NCBI GenBank assembly: GCA_018714845.1
Contig: DVMR01000050.1
Location: forward strand, 1 to 40,241
Reading direction: 5' to 3'
From: Candidatus Ventrousia excrementavium
Lineage (GTDB): Bacteria > Bacillota > Clostridia > Oscillospirales > Butyricicoccaceae
Length of the DNA stretch: 40,241 nt
Shown: one piece after another, positions 1-40,241 of the stretch
Layout of the letters: the number at the start of each line of letters is the position of its first letter
Numbering within the stretch: the stretch's first letter is position 1
The notes under the pieces: model-generated
Seen by the model: only the letters and a program-made list of their open reading frames with translations
Database searches by the model: none
What the model was told of the DNA's origin: nothing
Position numbers and translations under genes: made by a program

Positions 1-232
1 ACAGGGCCCTGCGTCATCCTCGCGAAGCGAGATTGTTTCCCCACCGCAAACGCTCCGCTGGTTTGCGTCGGGGCCCCCTTCAATGAATACTCGCTCGGCG
101 GAATGAATCCGCCGGCTCGATACGCGCGACCCCGCGCGCCCCACCTTCGGTGGGTCCCAAGGCGGCACACTTTTATTGCTTCACACCGGCGCAAGCCACA
201 GGGTCCTGCGTCATCCTCGCGAAGCGAGATTG
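1..232. repeat. Direct repeat pair, about 35 bp, in a gene-free region
   Basis: Positions 1-35 and 198-232 carry the same 35-base sequence with one C/T difference, 197 bases apart. Each copy contains the small palindrome CTCGCGAAGCGAG. Between them lie two further hairpins (about 97-115, CGGCGGA/TCCGCCG, and about 140-156, CCCACC/GGTGGG). No credible gene is seen here. It may be a family of intergenic repeats in this genome; the left copy reaches the window edge, so its full extent is unknown. Confidence 0.6.
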
Positions 233-348
233 ACGCCCCAAGCACGTCTCTTCAGCTGTGAATTGATTCAGCGGTACAGTCGCCGCGCGACTTAAGGCGG
301 CCCGTCCGCCGTTCGCGCGGCAAAGGTCACATAAAGGGCATTTTTTGG

Positions 349-394
349 TTCTTTTTGTTGCTCGTGACAAAAAGAACAGCCGGCAAGCGCCGGC
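349..394. repeat. Adjacent inverted repeats in intergenic DNA
   Basis: A perfect 10-bp stem (349-358 with 367-376, TTCTTTTTGT / ACAAAAAGAA, 8-base loop) is followed at once by a 6-bp GCCGGC stem (379-394). A minus-strand open frame runs through 173-439, but its low-complexity basic translation reads like repeat DNA, so I do not call a gene. From about 233 to 484 I see only this repeat material. Confidence 0.5.
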
Positions 395-484
395 AGGCGA
401 TTGGCTCCGCCAGCCTTTGACATGGGCCGTGTAGAGCACAAACCTTCCTGTACCCGCAGGCGCAATGGCCCCGACAGATCGGTG

Positions 485-514
485 TTGACGACGCAGGTTC
501 CTTCATGATATACT
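485..514 (+). promoter_or_regulatory. Sigma-70-type promoter of tRNA-Leu
   Basis: A -35 box TTGACG (485-490), 18-bp spacer and -10 box TATACT (509-514) place a start near 521, eight bases before the mature tRNA. Confidence 0.7.
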
Positions 515-528
515 AAAGATTACGACAG

Positions 529-615
529 GCTGGTGTGGCGGAACAGGCAGACGCCCGGGACTTAAAATCCCGTGAGGTAACACTCGTACCGGTTCGATCC
601 CGGTCACCAGCACCA
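529..615 (+). tRNA. tRNA-Leu (anticodon UAA)
   Basis: The acceptor stem GCTGGTG pairs with CACCAGC. The anticodon stem CGGGA/TCCCG holds loop CTTAAAA with anticodon TAA. A long variable arm (GTGAG/CTC type) and the T-loop GTTCGATCC are present. The 3' CCA is encoded (613-615). The long variable arm fits a class II tRNA and the anticodon identifies leucine. Confidence 0.95.
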
Positions 616-616
616 G

Positions 617-650
617 AAAGGGCTGCGCCAAAAGCGCAGCCCTTTTTTCA
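617..650 (+). terminator. Intrinsic terminator of tRNA-Leu
   Basis: The stem AAGGGCTGCGC / GCGCAGCCCTT with a short AAAA loop is followed by a run of T, directly downstream of the tRNA. Confidence 0.9.
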
Positions 651-660
651 TATATAAAAA

Positions 661-698
661 CAAAAGCCCCGCAATCGCAGTGATTGCAGGGCCTTTTG
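661..698 (-). terminator. Intrinsic terminator of tRNA-Sec
   Basis: On the minus strand a stem CAAAAGGCCCTGCAATC / GATTGCGGGGCTTTTG (one mismatch) sits just after the tRNA-Sec 3' end, followed by TTTTTA. It lies back to back with the tRNA-Leu terminator, so the two units converge here. Confidence 0.85.
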
Positions 699-700
699 TC

Positions 701-797
701 TGGCGGGAATATGTGGGAATCGAACCCACCTAGGAGGCTCCTAACCCCCATCACTGGTTTTGAAGACCAGGGGGCACACCAGCACCCATCTACTCCC
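701..797 (-). tRNA. selC: Selenocysteine tRNA (anticodon UCA)
   Basis: This is a 97-nt tRNA with anticodon loop CTTCAAA (anticodon TCA, reading UGA), a very long variable arm, the T-arm GTGGG-TTCGATT-CCCAC and an encoded GCCA end. The long acceptor arm and unusual length are hallmarks of bacterial tRNA-Sec. It is charged with serine and converted to selenocysteine by SelA, then delivered to the ribosome by SelB; both genes lie just upstream on the same strand. The innermost pair of the 8-bp acceptor stem appears mismatched. Confidence 0.95.
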
Positions 798-845
798 GTA
801 CTGTCGGGTGCTCCCACCCCGGCGGGCAAGAACACTCGTTTTGTT

Positions 846-874
846 ATTATAACACATTTTTTACAGATTGGCAA
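846..874 (-). promoter_or_regulatory. Promoter of tRNA-Sec
   Basis: Minus-strand -35 TTGCCA (869-874), 17-bp spacer and perfect -10 TATAAT (846-851), between selB and the tRNA. Transcription would begin about 40 bases before the tRNA, so selC can be transcribed independently of selAB. Confidence 0.8.
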
Positions 875-943
875 GCCTGTCCATCGACTTTTCCTGTACA
901 CCAACCGCCGGCCTCTTATGCGGCCCGGGAACATCGACGCCGC

Positions 944-2857
944 CTATGCCAGAACGCGGGCGTCGCCGATTTTTTTGGTGAACTTCTGTCTGTCAAAGTA
1001 TTCGAGCAGAGCGACGGCAAACTTGCGTGATGTGCCCAGCAGGTCGCGGAATTCAGCCAGTGTCATCTGACCGTTTTTGCCGATGGTCTCGCGGCAGACC
1101 TCGCGCGCCTTTTCAACGCACTGGGCATCCATATAAATCTGCGCGTCGAGACGCACCAGCGCGCCGTCGCCAATCATGGCAGTCAGCACCTGGTCAATCT
1201 GCCGGACCTTTTTGTACTTTTCCAACACCTCGTCGGTTGCAGGCGGTGCAAAGGCCGCTTCGCGGTACAGTTTTTGCAGCTCGGCGGTCAGCTTTTCCAG
1301 CTCTTCGCTCAGCTCGACCTTAAAGGACTGAACCGACACAAGGCCCTTGACCTCTTTAATGGCCTTCTGCGCGATAAAAATATCGATCAGTGCGTCGACC
1401 TGCGCCAGTTCGGCCCGCGGCAGCAAACGCGAGCGCAGCTCCTCGCGGCGCATACCGCCCTTGAGGGGCTGCTGCTTGTGGAATTCGGTCAGAATATCGA
1501 GCGCCCTGCGCTTGACAGCCTGTGCATAGTCGCGGTGCACATACCGGCCGCCACCGACCGGCAGGACGCGGCCGCCCTCTTCCAGCGACGCGAGCAGCTG
1601 CTGTGTGCGTTCAGCGCGGCGCCCCAGAAGCGGCGCATAAAACTCCGCGGTCTCAAATCCCGCGCTGTGCTCGCGCACCAGCACCTCGAGCCTCTGCTCG
1701 TCGCTGCCCGTCTCCTTGACGCTCAGGTCTGCCAGCGCCTGCTCGTCAAAGCGCTTGTGCTTGAAGGGGTCGGGGTCCAGAACAACGCCGCCGCCCACCG
1801 TTTCAAGCGGCGAGTAAAACCGCACGACAAAGCGGTCGCCCGCCTTGAGCGAGACATCTTCCTCAAACCGCAGCTGGGCATAGCACTGCGCACCCGCGCC
1901 GATCTCTTCGGCGTCGAGCAGAATGACCTTGCACAAAACCTCGCGCGAGCCGTGGTAAAAGTGCAGGCGCGAATTGTTTTTGACCGTGCGGTCGCTGCCC
2001 GGCAGCAGGCGCAGCCGGACATCCGCCATCATGGACACGGGCAGCGAGCCGCAGGGAGCGAGCACGCTGCCGCGGTCGACCTCGCCTTTTTTCAGCCCCG
2101 CCAGGTTGACAGCCACACGCTGCCCGGCATAAGCCCGCTCGGTCGGCTGGGAATGGACCTGCAGTCCGCGCGCGCGGGTCGTCCGCTGCGCGGGATAAAC
2201 CATGATTTCTTCGCCCTCGTCAAGCGTACCCTCGATCAGGGTCCCGGTGATGACGGTGCCGAAGCCTTCCATGGAAAAAACGCGGTCCACCGGGATGCGG
2301 AAGGCTGCGTCGAGGTTTTTGCCCGCGCCCTTTTGAATCATGTCAAACAGAATGCCGCGCAGCTCGTCAATGCCCTGCCCTGTGTAAGACGAGACATTGA
2401 CCATCGGCGCACCCTCTAAAAAGGTGCCGCGCACCCGCTCGGCCACGTCCTCGCGCACCAGCTCGAGCCAGTCGGGGTCCACGGTGTCGACCTTTGTGAT
2501 GACAATGACGCCCTGCGCAATGCCGAGCAGGGACAAAATCCCCAGGTGCTCGACGGTCTGCGGCATGACGCCCTCGTCTGCGGCCACGACCAGCATGGCG
2601 ATATCAATGCCGCCCGCGCCGGCCAGCATGTTCTTGATGAATTTTTCGTGCCCCGGCACGTCGATAATGCCCGCCCGGCGTCCGTCGGGCAGGTCAAGGT
2701 AGGCAAAGCCCAGCTCGATGGTGATGCCGCGCTTTTTCTCTTCCTGCAGGCGGTCGGTGTCAATGCCCGTCAGGGCGCGAATCAGGCAGGTTTTGCCGTG
2801 GTCGACATGCCCTGCCGTGCCGATAATGATATTGCTGACCGATTGATCTGTCGTCAT
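944..2857 (-). CDS. selB: Selenocysteine-specific elongation factor SelB
   Basis: SelB is the GTPase that brings Sec-tRNA-Sec to UGA codons followed by a SECIS hairpin in the mRNA. The 637-aa protein has the G1 loop [11 protein letters not shown] (residues 13-23), the switch region with DVPGHEKF (66-73) and the G4 motif TKVD (121-124), followed by elongation-factor beta-barrel domains. The basic C-terminal third contains the winged-helix repeats that bind SECIS RNA. Its length matches the family. Its ATG overlaps the selA stop in an ATGA, so translation is coupled. The order selA-selB-selC on one strand is a classic arrangement; selD is not in the window. Confidence 0.96.
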
Positions 2858-4236
2858 TTGCCAAAAACCTCCGTCACAGCGGCGGCCAGCTCGTCGCTGT
2901 CGCCGGGCAGCAGCGTCCGCATATCAAGCAGCAGACGGTCGTGGGCAATGCGGCCGACAACGGGAACGTCCCGGCCGCGCAGGCGCTCGTCGAGCGCAGC
3001 GGCCGAAATCCGGGCGTCGTCAATGGCAACGCACCAGGTGGGCAGCAGGCGCGTCGGCACGCTGCCGCCCCCGACCTGACCGCTTTCGGGAACGCACTGG
3101 CAGCTGACGCCGCCGTCCTTCAGGCGGGCGCACAGCGCTTCGGCGCGGCCACGCAGCGCTTCTTCGGGCAGAGAGAGCATTTCAAGGATGGGGATGCGCA
3201 GATAGGGCTTTTCGCTGTCCTGATAAACGCGCAGCGTCGCCTCGAGCGCAGCCAGCGTCATTTTGTCGATACGCAACGCGCGCGTCAGCGGATTTTTCTT
3301 CATCTGGTCAATATACTGCTTTTTGCCGACGATAATGCCGGCCTGCGGACCGCCCAGCAGCTTGTCCCCGCTGAAGCAGACGACGTCGGCCCCCGACGCC
3401 ATGGCCTGCGCCACGGTGGGCTCGTCGCCCAGACCGGTGCGCTGCGGGTCGCACAAAGCACCCGAGCCCAGGTCATAGAGCATGGGCAGTCCGTGCTCGT
3501 GGGCCAGCCCGGCCAGTTCGGCGGCCGGGACCTCTTCTGTAAAGCCCAGGATGCGGTAATTGCTGGTGTGGACCTTCAAAATAGCGGCCGTCTGCTCGCC
3601 GATGGCAGAGACATAGTCCTGCGGATGGGTCTTGTTGGTGGTGCCGACCTCGCGCAGAAGGCCGCCGCTCATTTCCATGATTTCAGGCACGCGGAACGAA
3701 CCGCCGATTTCGACGAGCTCGCCGCGCGACACCACGGCCTCGCGGCCGCGGACCAGGGTGCTGAGCACCAGAAGCACGGCCGCGGCATTGTTGTTGACGA
3801 CCATGGCGCTTTCACAGCCGAGCAGGCTGCACAAAAGCGCGTCAACGTGGCTGTATCGGCTGCCGCGGCGGCCTGCCGCGGCGTCATATTCCAGGGTGTT
3901 GTACCGGCGGGCGACGTCTGCGGCGGCCTGCGCCGCCTCCTCGCACAGCGGAGCGCGGCCCAGGTTGGTGTGCAGCACCACGCCCGTGGCGTTGACAACG
4001 CGGCGCAGCGACGGGCGCTGTCCGCGTTCGAGCGCGTGCACGCAGCTTTGGGCGACAGCGTCGGGCGAGACATCAGGCTCTCCCCCGGCCAGAATGTCGC
4101 GCCGCAAATCGTCGATGGCAGCGCGGACATGAGCGGCCGCCAGGTCGTGGCCCCAGCGGTCAGCGGCGCTGCGCAGGGCAGTCAGGCGCAGGACTTCGTC
4201 AATCTGCGGCAGGCGCCGCAAAAGCTCTTTGTTCAT
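2854..4236 (-). CDS. selA: L-seryl-tRNA(Sec) selenium transferase SelA
   Basis: SelA is a PLP enzyme that converts Ser-tRNA-Sec to Sec-tRNA-Sec using selenophosphate. The 460 residues match the bacterial family length. The motif SGDKLLGGPQAG carries the probable PLP-binding lysine at residue 292. The conserved N-terminal stretch around VNATGVVLHTNLGRAPL (81-97) and the GTTNKTH segment (198-204) are also present. The ATG is preceded by an ideal AAGGAGG seven bases away. It is the first gene of the selAB unit and has its own promoter upstream. Confidence 0.97.
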   Translation of the reverse strand: MNKELLRRLPQIDEVLRLTALRSAADRWGHDLAAAHVRAAIDDLRRDILAGGEPDVSPDAVAQSCVHALERGQRPSLRRVVNATGVVLHTNLGRAPLCEEAAQAAADVARRYNTLEYDAAAGRRGSRYSHVDALLCSLLGCESAMVVNNNAAAVLLVLSTLVRGREAVVSRGELVEIGGSFRVPEIMEMSGGLLREVGTTNKTHPQDYVSAIGEQTAAILKVHTSNYRILGFTEEVPAAELAGLAHEHGLPMLYDLGSGALCDPQRTGLGDEPTVAQAMASGADVVCFSGDKLLGGPQAGIIVGKKQYIDQMKKNPLTRALRIDKMTLAALEATLRVYQDSEKPYLRIPILEMLSLPEEALRGRAEALCARLKDGGVSCQCVPESGQVGGGSVPTRLLPTWCVAIDDARISAAALDERLRGRDVPVVGRIAHDRLLLDMRTLLPGDSDELAAAVTEVFGK

Positions 4237-4280
4237 GGCGTTCCTCCTTGCTGCGGCGCCCGGCGCCGCCTGTGGTACCC

Positions 4281-4309
4281 ATTATACCCGTTTTTTCCAG
4301 CCTGCGCAA
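4281..4309 (-). promoter_or_regulatory. Promoter of selAB
   Basis: Perfect -10 TATAAT (4281-4286) with 17-bp spacing to a weak -35 TTGCGC (4304-4309) on the minus strand, about 45 bp before the selA start. Confidence 0.6.
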
Positions 4310-4336
4310 GGGTCTGCCCCGTGCGCGCGCAACAGA

Positions 4337-4359
4337 AAAGCGCCCTCACAGGGCGCTTT
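4337..4359 (-). terminator. Intrinsic terminator after the GNAT gene
   Basis: A perfect 9-bp stem AAAGCGCCC/GGGCGCTTT with a TGTGA loop, followed on the minus strand by TTTTCTGTT. It separates the XpaC/GNAT unit from the selA promoter. Confidence 0.75.
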
Positions 4360-4400
4360 GCATAAGAGTGCGGCTTTTGCCCATGCGTCAGGCGCACCGA

Positions 4401-4944
4401 TCACAGCTCGAGCCGCATATGGACCACTTCCTGAAAGCCGGACAGGCGTGAATAAAAGCCTTTGGGGTTTCTGCCGTATTCAACAAACCCCGCTTTTTTA
4501 TACATGGACAGCGCGCGCATTTTCGGCTACCGCATTGAGCTCGAGCTGGACATATCCCGCAGTCCTGGCACATTCGATGCACGCCGAAAGCAGCGCCGTT
4601 CCAATTCCCAGCCCCCAGTATTCCCGGGCAACGCTGATGCCGAACACGGCGCGATGCCGCACCTTGTATTTCGTGCCCGCCGCCGCGACCCCCGCACTCC
4701 CTGCGACCGCGCCGCCGACCACGGCGAGCATTTCAATTTCGTTTGGGCTTTCTTCTTTTGCCCGCAAAAGCCGGCCTTCCTGCGCCGCGTCAGCGCTGCC
4801 CTCGTCCGGGTAAGACAGCAGATAGTCGGTCTGCCCGTGCGTCAGGCGCCAAAGGTCGACGACCGCCTGGCCGTCGCTTTCCGTCCCGTTTCTCAGGCAG
4901 CATTCCCTGCCGTCTTTCAGCTTGACCGTTCTGTTGTACCGCAT
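4401..4944 (-). pseudogene. GNAT-family N-acetyltransferase, frameshifted near its C-terminus
   Basis: GNAT enzymes transfer acetyl groups from acetyl-CoA to amines; the substrate cannot be read here. From ATG 4944 (preceded by AAGGGG) the frame encodes a typical GNAT core, with the CoA-binding loop around REYWGLGIGTALL and the next helix/strand ending AVAENARA. At the run GCGCGCGC (4511-4518) the frame then hits a stop at 4498. Shifting by two bases restores the expected GNAT ending, with MYKKAGFVEYGR and a stop at 4401-4403. Loss of one GC unit from a GC repeat explains this exactly. It could be true inactivation, slippage-based on/off switching or an assembly error. It probably shares a transcript with the XpaC-like gene upstream. 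Confidence 0.75.
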
Positions 4945-5056
4945 ACCTGCCCCTTCACAGCCGGCCGCCGACGTGCGGCAAGGCCGGAAAAAAGCGGGAA
5001 AGAGGCCGCCGGCCCCCTGCCCGCTCTTTGTTGTATTAACGCGCCCGGGCACCGTT

Positions 5057-6271
5057 TCACTGGGCCTTTTTGGGCAGAAAATCCTCGATTTTGAGCTCTG
5101 CGGGCGCCATCATGCTCTCAAGCACGCTGATGTCGGTCGAGACGTCGAGCGCCTCGTCATCAAACAGCATGTCAAGCTGGTTTTCAAACCCGCGCACCAG
5201 TGAATCCATGACCTCTTCGACTTCGTGCATGGCCGAGCGGATGTTGTCGCCCTTGACCCCCTGCTGCTCAAAGCGGGCATAGGACTCGCAGATTTTGATG
5301 GTCCGGGGCAGGTAATGCGCGCGGAAGCGCCGCACGCGGGCCTCTTTTTCGGGATGCGCCTCAACATAGGCAAAAATCTTGTGGGTCAGCTCTTCGAGAC
5401 GGTCCATGCAGGCCGAGACATGCTCGTCGGCGATGCTGTCGTTGAGAAGGCGCAGCTGCGCTTCCTCGGGGTAGCGGTCCTGGCTGTCTGCGGCCGGGAC
5501 TGCGTCCGGCTCGTCATGCCGCACGTCACGGCGGGGCGCGGCGGCATGGCATGCGACAAAGCAGCGCTCCGCCAGGTCCAGATAGGTCTCGTCGCCGAAA
5601 CAGCCCAGGCGAATCATGTCCTGCAGGTCGTCGACAACGGTTTCGTACGGCCGTCCGGTGGCCGAAGCAATAAAGTCGAGGGACAAAAGCTGGCTTTCGC
5701 CGATAACGGCCAGGTAGTCGGCATAGCGCTCGGCACGGCGGCGGCGGCGCTCAGCGACCAGAATCAGGGCCACGCCGCAGGCGGCAAAACCGAGCCAGCG
5801 CAAAAGCTCCCAGAAGTCGTAAAAGTCAAATCCAAGCCGTATCAACCATTCCAGCGGCTCGGCCATGCCGAACAACCCGGCGACAATCAGGCAGACGCCC
5901 CCGATGCGCAGGGGCATGACGCCGCGTGCGCTGACCGGTGCACGGTTCGGGCGGCCGGCGTTTGTCTGCTGCACAGCGCGCGGTTCAGGCTGCTGCCCGG
6001 CCGGCGGCACGGGCGCAGACTGACGCTGCTCAACCGGCGGCACGGGGGTCCACTGTCCATCCGGGCGGCGCATGGTCATGGGCTGCCGCTCTGCGGGGCG
6101 GGCCGGGCGCATCGGGCGCACGGACGATGACGGCGGAGCCTCAAACGCTTTTTTCAGATTGATGACGAGCAAAATAACGCCGACCGGGAAAAAGACCCAC
6201 AGCATAATCAGCGTGATAATCCAGCTCCCGACGTCTGTGCGGCCGCGGCCGCTGCCTGACTGATTGCTCAT
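5057..6271 (-). CDS. XpaC-family membrane protein (5-bromo-4-chloroindolyl phosphate hydrolysis family)
   Basis: A 404-aa protein counted from ATG 6271 (MSNQSGSGRG), with a first hydrophobic segment at about residues 15-40 (WIITLIMLWVFFPVGVILLV). A Pro/Arg/Gln-rich linker follows, then two further hydrophobic segments at about 120-185, and a soluble helical C-terminal half with the xpaC-type region around ISVLESMMAPAELKIEDF. The family often pairs with TelA-like proteins and its biochemical role is unclear; the name comes from an old indicator phenotype. I place it by overall layout and C-terminal signature. The longer open frame upstream of 6271 lacks a ribosome site, whereas AGGAG lies 14 bases before the chosen ATG. 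Confidence 0.7.
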   Translation of the reverse strand: MSNQSGSGRGRTDVGSWIITLIMLWVFFPVGVILLVINLKKAFEAPPSSSVRPMRPARPAERQPMTMRRPDGQWTPVPPVEQRQSAPVPPAGQQPEPRAVQQTNAGRPNRAPVSARGVMPLRIGGVCLIVAGLFGMAEPLEWLIRLGFDFYDFWELLRWLGFAACGVALILVAERRRRRAERYADYLAVIGESQLLSLDFIASATGRPYETVVDDLQDMIRLGCFGDETYLDLAERCFVACHAAAPRRDVRHDEPDAVPAADSQDRYPEEAQLRLLNDSIADEHVSACMDRLEELTHKIFAYVEAHPEKEARVRRFRAHYLPRTIKICESYARFEQQGVKGDNIRSAMHEVEEVMDSLVRGFENQLDMLFDDEALDVSTDISVLESMMAPAELKIEDFLPKKAQ

Positions 6272-6317
6272 AGCCTGCTTTGCAACTCCTAAACGATTGA
6301 TGTCTGATGATGTCTTT

Positions 6318-6346
6318 ATTATATCCCATCTGCGGGAACTGTGCAA
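6318..6346 (-). promoter_or_regulatory. Promoter of the XpaC-like gene
   Basis: Perfect -10 TATAAT (6318-6323) and a partial -35 TTGCAC (6341-6346) with a 17-bp spacer on the minus strand, about 45 bp upstream of the gene. Confidence 0.6.
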
Positions 6347-6481
6347 ATTAAATGCACATTAAAAATTCAAAATCAACAGTAATTATCATACCACAAACAG
6401 CGCGGTTACACAATAAAACCTTTAAAAACCGTGAACTTTTTGCCTTTCGTAACTTTTCACAACAAATAGTGCGTTAGTAAC
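6347..6481. other. AT-rich host/prophage junction
   Basis: This 135-base AT-rich stretch separates the last host gene from the first prophage terminator. The left attachment site should lie here, but the partner site is outside the window, so no core can be defined. No gene is seen. Confidence 0.45.
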
Positions 6482-6511
6482 AAAAAAACCCCTTCCCAAA
6501 GCGGGAAGGGG
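6482..6511 (-). terminator. Terminator at the prophage lysis-gene end
   Basis: Perfect 9-bp stem CCCCTTCCC/GGGAAGGGG (6489-6511, 5-base loop) followed on the minus strand by seven T. It closes the prophage late transcript right after the endolysin. Confidence 0.9.
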
Positions 6512-6516
6512 ATTCC

Positions 6517-7799
6517 TCACACGCCGAACACAGTATACCGCGGGCTGCGGTTCTCGGCGTCCTTGTCCACGACGTCGGGCGGCGCGTACAGAAGACTGTT
6601 TACAACCTCGACGGCCTGCCGGTGCGGCTTGTCATACTTGCCCGCGTACAGGTACGGGTCGGCCAGCACAAGCCGGCCGTCGGGGGCCTCAGCCAGCACG
6701 ACAAGGTAATGCCCGCTGTCCGAAAACACGCCCTTGTGTCCTGTACGGTCGCCGCCTACGTTGGCCACAGCGATGCTGCCCTGCTCCAGCGCCCGCGACA
6801 GCACGCCCATGTCCGTGCCGCCGGGCACGCGCGCGCCGTGCTCAAGGGCAAAATCCGCCGACTTTTCGAGCGGGAACGGATACCCCAGCAGCGTCTCGAC
6901 GACCATGCTGGCGCAGGTCGGGCCGCAGCCGGACGTTTTGACCGTCGCGCTTTCATACCCCGGCGCGGGGTATGGGATTTCGGGGTAGTCTCGCTGGTTA
7001 TAGACTACCCCTGGGTAAAACCCTCGAGCGACCGCACAAAGGCGTCACGCGGGCCGCTCGGCGTCGGATAGGTTACGGGAATCAAAAGATTCTGCGTAAT
7101 CTGCCCGAGCGTGCACCGGTCGTTTTTGTCGATATACCGGTTCTTCTCTTCAACGCCGGCCGCCGTGTACACCGGCTGCCGTTTGGTCGCAATGGCACGC
7201 AATGTGTTTCCCCCGCTTTCAGATTTTTTCAGGTAAATGCACAGGAACGCCGGGACTTTCCGGCCGCCTGTACAGCTGCCGTACACACCGGCGAACTGCA
7301 CCGACGCGCCGCCGTCGAGGTTGACGGCAAAGACGCATCCGCGGCCCAGCATCCCCTTGCAGGCCGTACCGGTCGAGCAGGCCGACGGGTCGGCGTCGTC
7401 AAAGCCCAGCACCACGAGGCTGTCCTCTGTCAGACCAACCAGCATCCGGCCGCGGCGCGCGGAATCGTTCAGGCCGTCGCGCACCTCGCCGTCGACGACA
7501 GCATAGCTGTACGGGCCGAGGTAGTGCAGGCAGCCGATGCCGTTGTCCCACGTCCTGACCGGCGTGCCGCCGTCCGGGAAGCCGATGCCCCACGCGGGCG
7601 CGGCTTTGACGCCGTAGACCGCGCCGCCGGCCACGATGCGCGACAGGATTTCGCCCGAGCGCAGGTTAAAGATGCTGGCGTTGATAACGAGGTCAGCCCC
7701 CGTCTGCGCCTGCACGGCCTGCGCCGTCGTCGGCTTGTCCGCGACAAAGCACTCGCAGCGGGCAAGCTCGGTAAAAGGTATTTGAATGTCGATTTTCAT
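6517..7799 (-). CDS. Endolysin-like fusion made by -1 frameshifting: phosphodiester glycosidase plus C39-like peptidase
   Basis: The full product would be about 427 aa: residues 1-261 in the zero frame (glycosidase domain) and 166 residues in the -1 frame from 7017 to 6517. The second half is a C39-like cysteine peptidase with SGCGPTCASM (catalytic Cys), SGHYLVV (His) and LADPYLY (Asp). That frame is open from a TGA at about 7039 and has no ATG, GTG or TTG before the catalytic Cys. The first ATG (6906) comes after it, so the peptidase cannot be made separately with its active site. A slippery heptamer and hairpin sit exactly in the overlap (6982-7023). A role in peptidoglycan cleavage at lysis is inferred from its place next to the holin. 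A single-base indel is the alternative. Confidence 0.7.
6982..7023 (-). promoter_or_regulatory. Programmed -1 frameshift signal in the endolysin mRNA
   Basis: The minus strand reads G GGT TTT in the zero frame (7023-7017), an X XXY YYZ heptamer, then five spacer bases. A perfect 9-bp stem GGGGTAGTC/GACTACCCC follows (7003-7011 with 6982-6990, 12-base loop). The stem includes the zero-frame stop codon. Heptamer, spacing and stem all match the standard layout of -1 frameshift sites. Confidence 0.7.
7005..7799 (-). CDS. Phosphodiester glycosidase (NAGPA/DUF2233-like) domain protein, zero-frame product
   Basis: 264 aa from ATG 7799, preceded by GGGGGACAACG. Motifs fit the NAGPA (N-acetylglucosamine-1-phosphodiester alpha-N-acetylglucosaminidase) fold: INASIFNLRSGE, the segment VYGVKAAPAWGIGF, and FAVNLDGGASVQF with the conserved Asp-Gly-Gly. 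In phages this domain is found in lysis and tail proteins and is thought to act on cell-wall polymers. The frame stops at 7005-7007, right inside the proposed frameshift hairpin. Without the shift the cell makes this domain alone; with it, the peptidase is appended. It is the last transcribed gene of the prophage. Confidence 0.8.
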   Translation of the reverse strand: MKIDIQIPFTELARCECFVADKPTTAQAVQAQTGADLVINASIFNLRSGEILSRIVAGGAVYGVKAAPAWGIGFPDGGTPVRTWDNGIGCLHYLGPYSYAVVDGEVRDGLNDSARRGRMLVGLTEDSLVVLGFDDADPSACSTGTACKGMLGRGCVFAVNLDGGASVQFAGVYGSCTGGRKVPAFLCIYLKKSESGGNTLRAIATKRQPVYTAAGVEEKNRYIDKNDRCTLGQITQNLLIPVTYPTPSGPRDAFVRSLEGFTQG

Positions 7800-7812
7800 C
7801 GTTGTCCCCCAT

Positions 7813-7841
7813 TTGACATTTGACCCGCAGGCGCGTATAAT
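7813..7841 (+). promoter_or_regulatory. Consensus promoter of antitoxin RNA 1
   Basis: TTGACA (7813-7818), exactly 17 bp, TATAAT (7836-7841): both boxes perfect. It reads against the prophage late operon, so its product is antisense. Confidence 0.85.
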
Positions 7842-7847
7842 AGGGAT

Positions 7848-7943
7848 AGAAAAAGGGCGCTGCCGATAGACGGTTCGTCCTCAAATAGTTAAGTCAAAGA
7901 AATGACCGCTATCTTTTGGACGAGAGGGCGGTCATTTTCTTTT
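7848..7943 (+). ncRNA. Putative antitoxin small RNA of type I module 1
   Basis: A transcript from the perfect promoter at 7813-7841 would begin near 7848 and end at the bidirectional terminator at about 7943, roughly 95 nt with no open frame. Its 3' half is complementary to the end of the toxin-1 mRNA, covering the stop codon and terminator. Its 5' part (GGCGCTGCC and GGTTCGTC) repeats the 5' leader of the toxin mRNA in the same sense. Convergent RNAs sharing one terminator resemble the par/Fst and clostridial prophage type I systems. Confidence 0.65.
7900..7937. terminator. Bidirectional terminator shared by toxin 1 and its antisense RNA
   Basis: Perfect 10-bp stem AAATGACCGC/GCGGTCATTT (7900-7909 with 7928-7937, 18-base loop). 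It is followed by TTTTCTTTT on plus and TTTCTTTGACTT on minus, so both convergent RNAs can end here. Confidence 0.8.
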
Positions 7944-8018
7944 GCTGATTTGAATAATCAAACCGGCAAAGCTGATAAGCATAAGCGTATAAGCAAAAAG
8001 CTCCGCATATGTAACCAT
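7932..8018 (-). CDS. Small hydrophobic toxin of a type I toxin-antitoxin module (holin-like toxin type)
   Basis: 28 aa: an N-terminal MVTYAELFAY, a single hydrophobic helix (about residues 9-23) and a short basic tail ISKRK. This is the layout of the Firmicutes putative holin-like toxin group, small membrane peptides that depolarise cells. The ATG at 8018 is preceded by AGGGGGTG with a six-base spacer; an in-frame ATG at 8024 is possible but too close to that site. It has its own promoter (8081-8110), and a convergent antisense RNA overlaps its 3' end. Family membership is inferred from features. Confidence 0.7.
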   Translation of the reverse strand: MVTYAELFAYTLMLISFAGLIIQISKRK

Positions 8019-8080
8019 CAGCATCACCCCCTTTTTCGGGGAGTGACGAACCGCCTACCGTTATTGGCAGCGCCTGATTT

Positions 8081-8110
8081 ATTCTACCACACGCTGCCGC
8101 TCTGTGTCAA
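8081..8110 (-). promoter_or_regulatory. Promoter of toxin 1
   Basis: Minus-strand TTGACA (8105-8110), 18 bp, TAGAAT (8081-8086). The sequence is nearly identical to the promoter of the second module. Confidence 0.8.
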
Positions 8111-8129
8111 AAACCCGAGCGTCTGCCCG

Positions 8130-8417
8130 CTATTTTTCTGCCTGCTTGATGAGCTGATTGACGTAAACACTGGCGCCGGCGCAGAGAATGCCCTGCGTCA
8201 CGGCGGTGAACGCCGCGATGAGCACGTCGCGCCAGCCGGAAAGCGCGCTCGTTCCCAGCACATACGCCAGCGCCAGCACGACGCCGCACACGCCCAGCAC
8301 CAGCGGAATTGCGTTGTCGGCAAAGCTCTGCGACCTTTTCAGCCCCGCGCCCGCGATGTACAGCACCGGAATCAAAACCAAAAGCTCCGGCTTGATGAAA
8401 TTGCTCAGGTAGTCCAT
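8130..8417 (-). CDS. Phage holin
   Basis: 95 aa from ATG 8417 with GGGAG eight bases before it. The N-terminus MDYLSNFIKPELLVLIPVLY leads into the first membrane helix. A second helix (IPLVLGVCGVVLALAYVL) and a third (about VLIAAFTAVTQGILCAGASVYV) follow, with a charged end IKQAEK. A small three-helix membrane protein beside the endolysin is the expected layout for a holin, which permeabilises the membrane at lysis. The layout resembles the Hol44-type holins of Firmicutes phages; I am unsure of the exact family. Confidence 0.75.
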   Translation of the reverse strand: MDYLSNFIKPELLVLIPVLYIAGAGLKRSQSFADNAIPLVLGVCGVVLALAYVLGTSALSGWRDVLIAAFTAVTQGILCAGASVYVNQLIKQAEK

Positions 8418-8421
8418 ACGC

Positions 8422-8679
8422 TCAGCTCCCTTTGTGATACTGTTCAAGGTCGGCAATGCGGTGATTGGCGACCTTGACCTGCTCTTCAAGCACCGGCACG
8501 CGGCGCGCAAAGTCGTTGTGCTCGCGCACCTCGCGCGTCAGCTCGGCAATTTTTGCGTCGGTCACAGCCTGCGAAATGCGGATGTTGGCTTCGGTCTTCT
8601 TGCTCGACCACATGGTCGAAATGATGACCCCCGCCAGCGCCATGCCGCCCGTAATGACTGCCGAAAGAATCGTTTCCAT
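8422..8679 (-). CDS. Small membrane-anchored coiled-coil protein of the lysis cassette
   Basis: 85 aa with one N-terminal membrane helix (ILSAVITGGMALAGVIISTMW, about residues 4-24) followed by a charged heptad-type helix to residue 80. Start ATG 8679 has AGGAG nine bases before it. The stop is five bases from the holin start, so the two are co-translated. The topology recalls hemolysin XhlA-type or spanin-like accessory lysis proteins, but XhlA usually has its membrane segment at the C-terminus, so no firm family is given. Confidence 0.65.
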   Translation of the reverse strand: METILSAVITGGMALAGVIISTMWSSKKTEANIRISQAVTDAKIAELTREVREHNDFARRVPVLEEQVKVANHRIADLEQYHKGS

Positions 8680-8698
8680 GTACCCGCTCCTTTTCTGT

Positions 8699-8727
8699 TT
8701 GACAATCCCGCGGCCGGGGCGTATAAT
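8699..8727 (+). promoter_or_regulatory. Consensus promoter of antitoxin RNA 2
   Basis: TTGACA (8699-8704), 17 bp, TATAAT (8722-8727): again perfect and in the same relative place as in module 1. Confidence 0.85.
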
Positions 8728-8733
8728 ATAGAC

Positions 8734-8820
8734 AGAAAAAGGGCGCTGTTGCTTGACGGTTAGCCCAATCCTTCCTGCTAAACTACGTTAGCCGCTCGGG
8801 GGCAAGCCGGGCGGCTAACA
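8734..8820 (+). ncRNA. Putative antitoxin small RNA of type I module 2
   Basis: From the promoter at 8699-8727 the RNA starts near 8734 with AGAAAAAGGGCGCTG, the same opening as RNA 1. It then diverges to module-specific GTTGC and GGTTAGCC, which also occur in the toxin-2 leader. A first stop could be the hairpin at 8787-8819, giving about 87 nt. That hairpin has a poor T-run, so the RNA may instead reach the strong terminator at 9004-9030 and then cover the whole toxin-2 mRNA. Confidence 0.6.
8787..8819. terminator. Hairpin between toxin 2 and its antisense RNA
   Basis: 9-bp stem GTTAGCCGC/GCGGCTAAC, extendable inward by CGG/CCG pairs. It matches the position of the shared terminator in module 1 but lacks a good T-run on either strand. 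Confidence 0.5.
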
Positions 8821-8910
8821 CGCTTTTGGAGATATGTAGACCATCACCGCAAGGATGATGATGAAACACACCGCGAAGCGCAGGGCTTTCGCCCAGCGTC
8901 CGTTTTCCAT
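8815..8910 (-). CDS. Small hydrophobic peptide, putative type I toxin 2
   Basis: 31 aa from ATG 8910: a basic start MENGRWAKALR, one membrane helix (FAVCFIIILAVMVYI) and a short tail ending in Cys. It shares with toxin 1 the same promoter, the same leader start and the same AAGGGGGTGATGCTGATG translation start, but the coding part is unrelated in sequence. Like toxin 1 it faces a convergent antisense RNA. Function is inferred from this architecture alone. Confidence 0.6.
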   Translation of the reverse strand: MENGRWAKALRFAVCFIIILAVMVYISPKAC

Positions 8911-8968
8911 CAGCATCACCCCCTTTCTCAGGGAGTGGCTAACCGCCGTTTGCAACAGCGCCTGACTT

Positions 8969-8998
8969 ATTCTATCACACGCCGCCGCTCTGTGTCAA
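8969..8998 (-). promoter_or_regulatory. Promoter of toxin 2
   Basis: Minus-strand TTGACA (8993-8998), 18 bp, TAGAAT (8969-8974), differing from the toxin-1 promoter region at only two or three bases. Confidence 0.8.
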
Positions 8999-9003
8999 AG
9001 TCT

Positions 9004-9030
9004 GCCGCCCCCCGAGGGGGCGGCTTTTTT
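9004..9030 (+). terminator. Strong intrinsic terminator on the plus strand
   Basis: 9-bp stem GCCGCCCCC/GGGGGCGGC with a 3-base loop, then TTTTTT on the plus strand. Nothing but antitoxin RNA 2 is transcribed towards it from the left, which suggests that RNA 2 can extend to here. Confidence 0.75.
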
Positions 9031-9031
9031 G

Positions 9032-9298
9032 TTATCTGTACAGGTCGCAGAACTCCTTCGTCTGCTGGGCAATCTCCTCTTTGGTCATGGCCTTGAAGCG
9101 CTCGGCGACGCCCATCGGGTACATCGGATAGTACAGGTTTGCGCCCGAACGCAGGTCGGCGGCAAACATGCTGGACGCCACCGACATGTCGATGTGGCGG
9201 TACTCCAGACCGTCGGCGTGCTTGACGCCCTCGGGCGTGATGTTGCGCTTCGAGATGTCCTCGATGATGCTCCGGTTGTCCATAAAGATGTTGCTCAT
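9032..9298 (-). CDS. Small phage protein of unknown function
   Basis: 88 aa from ATG 9298 (MSNIFMDN), chosen because AGGAGAG lies nine bases upstream; a longer frame to 9331 lacks a site. It is soluble, with motifs IIEDISKRNITPEGV and a Tyr-rich stretch LYYPMYPMG. It lies between the lysis and tail-fibre genes, where short tail-fibre-associated or chaperone-like proteins are common. I do not recognise a family. Confidence 0.6.
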   Translation of the reverse strand: MSNIFMDNRSIIEDISKRNITPEGVKHADGLEYRHIDMSVASSMFAADLRSGANLYYPMYPMGVAERFKAMTKEEIAQQTKEFCDLYR

Positions 9299-9327
9299 GT
9301 TTTCTCTCTCCTTTTTATTTTTCCGGC

Positions 9328-9779
9328 TCACTGGCCGGGATTTTCCTGGTTTTCATCTTCCCATGTTTCCCACGCGTCTGCGTACTCTTCCGGACTGTAC
9401 GCCGTGTCCTGCGTGCACCGGTACACGACGCCGTCGGTGAAAATGATGTACTCCCCGGAACGGTACATGTCGTGCGCGCCCTGCACCGGTACAAAAGGCC
9501 GTGCCGTCTCAGGTGACTTGCCATGCAGCGGCCGCCAGAATGTAACCACGCAGGGTTGTCCGGGATGATGTCGGGATATGTTGCGTTGTCGTGGGCCTGA
9601 AAGCACTCCCACGTCTGACCGACGGCGTTCCGGACGTCGCCGACCTGATAGCTGCCCGGCTGCCAGTCCTCATACAGGCCCGACGCCATGATGCGCTGAT
9701 CGTCGTCGGTGATCGCGGTTCCCTGCGCGTACAGGCGCGAAACATAGACCATGCTGCGCAGACGTTCATAGATGTTCAT
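9328..9779 (-). pseudogene. Carbohydrate-binding (CBM5/12-like) tail protein, apparently frameshifted
   Basis: The first frame from ATG 9779 (AAAGGGGG site) reads a normal protein up to IPDNPAW, including the carbohydrate-binding pattern WQPGSYQVGDVRNAVGQTWE. The family-like continuation (FWRPLHGKSPETARPF, GAHDMYRSGEYIIFTDG, AYSPEEYADAWETW) is in the -1 frame, ending at 9328. The break is near 9541-9550. There is no slippery heptamer or hairpin, so a one-base indel (mutation or sequence error) is more likely than programmed frameshifting. If intact it would bind cell-surface sugars and probably assist adsorption or lysis. Confidence 0.65.
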
Positions 9780-9791
9780 AACAGACCCCCT

Positions 9792-12059
9792 TTATATGGC
9801 GTTTTCAAGCGCAACAATGCGGTTGTATAAGGCGAGCAGTGCGGCGTCGCTGGGCTTGAATGGAGCAGAATAGGCTGATATATTATTCGACGTACCGCCT
9901 ACCGCTACAAATATCCCATCCCCAAATGCAATCCCTTGCGCTCCCGACGAAGATGATCCCATTGGAATTGCGCATTGTGTCCAGTTAATGCCATCCGTAC
10001 TGTATGCGCCTATACCGGTTTTTCCTGCGGAAGAGGCAACAACAAACAGACCATTTCCATAGGTTACGCAACTCCATGGTGTATGCAACGGACTGTATGA
10101 ACTACTCCAATTTATTCCATTAACACTATAAATTATAAAACCAAACCCAGAACAAACACCAATAAATTTCCCATTTGCATAAGTTATTGATTCCCAATAA
10201 CCGCCAAATGGAGTGTTGCTTGCTGTCCAGTTAATACCATTGGTGCTATAAGCCGTTGCAGAGTTGTTATGTGTTGTCATAGCTACAAACAAACCATTTC
10301 CGTATGTTACGCAGTTCCAAATTGCGCTTTTCGGAAGCGTCATTTGCATCCAACTGATACCATTAGCGCTATATGCACCTATTGTGCCTGTACCGGAAGC
10401 CACAGCAACAAATTTTCCATCACCATAGGTCACGTCGTTCCATCCCGAAGATCCTGGCAAAGTGGTTTGCGTCCATTCAATGCCATCGGTAGAATAAGCT
10501 GCAACATTTGACCCGGATACAGCCACAAACATGCCATTCCCATATGTGACGCTTTTCCATGTTGCACTTGCTGGCAACATCATTTGTGCCCAGTTAATGC
10601 CGTCGGTACTGTATGCGCCAATATTGGTACTGCCTGCTACAGCAACAAACTTGCCATTTCCATAGGTCACGCTTTGCCAATTTGCGCTTGAAGACATACT
10701 GCCGTTTAAAAACGTCACAGCGCCGCCGATCAGGTCTTGCACCTGCTGGTTGGGCGTGACGGATGCGACCAAGCCGTCGTTGACCGTGGTGCCGTCGGGC
10801 AGGCCGAGCAGCTCTGCCGTGGCGTCTGGGATGGACACGTCCACGGCATCCATGTCCAGCGCAGCGCGCACCTGCGCCGTGACGTCCGCCCCGTCGCCGT
10901 CGACGAGGTGCGATGTCCAGTTGATGCCGTCGGTGGAAAAAGCAGAAATGTTGCCATATGCAGAAACTACAAACTTGTCTGCACCGTATGTAATCCAATT
11001 ACATCTCAACGAAACTGGAAGTTTAATTGCAGTCCAGTTGACCCCATCCATGCTGTACATAATGTAAGGGGAAGGCGTCAAACCGTCTCCGTCACCGTTT
11101 GATGCTGTTGCGACAAAAATTTCGTTCCCATATTCGAGATTAGTCCAATTACAATTGACATCCGGAATTGAATTCGGATTTGCTGTCCAACTTATACCGT
11201 CAGTGCTATATGCTGTGCTATTTGTAGAATCGTTTGAAATGAGAACGAACTTGCCAGCGCCATACTCAATATTCGTCCAGTTAGGCCCACTTGGAATTGT
11301 TGACGGTGTCCATGTTTGCCCATCATCACTGTAAGCCGAAGCATCATTATTCACCGAAAAGACCACAAATCTGCCGTTCCCAAACGCAAGATTACGCCAA
11401 TCCCCCGGTTGTAATGTTGTGCCTTGTGTCCACAATATGCCATCTGTGCTATAGGCCACCGTATTATTACTTTTGTTTATCGCGATGAATTTTCCATTTC
11501 CATATGCAACATCATACCAAAGTCCGGCTGATGGAAGTGTTGTTTGTGTCCATTCCAAACCATCTGTACTGTAGTAAGCAATATTGCTTCCACCAACCGC
11601 AGTCACATATGATAATGCGACAAATATACTGCCGTTATTAGCCATTGCCCTTACGGGCACAGTAAACGGAGATGGTGTTATCTCTGCCCAATTTATGCCA
11701 TCAGAAGAATACGCAAAGCACTGTACATCTTCACTTGTTGTCCCTGCCATAACATACTTTCCGGCACCATATACAACTCCACGCCAGTTTGCGCTTACCG
11801 GCAGGACACTCACGCCACCGCCGCCGGACAGCATGATGCCGTCAGTCGGCAGATTTTCTATCTCGCCGCCCAGGTCCTCGACCGCCTGGCCGAGAGCGTT
11901 GACCCCTTCCTGCGCGGCGTTGACCTGCTGCATCAGGTAGTTGTACCCGTGCTGCGCGCTCAGCCCCACGTCGGCCCCCTCGGGCGCGACAATCTGGCCG
12001 TTCTGCCAGTTTTCGGGCAGGTCGGCCGGCAGGGGCGGGTTAATCGGATTGGCTGCCAT
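9792..12059 (-). CDS. Tail fibre / receptor-binding protein with two seven-repeat propeller-like arrays
   Basis: 755 aa. Residues 1-80 (MAANPINPPLPADLPENWQ and the helix around QQVNAAQEGV) form a baseplate-attachment region. Then come seven repeats of about 40 residues of the type W-x2-V-x-YGNGKFVAV...AYSTDGINWT, a spacer of about 70 residues with no repeats (around DVTAQVRAALDMDAVDVS), and seven more such repeats. The C-terminus is a helix (DAALLALYNRIVALENAI). Seven repeats each suggests two seven-bladed beta-propellers, a fold used to bind sugars. The repeat DNA is far less GC-rich than its surroundings (27 G/C of 60 at 11341-11400), consistent with acquired host-range modules. The ATG follows GGAGTGACAGCAA. 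Confidence 0.8.
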   Translation of the reverse strand: MAANPINPPLPADLPENWQNGQIVAPEGADVGLSAQHGYNYLMQQVNAAQEGVNALGQAVEDLGGEIENLPTDGIMLSGGGGVSVLPVSANWRGVVYGAGKYVMAGTTSEDVQCFAYSSDGINWAEITPSPFTVPVRAMANNGSIFVALSYVTAVGGSNIAYYSTDGLEWTQTTLPSAGLWYDVAYGNGKFIAINKSNNTVAYSTDGILWTQGTTLQPGDWRNLAFGNGRFVVFSVNNDASAYSDDGQTWTPSTIPSGPNWTNIEYGAGKFVLISNDSTNSTAYSTDGISWTANPNSIPDVNCNWTNLEYGNEIFVATASNGDGDGLTPSPYIMYSMDGVNWTAIKLPVSLRCNWITYGADKFVVSAYGNISAFSTDGINWTSHLVDGDGADVTAQVRAALDMDAVDVSIPDATAELLGLPDGTTVNDGLVASVTPNQQVQDLIGGAVTFLNGSMSSSANWQSVTYGNGKFVAVAGSTNIGAYSTDGINWAQMMLPASATWKSVTYGNGMFVAVSGSNVAAYSTDGIEWTQTTLPGSSGWNDVTYGDGKFVAVASGTGTIGAYSANGISWMQMTLPKSAIWNCVTYGNGLFVAMTTHNNSATAYSTNGINWTASNTPFGGYWESITYANGKFIGVCSGFGFIIYSVNGINWSSSYSPLHTPWSCVTYGNGLFVVASSAGKTGIGAYSTDGINWTQCAIPMGSSSSGAQGIAFGDGIFVAVGGTSNNISAYSAPFKPSDAALLALYNRIVALENAI

Positions 12060-12957
12060 TTGCTGTCACTCCTTCCGAAACGGGAATAATGTGTTTCACG
12101 ATGGTGCTGCCGCTGACCGGCACATAGACCGCAGACGACGTCAGCACATTGCCGCCGGCGTCCAGAAGCTCGGCCTGCGTAATCTCCGACGCCTGCGACT
12201 GCGCCACCGTGTATGTCACGGTCAGGGTGCTGCCGCTGACGCTTTTGGTCAGCTCGGCGACGGCAATCGTGCCATTGATGCGCGCCGACGCGACGTCGTT
12301 TGATGTAAAGCCCGCCACGGCCTCGAGCAGCGCAGACTGAATGGACGGTGTTTCGGGCATTTTGACGACCCCCTGTTCCTGCTCGCTGGCAAAGGGCGAA
12401 AGGCCCAGGCCCCACGAGCCAAGACGATAGTGAAAAATCCGCTGCGCGACCGAGATGGTCTCGCTTAAAAGCAGCCCCGTGCGGACATACGGGGTGTTGA
12501 CATACACAATGTGCGCCGGCTTGATCTTGCCGATGGTAAAGGCGACCTCGGTGGCGTACTGCTGGTTTCTGGCGCTCGATTCGATGTACAGGGTGTAATT
12601 CGGGTAATCGACGGTCACTGTCCACTCGCCGGGGCCGATCAGCTCGTCGAGTTTCTGGTATAAAAATCCCAGCGTAAAGGGCGGACGGGTCGAAATGCGG
12701 CTCTGAACGCGCGCGCGGCGGAAGTCCAACGTCTCGCTGGCCGGGTCGGGGATGATGGAAAAAATCTGCTCCCACATGGCGACGGCACTCTCATCCATGC
12801 TCTGAAAGAAAAAGTTGTCGGCGACAGTGTTCAGCTCCTGCGCCAAAAGCGCAAACTGCGCCTGCTCGGTCTGGCAAAGCTGCTGGTAGTCCAGAATCTC
12901 GCGGTACCACGGCGGAAGATGCGCGCAGACCTCGGTGTCAAGGACGATGTTACTCAC
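12040..12957 (-). CDS. Baseplate protein, YmfQ/DUF2313 (Mu gp48-like) family
   Basis: 305 aa. The N-terminal 190 residues match the YmfQ/DUF2313 baseplate family: an acidic helical start with HLPPWYREI, and SETLDFRRARVQSRISTRPP followed by FTLGFLYQKLDELIG. The C-terminal 90 residues are a beta-rich, Ser/Thr-rich extension of immunoglobulin-like character. It follows the gp47-like gene as in Mu and PBSX. Start is GTG 12957; its last 20 bases overlap the fibre gene. It caps the baseplate and connects to the fibre. Confidence 0.85.
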   Translation of the reverse strand: MSNIVLDTEVCAHLPPWYREILDYQQLCQTEQAQFALLAQELNTVADNFFFQSMDESAVAMWEQIFSIIPDPASETLDFRRARVQSRISTRPPFTLGFLYQKLDELIGPGEWTVTVDYPNYTLYIESSARNQQYATEVAFTIGKIKPAHIVYVNTPYVRTGLLLSETISVAQRIFHYRLGSWGLGLSPFASEQEQGVVKMPETPSIQSALLEAVAGFTSNDVASARINGTIAVAELTKSVSGSTLTVTYTVAQSQASEITQAELLDAGGNVLTSSAVYVPVSGSTIVKHIIPVSEGVTANGSQSD

Positions 12958-14083
12958 TGAGCGTCACCGTCCCCAAAACCGGCACCTGCTGCGTCGTGCC
13001 GTTCTGCGTCAGCGTCAGGTCAGACGTGCCGCCGTTTAAGGTGATGCCGGTCGCGTTGACGACCCCCGTAACGCCGACGATGGCCGCCGTGACGCGGGCA
13101 ATGTAGACGTCGGCCGCGTATGCGACATCGCTGGCGCTGACGTTTACATCCCAGCCCTGCCGCACCGACAGCAGATAGGCATTCAGCGCATCCTCAATGG
13201 GCTGCTGCACCTGTGAAATGACGGTGCCAGGCGTCAGGGTCAGTGTTGCGCCGACGGTGATGGTCAGGCTTTCGGGCGCCGTGACGGTGACCTTTGCGCC
13301 GATGGGAGCCAGCCCCAGCCCGAGCCCCTGCCCCGGCGGCGGGTCGATGGCGTTTTGCACCGTCTCGACCAGCTCGGCCGACGCGGGCAGAAAATCCGCG
13401 CCCAGCACCGACAGCTTGACGCTTCCGCCGCCGTTCCACGTCGGATAGACCTGCACGCCGCCGACGCCGTCAATGGCCAGCACTTCCTCGCGGTAGGCCG
13501 CGATGTTGCCGCCGAACGGCCGGTCGGTCAGCGCGGTGATGAGCCGCTGCCGCAGCGCGTCGTCGGTCTCGGTATCGTCGCCGGGCACCAGAATATCGGT
13601 TATCTGCGCGCTCGTCAGGCTGGGAATGGCCGTGATGGGCAGAATCGGCCCGACATACTCGTTGCCAATGCTGCCTGGCGTCTCGGCGGTCAGCCGGTAA
13701 TAATGGCTCCCCTCTTGCGGGTCGCTCACCGTGGCCGCAGCCGTGACCGTAAAGTTGATGGAGCTTGCGCTGTTGATGGTCGAAAACCGTGCGCCGATGG
13801 GCACGGCGGCGTTGAACACGCCGAGCCGCACGGCCGCCGACGCCGGGTAGCGCGTCAGCCCGCCAATGACGGCCAGTTTGTCCAAGTCCTCGCCCACAGC
13901 GGTCTGCACAAAGGCCGAAAGCTGGGTTTTGTACAGCTCGAGCGCAAAGCCCTCGAGCACCCACGCCGCCGGGCCGAGTGCCGTGGGAATGGGCGAGCCG
14001 TCGCGCTTGTCGTAGGTGTCGGGCACGCGCGCCAGCATCTGCGTAAGCAGCGCGCGGTATGCGTACTGCGTCAGGTCAATCAC
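12950..14083 (-). CDS. Baseplate wedge protein, gpJ/gp47 family (XkdT-like)
   Basis: 377 aa with the baseplate J signature LRQRLITALTDRPFGGNIAA and VLAIDGVGGVQVYP, and the early region LTRYPASAAVRLGVF. This protein forms the baseplate ring around the hub in contractile tails. It starts at GTG 14083 after GAGGTGAACCTGAC and overlaps the gene before by four bases. Confidence 0.92.
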   Translation of the reverse strand: MIDLTQYAYRALLTQMLARVPDTYDKRDGSPIPTALGPAAWVLEGFALELYKTQLSAFVQTAVGEDLDKLAVIGGLTRYPASAAVRLGVFNAAVPIGARFSTINSASSINFTVTAAATVSDPQEGSHYYRLTAETPGSIGNEYVGPILPITAIPSLTSAQITDILVPGDDTETDDALRQRLITALTDRPFGGNIAAYREEVLAIDGVGGVQVYPTWNGGGSVKLSVLGADFLPASAELVETVQNAIDPPPGQGLGLGLAPIGAKVTVTAPESLTITVGATLTLTPGTVISQVQQPIEDALNAYLLSVRQGWDVNVSASDVAYAADVYIARVTAAIVGVTGVVNATGITLNGGTSDLTLTQNGTTQQVPVLGTVTLSE

Positions 14084-14490
14084 GTCAGGTTCACCTCGAC
14101 TTTCGTTTCAACGTCGCCGTAGACGGTGTTGACGGTCAGCGACGCGGTCAGTGTGTTTTCTGCAAAGCTGTACCGGTAATCCGACACGCCGCGGACGCGG
14201 TCGTCCATCATCAGCGCCTCGCGGACGCGCCTTTGCAGCTCGGCCGCCGCATAGCCGGGGTCGCGGCCGATGAGATGCTGCAGCTCAACGCCGGTGTAGG
14301 GCCGGTAAATCTGCCAGCGAAAGCGCTCGATGTTCAGGATGATTTCAACAGCCTGCCGGACGGCGTCGTACCCGTCGCACGTCCCCTCGATGCGCTGTGT
14401 GTCCTTGTTGATGCGCCATGTCAGCGACGGCTGCGCCTGCACGCGCACGCCGCCCGACAAATTCACGGCGCTCTGCGGTAAAGTCGGTAT
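14080..14490 (-). CDS. Baseplate protein, DUF2634 (XkdS-like), possible ATA start
   Basis: Homologous to the XkdS/DUF2634 baseplate proteins: GTCDGYDAVRQAVEIILNIE, the RFRWQIY and LIGRDPGYAAAELQRRV segments, and the MMDDRVRGV turn. The first conventional start is GTG 14466 (128 aa) but it has no good ribosome site. A strong GAGGGGGTG site overlapping the upstream stop is spaced correctly for ATA 14490. That start adds the segment PTLPQSAV, which resembles the LPQ opening common in this family. I therefore give the ATA start (136 aa) and flag it. Confidence 0.8.
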   Translation of the reverse strand: MPTLPQSAVNLSGGVRVQAQPSLTWRINKDTQRIEGTCDGYDAVRQAVEIILNIERFRWQIYRPYTGVELQHLIGRDPGYAAAELQRRVREALMMDDRVRGVSDYRYSFAENTLTASLTVNTVYGDVETKVEVNLT

Positions 14491-14493
14491 GCT

Positions 14494-15114
14494 TTACACC
14501 CCCTCAAACATGCGGGAAAGCACGATGTACCGCGCTCCCCTTTCGACGCGCAGCAGCAGGACCTTGTCCCCTGCCGCCAGCGCGCGGTTTAGAATGATGT
14601 ACCCGTCCTCGACGGGCAGCGGCTGGCCGTTTTCGATGCACTGCACACCTGAAAGAGCCCCTTCCATCTCAACGTCCCCCAGCGCGCCCGACGTGGTGTA
14701 AGTCCCCGTCAGCTTCTGGTCGGACGAAAACGTCCCGGCGAGCTGCTCGTCCGAACTGTACGAGCCCGCAAGCGCCGCGCCGGTCTGCCCCTCGGATAGG
14801 GTGTGCGCATGGCTCAGGCCGCCTGTCGTGTGGCTGTGCGCAAAGCCGGTGGTGTCGTGGCTGTGTCCCAGCCCGGACAGGGTGTGCGTGTGGCTCAGTC
14901 CTTCCATTTCGTGAATATGCGTCAGGACGGGGATTTTCTTTTCGACCACCGGTTCTGTCAGCAGCAGCTGCGCACCCTCAAGCGGCGCGGTCTGCGCGCT
15001 CAGGCTGACCTGCAGCGGGGCGGCGCTGACCACCGTGCCGACACACAGGTCGGTCGGCTGCATGGCCGCCGCATTGCGCTGCATCATCTGATATAAAACG
15101 TCCCGAAGCTCCAC
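14494..15114 (-). CDS. DUF2577-family baseplate/spike protein with HxH metal-binding repeats
   Basis: 206 aa. The N-terminal DUF2577-like region (MELRDVLYQMMQRNAAAMQP, then TVVSAAPLQVSLSAQ) is followed by five HxH motifs at residues 66/68, 75/77, 84/86, 93/95 and 102/104, an exact 9-residue period. Three 10-residue G-x-Y/F-S/T-S/T-x3-L repeats (about 116-145) come next, then a short barrel-like C-terminus. In T4 gp37 the HxH tip coordinates iron in a trimeric needle. By analogy this gene probably supplies the piercing spike. GTG start at 15114 after GAGGTGAGCAA. Confidence 0.8.
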   Translation of the reverse strand: MELRDVLYQMMQRNAAAMQPTDLCVGTVVSAAPLQVSLSAQTAPLEGAQLLLTEPVVEKKIPVLTHIHEMEGLSHTHTLSGLGHSHDTTGFAHSHTTGGLSHAHTLSEGQTGAALAGSYSSDEQLAGTFSSDQKLTGTYTTSGALGDVEMEGALSGVQCIENGQPLPVEDGYIILNRALAAGDKVLLLRVERGARYIVLSRMFEGV

Positions 15115-15123
15115 TTGCTCACC

Positions 15124-16092
15124 TCAAATCGGCATGGTGTCAAAGTCCATGGTGTGCACGCCGTTTTCCCAGGTGTGGGTCACGCTTTCGAGCAAAACAT
15201 ACTGGTCGAGGTTGATGTCGCCCAGGCCGGGCACGACCATGCGCACCATCATGCCGGCGCGCAGGCCGGGAACCCCGAGCGACGACACCGACAGCGTGCG
15301 CATCCGGCGGTTGTAATAGCTCAGCGTCGCCTGTGCCTGCGCCGCGACCTGCGCCTCGTTGACCGTGCCGTCGACCTGCTGGTACAGCTGCAAAAGCCCC
15401 CACTGGCCGATGGTCGCGCTGTCCTCGGCCATGTACACGTCGGCGCGGCCCGTTTCCTCGTTTTCCAGCACCAGCTTGACCGAGTTGTAGGTCTGCTCGT
15501 CGATGTCGGTCTTGTACGTGTAATCGGTCAGGTGCGACTTCTCGCCGATGATGACATCAGACATCATGTCCTCGGGCCGTTTGAGTGCCAGGCCGTCGCC
15601 GTCGTCATAGAACACATAAATGTCCCCGGTGTTTAACAGCGTCTGCTGCACCGCCTCGCCGATGATGTCCAGACAGCTGACGTCGGACTTGTAAAAGCTG
15701 GGGATGGCGTAGCCGGTGTCGGCAAGGTCAGACGTTTCCAGCTCAAAGTCCCCGGCAATCTGGCGAATCATGTCGCCGGCCGTCTGGTTCTTGAAGTTGT
15801 ACGCCGCGTTGGCTTTGAGATACCGCAGGCGGTCATAGCAGGTGACGTCGATTTCGCCCCAGCGGTTTTTGCTTTTGGTAAACACCCAGCCGTAGAACTG
15901 CAGCTGCCCGTCGACCGAGAACCGCACCACATCGCCCTCGACAAAGGACAGGTCGCCCGACTTGATGATGTTGAACTGCAAGCTTCCCGGCGTGCCGGTG
16001 CGCTCGGTCTTCCACGTCACGCTCTGGACGCTGTTCGAGCACTCCCATATCTTCCCGGTGAGCTTGTTTGCAATGAGCAGTTCGGTGGTCAT
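15124..16092 (-). CDS. Baseplate hub protein, XkdQ/YqbQ family (gp44-like)
   Basis: 322 aa from ATG 16092 (MTTELLIANKLTGKIWE). Family features are VEGDVVRFSVDGQLQFYGWV, CYDRLRYLKANAAYNFKNQT and a C-terminal barrel with RAGMMVRMVVPGLGDINLDQ. The hub connects the tube to the spike. The start overlaps the previous stop as ATGA. The longer open frame upstream is not used because it runs inside the LysM-like gene. Confidence 0.88.
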   Translation of the reverse strand: MTTELLIANKLTGKIWECSNSVQSVTWKTERTGTPGSLQFNIIKSGDLSFVEGDVVRFSVDGQLQFYGWVFTKSKNRWGEIDVTCYDRLRYLKANAAYNFKNQTAGDMIRQIAGDFELETSDLADTGYAIPSFYKSDVSCLDIIGEAVQQTLLNTGDIYVFYDDGDGLALKRPEDMMSDVIIGEKSHLTDYTYKTDIDEQTYNSVKLVLENEETGRADVYMAEDSATIGQWGLLQLYQQVDGTVNEAQVAAQAQATLSYYNRRMRTLSVSSLGVPGLRAGMMVRMVVPGLGDINLDQYVLLESVTHTWENGVHTMDFDTMPI

Positions 16093-16835
16093 GTGTCGCT
16101 CACCACCTGCAGCGCCTCTTTCTTCATCCACCCGAGCGGGCCGCCGGTTTCCGTCGTGACGTGCACGGGGTAAGCGCGGCTGCCGTCGACCATGCGCGAG
16201 ACCAGCACCGTGCGGCCCGAGGCCGTGCCGTGCGGCTCATCGCCGTACGAGCTGTAATAATACGGCCCGTTGGCGATACAGGCGCTGCCGACGACGATTT
16301 GCCCCTGCGGCATACTGCGCGCCGGCTCGGGCGTCGTCACAACGGGCTGCGCCGCCGTCTGCGCGGTCTGCTGCACCTGCATCCGCAGCGGCGAATAGTC
16401 GCGGTACTCGGTCAGCGTCAGGTCAAAGTAAAAGTCCCCGGTCTCGCCGCCGCGCTCCTCGGTCGAAAACTGCGTTACCAGCGCCTCGAACCCGGCGTCC
16501 GAGGTAAAGAACGGCGTGCCGTCCTCGTAATACCGGACGGGAGTGTACAGAATGGGCGCGAGGTCGCGCATGGCGCTTTCAAAGAACTGGATGTAAAACT
16601 CGGGCGGCTGGAACTCGTTCGGCGTCAGGATGCCCGAAAATACCCGGCCGGGGAAGTACGAAGAAATGGTGACTTCCCGCAAGTCAGGCGTGCGGGGCAC
16701 CATGATGGGGCCGATGCCAAGCACGTTGTAGCTGCCGTTGTCGGTCTCGCGCGCCACCGGCAGTTTTTCCGGGTTGACCGGCAGGCGGATGACCGTGCTG
16801 TCGCGCGTGAAGAACAGTCCGAAGTTGTTAGGCAT
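16089..16835 (-). CDS. XkdP-like tail protein (tape-measure-adjacent hub/LysM-type)
   Basis: 248 aa from ATG 16835 (MPNNFGLFFTR), with GGGGTGAG before it. The region INPEKL-like VNPEKLPVARETDNGSY and the segment FPGRVFSGILTPNEFQPPEF match the XkdP/YqbP group. The C-terminus has an SH3-like or LysM-type module (GRTVLVSRMVDGSRAYPVHV, GPLGWMKKEALQVVS). In PBSX-like phages it sits between tape measure and XkdQ, as here, and helps mount the baseplate hub. Confidence 0.8.
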   Translation of the reverse strand: MPNNFGLFFTRDSTVIRLPVNPEKLPVARETDNGSYNVLGIGPIMVPRTPDLREVTISSYFPGRVFSGILTPNEFQPPEFYIQFFESAMRDLAPILYTPVRYYEDGTPFFTSDAGFEALVTQFSTEERGGETGDFYFDLTLTEYRDYSPLRMQVQQTAQTAAQPVVTTPEPARSMPQGQIVVGSACIANGPYYYSSYGDEPHGTASGRTVLVSRMVDGSRAYPVHVTTETGGPLGWMKKEALQVVSDT

Positions 16836-16839
16836 ACGC

Positions 16840-18864
16840 TCACCCCACAACCGGCGCCGCGGTGCTGATGACCGAGCCCGCCGCCGTCTGCTCGATGAGG
16901 ATGTCGCGGATGGCGTTGGCAAGGCTCTGGCGGTCGGCCGCCGTGCGCCCGGTGTTCGCGCCGTTGACCGTGATGACCGGCGTCTGGCTCGTCAGGTTGA
17001 TGCGGTTGACGTACCGGCGTTCTGATTCGTCGACCAGCATCTTGAGGTCTTCCTGCGACATGTCCACCGCTTTTTCGATGGACGCGACCGAGCCCGCAAT
17101 GTCGTCCAGCTGGGGGATACTTGCCGTCGGAATATAACTGCTGCCAGCCAGGCCGCTGACAAAGCTGTTTAAATCAAAGTTGTCCAGCCCGCGGCCCAGC
17201 TTGGCCCCGATTTCCGAGCCGGCGTTCCATGCGTCGGTGTAATCGACGTATTCCCACGGCTTGATATACTCTTTCCATCCGGATTCGTTCTTAATGCGGT
17301 CTCGCGTCCCCTGAATCTTGTTGTACAGGTTATCCAGCCCGCTTGTGATGTTGACTTCGACGCCGGGAATGGCGTTGATCAGTGTCTCAATGCCGCTTGC
17401 CACCTGCCGGATGCGGTCGATGATAAAGCTCGCCATATCCAAAAACAGAATTTTGATAGACGCGACCGGGTCATTAAAAACATTCCCGAGGAAGTTGACG
17501 AACATGGCAAACATCTGCTGGGCAGGTACGATAAAGTTGTTCATTGCAGCCGCATACATTGTGCCAAACACCCCGCCGATAACGCCGCCAATCTCTTCCC
17601 ACGTCGCGCCGGCCGCGCGCGCCATGTAAATGATAAGGCCTACGCCGGCCGCGACCGCCAGCAGCGGCAAATGCGCCATTGCCCACGCCCCAGCCGATTT
17701 CAGCGCGGACATCAGCATCTGTGCGCCCGCAATGGCCGCCGCCGTTGCGACGGCTGCCAGCGCTCCGGCTACAAGCTCGCTGTTGTCCTTTATCCACTGC
17801 ATCGCCTCGTCGACCTTGTTTGCCATCTGATTGATGACATTGAGCACCGGCTGCGTCATGCGCAGGGTGATGTTTTGGATTTGCGTCCACACCTGCCCCC
17901 AGGTGTACGGCATCTGCTCAAAGGCCGCGTTGGTCTCGTCAGCCGCGCCCAGAATGGCGTTTTTGACAACGTCTGCCGTCAGCGCGCCCTCGCTGGCCAT
18001 TTCGCGCATCTGCCCGGTCGTGACGCCGAGGGAATCGGCAATGGTCTGCGCAATCATCGGCGTCTGCTCCAGCACGCTGTTGAGCTCTTCGCCGCGCAGC
18101 GCGCCCGAAGACAGGCCCTGCGTCAGCTGGAGCATGGCCGCCTGTGCGCTGGCCGTCGACGCGCCCGACATCGCCATCTGCTTTTGCAGCTGCTCGGCAA
18201 AGGCGATGATTTCGCTCGTGCTGCCAAACGCATCGCCCGCCAGCGTGCCCAGCTTGGCGACGGTGTCCGCCATGTCAGTGTACGCCCCGCGCGACCGCAT
18301 GGCCGCCGCATAAATCTCATCCTGCGCCGCGGCCGCCGCTTCGGCCGACCCGGTCATCATTTGCAGCCGCGCGTTGGTTGATGCCAGCTGGTCGGACAGG
18401 TTGAATACGCTCTTGACGCTCTGGAAGCTCAGATACCCGCCCAGCAGACCCCGCAGGCTTCCGGAAAGGTTGTCCGCTGTTCTGGCTGCGTCTGTCTGGC
18501 TGCCCGCAAGCATTTTTGTCGCGTTGGCCGTTTTCTTTGCCTGCTGCTCTGCCAGCTTTTCAGCGGCTGTCGCTGCTCTTGTCTGCATCAACTGTGCTTT
18601 GGCGGCTGCGACGGCTGCGTTTGAAGCAGCCGCATTCGCGCGATGCTCTGCTGTCAGCCGCCTTTGCTCAGCCGCAGCAGCCGCGCTCGACGCCGCCGCG
18701 ACCCGATAGGCCGAAGACAACACACGGGCTTGCGCACCGGCCGAACGTGCCGCAGCGTTCATTTCCTTTGCTGTTCCACTGCTCTGCTCTGCCAGCCGAA
18801 TGAACTGCGTCAGTGTTTGTGTAAACTTATCTTCCAATACCAGCTTCTCATGAATTACAGCCAT
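16840..18864 (-). CDS. Tail tape measure protein
   Basis: 674 aa. An Ala-rich coiled-coil N-terminus (to about residue 115) is followed by the tape-measure core with SVFNLSDQLASTNARLQMM, LAGDAFGSTSEIIAFAEQLQ and GLSSGALRGEELNSVLEQTP. Hydrophobic segments lie at about 365-425 and a helical C-terminus follows. The protein sets tail length and is ejected with the DNA. ATG 18864 lies a few bases past the frameshifted chaperone stop (18869), with GAGGTGAGCGC before it. Confidence 0.93.
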   Translation of the reverse strand: MAVIHEKLVLEDKFTQTLTQFIRLAEQSSGTAKEMNAAARSAGAQARVLSSAYRVAAASSAAAAAEQRRLTAEHRANAAASNAAVAAAKAQLMQTRAATAAEKLAEQQAKKTANATKMLAGSQTDAARTADNLSGSLRGLLGGYLSFQSVKSVFNLSDQLASTNARLQMMTGSAEAAAAAQDEIYAAAMRSRGAYTDMADTVAKLGTLAGDAFGSTSEIIAFAEQLQKQMAMSGASTASAQAAMLQLTQGLSSGALRGEELNSVLEQTPMIAQTIADSLGVTTGQMREMASEGALTADVVKNAILGAADETNAAFEQMPYTWGQVWTQIQNITLRMTQPVLNVINQMANKVDEAMQWIKDNSELVAGALAAVATAAAIAGAQMLMSALKSAGAWAMAHLPLLAVAAGVGLIIYMARAAGATWEEIGGVIGGVFGTMYAAAMNNFIVPAQQMFAMFVNFLGNVFNDPVASIKILFLDMASFIIDRIRQVASGIETLINAIPGVEVNITSGLDNLYNKIQGTRDRIKNESGWKEYIKPWEYVDYTDAWNAGSEIGAKLGRGLDNFDLNSFVSGLAGSSYIPTASIPQLDDIAGSVASIEKAVDMSQEDLKMLVDESERRYVNRINLTSQTPVITVNGANTGRTAADRQSLANAIRDILIEQTAAGSVISTAAPVVG

Positions 18865-18868
18865 GCGC

Positions 18869-19437
18869 TCACCTCTCTTTCTCGCGGGATTTCAGCTCTT
18901 TCTGCACGAACTGCGCGACCAGCACGCGCTCGCGCAGCGGGAGCTGCTCGTACTTTGACGGGGGCCAGCCCAGATTGATAAAGCAATAGTACGCGACCAC
19001 TGCGTCAGGGTCCGGGTCGGCCCCGCTTATCAGTTTTTTGCTTCTTCCCCGATATCCGCATCAAAGCCGCTCAGGTCGGTGATTTCCTGCATCAGCCGGG
19101 CATACTCGCCCGACAGCAGCATCTTGCCCGGAACCATGAGCGGGTCTAAAACGCCGTATGCGTCGCACATTTCCTGGCTGGAAAAATCAGGTTCTACCGT
19201 CGCGGCTACAACTGTACGGCGCGAAAGTTCCATATTATCAAGCTTTTCCTGCCACTGTCCGTCGATTCTGCGCATGTGCCTGCTTCGCTTGACAAGAGCC
19301 TCGTTTTCTTCCTGCGTCAGCGCGCGGATCTTAAACGGGACTACGTTGCCGTTTTCGTCGACAAACCGGTCGGAAATGACGACCTCTTTTTCCTGCTGTG
19401 CGGGAACAGGATTGAGAAATGCCGAAAGTCTGCTCAT
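18869..19437 (-). CDS. Tail assembly chaperone, -1 frameshift long form (gpGT analogue)
   Basis: Slippage on A AAA AAC (19033-19039), directly before the zero-frame TGA, joins residues 1-135 to a 54-residue extension (LISGADPDPD ... KSREKER). Total is about 189 aa, ending six bases before the tape measure gene. The extension frame has no good start codon of its own near its beginning. Long and short chaperones made by -1 frameshifting between tube and tape measure genes are conserved across tailed phages (lambda G/GT). Both coat the tape measure during tail assembly. Confidence 0.85.
19030..19437 (-). CDS. Tail assembly chaperone, short form (XkdN-like)
   Basis: 135 aa from ATG 19437 (MSRLSAFLNPVPAQQEKEVV) after GAGAGGAGC. 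It contains FKIRALTQEENEALVKRSRH and the segment PDFSSQEMCDAYGVLDPLMV typical of XkdN-like proteins. It keeps the tape measure in solution and recruits tube subunits. It is the counterpart of lambda gpG; the long form is made by frameshifting at its end. Confidence 0.88.
   Translation of the reverse strand: MSRLSAFLNPVPAQQEKEVVISDRFVDENGNVVPFKIRALTQEENEALVKRSRHMRRIDGQWQEKLDNMELSRRTVVAATVEPDFSSQEMCDAYGVLDPLMVPGKMLLSGEYARLMQEITDLSGFDADIGEEAKN
19033..19039 (-). promoter_or_regulatory. Slippery heptamer AAAAAAC of the tail chaperone gene
   Basis: Zero frame reads GCA AAA AAC TGA; A AAA AAC is among the most efficient -1 slippery sites in bacteria. The next codon is a stop, and the -1 frame then stays open for 55 codons. 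Confidence 0.85.
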
Positions 19438-19454
19438 GTGTATTGCTCCTCTCT

Positions 19455-19928
19455 TTAGCTGCCCAGCTTGGCCGGGTCGCTGAACGCCTGCAGGCGCGCG
19501 ACGTCGGTCCAGGCAAAATTAAAGTCATAGTTCAGCATGGCCTCTTCGTCGTTGAGGATGCTCAGCGGCACGGTCCCGGTCAGGGTGCAGCCGTAATAGG
19601 CCATGACCTGACTGCCGATGCTCGTCGTCGGGTCGTTGTTGGTGATCTGGATGGAAAACTCGGGCATGACGCCGGTGTTGATGTACTGCAGCACCATGTC
19701 GGTGAACAGGTTGGTGCCGTAGTAGATGTTGCCCGTGCCGGTCAGCTTGGCGCCGTTGTTTTTGTTCTGCACCTTGCGCGTGCCGATGACGCGCATGTCA
19801 TTGCTCTGGATCTCGGCGTTGGTCGTGATGTTGCGCATACAGGCGACTTCGACGTTGCGGCCGTCGATTGTTACGACAATCTTGCCCTCTGCGCCGTTGA
19901 CCGTGTCCTTTGCGAGTAAATAAGACAT
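19455..19928 (-). CDS. Tail tube protein (XkdM-like)
   Basis: 157 aa. Motifs typical of Firmicutes contractile tail tubes are present: a start MSYLLAKDTVNGAEGKIVVT, the IRTLxARI-type VEVACMRNITTNAEIQSNDM, and KLTGTGNIYYGTNLFTDMVL. It forms the inner tube through which DNA passes. It follows the sheath gene by 12 bases with an AAGGGGGTG site. Confidence 0.92.
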   Translation of the reverse strand: MSYLLAKDTVNGAEGKIVVTIDGRNVEVACMRNITTNAEIQSNDMRVIGTRKVQNKNNGAKLTGTGNIYYGTNLFTDMVLQYINTGVMPEFSIQITNNDPTTSIGSQVMAYYGCTLTGTVPLSILNDEEAMLNYDFNFAWTDVARLQAFSDPAKLGS

Positions 19929-19940
19929 GTCTGCACCCCC

Positions 19941-21287
19941 TTACGATACTTCTACGGTGAGATAGATCTTGTTCGCGCTGCCGACGACCTGAATGGCGAT
20001 GTTGACAAGCACCGCGTCAACGTCAGTGCCCGGCAGCACCTCGACGTCGTCAGCCTCAAAGTTCTGGATGCCCTGGTTGGCCTGGATGTCGAGCAGGTAC
20101 CCGACAATGGCCGACTTGAACATCATGCGGCCCGCCTCGTTGTTGTTGACGACGCCGACATAGTTGTCCGAGAACTGCTGATAGATGTCGTTGGCAATGG
20201 TGCTGCACAGGCGCATGGTGCGGTTGAGCCGGAAGACCTTGCCGATGTCCGGGGTGTAAGTGACCAGGCTGTTGATGTCGTACTCGACCTTGACGACGCC
20301 GTCGTCGGCCCATAAGGTAATCTGCCCGGCCTGGTCGGCCGCCTCGTACTGGCTGTTGGTCATCAGCGGGTTGACGTCGACTGCGCCCGGATAGCTCGCG
20401 TACGTCAAATCCTGGTTGTACATGGCCCCGGCCTGTGCGCCGCCGACCCACCACGTCGTCTGCTGCGGGGTCAGGACCGTGCCGTCGGACAGCGTGACGC
20501 CCGACATGACGTTGATAATAAACCGGCTGTCCGGGTTGGTCATGTTGGCCGCGACCAGCTGCGAATACGCGCCGGAATCCTCGACGATGCGCTTGACAAA
20601 GGCCGACATGGCGTCCATGACCGTCGTGTCCGTGCCGTCGTAAATCATGATGTCGAACTTGTACGGCTCAATGGCCGTCAGGTACGTCGAGTACGCCGCG
20701 CTCTGCACCGTGCCGTCTGCGCCGCCGGTCAGCGCCGCGCCTGTGCTGGCCGCCAGTGCGCCGGTGCCGCTCCAGGTGACCCAGTCGTTGGGCACAAGGT
20801 CTTCGACCGTCTGGGCCTGCTGCTGGTCAACGATGGCGCCGTCTACAATGGTCGAGACGGTAAAGGTGTCCTCGGGCTCGGTCAGCTCGGTAATGGTAAT
20901 GGAAATATCGTTGCCGCGCGCGCCGGGGTACAGCGCCGTCGCCGTCAGGGGCGCGACCTTGACCGTCGCTTCGGCCGAGCTCGACGCCGCCGGGCGGTAC
21001 AGCAGCACCTTGTTCGGTGCGCTCGTGCGGTTGCTGCCCTTGAAAATCTCGTTTAGAAACCGGTTCTGCGGAGCCGTGATGTCATACCCGGTAAAGGGCG
21101 TCATGTCCGCGCCCGCTTCCACCTGCATGACCTGCGCCACAGGGCCCCACGACATGGGCTCGCAAATGGTTACAGTGCCGCGCTCGCCGACCGTCAGGCC
21201 GAGGCCCGCCGTCGACTTGAACCGGAAGTATACGCCGGGCCGGATTTTGTTCTGGGACGTCCAGGTTCCGCCGCCGCCTTTTGCCAT
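19941..21287 (-). CDS. Tail sheath protein (XkdK-like)
   Basis: 448 aa from ATG 21287 (MAKGGGGTWTSQNKIRPGVY). The opening IRPGVYFRF and the C-terminal sheath domain (VEYDINSLVTYTPDIGKVFR and RTMRLCSTIANDIYQQFSDN) identify it. It contracts to drive the tube through the cell envelope, which makes this phage a myovirus type. The ATG has GGAG ten bases before it; a TTG six bases earlier is less likely. Confidence 0.94.
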   Translation of the reverse strand: MAKGGGGTWTSQNKIRPGVYFRFKSTAGLGLTVGERGTVTICEPMSWGPVAQVMQVEAGADMTPFTGYDITAPQNRFLNEIFKGSNRTSAPNKVLLYRPAASSSAEATVKVAPLTATALYPGARGNDISITITELTEPEDTFTVSTIVDGAIVDQQQAQTVEDLVPNDWVTWSGTGALAASTGAALTGGADGTVQSAAYSTYLTAIEPYKFDIMIYDGTDTTVMDAMSAFVKRIVEDSGAYSQLVAANMTNPDSRFIINVMSGVTLSDGTVLTPQQTTWWVGGAQAGAMYNQDLTYASYPGAVDVNPLMTNSQYEAADQAGQITLWADDGVVKVEYDINSLVTYTPDIGKVFRLNRTMRLCSTIANDIYQQFSDNYVGVVNNNEAGRMMFKSAIVGYLLDIQANQGIQNFEADDVEVLPGTDVDAVLVNIAIQVVGSANKIYLTVEVS

Positions 21288-21293
21288 GTTCAA

Positions 21294-21446
21294 TCACTCC
21301 TTTTCAAAAAACGCCTTGACCGCCCGTACGGCCTCGGCTCTGGTGTATTCGGGCTTGCAGAGAACGACCGCGAGAAAATCCCGCTGGTACTTTGCAAACC
21401 TCGGGTCGCGAAGCAGCACTTCGCGCTTATACTTTTTCTGTGCCAT
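21294..21446 (-). CDS. Small conserved phage protein (50 aa) before the sheath gene
   Basis: 50 aa, strongly basic: MAQKKYKREVLLRDPRFAKY at the start, KAFFEKE at the end. ATG 21446 has GAGGTGGTCACAG before it. Its 5' end overlaps the terminator-protein gene by 20 bases and its stop is seven bases from the sheath start. Short proteins of this type occur just before sheath genes in PBSX-like phages of Firmicutes. Its role is unknown. Confidence 0.75.
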   Translation of the reverse strand: MAQKKYKREVLLRDPRFAKYQRDFLAVVLCKPEYTRAEAVRAVKAFFEKE

Positions 21447-21888
21447 CTGTGACCACCTCGCTGTAATCCATTGTTTCCATCGGGGTAAAGTCCTCGGGCA
21501 GCGTCACCCACACACGGATTTCAAACTGATAGTGCATGGCGTCCTGGTCGATGCGCCACTCGCGGTCGTGCGTCAGGATGAGCGTCGTGCCCGTGTCGTC
21601 GGTGTACGGAAAGCTGTCCATGACCATGTCCAGCGCCTCAGCAGCCGCCTGATACTGCTGCTGCATGTCCGGCAGGCTGTAATCCAGCTGATAGGTCAGG
21701 TCAAGCCCGATGCGCCGCAGAAACCGCCCGGACAGCCTGCGGTCGGTGTACGCGTACCGCTGCTGCAAAAACATCATGGGCGGCTCGCTGCCCTGCTGGT
21801 TGGGGTCTTCGTAAAAGGTCACGCCCGGGAAGCTGGGGGCCAGATACCCGGCCAGCGACGCCGCTACATGGGAAATCGAGAAGGTCAT
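21427..21888 (-). CDS. Tail terminator-like protein (DUF6838-type)
   Basis: 153 aa; FPGVTFYEDPNQQGSEPPMM, then MMFLQQRYAYTDRRLSGRFL and LDYSLPDMQQQYQAAAEALD. The position between the HK97 gp10-like gene and the sheath gene is that of the tail terminator/connector (XkdJ-type) in PBSX-like phages, which stops tail growth and joins tail to head. Confidence 0.75.
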   Translation of the reverse strand: MTFSISHVAASLAGYLAPSFPGVTFYEDPNQQGSEPPMMFLQQRYAYTDRRLSGRFLRRIGLDLTYQLDYSLPDMQQQYQAAAEALDMVMDSFPYTDDTGTTLILTHDREWRIDQDAMHYQFEIRVWVTLPEDFTPMETMDYSEVVTDGTEKV

Positions 21889-22373
21889 TTGAACACATCC
21901 CCTATGTCTTTCAGCTCCTGCCGAAGCACGCGCCGGTATTCTTCTTTGGCTGCATCGACCATAAAAATGCCGGGAACATAAGCTGTTTTGGTGCCGACAA
22001 CGATGCCGCCCGTGCCGTCCGGGTTAAACTCCAGCATCCCGGATTCTTCGTTGATGACAAGCCCCGGCACAAAGTGCCTGTCCATGCGGTGCCCGTCATT
22101 GACATAGCTGGCATACTGCATATCGTTGTTGAGCTCTGTCACAAAGCTGTTGCCCTTCTTGACCGGTTCCCATTTGCTCTTTGCCGCCCAGTCCTGTTTC
22201 ATGCTGCCGCTCCGGGTGTTGGTGCCTGCCAGCGGGTTTGCAATGCCAACAGGCGTCATTTCCGCCGCCTTTTCAACAGCTCGGATGGTCGCGCCTTTGC
22301 AGGCGTCCGCGATACGTTGTTCAAGCTGTGCCTGATTCGCTTTCAGCTGGTTCATTCGTTCCTTGAGTGTCAC
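21885..22373 (-). CDS. HK97 gp10-like tail-completion protein (XkdI-type)
   Basis: 162 aa with GTG start at 22373 after GGGGACGTAAGCG. A helical start is followed by EKAAEMTPVGIANPLAGTNT, the SGSMKQDWAAKSKW segment and YASYVNDGHRMDRHFVPG, the core signature of HK97 gp10-type head-tail joining proteins. It overlaps both neighbours. Confidence 0.85.
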   Translation of the reverse strand: MTLKERMNQLKANQAQLEQRIADACKGATIRAVEKAAEMTPVGIANPLAGTNTRSGSMKQDWAAKSKWEPVKKGNSFVTELNNDMQYASYVNDGHRMDRHFVPGLVINEESGMLEFNPDGTGGIVVGTKTAYVPGIFMVDAAKEEYRRVLRQELKDIGDVFK

Positions 22374-22767
22374 CGCTTACGTCCCCTTTCACGCGCTCCT
22401 GCTGCCTGAGCCGGATTTCCTGATGCGCCAGCCCCGGAATGACGGCCCCGAACGGCTCGTAATACGGGTTGGGGTCAGACGCAAACGCCCGGACGACGTG
22501 GGTTTTATGCCCCAGCCGCGCCCCGCGGGTGATGATGAGTTCGTCCCCCGCCTGCACGTCCGCGTCCAGCCCGCAGGCCAGCCGGTCTTCCTGATGCACG
22601 TCTGACGCCGTCTGCGTCAGGTTGACAGCCCGGTTGTCGCTCTGGTAGACCCTGCACGGGATGCCCGCGTACACCTGCACGCGCTCGTGCCGCGTCAGGC
22701 TGCCGTCCATGACCGTCTGCACCCGCCATACGTCCATCAGGTCGGTGTACCAGTCCGCAAAGTTCAC
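22321..22767 (-). CDS. Head closure / head-tail joining protein (XkdH-type)
   Basis: 148 aa from GTG 22767 after GGGGGTGCGGCT. A short beta-rich core (YTDLMDVWRVQTVMDGSLTR, GIPCRVYQSDN, DVQAGDELIITRGARLG) fits the minor head closure proteins of PBSX-like phages. A hydrophilic tail (VKGDVSGDTQGTNEPAES) overlaps the start of the gp10-like gene by 53 bases. Confidence 0.75.
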   Translation of the reverse strand: MNFADWYTDLMDVWRVQTVMDGSLTRHERVQVYAGIPCRVYQSDNRAVNLTQTASDVHQEDRLACGLDADVQAGDELIITRGARLGHKTHVVRAFASDPNPYYEPFGAVIPGLAHQEIRLRQQERVKGDVSGDTQGTNEPAESESGTA

Positions 22768-22778
22768 AGCCGCACCCC

Positions 22779-23264
22779 CTATATGATGTACATGCCTGCC
22801 ATGCCGATGAGCTTGGCGCGGTTGGCGAACATCTGGCCGTAAGTCGTGGAGTTGAAGTCGCCCCAGTCCTCGGTGCCGGCCGTCAGCGCCGACGTGTCAT
22901 AGCTGACCGAGCTGTCGCCCAGCGTGGCGGACTTGACGACGCCGACCAGCGCGCCGGACGCCGCCGCCTGCTGCGGGGTCTCGTTGCTTGCCGCATACCC
23001 GCGCAGCGACAGCGTGGCATAGTGCGCGACGTACAGCCCCACGGCGTAACGCCAGCCTTCCAGCCACTTGTCCGGCTGTACGGCGGTGTTTGCCATGTCG
23101 ATAATCTGCTCCAGCATGGTCAGGCTGCCCAGGAAATAGCCCTCGGCATTGAAAAATTGCGGGTAGTCCGACCGGAAGTCCTCGACCGTGTAATTGCCCC
23201 TGCTGCTGCCCAGATTGGCCGCAGCGGCCCGCACTCCGAAAAATTGTGGCTTCCCGTAAAACAT
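22779..23264 (-). CDS. Head-tail connector protein, DUF4054 (YqbG-like)
   Basis: 161 aa. The motif FRSDYPQFFNAEGYFLGSLT and a GLYVAHYATLSL helix, ending in a Gly/Ser-rich region with DWGDFNSTTYGQMFANRAKL, are characteristic of DUF4054 adaptor proteins that sit below the portal. ATG 23264 has AAAGGAGCG before it. Confidence 0.85.
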   Translation of the reverse strand: MFYGKPQFFGVRAAAANLGSSRGNYTVEDFRSDYPQFFNAEGYFLGSLTMLEQIIDMANTAVQPDKWLEGWRYAVGLYVAHYATLSLRGYAASNETPQQAAASGALVGVVKSATLGDSSVSYDTSALTAGTEDWGDFNSTTYGQMFANRAKLIGMAGMYII

Positions 23265-23276
23265 ACCCGCGCTCCT

Positions 23277-23510
23277 TTACTCTTCGGTTGTCGCGCTGCC
23301 GCGGCGGGTCCTGACCTTTTTTTCTGCCGCGGCCTGCGTCTGTTTGTCGCTTTTGCCCGAGGGGACGACCTTGCCGTCCGCCACGAGCGCTTTGAAATAC
23401 TCCGTGTCCGCCGCCCAGTCGGGCACGACGGCCAGCTCGCCCCGCCGGAGCCGGACGGACGCGCCGTCCGGGCCGGGCAGGTCGATGTTGCGTTTAGACA
23501 GCACCAGCAT
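23277..23510 (-). CDS. Small phage head protein (YqbF-like)
   Basis: 77 aa: a small beta-rich domain (IDLPGPDGASVRLRRGELAV, WAADTEYFKALVADGKV) followed by a basic disordered tail (KVRTRRGSATTEE). Short proteins like this lie after the major capsid gene in PBSX-like phages and may bind DNA or the connector. Start ATG 23510 after AAGGAGC. Confidence 0.6.
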   Translation of the reverse strand: MLVLSKRNIDLPGPDGASVRLRRGELAVVPDWAADTEYFKALVADGKVVPSGKSDKQTQAAAEKKVRTRRGSATTEE

Positions 23511-23530
23511 CTTTTTGCTCCTTAGTCAAA

Positions 23531-24562
23531 TCATACGCCGTCCACGTATCGAATGCTGGTGGGATAGAAAATCTGCACTTCCGAGATATTTGCCATGTAC
23601 ACCGTGTCATAGCAGACGTTGGCGACGTTGGGCTGGCTCATGATGCGGTTTAAAGGTACCAGCTCGTCCATCTTGACAAAGCGGCGGTCGTTGTTGTACA
23701 CGACCATGCGGTCTTTGCCCGACGTGCCTGCGCCCTTGCACCACCGGGTCGCGCCGATGAACAGGTCGCCGCCCGCCTTCGTGGCCGCGTTGTTCTTCAT
23801 CAAAAAGTCGTAGATGGTCTCGGTCGCCAGCTCGGTGACTTTGGTCGTCATGATATACAGGTACTGCTCATAAGGCAGCAGGATGTGGTTGGGAATGGCG
23901 CTCTCGTCGTACTCGTTGGCCGCCCAGCCGGCGCTCAGCGCGTCGTTGACGTCCTTGAGGATCTCGTCCGGGGTCTTGGTCGCCCAGGTGGCGGTGCCTG
24001 CCGCGCCGTTGGCCGCAGTGGTTTCCACCGCGTCAGGGTTGTTGACAAGGCCGGTCGTGCCGTAAGTCTCGATGCCGACATAGACGTTGGCATCCATGTG
24101 TTTATCGTACGCCATGCGCACGCCGTCCTGCAAAAGGTTGTCCAGCGAGCGGCCGATATAGTTGCTGCGCTGCATGTCCTGGAACATGACGCGCAGGGCT
24201 GCGGCAAAGACGTGGGCCTTGTACACGCCCTTGTCGACGCTGGCCTGTACGGTGGGGATGCCGTTGGCCCCGCCGGCAGTCACCGGCGAATCGACCGCGC
24301 CGCCCGTGATGCCGTAGCTGACGGCCATCGCCGAGACGTAATCGACCCAGCCGCCGCCCGTCTCAATGACGATGTCGCGCGGATAGGTAAACGACGTCAG
24401 CGGCTTGCGAATCATGGGGTCGCGCTTTTCCAGCTCGGAAATCAGGAACGCGCCGCCGGTCGCGATGCCGCCCGCGTCCATCGTGGGGACGCCGACTGCG
24501 CCGGGCGCGGACTGCATGGTAAAAGTTCCTGCGTTGGTAGTGCCTACGTTCTGAAAGCTCAT
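23531..24562 (-). CDS. Major capsid protein (DUF2184-like)
   Basis: 343 aa, of typical length. Motifs are ISELEKRDPMIRKPLTSFTY, the long helix region around LRVMFQDMQRSNYIGRSLDN, and the ending PLNRIMSQPNVANVCYDTVY. The match is to the DUF2184 group of HK97-fold capsid proteins. AGAAAGGAGCGAG precedes ATG 24562. It lies directly after the cement genes, as expected for the capsid cluster. Confidence 0.88.
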   Translation of the reverse strand: MSFQNVGTTNAGTFTMQSAPGAVGVPTMDAGGIATGGAFLISELEKRDPMIRKPLTSFTYPRDIVIETGGGWVDYVSAMAVSYGITGGAVDSPVTAGGANGIPTVQASVDKGVYKAHVFAAALRVMFQDMQRSNYIGRSLDNLLQDGVRMAYDKHMDANVYVGIETYGTTGLVNNPDAVETTAANGAAGTATWATKTPDEILKDVNDALSAGWAANEYDESAIPNHILLPYEQYLYIMTTKVTELATETIYDFLMKNNAATKAGGDLFIGATRWCKGAGTSGKDRMVVYNNDRRFVKMDELVPLNRIMSQPNVANVCYDTVYMANISEVQIFYPTSIRYVDGV

Positions 24563-24580
24563 GTGTTACTCGCTCCTTTC

Positions 24581-25099
24581 TCAGGCGTTGAGTTTGGTCA
24601 AAATGACCAGCTCGGCAATGCCGTTTGCGTCAGCGGGGCCGCCCCACCTGGCGTTGGTCAGCGCGACGGTCGAGCCGCTCTCATTGGTGGCCGAGAAGCC
24701 GCCTACAACGCCGGTCGTGTACGTCCCGCTCGCTGCGGTGCGGACATACACCGTACCGTTGAGCGCCGGCGTGCCGTCATAGCACTTGACGTTGATGCTG
24801 CCGCGCTGGAACACCGACGTGGGCTCGCCGGGTGCGTACTGCCCGGCCTGCTGGTCGAGGTACGTCAGCACCGACTTGATTTCAAAGCCTGCGACGCCGG
24901 CAAACGCAGCGGCAGTAAAGGTCGCGCCGGCCGGCACGACAGAGACGCCGTCCGTGTCATAGACCAGCGGCGTGCCAAAGGGGATGGGGGTTTCACCGCC
25001 CGCGGGGCGGGTTTCAACAATCATGTCCGGCTGGCGCGCATAGCAGCCCGCAAAGCCGTGAGGCATTTCCTTGCCGATAATCTGGGGGTTCAGAGGCAT
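24581..25099 (-). CDS. Capsid cement (decoration) protein, short paralogue
   Basis: 172 aa from ATG 25099 (MPLNPQIIGKEMPHGFAGCY), with AAGGAGTGAATCAA before it. The segment HGFAGCYARQPDMIV, the QQAGQYAPGEPTSVFQRGSI loop and the C-terminal ALTNARWGGPADANGIAEL match phage structural cement proteins, which bind the outer capsid shell and stiffen it. The next gene upstream is a diverged duplicate. Confidence 0.8.
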   Translation of the reverse strand: MPLNPQIIGKEMPHGFAGCYARQPDMIVETRPAGGETPIPFGTPLVYDTDGVSVVPAGATFTAAAFAGVAGFEIKSVLTYLDQQAGQYAPGEPTSVFQRGSINVKCYDGTPALNGTVYVRTAASGTYTTGVVGGFSATNESGSTVALTNARWGGPADANGIAELVILTKLNA

Positions 25100-25112
25100 T
25101 TGATTCACTCCT

Positions 25113-26009
25113 TTACGATTGCGCCAGCATCCCCGCTGTGCGGAGCGCGGCGAGAAGGTTGTTAAAATCTTCCATAGTGGGGGCGGCGGTCAGGTCGGCG
25201 ATTGCCGCCATCTGCTTCACGCCGCCGATAGCAGCAGATGCAGCCGGGAGCTGTGCCGCCGGCACCTTTGAGTTCGCGTCCAGTGTGGCAACGCCGGAAG
25301 CCGCGCCCTTTTCGCCTGCCGGGATGTAATTCCCGACAAGCGCGACCGTGATGGTGTCATCGACATATTCTTTGGTCGCTGCATCGGTATCATCGGTCGG
25401 CTCGGCTGTGTTGGTGACCTTGTTGCCGCCCATATTGAGCGCCCCGGTCATGGGCACAGAGCCGTCGGCCATCATGTCGCCGCCCGATGCCGTGCCCGAC
25501 GCCATGACCGGCCCGACATAGGCAATGCGCAGCTCGGCCACGCCGTTGTTGTCCGCTGGGCCGCCCCACTGCGCGTTGAGCAGCGCAACGGTGTTTTCGC
25601 CGTCTGCCTCGGCCTCAAAGCCGCCGGCAGGGTAATCGCCGGACGCCGTGACGCGGACGTACACCGTGCCGTCGATGACGGGAGCGCCCTTTTGGCAGCG
25701 GACGTTGATGCACCCGCGCTGGAAGACGCTGACCGGCTCATCGGGCGCATACTGCCCGGCCTGCTGGCTGAAAAACTCCGTCGCGCTCTTGACCTCGCGC
25801 CCCGCCACGCCGATAAACTGGCTGCCGGTATTGCCCGTGCCCATCGGCACAACGGCGCCGCCCTGGCCGCGCACCAGCGGCGTGCCAAAGAGTACGGCGG
25901 CTGTCCCGCCCAGCGGAGCCGTGTTGACAATCATGTCAGGCTGCCGGGCATAGCTTCCGGCAAAGCCGTGGGACATGTTAAGCCCGATTGTCTGGGGGGT
26001 GAGCGGCAT
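25113..26009 (-). CDS. Capsid cement protein paralogue with a fibre-like C-terminal extension
   Basis: 298 aa from ATG 26009 (MPLTPQTIGLNMSHGFAGSY). Residues 1-170 are collinear with the 172-aa cement protein encoded just downstream (same HGFAG, QQAGQYAPDEPVSVFQRG and NAQWGGPADNNGVAELRI segments). The remaining 130 residues carry motifs seen in tail-fibre proteins: GALNMGGNKVTNTAEPTDDT, DAATKEYVDD and GVATLDANSKVPAAQLP. The result looks like a decoration protein bearing a fibre, comparable in idea to the head fibres of phi29. Surface attachment to host or environment is an inference. Confidence 0.75.
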   Translation of the reverse strand: MPLTPQTIGLNMSHGFAGSYARQPDMIVNTAPLGGTAAVLFGTPLVRGQGGAVVPMGTGNTGSQFIGVAGREVKSATEFFSQQAGQYAPDEPVSVFQRGCINVRCQKGAPVIDGTVYVRVTASGDYPAGGFEAEADGENTVALLNAQWGGPADNNGVAELRIAYVGPVMASGTASGGDMMADGSVPMTGALNMGGNKVTNTAEPTDDTDAATKEYVDDTITVALVGNYIPAGEKGAASGVATLDANSKVPAAQLPAASAAIGGVKQMAAIADLTAAPTMEDFNNLLAALRTAGMLAQS

Positions 26010-26011
26010 AC

Positions 26012-27214
26012 TCAGCACTCCTTCTTGGTGTGGGGGTTCCGCTCGGCGTATGCGTTGGCGGAATCCGTGCAAATCTGCTCGTAAGTGGTTTGTCTGGTCT
26101 TGTCCGCGTTGGCCTTCGCGCTGTCCAGCGCAGCCGACGCAATGGTTTGCGTCATGTCATTGCCGCGCACAATCGACAGCAGCGCGTCGGTCACGCGGGC
26201 ACGCTCGCTCTTGTCCTTGATGCCGGCCACCGCCGGGCGCACCTTGCGCAAAAGCTCGACCGCGGCGTCTCTGGCAGGGCCCGCGGCGCAATCCTCGTTT
26301 TCGACCGGGATGGTCAGCGCCTTGCCGTCCTCTTTGCCCGCCAGCCTGTCAATCATCTCGTCGAGGTCGGTTTCGTCGTGCAGACGGTGCTCGCCCTCGC
26401 CGCCGCGGCTTCTGGCTGCGAGCATTTCGAGGATACGGTCGAGCTTCGAGCCGATGTCGTCGCCCTTCGGAGCCTTGATGACCATTTCGTCTTCGGCATC
26501 CTTCGCGGGTTCCGCTTCCTGCGCCTGTTCGGCGGGTTCAGCGTCCAGCGCGCCGGCGACCGTCGCCACGTCCTTTGTCAGCTGCTCCAGCTCTTCCGGC
26601 GCAGCGTCGTTTGCCGCCAGGCCGAAGAACCGATAGAGGGCCTCTTTGGTTTCCTTCTTCATTCGTTTCAGTCCTTTCTCCGCCTGTTCGGCGGCGTGGT
26701 CTTGTATTGCTACCTCGTGACCCGCCCTGCCCCTCGGCACAACGGCCACGTGATTGCCCCGGATGCGCTCCTGACGGTACCCTGCCCCGTCAGGCACATA
26801 ATTGCAGGTGTATCCGCAGGACACTTCGCGCTTGACGCCGTTCTGAATATCCGACGCCAGCGCCTTGTCGTTGATGTACAGGTCTGCGACAATGTAATCC
26901 CCCTCGCGCCGCACGTTCTGGACGTGCCCGCGGCTGTACGCCGCATAATTTTCAGGGCCGACGTTCTCGGGCGGGTGCCCGTCGGTCACCGGCTTGCCCT
27001 CGAAGCTCGCGAGTACGGCGGGCTCGAACACGTCTTCCGGCCTGCGGTCGACGACGACGGGCCGCTCGGGGTCGCCGTCCAGCATGAGCTCCCGCGCCGT
27101 GTACTCCTGCGCCCCTGTCCGCGCGATGGGCACGTTGCGGCAGACCAGATACCCCTCGACGGTCTCGGTCTTGTTGGGGCTGATGTCCGTGCCGTAGTAT
27201 GCAATGGGCATCAT
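26012..27214 (-). CDS. Prohead protease / scaffold fusion (DUF2213-type)
   Basis: 400 aa. Residues 1-170 form the protease domain, with FEGKPVTDGHPP, the KREVSCGYTCNY segment (candidate Ser132) and RGNHVAVVPRGRAG (candidate His155). Residues 185-400 are acidic and helical (LEQLTKDVATVAGALDAEPA onwards), as in scaffold proteins. A good internal start at ATG 26662 (M185; AAAGG ten bases before) could give a separate scaffold protein, as lambda Nu3 lies inside gene C. The gene precedes the cement and capsid genes, and its stop overlaps the next ribosome site. Confidence 0.8.
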   Translation of the reverse strand: MMPIAYYGTDISPNKTETVEGYLVCRNVPIARTGAQEYTARELMLDGDPERPVVVDRRPEDVFEPAVLASFEGKPVTDGHPPENVGPENYAAYSRGHVQNVRREGDYIVADLYINDKALASDIQNGVKREVSCGYTCNYVPDGAGYRQERIRGNHVAVVPRGRAGHEVAIQDHAAEQAEKGLKRMKKETKEALYRFFGLAANDAAPEELEQLTKDVATVAGALDAEPAEQAQEAEPAKDAEDEMVIKAPKGDDIGSKLDRILEMLAARSRGGEGEHRLHDETDLDEMIDRLAGKEDGKALTIPVENEDCAAGPARDAAVELLRKVRPAVAGIKDKSERARVTDALLSIVRGNDMTQTIASAALDSAKANADKTRQTTYEQICTDSANAYAERNPHTKKEC

Positions 27215-27444
27215 TCCACCCCCGGCACAAGCTCTTCCTGCCCGGCGCTTTCGCCGGCCACCGCCTCAAGCAGCAGGTCGGCGATAACGGCCTGATGGTC
27301 GGTCTCGTCGGCCTGAATCTCAAGCAGCCTGGGGATTGCGCTCTGCGGCGCCGCCGCCATCACGGCCAGATACAGCCGCACCGTTTCGGTCTCGCCCGCC
27401 AGCGAGCGTTTGAGCAGCTCGATGTATTCCGCGTTGTTGTCCAT
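27211..27444 (-). CDS. Small ferritin-like helical phage protein
   Basis: 77 aa from ATG 27444 (MDNNAEYIELLKRSLAGETE), with AAAGGATG six bases upstream. Two helices carry Glu18/Glu20 and an E-x2-H pair (Glu47, His50), the iron-ligand layout of ferritin-like proteins, though a full four-helix bundle would need dimers. It overlaps the protease gene by four bases and follows a strong hairpin. Its role in capsid assembly is unknown. Confidence 0.65.
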   Translation of the reverse strand: MDNNAEYIELLKRSLAGETETVRLYLAVMAAAPQSAIPRLLEIQADETDHQAVIADLLLEAVAGESAGQEELVPGVE

Positions 27445-27472
27445 GCAAATCATCCTTTCGGATTGAAATAAA

Positions 27473-27515
27473 AATGAGGTCAACTTGTCGGATTTTCCGA
27501 CAGGTTGACCTCATT
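27473..27515 (-). terminator. Strong hairpin, probable terminator inside the structural operon
   Basis: Arms of 20 bases (27473-27492 and 27496-27515) match except for one G-U-compatible position, with a 3-base loop. On the minus strand the stem is followed by TTTTATTTC. It would terminate or attenuate transcription between the minor head gene and the protease/capsid genes. Confidence 0.75.
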
Positions 27516-27556
27516 CGGCCCATCCCGGCGAGCATTCACGCCGTGGGAAGCAATAT

Positions 27557-27691
27557 TTACTTGAGCAGCTTGCGCGATATGACCTGTGCTTTGACGTTGC
27601 CGTCCTTGTCCTTGAGCAGCTCCACCCGCAGGCCCTTGTCCAGCGCCGCGAGAATGGATTTAATCAGTTCCGGCGTTATTGTTTGCGTCAC
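27557..27691 (-). CDS. Small protein overlapping the end of the minor head gene
   Basis: 44 aa, VTQTITPELIKSILAALDKG at the start and QVISRKLLK at the end. GTG 27691 is preceded by GGGAG at ten bases. It overlaps the last 32 bases of the minor head gene in another frame and ends 42 bases before the hairpin. It looks like a short helix-strand protein. I recognise no family; it is plausible as a real gene because of its site and codon pattern. Confidence 0.55.
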   Translation of the reverse strand: MTQTITPELIKSILAALDKGLRVELLKDKDGNVKAQVISRKLLK

Positions 27692-29801
27692 GGTACAGCC
27701 GCTCCCATGCCTTGTATTTGTCGTCATTGGCCTTTTTGTGCCGGTCGAACGTCTGGAACGTCCTGGGCACCTTATCCCCCAGCGTCATGCGGTAGCGTTC
27801 CCATTGGCGGTAGCTGGCAAGCCAGCGCCGACGCGCCGCCTCTTTCTTCCGGTACGCCTCTATCTGCTTGTCATCCCGCGGGTCGTGCGTCAGCGGGTTT
27901 TTCCGCGGGTCGGAAAAGTCCCGGATTTCACGGATTTCCTTTTCGCTCCGCCCCGCCGGCGTCCACGGAATTAAAGCATGTAGACAATTATGAGTAACTA
28001 TGTTATTATATGTATAGAACCCATGTTCTGTTTGTAAATTATAAACCTTACCACTGTATTGAGAGGTGCTGACATGAACAAGATTACTTACGACAAGAGC
28101 ATCCTGACAAAAGAGGCTTTGCAAACGCTCCGCAGCCAGAGGGTCACTTATGCGAAGATGGCGGAACATTTTGGCGTAACCGAATACACCATCAAGCGCG
28201 CTATGATTGACTATGGGATACTTGCACCAAAGCCGCCCAAAAAATTTCTTGACGTTGCTCCTGGTTACATTGAAGCTCGCTCCGATGAGTTTCAGCGGTT
28301 TCTTGAGCTTCATAATCAAGGGATGAGCTATACAGAAATCGCTGCCACTTGCGGAAAATCTCAATCCTATGTTGGCAAGCTGTTCACTCTGAATGGGTAC
28401 CGGTTTGATTCTGCTTATAAGACCAGAGCAGCACATAATGCTGTGCGCGGATCCAAAAGAACGATTGAAGACCTCGAAAAGCGCGCGCTTGGGAAAGAAA
28501 AAACGCCGCCTAAAATGAGCCGATGGGAAACAGTTTTTGCTGATTGGCTGACATCTCAAGGAATTGTTTTCACCTTTAGCAAGGCCTTTGGGAAGTACAA
28601 TTTTGACTTCGCTGTCGGGGATTCCGTCGCCGTGGAACTGTACGGCGGCGCCTTTCACGCTGATGGCAGAGCTGCCGCTCGTCTCAATGATAGAATGTCC
28701 TATATCCTCAATCGGGGTTGGAATATTTATATCATTTGGTGCCTCTCCAAAGAGGAAACGATATTTCCCGGCTGCCTCGATGATTTTATCTCCTTTTTGC
28801 AACATACCCGCAGCAATAAAGCCTTTCGTGGTCAGTATCGGGTGATTTGGAGTGACGGTGATTCTATTGCCATGGGAAGTTTCGAGCGTGACTACCGGGC
28901 CGCTGTATTCCCTGCTCGAATGCGCCACAACGCCCTCAGCAAGTACAAGCCCACCCGGGACTAAACAATTCGGATGTATATTCAGCCATGTATTTGCAAG
29001 ATTGTCCGGGCCGTTGGGGTCGACCTTGCCGAACGCCAGCGTCAGCGGCGGGAAGTCCGGGTCTGTGCCGCTGCGCGAATAGACCCGGCCCTCGAGCGGC
29101 GCGCAGATGCTGCACGTCGTTCCGTGGCTCGAAATCTGGTACAAGTCCTGCTCCGGGTCGGCGGTCAGCACGGCGGAAACCTCGGCCTGGCGCTGGGTCG
29201 TGCGCGACGCCATCGTGCAATAGGTATGCAGGCTCCAGTTTCGCCCCGCCTTGTCGGTAAAGGCCCTCACGCCCTCGCGCCGCAGCGCCTCGACAAACGC
29301 CGGCACCGACTGATTGACGCCCCGGCCTGCCGCGGCCTGTGCCGCCACCTGCTCAAGCCCCACCCTGCGGTAAACGTCCGGCTCGATGCGCCCGATAATG
29401 GCGCTCTGCACCGTCTCCATCGCCGTCATGCAGGCGTCGGTAATCTCGCCCATCAAGTTCATGGCCAGCCGGTCGACAATGGCGGTCTGCTCGCCCGTCA
29501 GGGCTGCGGCGTTGGCGTATCCGGCGGCGTGCTTCTGCACTGTCTCGCCCTCGATGCGCCGCGCCTCGGGCACGCGCACATAAAACTCGCGCTCAATCAT
29601 CCGGGGGACGTACTCCCAGCTGTCTGATTCCATTTTGCGCAAAATGGCCTGCACACGCTCAAGCGCCGCGACGGCGTGATAATCGACGTTACCCATGCTG
29701 CGCAGACGGCCGATCTCGTTGATGATGTCTGTTTCGGCCTTTAAAAATATGGCGATGAGCTTTTCAAGCTCCTTGGCGTTTGGCGCTCGTTTCAGCGGCA
29801 T
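27660..29801 (-). CDS. Minor head (SPP1 gp7 / Mu F-like) protein interrupted by an intein
   Basis: The 713-aa precursor has an N-extein (1-278), a 327-residue intein (279-605) and a C-extein (606-713). The exteins join NIHPN to CLHALIPWTP, recreating the conserved HPNC motif at the end of the Mu F / SPP1 gp7 head-morphogenesis domain. Extein features include TMASRTTQRQAEVSAVLTAD and ISSHGTTCSICAPLEGRVYS (230-233 Cys pair), which support that family. These proteins sit near the portal and are ejected with DNA or needed for infectivity. Spliced length is about 386 aa. The 3' end overlaps a 44-aa gene. Confidence 0.93.
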   Translation of the reverse strand: MPLKRAPNAKELEKLIAIFLKAETDIINEIGRLRSMGNVDYHAVAALERVQAILRKMESDSWEYVPRMIEREFYVRVPEARRIEGETVQKHAAGYANAAALTGEQTAIVDRLAMNLMGEITDACMTAMETVQSAIIGRIEPDVYRRVGLEQVAAQAAAGRGVNQSVPAFVEALRREGVRAFTDKAGRNWSLHTYCTMASRTTQRQAEVSAVLTADPEQDLYQISSHGTTCSICAPLEGRVYSRSGTDPDFPPLTLAFGKVDPNGPDNLANTWLNIHPNCLVPGGLVLAEGVVAHSSREYSGPVVTLETSHGNRITVTPNHPILTTKGFIAAGMLQKGDKIIEAAGKYRFLFGEAPNDINIPTPIEDIGHSIIETSGSSAISVKGAAVQFHGDGIPDSEVKIVLPKGLAKGENNSLRCQPISKNCFPSAHFRRRFFFPKRALFEVFNRSFGSAHSIMCCSGLISRIKPVPIQSEQLANIGLRFSASGSDFCIAHPLIMKLKKPLKLIGASFNVTRSNVKKFFGRLWCKYPIVNHSALDGVFGYAKMFRHLRISDPLAAERLQSLFCQDALVVSNLVHVSTSQYSGKVYNLQTEHGFYTYNNIVTHNCLHALIPWTPAGRSEKEIREIRDFSDPRKNPLTHDPRDDKQIEAYRKKEAARRRWLASYRQWERYRMTLGDKVPRTFQTFDRHKKANDDKYKAWERLYRDANNNAGTD
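27981..28009 (+). promoter_or_regulatory. Candidate promoter of the antisense endonuclease
   Basis: TAGACA (27981-27986), 17 bp, TATTAT (28004-28009), each one base from consensus. The -35 box overlaps the Cys606 codon of the extein and the -10 lies in intein block F/G DNA, so the promoter is completed by the insertion itself. Confidence 0.55.
27987..28967 (-). mobile_element. Intein within the minor head protein, containing an antisense endonuclease gene
   Basis: Intein residues 279-605. Block A starts with Cys279 (CLVPGG). Block B is GNRITVTPNHPILT with Thr317 and His320. Block F is SGKVYNLQTEHGFYTYNN (583-600) and block G is IVTHN with His604-Asn605, followed by Cys606. All catalytic residues for splicing are present. 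No LAGLIDADG or HNH domain is found in the sense frame: residues about 345-575 read as a non-descript stretch. The opposite strand in the same register is a full gene (28074-28964). The element is AT-richer than its surroundings (26 G/C of 60 at 28201-28260 against 44 of 60 at 29281-29340). Confidence 0.93.
28074..28964 (+). CDS. Homing-endonuclease-like protein encoded antisense inside the intein
   Basis: 296 aa from ATG 28074, preceded by GAGAGGTG at the right spacing (an in-frame TTG at 28059 is less likely). Domains are a helix-turn-helix at about 25-44 (TYAKMAEHFGVTEYTIKRAM), a second at about 85-104 (SYTEIAATCGKSQSYVGKLF), and a Vsr/PD-(D/E)XK-type nuclease domain at about 148-225. The last has candidate residues Glu152, Asp178, Glu188 and His195 (FDFAVGDSVAVELYGGAFH) followed by NRGWNIYIIW. 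This matches homing endonucleases of the Vsr-like group. The stop (28962-28964) directly abuts the intein's Cys1 codon. The frame is in codon register with the intein over 297 codons. It would cut the intein-free minor head allele to spread the element; that role is inferred. Confidence 0.85.
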   Translation: MNKITYDKSILTKEALQTLRSQRVTYAKMAEHFGVTEYTIKRAMIDYGILAPKPPKKFLDVAPGYIEARSDEFQRFLELHNQGMSYTEIAATCGKSQSYVGKLFTLNGYRFDSAYKTRAAHNAVRGSKRTIEDLEKRALGKEKTPPKMSRWETVFADWLTSQGIVFTFSKAFGKYNFDFAVGDSVAVELYGGAFHADGRAAARLNDRMSYILNRGWNIYIIWCLSKEETIFPGCLDDFISFLQHTRSNKAFRGQYRVIWSDGDSIAMGSFERDYRAAVFPARMRHNALSKYKPTRD

Positions 29802-29925
29802 GTGTAAGCCCTGCCTTTTGCATGATTCGATCGGCTTCTTTGCGTTCTGCGTCGACGCGCGGATCGTATTCTATGGCGCATGTAATTTCATGATCGCCCA
29901 GTTTATGTTTAAACTCCACTTTCAT
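29764..29925 (-). CDS. Small phage protein between portal and minor head genes
   Basis: 53 aa from ATG 29925 (MKVEFKHKLGDHEITCAIEY), with GGAG nine bases before it. It overlaps the portal stop and the minor head start, the tight packing expected of a true late gene. It is mixed charged and probably a single small domain. No family recognised. Confidence 0.65.
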   Translation of the reverse strand: MKVEFKHKLGDHEITCAIEYDPRVDAERKEADRIMQKAGLTHAAETSAKRQGA

Positions 29926-31324
29926 TTGAAACGTCTCCAAACCCAAGCCCCGCCAGCGGGTCGCGTAAGGCCGTTACATCCTGATAGGTTTTCCCGGCGT
30001 TTCGGGCAATCTCCTCATCTGTGATGCTGCCGAACATGCCCGTCTCGTCCGACAGCTTTTTCAGCTCTTTCTGCGCCGTGTCGACCTGCAAAAGCCCGGC
30101 CTGATACCCCGTGACAACGGCCTCGGCCTTGACTTTGGCGATGTCAGCCAGCTCTTTTGCCGTCGGCGTCCACAGCGGCGGGAAGACAAAGTCCAAATCG
30201 TCCGGAATCCCGCCCCATGCGCTCATCGCCAGCACGGGCAGCAGCTTCTGGATAGCCGGGCGCAGCTTGCTCTCACGCTGGCTGTCCACATAATCATAGT
30301 AATTGCGCAGGTCGCTCTCTCCCGTGGCGTTGAGCCCGCCCGGCGAACGCCCGAACAGCCGCGTCATCGGGTAATGCGACGCGCCGCACAGGTTGAGGCA
30401 CATGCTCTCGTATACGTCCTGCAAGCCCTCAAAGCTGTACTGCTGATTGGTCAGCTTGGTGCCCTGCTCGACGACCTGCATCCCGAAGTTCGAGCGCAGC
30501 ACGCTCTGCGCCTGCATGACGCTCCAGAACCGGCGCTGCACCGCGGGCGACGCCACGCTCAGCAGCTGTTCGACGCCCTTGTACTCCATTGTATTGATGT
30601 TTGCCTGGAAGGTCAGGGCCGCCATGTTTGCGCTGACGTTGTCGTGCGCCACAACGTCCTTGTACAGCGCCTCAATCTCGCTCTCGCCCCAGTACATCTC
30701 GGCCACGCGCTCGAGATACGGCAAATCGCGGCCCGTAAACCGCACGACCCGCGAATGATGCACGTCGACGACGGTGTGCCCCAGCGCGTCGGTGATGGAG
30801 TAAGTGTCCGGCACCGGCTCGCCGCCCTCGAACACCAGCCGCATGTTGGGGACTACCCCCTGCCAGCGGTCGAGGATGTACAGGCCCTGGAACGCGCCCG
30901 GATACACCATGCCAAGGTCGAGCGGCTGCGACAGGTCTTCCTGCCCGTCTATCATGATGAGCCCGGCAGCGCCGCCGTACAGCCGCCCCCAGCGCAGGCC
31001 CTCGGCCAGACGCTCGCGCAGCCGTGTTTTGCGCTCCACGCGCTCCAGCGCGTCCCGCATCTCGGGCGTAATGCCCTTGACGTCGCACCACTCGCGCAGC
31101 ATGTCGTCGACCATCAGCCCCACGACGTTCTGCACGACCCAGTTGTCCCGGTACAGGGAATTGAGCAAGGCGTAATTGTCCGTCATGCGCGTCAGCGGGT
31201 ACTCGGTCGCCTCAAGCGGCGACTGGCTCCCCCATCCCAGCCGGTACAGCGGATTGCTGAACGCATCCTGCACGGCTACGGCCTCGGCGGTATTCAGCTG
31301 TTGTGCCTTTTTACGTCTGGACAT
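29909..31324 (-). CDS. Portal protein (DUF1073-type)
   Basis: 471 aa from ATG 31324 (MSRRKKAQQLNTAEAVAV). Features of DUF1073/anti-CBASS-associated portal proteins include EYPLTRMTDNYALLNSLYRD, VVQNVVGLMVDDMLREWCDV, GGAAGLIMIDGQEDLSQPL and PMTRLFGRSPGGLNATGESD. It forms the ring for DNA entry and exit. Its ATG shares one base with the terminase stop (TAATG), so the longer frame upstream, which runs inside terL, is rejected. Confidence 0.92.
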   Translation of the reverse strand: MSRRKKAQQLNTAEAVAVQDAFSNPLYRLGWGSQSPLEATEYPLTRMTDNYALLNSLYRDNWVVQNVVGLMVDDMLREWCDVKGITPEMRDALERVERKTRLRERLAEGLRWGRLYGGAAGLIMIDGQEDLSQPLDLGMVYPGAFQGLYILDRWQGVVPNMRLVFEGGEPVPDTYSITDALGHTVVDVHHSRVVRFTGRDLPYLERVAEMYWGESEIEALYKDVVAHDNVSANMAALTFQANINTMEYKGVEQLLSVASPAVQRRFWSVMQAQSVLRSNFGMQVVEQGTKLTNQQYSFEGLQDVYESMCLNLCGASHYPMTRLFGRSPGGLNATGESDLRNYYDYVDSQRESKLRPAIQKLLPVLAMSAWGGIPDDLDFVFPPLWTPTAKELADIAKVKAEAVVTGYQAGLLQVDTAQKELKKLSDETGMFGSITDEEIARNAGKTYQDVTALRDPLAGLGFGDVSNESGV

Positions 31325-32541
31325 TATTCGAATCTCCAATCCGGAAGGGAATTGACGTAATATCTCAGGGCGTCGCACGCGTGGTCGTTCTGTTTGACCG
31401 GCTTTTCTTCGCCGCGCAGCGCCGCTTTGTCGTCCCACAGGTACGTCCCCAGCTCGTCGATGAGCCCCGCGCACCGCTCGTTGACCAGCAGCTTCCTGCG
31501 GTGCAGCAGACTGCCCGTGCGGCGGATGCCGTCGAGCACGTCATTGTCCGCCTCTTGCACCAGCACGCCCCGGCTGCGCAGCTCCGCGATAAACGACGCC
31601 GCCGACGGGTCGACAATCACCGCGCAGTCGTTTTCCCCCGCAAAATCGAGGTAGTCCGCGCCGTACTCGGCGTCGGTCTTCTGCCGATGCTCTTTGCGGC
31701 TGTCCCAACGGTACTCGCGCTCGACGCATATGAGCTCTCCGTCGTCGTAGATTTCCAGAAATACGCAGGGATTCGTCGTGCCGTAGTCGCAAGCCATGAT
31801 TCGCTGGCCGTTGACGCGCACGCGCGCCGGCATCTCGCGGTAGACGTTATCCGTCGGGTCGAACATGTCATAGATAAGCCCCTCGGACATCACCCATCGG
31901 CCCAGGATGTACCGCTCGTAAAACACGCCGCTGTACATGTTCTTGTACCGGGTCAGCGTTTCCTCGCTCAGAGACGGGTTGTCGTCCATCAGGAAGTGCA
32001 GGTGCAGCGCGTTCTTTTCCGGCGCTTTCAGTATCCACTCCTGCCGGAACCAGTGCAAGGGATTTTCGGGGTTGCAGTTGAACCACAGCTTCGCGCCGGA
32101 TACGCTGCATCGCGCCAGCGCCTGCTCCACAAAGCTCCGCGGCATCAGCGCCACCTCGTCAAGCAGCACGCCGGCCAGGGTAATGCCCTGAATGAGCATG
32201 TACGAGCTCTCATCCTTGCCGCCGAACAGGTAAAACCGGTTCTCTTTCCCCCCGCGGCGGGCAATAATCACATGGTCGCCGCGGTTGTACCGGACGTCGA
32301 AGTTGCGGCGCAGGTATGTAACGGCGAGCAGCGGCGTGACAATGTTGCGCTCGACCGCCCCGACCGACTTGCCGCAAAAGGCAAACGCGCACCGGTCAAA
32401 GCTGCTCATCGCCCACAGGAAGAACGACAGCGCCATGATAGACGTCTTGCCCGACCGCACCGCACCGTCGCAGATGAGCGCCGAGTACTGTGTATACGGG
32501 AACTCCATAATCTGTGCCTGCTTATCTGACAGCGTCGCCAT
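31324..32541 (-). CDS. Terminase large subunit (PBSX-type)
   Basis: 405 aa. ATPase motor with Walker A GAVRSGKT (residues 26-33), Walker B VLLDEVA with Asp128-Glu129, a CNPENPLHWFRQEW coupling segment, and a C-terminal nuclease domain starting near MACDYGTTNP and including VDPSAASFIAELR and KQNDHACDALRYY. It packages phage DNA into the prohead together with the small subunit. It overlaps terS by 20 bases. Confidence 0.95.
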   Translation of the reverse strand: MATLSDKQAQIMEFPYTQYSALICDGAVRSGKTSIMALSFFLWAMSSFDRCAFAFCGKSVGAVERNIVTPLLAVTYLRRNFDVRYNRGDHVIIARRGGKENRFYLFGGKDESSYMLIQGITLAGVLLDEVALMPRSFVEQALARCSVSGAKLWFNCNPENPLHWFRQEWILKAPEKNALHLHFLMDDNPSLSEETLTRYKNMYSGVFYERYILGRWVMSEGLIYDMFDPTDNVYREMPARVRVNGQRIMACDYGTTNPCVFLEIYDDGELICVEREYRWDSRKEHRQKTDAEYGADYLDFAGENDCAVIVDPSAASFIAELRSRGVLVQEADNDVLDGIRRTGSLLHRRKLLVNERCAGLIDELGTYLWDDKAALRGEEKPVKQNDHACDALRYYVNSLPDWRFE

Positions 32542-32947
32542 ACTTGCCTCTCAATGCCTGTGTAATCGGGTCGTCCTCGCGGCTGTCCTGTCCGCCGGCC
32601 GCCGTGCCCTTTGGCGCCCACTTGTCAATGAGCGTGCCCAGCGCGGTGGTTACCTCGGTCGCCGTCTTGGCGTTTTGGATTTTGTCCGGCAGGACTTCCA
32701 GCGCCAGGCCAATGATTTCGCATACCCTGTCCCGGTTGGCGTCCATGTACGCGCCGAGGTCTGCCTTGATGTCTTCCTTTTTTCGTTCGCAAATATCCGC
32801 AAACTCCGCAAACCCGCTGTTCTGCACATATTTTTTGACAGTGTTCTCGGATACCCTGTTTTGCTTGGCCACGGCATGATAGCTTCCCATCAAAGCATAA
32901 TCTGCAATCAGCTTTGCAATCTGCTCATCTTTTAACTTGGAAGCCAT
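32522..32947 (-). CDS. Terminase small subunit
   Basis: 141 aa from ATG 32947 (MASKLKDEQIAKLIADYALM), chosen because GAGGTGGTG lies just upstream. The N-terminal helix-turn-helix (GSYHAVAKQNRVSENTVKKY) binds packaging sites in DNA; the central helical region (IIGLALEVLPDKIQNAKTAT) makes the oligomer. First gene of the late operon. Confidence 0.88.
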   Translation of the reverse strand: MASKLKDEQIAKLIADYALMGSYHAVAKQNRVSENTVKKYVQNSGFAEFADICERKKEDIKADLGAYMDANRDRVCEIIGLALEVLPDKIQNAKTATEVTTALGTLIDKWAPKGTAAGGQDSREDDPITQALRGKYGDAVR

Positions 32948-33312
32948 CATCACCACCTCAATATTTTATCATTGGTGCCCGGCTGCGGTTCATGCGCCGC
33001 GCGCCGGACATATGGCCCTTGCGAGCCATGTCGCAGGCTTGTGGGCTTTGCCTGCACGCCCTTGTGAAATGCCCGCATGGGGCGGTATGCAGCCGCATGA
33101 GAGGCGCGACCTCTCGGCCCTGATAGTGGGCTGGTTCGTCCTGCGGCATGTTTCCCGGCGGCCGGGGTAGAGCCGCCGGGGAGAAAAAAGAAAGGGGAAA
33201 GGAAGAATGGGGGAAAGCAGAGGGGTTGTCTGGTTTCCCTGCTTCCATTATACCATATCAAACGCCCGTTCGGAGATTATAATTCTGAACAATGTATGAA
33301 CATTCGGGAGTT
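32948..33312 (-). other. Leader region of the late operon without a convincing gene
   Basis: About 365 bases between dUTPase and terS. It contains a 9-bp hairpin CCCGGCGGC/GCCGCCGGG (33154-33180), a long pyrimidine tract on the minus strand (about 33181-33235), and a minus-strand frame 32958-33248 whose composition is not gene-like. The promoter and operator at its start are listed separately. The packaging site may lie here, next to terS. Confidence 0.45.
33247..33275 (-). promoter_or_regulatory. Candidate late promoter with a LexA-type operator
   Basis: A perfect -10 TATAAT (33247-33252) on the minus strand has no clear -35. The spacer and -35 region hold CGAACGGGCGTTTG (33259-33272), which fits 13 of 14 positions of the Gram-positive SOS box CGAACRNRYGTTYC. 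LexA binding here would block the promoter. No activator site was identified. Confidence 0.45.
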
Positions 33313-33723
33313 TTACTTCCCCGTGCTGCCGAAACCGCTCGAGCCGCGCGCCGTGGACGAAAGCGCCGGCACCTCGCAGAGCTCCGGCAAAAGCACCGGA
33401 ACAATGACGAGCTGGCTGACCTTGTCCCCGCGGCTGACGTAGTAATCAACGCCGCTGTGGTTGTACAGCTTGACAACAATGCTTCCCGTGTAGCCCGCGT
33501 CAATCAGTCCCGTGCTCGACAGGCCATGTTTGATATAGAGCCCCGATTTGCTGACGAGCAGCCCCGCCGTGCCGGCCGGGAGCTCGACGTGCACGCCGGT
33601 GTCGATCACAGCGCTGCCGCCGGCCGGGACAATGGCGTCGACCGGCGAGTGCAAATCCAGCCCCGCGTCTTCCGGATGCGCCCGCGCGGGCATAAAGGCG
33701 TCCTTTTCAAGCTGAATATTCAT
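33313..33723 (-). CDS. dut: dUTP pyrophosphatase (dUTPase)
   Basis: 136 aa from ATG 33723. All five dUTPase motifs are present: EDAGLDLHSP (1), SKSGLYIKHG (2), GLIDAGYTGSI (3), RGDKVSQLVI (4), and the C-terminal ARGSSGFGSTG (5), which closes over the active site. The enzyme hydrolyses dUTP to dUMP, keeping uracil out of phage DNA. It overlaps the DUF6378 gene by four bases. Confidence 0.95.
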   Translation of the reverse strand: MNIQLEKDAFMPARAHPEDAGLDLHSPVDAIVPAGGSAVIDTGVHVELPAGTAGLLVSKSGLYIKHGLSSTGLIDAGYTGSIVVKLYNHSGVDYYVSRGDKVSQLVIVPVLLPELCEVPALSSTARGSSGFGSTGK

Positions 33724-34013
33724 CGATCTTGCTCCTGTCCCGCAAGCTCGGCGGCGCAGGCGGCGTACCCGGCCAGGTCGACAAAGCTGTCTTCGGTCTG
33801 CGTGCCCGTGCCGATGCGCGCAATCTTGAGCAGCGTCATCATAATTGCCACGTCCATAGGCCTTAAACACACATGCGCCGGCACGATTCGACGCAGGTAG
33901 CTCTCCCACAGCTCGGCGATGAATGCAAAATTGTCCTCGGGCGCGCCGTAGTCCTGCTCGCGCTGCGTGCACACGCACTCCGCCGCGCGCTCCAGCGTTT
34001 CTTTTCTTGTCAT
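33720..34013 (-). CDS. DUF6378-type phage protein
   Basis: 97 aa from ATG 34013 (MTRKETLERAAECVCTQREQ), with GAGGTGCGGAAA before it. Motifs QDYGAPEDNFAFIAELWESY, LRPMDVAIMMTLLKIARI and EDSFVDLAGYAACAAEL match the DUF6378 group, small helical proteins common in phages, often near nucleotide-metabolism genes as here. The DYG...N..F and D...D.AGY residues suggest an all-alpha NTP-pyrophosphohydrolase-like (MazG-related) fold, which is a tentative view. Confidence 0.8.
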   Translation of the reverse strand: MTRKETLERAAECVCTQREQDYGAPEDNFAFIAELWESYLRRIVPAHVCLRPMDVAIMMTLLKIARIGTGTQTEDSFVDLAGYAACAAELAGQEQDR

Positions 34014-34375
34014 TTTCCGCACCTCTTTGTGTCTCCAAACCGACAAAACGCCAGTTCCGACGTGATTATTTCCTGTTCTGAATCTGCATCCAGCAATTTT
34101 TCGCAATATCCCCAATCTGCCGGTTTACCATCAGGCAGGATTTCTTTGTCACGGTTCCAGTATGTACATTCCCCGCAGTAGCACCCGCCTGCTGCATACA
34201 GCGAGACGGCTGTAACTTTGACCGGTTCAAAATCTTGGTTATGTTTCCACTGACATGCTTTCATTGCATTTTGCTCTGTCGCAAATATCGCTTTGTGTTT
34301 CTGTGAGCTTGCCCAGTATTCAAGTACAAGTTCTCCTGTTTTCCTGTTTCTCAAAAGCCACAATTCATTTCGCAT
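34010..34375 (-). CDS. Cys-rich phage protein, possibly zinc-binding
   Basis: 121 aa, ATG 34375 after AAGGAGTCATACTG. An N-terminal beta segment (MRNELWLLRNRKTGELVLEY) is followed by a C-terminal cluster of Cys: GGCYCGECTYW, WGYCEKLL, FCRFGDTKRC. This spacing suggests one or two metal-binding sites. I recognise no family. It overlaps the next gene by four bases. Confidence 0.6.
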   Translation of the reverse strand: MRNELWLLRNRKTGELVLEYWASSQKHKAIFATEQNAMKACQWKHNQDFEPVKVTAVSLYAAGGCYCGECTYWNRDKEILPDGKPADWGYCEKLLDADSEQEIITSELAFCRFGDTKRCGK

Positions 34376-34423
34376 CAGTATGACTCCTTATTTGCATAAA
34401 TGGTAAAGAACTCGCTTTTTCAT

Positions 34424-34606
34424 TTACCGGTCTTTCCTTTCCGCATCCAGCAAAATATCCAGATATGCCCATGCTTTTCCCAAATAAAATGGAATCCACG
34501 GGCTTTCCCCGTCTTCCATAAACTCCATCGCGCTTTCAATGGCGCCATGGGTTTTTTCGATGATTCCGGTGATTCCGGTTGCCGGCATCGCTTCTTCTCT
34601 GGTCAT
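34424..34606 (-). CDS. Small phage protein
   Basis: 60 aa, MTREEAMPATGITGIIEKTH at the start and AYLDILLDAERKDR at the end; helical and acidic. ATG 34606 overlaps the stop of the PP-loop gene (ATGA) and has GAGGTGGAAGA before it. No family recognised. Confidence 0.6.
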   Translation of the reverse strand: MTREEAMPATGITGIIEKTHGAIESAMEFMEDGESPWIPFYLGKAWAYLDILLDAERKDR

Positions 34607-35478
34607 TCTTCCACCTCATCATCAAACGAAATCTGGCCTTCAATATTCCTGTCTTCCATCCACCAGGCAAACAGGCTTTCTCCGCTGCGAAACATGGGAT
34701 TGTCTGCCTTCCCGGCTGCACGACGGCGGATGACAATATCCTCAAACGCTGACATGTAAAGCAGGCGGTACTTTGGCCAGCGTGCGAACGCGCGCCACCG
34801 ATTTTTCCCCGCCATCGGGCACCCAATACATCCCACTCGGCCAAATCCACAGCCGTACAGCGGGTTGACCGGCAGCTTTCTGTCAGCGGTGTAATCCCAG
34901 ATTTCGCGGTCAGTCCAGTCGACGATTGGATTGCAGATCATCCCGCCGCGCAGGTTGCATTGCTCGAAAATGCGGCGGTCTTCGGCGTTATCTGAATGAA
35001 TAACAACCTTCCTTTTGATGTTTGCGGCATGATTCTCGTAAATCCCACGGCTTGATGCACGCCGCGGGCTTTCATCCCAGCGCACCCCTGTGGCTATCAT
35101 GCGTCCCCGGCTCGCCGTCTCTTTTAAAACCCTGCAGCAATACCGCATGCCTCGCGTCGGCGGAATCATTTGGTCCCTCATCAGCTGCCACAGGCTTGTG
35201 CGGCGGCCTTTGTACACAGGGTAATCGATGTGCGCCAAAATGCCGGCGCATTCCAGCCCGTGCAGCTGCTGCCTGATAAATCTCACCGTCTCGGGCGCGT
35301 CCGCTGTTGTGTGACTGTGTTGTACCTCGATGGGAATGCCGGCGCGCAGTGCAAGATCGAGCAGCACGCCGCTGTCCTTGCCGCCGGATATGCAAATCAT
35401 CATCGGCTTTCCATATGTCGCAAGGCTCATTTCAGAGGCCGTTTGCAGCCTCTTGATGGCTGTGTCTACCTTGTCCAT
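34603..35478 (-). CDS. PAPS-reductase-family PP-loop protein
   Basis: 291 aa from ATG 35478 (MDKVDTAIKRL), preferred over ATG 35487 because GGAG is spaced correctly for it. The PP-loop SGGKDS is at residues 31-36, with IEVQHSHTTADAPETV, TRGMRYCCRVLKE and a C-terminal Cys cluster (YGCGFGRVGCIGCPMAGK) that may hold an iron-sulfur site. Phage members of this family are not proven sulfonucleotide reductases; some are linked to DNA or nucleotide modification such as DndC-like chemistry. Its role here is open. Confidence 0.85.
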   Translation of the reverse strand: MDKVDTAIKRLQTASEMSLATYGKPMMICISGGKDSGVLLDLALRAGIPIEVQHSHTTADAPETVRFIRQQLHGLECAGILAHIDYPVYKGRRTSLWQLMRDQMIPPTRGMRYCCRVLKETASRGRMIATGVRWDESPRRASSRGIYENHAANIKRKVVIHSDNAEDRRIFEQCNLRGGMICNPIVDWTDREIWDYTADRKLPVNPLYGCGFGRVGCIGCPMAGKNRWRAFARWPKYRLLYMSAFEDIVIRRRAAGKADNPMFRSGESLFAWWMEDRNIEGQISFDDEVEE

Positions 35479-35479
35479 G

Positions 35480-35833
35480 TCATTCACTCCATCCGAAATA
35501 TCTGTCTTGCCACGGCACGGCCTCGTCGCCCAAAATCTGCTTCAATCGGCGGTCGATGTCCTCGCGCAGGTAATCCGCCTCGGGATGCGCCTGCAGTGCT
35601 TTGCAGTACTGATGCCAAAGCTCGTCCCGCCTTTGGTTGATGCGCCTGATGCGCACAGGGCCGAATGTGTCCTTGCCCATGACCGTGCTGTCCGCGAGCA
35701 CGATGGTCATGATATCGTCCTGAAACTGACCATGCCACTGCTCGACGACCTGCAGCCTGGCTTCCAGGTACGCCACCTGCTCGCGCAGGCGCCTGTTTTC
35801 TGCAAGCAGCACTGCCATTTGGTTTTTACTCAT
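35480..35833 (-). CDS. Small coiled-coil phage protein
   Basis: 117 aa. Residues 1-35 are a coiled coil (MAVLLAENRRLREQVAYLEA); the rest is charged, with RIRRINQRRDELWHQY and EDIDRRLKQILGDEAV. It overlaps the 3D-domain gene by eight bases. No family recognised; a role in replication or regulation is only a guess. Confidence 0.6.
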   Translation of the reverse strand: MSKNQMAVLLAENRRLREQVAYLEARLQVVEQWHGQFQDDIMTIVLADSTVMGKDTFGPVRIRRINQRRDELWHQYCKALQAHPEADYLREDIDRRLKQILGDEAVPWQDRYFGWSE

Positions 35834-36353
35834 ACCACGTCACCGTGACCTCGCGTTTGCCCCACTTGAGGGCGTCGGCGTGGCTGTCGTGGTACACGTC
35901 GATGGTGCTGCCGTTGATGCCCGAGCCGGTGTCCTCTGCAACGAACGGCCCTTCGCCGTCAATCCACAGCTCGCTGCCCAGCGGGATGACATCCGGGTCG
36001 ACGGCCACCGTCCGCCCCTGCTGCGGCACCGTCCCCGACGCCGTCACGCCGTATTGGGCCCACTTACCGCAGCACTTCTCGCACGCGCAGTAGGCGTAGG
36101 CTGTGAATATTCCCGACTGCATGGCTGGCTGCATTGGCTGCGGTTCTGCCGGCTCCCTGCGTCCGGCGCCCGCGCTCGCCTGCTGCGCCATACGCAGCGA
36201 TACCGTTGCCGGCTCGGCGGCGACGATTCCCTGCGCGGCTTCCAGCGCCGCAATCTCGCTTTCCAGCTCGCGCACCCGAGCAAGCACCAGCAGATTGCTG
36301 ACCGCCACCAATATGACCAGTATGTACACCCAGCATCTTTCAAACTTCGTCAT
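35826..36353 (-). CDS. Membrane-anchored 3D-domain protein (RlpA/MltA-like barrel)
   Basis: 175 aa. One N-terminal membrane helix (about residues 9-28), a short coiled-coil and Ala/Glu/Pro-rich linker, then the 3D domain (about 80-175): FTAYAYCACEKCCGKWAQYG, GRTVAVDPDVIPLGSELWID and EDTGSGINGSTIDVYHDSH. The three conserved aspartates that name the domain (VDPDVI, EDTG, IDVYHDSH) are present. Domains of this type cut or bind peptidoglycan. Its place among early genes is common in Firmicutes phages. Confidence 0.88.
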   Translation of the reverse strand: MTKFERCWVYILVILVAVSNLLVLARVRELESEIAALEAAQGIVAAEPATVSLRMAQQASAGAGRREPAEPQPMQPAMQSGIFTAYAYCACEKCCGKWAQYGVTASGTVPQQGRTVAVDPDVIPLGSELWIDGEGPFVAEDTGSGINGSTIDVYHDSHADALKWGKREVTVTWYE

Positions 36354-38860
36354 TGATCTCCACCCACAAAGTCAAATAATGTCGGCATGTCCTGTTTAAA
36401 GTCTGCCTCTTGCAAATACCCAATCGCATCCCGGTAATAGTCCGGATTGAGCTCGCACATGCCGCCGCGGCGCCCCATCCGGATTGCCGTGACCGGTACA
36501 GTCCCCAGCCCCCCGAACGGGTCATACACCAGCTCACCCGGATTGCTGTATCTGTTGATGATGCGCTCGACGATGTCAAGCTGCAACGGACAGACGTGCA
36601 TCTCCTGTCTGCGGCGGCTCTGCGTCGTGTTCAGTGTTCTCATGCGGTTGATGTCGTCCCACACCTCATCGGTCCACGAACCCGGCGCCACCACCATAAA
36701 CGTCGCGGGCAGACGCCCATCACGATCCAGCTCTTTGGCCAGACGGACGTGCTCGGCATAGTCGTACACCGTATCTCTTGAAAGTCTGCGATATACTGCC
36801 TGCAGGCGGTCTATCGGCATGCTGAGAAGCTCGTCTTTACTCACAAGCCGATTCCCGCTGCTGCGCCAGTATCCATGTGCGTCAAGCTGCCACTGTGCCC
36901 GCGTGTACTCGTCTTTGGTCTTTCTGACCGGTACATCGGCATATGCCTTTGCCGTGTCGGTTGGCAGCTTCCGAAACAGCAGAATATACTCCGGGCACCC
37001 CACGCCCATCTTACTGCCATCTTTGCATTGCTCAGTCCAGCCCAAACGATAGGTCTGGTTGTTCTCACGCACCACATCAGTGACAACGGTAATCATGCCA
37101 AAATACTGAAACCCGTGGCGCATGTAGTGCTCAATGCACAAAGCGTGGAACGGCTCGATGGTCGGCATGCCCGTCCCTGTCACATTGCCGAACAGCACGC
37201 GGTCCTTGACATGACAGGCAAAGACCCGCCCCGGCTTGAGCACCCGCAAAAGTTCCGGCGACAGAAAATCCATCTGCTCGAAAAAACGCTCGGTGCTCTC
37301 GTTATGCCCGAAATCGTTATAGCTCGGCGTGTACTCGTAATGGTTGGAAAACGGAATGGATGTGTGGATAAGGTCCACACTGTTTTCCGCCATCTGGCGC
37401 GTATACAGGACACAGTCATCGTTGACGGCCCAGAAATTGACGCCCTCGGTTTTCACCTGCTTCACTCCCATTGTTCGCTTCATGCTGCTCGACTGTGCGC
37501 CGGACAGCCCGTATTTTTTCAAAATCTGCCGCATCTTTTCCTGCAGATGGTCGTGCTGTTTCCACTTTTCCAGCAGCACATTCAAGATTTGTTCTTCGGC
37601 CTCGGTGTAAATGATGTCAATAATGACTTCTTCTGTTTGCAAAAAACGATAGATGCGGTGAATGGCCTGAATGAAATCGTTGAACTCATAATCAATGCCC
37701 ACAAAAATGGCCCTGTGGCAATATCTCTGAAAATTGCACCCCGAACCGGACAGGGATTTCTTTGTCGCAAACAGCCGCGTTTTGCCATACGAAAAATCCA
37801 TGACCCGGCGCTCGCGCTCGTCGTAGTCCATGCTGCCGTAAATGTCTACAGCATTGGGCATGGCTTTTTTTATCGCTTTGCGCTCGGCCTCGAGGTCGTG
37901 CCACAAAATGAAGTGCGCGTCCGGATCGCTGTCAACAATCTCCTTTGCCTTTTGGACCCTGGCCGCAATACTGTGGTTTTTCTCCTGCGCTGCATCCGAC
38001 AGGCTGACCGCCGCATCACGCAGGAACTTGACCTGTCCGTCTTTCTCGCTGGGCAGCTCGTCGAAGCCATCGCGCAGCAGGTGCTTTTGCACGCGCAGGG
38101 GCGGAAGGGCGTAGCCATCGTCGTTATATCCCATGTCTGACGGCATGGAGATAAACAGCGCCCAGGTCGATACCCAACGCCAGAAATCCTCTTCACGGTG
38201 CGGATAAAGCGTCAGATTGTTCGCTTTTGTGCTGTCGCGCTGGAAAAATCGCGTCAGCGCCTGTCCTGTGTCCATCACCTCGAGGAATCCCGCGTAATGA
38301 ATGAGCTCTTTGTAGCGATTGGGACTGGGTGTTGCCGTACACACCAGCTTGTACGGCACGCCCTTGAACTTGTCAAGAAAGGTCTGATAGGTCTTGCTGC
38401 CAAAGCTGCGCAGCACGCTCGCTTCGTCCAGACAGGCCGCCGTAAATCCCTGCGGGTCGATGTCCCCATCGCGGACGCGCTCATAATTGGTGAGCAGGAT
38501 GCTGCCATCAGCCCTCATGGCCTCGTCCATCGTGCGGACATATTCCGGCGGGTCCATGTTCAGCAGCGTCTGCGCGTCGTGCCTGAACTCCTGACGCACA
38601 CCGAGCGGCAGCACAATCAGCGCTTTCCCGCCCTGTTTTTGCGTCACCAGCCGGCACCACTCCAGCTCCTGTACCGTCTTGCCCAGTCCAAAGCTTTCAA
38701 AAAGTCCGCGCCGGCCGCCTCTGCACGCCCAAATCACAGCGTCACGCTGATGCGGCTTGAGCACAGGGCTCAGCTCGCCTGGGCTGACCTCGAATCCTGA
38801 CACCGGCGCAACCTCGATTTTGCTTTCCAGAAAGCCTGTGTAGTCACGGCTGTTCGTCAT
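36350..38860 (-). CDS. Fusion of SNF2/DEAD-type helicase and DNA methyltransferase
   Basis: 836 aa from ATG 38860 (MTNSRDYTGFLESKIEVAPV), with GAGGTGGAG before it. The N-terminal half is a superfamily 2 helicase: Walker A SFGLGKT (56-62), a DEAS-box ACLDEASVLRSF, CTATPSPNRYKELI, and helicase-C motifs around FATKKSLSGSGCNFQRY and QAIHRIYRF. The C-terminal half is a methyltransferase with a catalytic loop TSIPFSNHYEY (variant of the S/D/N-PP-Y/F motif IV) and AdoMet motif DPFGGLGTVPVTAIRMGR. No nuclease domain is seen, so it is not a complete restriction enzyme. It most likely methylates phage DNA, possibly to evade host restriction. P1 DarB is a comparable methylase-helicase. Confidence 0.85.
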   Translation of the reverse strand: MTNSRDYTGFLESKIEVAPVSGFEVSPGELSPVLKPHQRDAVIWACRGGRRGLFESFGLGKTVQELEWCRLVTQKQGGKALIVLPLGVRQEFRHDAQTLLNMDPPEYVRTMDEAMRADGSILLTNYERVRDGDIDPQGFTAACLDEASVLRSFGSKTYQTFLDKFKGVPYKLVCTATPSPNRYKELIHYAGFLEVMDTGQALTRFFQRDSTKANNLTLYPHREEDFWRWVSTWALFISMPSDMGYNDDGYALPPLRVQKHLLRDGFDELPSEKDGQVKFLRDAAVSLSDAAQEKNHSIAARVQKAKEIVDSDPDAHFILWHDLEAERKAIKKAMPNAVDIYGSMDYDERERRVMDFSYGKTRLFATKKSLSGSGCNFQRYCHRAIFVGIDYEFNDFIQAIHRIYRFLQTEEVIIDIIYTEAEEQILNVLLEKWKQHDHLQEKMRQILKKYGLSGAQSSSMKRTMGVKQVKTEGVNFWAVNDDCVLYTRQMAENSVDLIHTSIPFSNHYEYTPSYNDFGHNESTERFFEQMDFLSPELLRVLKPGRVFACHVKDRVLFGNVTGTGMPTIEPFHALCIEHYMRHGFQYFGMITVVTDVVRENNQTYRLGWTEQCKDGSKMGVGCPEYILLFRKLPTDTAKAYADVPVRKTKDEYTRAQWQLDAHGYWRSSGNRLVSKDELLSMPIDRLQAVYRRLSRDTVYDYAEHVRLAKELDRDGRLPATFMVVAPGSWTDEVWDDINRMRTLNTTQSRRRQEMHVCPLQLDIVERIINRYSNPGELVYDPFGGLGTVPVTAIRMGRRGGMCELNPDYYRDAIGYLQEADFKQDMPTLFDFVGGDQ

Positions 38861-39221
38861 CAATCTCCACCTCGATTCGCGGGCGCTTTCTGTCGACCTC
38901 GAACTGATCCGAAAACCCGTCGACACACGCCCAGTTGTCGTTTTTCAGCACGCCGGTGTGCACCAGCGCATCCTGTATGACCTTCCGCCCGAACGCGCTG
39001 ACGTTGTCCTTGTCGCGCTTTTTGTCCCGCTCGAACCAACGGTAGGCCATGCGCACCGGCTTTGCAAACCGCACGCCCCGCAGCTGCGACCGCACGCACC
39101 ATTCGACGGCCTGCTGCGCCTCGCGCTTCATTTTGGCCGCCGCGTGACGGTTTGTCCGCTCGGCGGATATGTACTCGTTCAGCCCCGGCAGCCGCCCGGA
39201 GATGGTCAGCTTAGCTTTCAT
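38844..39221 (-). CDS. RusA-type Holliday junction resolvase
   Basis: 125 aa. The RusA signature is clear: MKAKLTISGRLPGLNEYISA at the start, the acidic site KKRDKDNVSAFGRKVIQDAL with conserved aspartates, and LKNDNWACVDGF. It cuts branched DNA made during recombination or replication. Ends 17 bases inside the next gene and begins inside the 35-aa gene, implying translational coupling. Confidence 0.9.
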   Translation of the reverse strand: MKAKLTISGRLPGLNEYISAERTNRHAAAKMKREAQQAVEWCVRSQLRGVRFAKPVRMAYRWFERDKKRDKDNVSAFGRKVIQDALVHTGVLKNDNWACVDGFSDQFEVDRKRPRIEVEIDDEQP

Positions 39222-39318
39222 AATCCCACAGCGTCAGCAGAGCGCGCAGCCGCGCGTACAGCTCGGTCTCGTCATAGTCCTGCGCCAGAAGGCGCTCAAT
39301 GTGCTCCCGCAGGCTCAT
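39211..39318 (-). CDS. Very small protein (35 aa) between helicase and RusA
   Basis: MSLREHIERLLAQDYDETEL is the start; the protein ends LTLWDYES. ATG 39318 overlaps the helicase stop as ATGA and its stop lies inside the RusA start, so all three are coupled. It is one acidic helix pair. Function unknown; such short proteins are easily missed in annotation. Confidence 0.6.
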   Translation of the reverse strand: MSLREHIERLLAQDYDETELYARLRALLTLWDYES

Positions 39319-40241
39319 CGTTTGGCCTCGCTGTAAAACCGCTGGGTCTCGCCGTAAAACCGGAAATCCAGCCGGCCGACGCGGCCTTCCTTGCTCTTGG
39401 CCACCGAGACCGCGTGCTGCGTGGTCGGCGGATTCTCCCGCGCGCCGACGTAGTCGAGCAGCAGCACCGCGTCGGCGTCCTGCTCAATCTGCCCCGACTC
39501 GCGCAGCTCGTGCAGCTCGGGCTTGCCTGTCGCACTGCCGCGGTTGAGCTGGCTGAGCGCAAACACCGCCGTGCCCGTCCGCTGCGCAAAGGTGTGCAGC
39601 GCCACCGAAATGCCCGTCACCTGCTCGTACCGGTCCCTGCCCGGCCCGCGCAGCAGCCCCAGGTAGTCGACAAACACCACCTCGGCGCCCAGCTTCTGCG
39701 CCTTGCCCGCCACGCGCGCCGCGTCGTACCCTGCCGCACGCACCACCGTCAGGCTGCGGTCCCGAAGCTGTTCGCACGCCTGCGCGATCCTGCGCCACGC
39801 CGCGTCGTCGGTGTCCAAATCCCGGCGCTTGATGCGCTCGAGCTCCACGCCGCTGACGTTGGACGCCAGACGCTGCGCCAGCTTGTCCGGACTGGTCTCG
39901 AGTGAGAAATACACCACCCGCCGCGTTTTGGCCATGTGCGCCGCCATCTGCAGCGTAAACGCCGTCTTGCCGCTCGACGGCCTGCCGCCGATGACGATGA
40001 AATCCCCCGGCGACACCATGAGCCGCCGGTCGAGCTCGGCAAAGCCCGTTGTGATGACATCCGGCTTTTCGTGCAGCCCGGCCACCATGCCGCGCAGCAG
40101 CTCGCTCATGCCGCACTCGTCCCGTGCGTCGCGGTCTTGCGCCGCGGCCTGCAATTCCGCCAGCACCGCCCGCACATCGTCCATGCCCGCGCTTTCTACA
40201 ATGCGCAGCCCCAGTGTCTGCGCCCGCAAAAGCTGCGCCCG
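39315..40241 (-). CDS. DnaB-type replicative helicase, 5' end cut by the window
   Basis: At least 308 aa; the frame stays open to the window edge, so the N-terminus is missing. RecA-like motor: PDVITTGFAELDRRLMVSPG, Walker A GGRPSSGKT, VVYFSLETSPDKLAQRL, Walker B VVFVDYLGLLRG, the glutamine motif ALSQLNRGS and the C-terminal arginine-finger region ELHELRESGQIEQDADAVLL. It unwinds DNA at the phage replication fork. A theta-type replication module, rather than a Mu-type transposase, is implied. Confidence 0.9.
   Translation of the reverse strand, partial: RAQLLRAQTLGLRIVESAGMDDVRAVLAELQAAAQDRDARDECGMSELLRGMVAGLHEKPDVITTGFAELDRRLMVSPGDFIVIGGRPSSGKTAFTLQMAAHMAKTRRVVYFSLETSPDKLAQRLASNVSGVELERIKRRDLDTDDAAWRRIAQACEQLRDRSLTVVRAAGYDAARVAGKAQKLGAEVVFVDYLGLLRGPGRDRYEQVTGISVALHTFAQRTGTAVFALSQLNRGSATGKPELHELRESGQIEQDADAVLLLDYVGARENPPTTQHAVSVAKSKEGRVGRLDFRFYGETQRFYSEAKR

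Follow-up and report, generated by a model that had tools for sequence, protein, structure and literature searches.

Can a single stretch of DNA hold a splicing element on one strand and, opposite to it, a complete gene for the enzyme that would spread this element? The question is raised by a minor head gene in the window studied here (the whole stretch of DNA that was analysed, 40,241 nucleotides), which is a single contig of its assembly and carries terminase, portal, minor head and head-protease genes consecutively on the minus strand.

An intein in the minor head gene

The minor head (MuF-like) gene (27660..29801, minus strand), with portal and terminase genes adjacent, is a 713 aa ORF that matches the families Phage_min_cap2 (63 bits) and phrog_581, minor head protein (159 bits), and that is interrupted in frame. 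Between its N-extein (28968-29801) and C-extein (27660-27986) lies an intein of 327 aa or 981 bases (27987..28967, minus strand; ORF residues 279-605), in which the splicing residues are intact: Cys1 (28965-28967), a terminal His-Asn (Asn327 at 27987-27989) and then Cys+1 (27984-27986). Blocks B (TPNHPILTTKG, 28821..28853), F (YSGKVYNLQT, 28029..28058) and G (YNNIVTHN, 27987..28010, carrying the splicing His-Asn) are placed on the same strand, and Pfam Intein_splicing (PF14890) reaches 42.8 bits against a cut-off of 35.8. Across the related inteins of alignment A6 (68 of 71; L074, L096 and L098 were left out), C1, T39, H42 and N327 are invariant, and Asn followed by Cys+1 was found in 69 of 71 loci. 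The element in the minor head gene, then, is an intein with predicted protein splicing.

A split intein of a fractured gene was considered and ruled out, as the 713-aa ORF is contiguous and the nuclease gene described below overlaps it on the other strand, and an Rfam scan of 27000-30000 at E<=1 gave no intron family and so no group I intron. The single Rfam match, a miRNA hairpin at chance level (E 0.037, far under cut-off), falls on 27458-27528 just past the head gene, where there is an apparent inverted repeat, possibly a terminator hairpin, and where ORFs on both strands begin with near-identical peptides (MRSTCR..RQVDL). Further on, a 421-aa plus-strand open frame (26030-27295) faces the head protease and may be a GC-rich shadow only.

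The opposite strand encodes a predicted nuclease

Wholly within the intein, and with codons that face those of the intein exactly, lies a predicted endonuclease gene on the plus strand (28074..28964; ATG, 296 codons, TAA), opposite minor head ORF residues 281-576. A ribosome-binding site (GAGAGGTG, 28061..28068, plus strand) is found 5 nt upstream of its ATG, and its TAA lies directly across from intein codon 2 (Leu TTA), adjoining Cys1. The encoded protein begins with two helix-turn-helix (HTH) units, one at residues 13-46 (28110..28211; predicted helices 13-21, 26-33 and 37-46) with matches to DNA-binding domains and another at residues 70-106 (28281..28391), where HTH_23 scores 26.4 bits over residues 75-100, above the Pfam cut-off. 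A Vsr/EDxHD-like nuclease domain follows at residues 146-268 (28509..28877) and is supported by structure and family matches. The best PDB matches of the predicted structure (pLDDT 88) are Vsr and the homing endonuclease I-Bth0305I; a PDB sequence search with the protein gave nothing informative, and the MTES_1575 nuclease family scores 22.5 bits (E 1.2e-4) on the window's copy, below its cut-off of 38.2. Judged by this model, the antisense protein has a Vsr-like catalytic fold. In an alignment of 75 rows (A3, 55 of them with DNA), E152, Y175, D178, E188, G215 and H195 are kept in 71-75 rows; E152, D178, E188 and H195 occur conserved in that order and are, from sequence alone, candidates for the E-D-x-H-D residues.

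All this agrees with an earlier note on the same DNA, which had described a complete intein in the minor head gene, a plus-strand gene inside it with ATG and ribosome site that stops right beside Cys1, and a product with two HTH units and a Vsr/PD-(D/E)XK-like nuclease core; the coordinates it gave were confirmed. Homologues of the 296-aa protein number 52 at E<=0.001, the full-length ones being 49-97% identical, and the nuclease and HTH Pfam families that match it are independent in that they were not built from these loci.

Selection on the antisense frame

Could the antisense frame be a mere shadow of the conserved intein gene, from which no protein is made? Because the codons face each other, sense position 1 is antisense position 3, which allows for a clean strand test. 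Set against the related locus L010, the window's N-extein differs at sense positions 1/2/3 by 0.22/0.14/0.55 per site and its blocks F/G by 0.24/0.10/0.31; for the nuclease zone, by contrast, the values are 0.43/0.08/0.21, and for the HTH zone 0.57/0.12/0.24. Among 262 pairs drawn from 55 sequences, and so not independent of each other, 259 had the antisense substitution pattern (antisense-3 free) in the nuclease zone, and extein controls had the sense pattern (sense-3 free) in 230 of 245 pairs; for the HTH zone, distant pairs included, the antisense pattern was seen in only 71 of 110. Such a flip of the free codon position to antisense-3 is not what a shadow predicts.

In favour of a shadow, synonymous shuffles that preserve the intein protein still leave about 100 bits on the antisense nuclease profile. 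The real loci (71 in each of alignments A4 and A5) average 301 bits, however, and with a profile built partly from the same loci the real score lay above every shuffle in 71 of 71; the drop indicates that shadow accounts for roughly one third of what looks like conservation, and selection on the antisense protein for the other two thirds. Unrelated inteins, too, produce some signal: 30 control inteins, the best-scoring loci from 398 genomes of the same phylum with near-duplicates included, reached up to 18 bits on this profile, with E<0.001 in 2/30, opposite block B.

An open frame, moreover, comes more easily in the face-to-face register, which allows antisense stops from TTA, CTA and TCA only. 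Yet none of the 53 Leu and Ser codons facing the gene gives an antisense stop versus 4/42 in the exteins of the window's ORF, and pooled over 71 loci, picked by a nuclease match that favours open frames, the counts are 8/2795 facing the gene versus 541/4060 in exteins. GC content does not explain this, since it is 47% in the intein compared to 60% in the window (63% and 59% in the two exteins). The openness of the antisense frame is more than chance, and the substitution and shuffle comparisons show selection acting on the putative antisense protein. With the matches to nuclease and HTH families built without these loci, and with start and promoter codons that deviate from extein usage (see below), a shadow without a protein becomes extremely improbable; it was rejected on the codon-position flip, the shuffles and the control inteins.

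Two-way coding and the sense insert

Fourfold divergence at antisense third bases falls from 0.65 over residues 1-119 to 0.21 facing block B and 0.29 at residues 185-193. The complement of block B is part of the C-terminal region of the nuclease, and divergence there is low on both strands. The second place is a motif of 12 bases (28626..28637) shared by F-H-G-D in the sense and V-A-V-E in the antisense direction, in which V185, A186 and V187 diverge by 0.00-0.04 only. As to the proposal in the earlier note that the gene overlaps splicing blocks A and B, the overlap stands, but tight coding in both directions is confined to these two blocks and the sense FHGD motif; most of the sense insert facing the HTH half is modelled as disordered.

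That FHGD is constrained on the sense strand too, and that intein residues about 76-125 together with it are modelled at pLDDT about 70-90, might suggest that the functional endonuclease, or another folded domain, is the sense insert between blocks B and F, with the antisense frame as a by-product. We find this barely credible: the HINT ends of the sense model are confident and have solved inteins as their best Foldseek matches, but residues 129-258, facing the HTH half and linker, are mostly below pLDDT 50; Intein_splicing is the sole Pfam family at E<=0.001 in the sense inteins (65 of 68 aligned), with no nuclease family among the matches; and substitutions in the insert obey the antisense code. 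A classic intein with an in-frame endonuclease was likewise rejected, the sense inteins matching no nuclease family and the insert being largely disordered in the model. The segment at residues 76-125 (28593-28742), conserved and ending near FHGD, has no assignable splicing role.

A gene start and putative promoter built from splicing motifs

The usual form of block F among the relatives is G-H-V-Y-N-L-Q, the complement of which is TTGGAGGTT-spacer-ATG; HVYNLQ thus provides the antisense start codon and Shine-Dalgarno sequence. Counting 111 distinct regions from 151 loci, the block-F His is present in 90, encoded by CAT (ATG on the other strand) in 76 and by CAC (GTG) in 14, compared to 38% CAT in exteins, and the block-F Leu is CTC in 74 of 87 versus 27% in exteins. 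Block G behaves alike: I-I-T-H-N in its commonest codons is the complement of TGTTATAAT, and among 112 distinct inteins an exact TATAAT at one register occurs in 27 (2.3 expected by synonymous resampling, maximum 7), a -10 element with at least 5/6 matches in 51 (17.7 expected, maximum 28) and TG before the -10 in 47 (12.5 expected, maximum 23). In the 18 of 30 control inteins with a recognised C-end (12 were dropped), none had the block-F His, an exact TATAAT or the TG; a 5/6 match to the -10 was seen in 4/18 and a Shine-Dalgarno word in 1/18. At the other end, 67 of 71 distinct inteins contain the antisense stop, and where codon 2 is Leu it is TTA or CTA in 16 of 20 versus 14% in exteins. 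These counts show that in the relatives block F doubles as a putative antisense Shine-Dalgarno sequence plus ATG and block G as a putative extended -10 promoter, a double duty that shows in the choice of synonymous codons.

In the window's clade of 8 members, the block-F His has been lost (Lys in the window) and the Leu codon is no longer fixed; a GGAGG-like site and an ATG, both new, are found 27 nt further in than the start of most relatives. Its candidate promoter, TAGACA-17-TATTAT with TG before the -10 (27981..28009, plus strand), lies within block G and the first C-extein codons and has 10/12 matches, weak evidence given 3 such sites in 1.4 kb versus a shuffled mean of 1.4 (sd 1.2). Of the codons facing the -10, TAT, AAT and ATA are invariant in 8/8 members and AAC is kept in 7/8. 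With the block-F start gone and the promoter candidate weak, the family may be as described here and the window's own copy nevertheless inactive or unexpressed. We consider this rather unlikely, however, as the frame is open, the near-invariant residues are retained, the ribosome-binding site and start are common to all 8 clade members and purifying selection operates within the clade.

The layout is shared by a family of phage inteins

By tblastn, the antisense protein matches 116 phage records at E<=1e-5, including phages of Salmonella, Gordonia, Pseudomonas, Klebsiella, Escherichia, Vibrio and others. In all 11 annotated records that were opened (9 phages, 2 plasmid records) the match lies on the strand opposite a CDS, which is called a head or capsid protein in 7/11 and 'hypothetical' in 4/11; the full antisense gene is annotated in none of them (gene tables being incomplete for the 2 plasmid records). 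Rhodococcus phage REQ3 has a stop within the match; for Salmonella phage sam, a partial 'hypothetical protein' is annotated on the plus strand at the position of the antisense gene.

Viral contigs were scanned in three ways, giving locus sets that overlap and contain duplicates (e.g. L010 and L090 are one contig). A scan of viral_contigs with the single antisense protein returned no relative; alignment A1 found 276, of which this nuclease-led scan kept 80, and a genome scan added 9. All 89 have an uninterrupted sense ORF facing the match in the face-to-face register, and the match is stop-free in 82. Starting from the intein instead, 80 loci were kept of at least 518 (from at least 600 stretches), 45 of them with a sequence not yet in the other sets and an N-extein of 60 codons or more; the best frame for the nuclease profile was the antisense face-to-face one in 80/80 (92-376 bits), and the best antisense stretch was without a stop in 74/80. 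A scan that used distant members as its query kept 80 loci of 290, and in these the sense frame is open in 80/80 and the antisense frame in 57/80. The same back-to-back layout, intact or decaying, is found in all related phage inteins checked, so that the fetched relatives of the intein do not have an antisense strand filled with stops; neither this nor a lack of homologues of the 296-aa protein, the two grounds for refutation in the earlier note that sequence can address, was observed. Antisense stops opposite an open sense frame fit with loss of the endonuclease after fixation of the intein. In one locus (L089), the antisense frame of the nuclease (through 4001-4450) is open for 1335 codons, well past the intein.

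N-exteins of the 71 loci and 45 further ones match head, MuF, head-protease and portal families (as tallies, hosts not being assigned per member); the insertion site is mostly HPN|C, and N-exteins of single members also match 2'-5' RNA ligase or NUDIX. Within 87 genomes of the window's family the gene is present in one, the window's own. What the earlier note had called a possible general design holds for one intein family in MuF/minor-head proteins and not, judging from the control inteins, for inteins at large. None of the loci kept in the three viral-contig scans is a free-standing relative; in bacteria, some proteins have a nuclease domain of weak relationship (<=42 bits), while most of the 74 of 398 genome matches extend over the HTH part alone. 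In L225-L236 the nuclease profile weakly matches stretches of bacterial ORFs that are long (1095-1784 aa in nine cases, 584 aa in one) or, in two cases, short (160 and 187 aa), which are possible cellular relatives of the nuclease domain.

Evidence for mobility and for a role in homing

Ten related heads in viral contigs (65-83% identical, some near-identical mutually) all have the intein absent at the exact NI/LHPN|C junction. Querying phage records with the head of Salmonella phage BPS11Q3 gave 620 matches, 75 of which cover at least 80% of the query; among 60 rows listed, 37 are two-piece intein-free matches at 70-96% identity, including an E. coli K-12 phage. E. coli phages hence occur both with the element (e.g. 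Snoke) and without it, and a metagenome study describes a minor-head intein as a variable island (PMC7468147). The window and L054 share 55% of the nuclease stretch versus 26% of the N-extein, and a comparison of BPS11Q3 with E. coli phage GZMU_E2010 gives 43/816 differing bases for the intein and 284/1041 for the exteins, i.e. a 95% identical intein within exteins 27% diverged. Such pairs show, by sequence comparison, apparent transfer of the intein between diverged head genes.

An antisense protein that is real need not serve homing; it might be a DNA-binding regulator or a nuclease against the DNA of competing phages. PHROGs matches of the HTH half are largely regulators and DNA-binding proteins, the catalytic residues are candidates only, and a nuclease directed at intein-free head genes would harm rivals too. 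Given that Vsr and a homing endonuclease are among the top structural matches, that the gene sits inside an intein and that there are both empty alleles and transfer between diverged exteins, we think a non-homing role quite unlikely.

The reading that we prefer, with a probability of nearly nine in ten, is that of a two-sided mobile intein, with a splicing intein on one strand and, opposite, a selected HTH plus Vsr-like protein as its predicted homing endonuclease. The antisense gene would be transcribed from its own block-G promoter inside the intein to yield the endonuclease, whose HTH units may bind the intein-free head gene around HPN|C and whose Vsr-like domain would cut that gene in a co-infecting phage. 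Repair off the intein-bearing copy would then install the intein, and splicing would restore a working head protein. Placed on the back strand of the intein, the endonuclease could be produced without head-gene expression.

In a broader form, which we hold to be likely, these would be mobile elements of a new class, Janus inteins, in which about 1 kb of DNA combines a protein-splicing element with a whole and self-contained gene for an endonuclease on its opposite strand. They would occur widely among the MuF-type head genes of tailed phages. Block G would be its extended -10, block F its Shine-Dalgarno sequence and start, FHGD the catalytic strand of the nuclease and block B part of the C-terminal region, and codon 2 could be its stop. 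With the head gene transcribed late and in the direction opposite to the antisense promoter, production of the endonuclease would be early and would be shut off late.

Relation to known systems

Among Vsr-like/EDxHD homing endonucleases, I-Bth0305I and the enzymes beside fractured genes with split inteins, which Dassa et al. reportedly described in 2009, are encoded inside a group I intron or on their own between the two parts of a split intein. Our predicted enzyme resembles I-Bth0305I and the split-intein enzymes in its catalytic fold and in having DNA-binding units joined to the nuclease, but it is encoded opposite, and in overlap with, an intein that is contiguous. With mobile inteins of the PI-SceI type it has in common a precise insertion, empty alleles and a (predicted) endonuclease that travels with the intein; there, the endonuclease is fused in frame with the intein (PMC3943268), whereas here it is a separate protein off the opposite strand.

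An antisense position as such has precedent outside inteins, namely in group I introns: I-DsqI of the nuclear Didymium L2066 intron is encoded antisense to the splicing element, expressed and active (PMC9548176), and antisense endonuclease genes are likewise described for nuclear group I introns in PMC3679873. Unlike the enzyme proposed here, I-DsqI is a His-Cys box enzyme of a self-splicing RNA in protist rDNA, an RNA element without two-way protein coding. Inteins in the same kind of host gene have been reported for E. coli phage KMB36 (minor head/capsid gene; PMC11162368) and cryophage AB09 (PMC7468147), and the Snoke record notes one; as far as these accounts bear on it, they report the intein alone. 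KMB36 and Snoke are both matched by tblastn of the antisense protein, and the antisense gene is annotated in neither of the two stretches opened. Open-licence PubMed Central full texts, among the matches listed, held no intein with an antisense endonuclease gene. The claim of the earlier note that the arrangement is undescribed thus stands for inteins within these listings and has to be tempered by the intron precedent (PMC9548176): the parts are of known kinds, and their arrangement is new to us and to those listings.

Should this be confirmed, homing endonucleases have gone unnoticed in these inteins, as annotation ends at the head gene. The family would also offer a large natural collection of protein genes that overlap in opposite directions, where selection per strand can be read base by base, and a testable answer to how an intein may spread without tying endonuclease output to its host gene; as some E. 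coli phages carry the element and others lack it, crosses are feasible in laboratory strains. Homologue P0033 is already called 'very-short-patch-repair endonuclease/transposase' by one source, whose gene caller evidently chose the antisense strand, and in H94 and H51 (Salmonella phage NBSal007) the intein-bearing head protein is called NAD+-asparagine ADP-ribosyltransferase, probably a misannotation.
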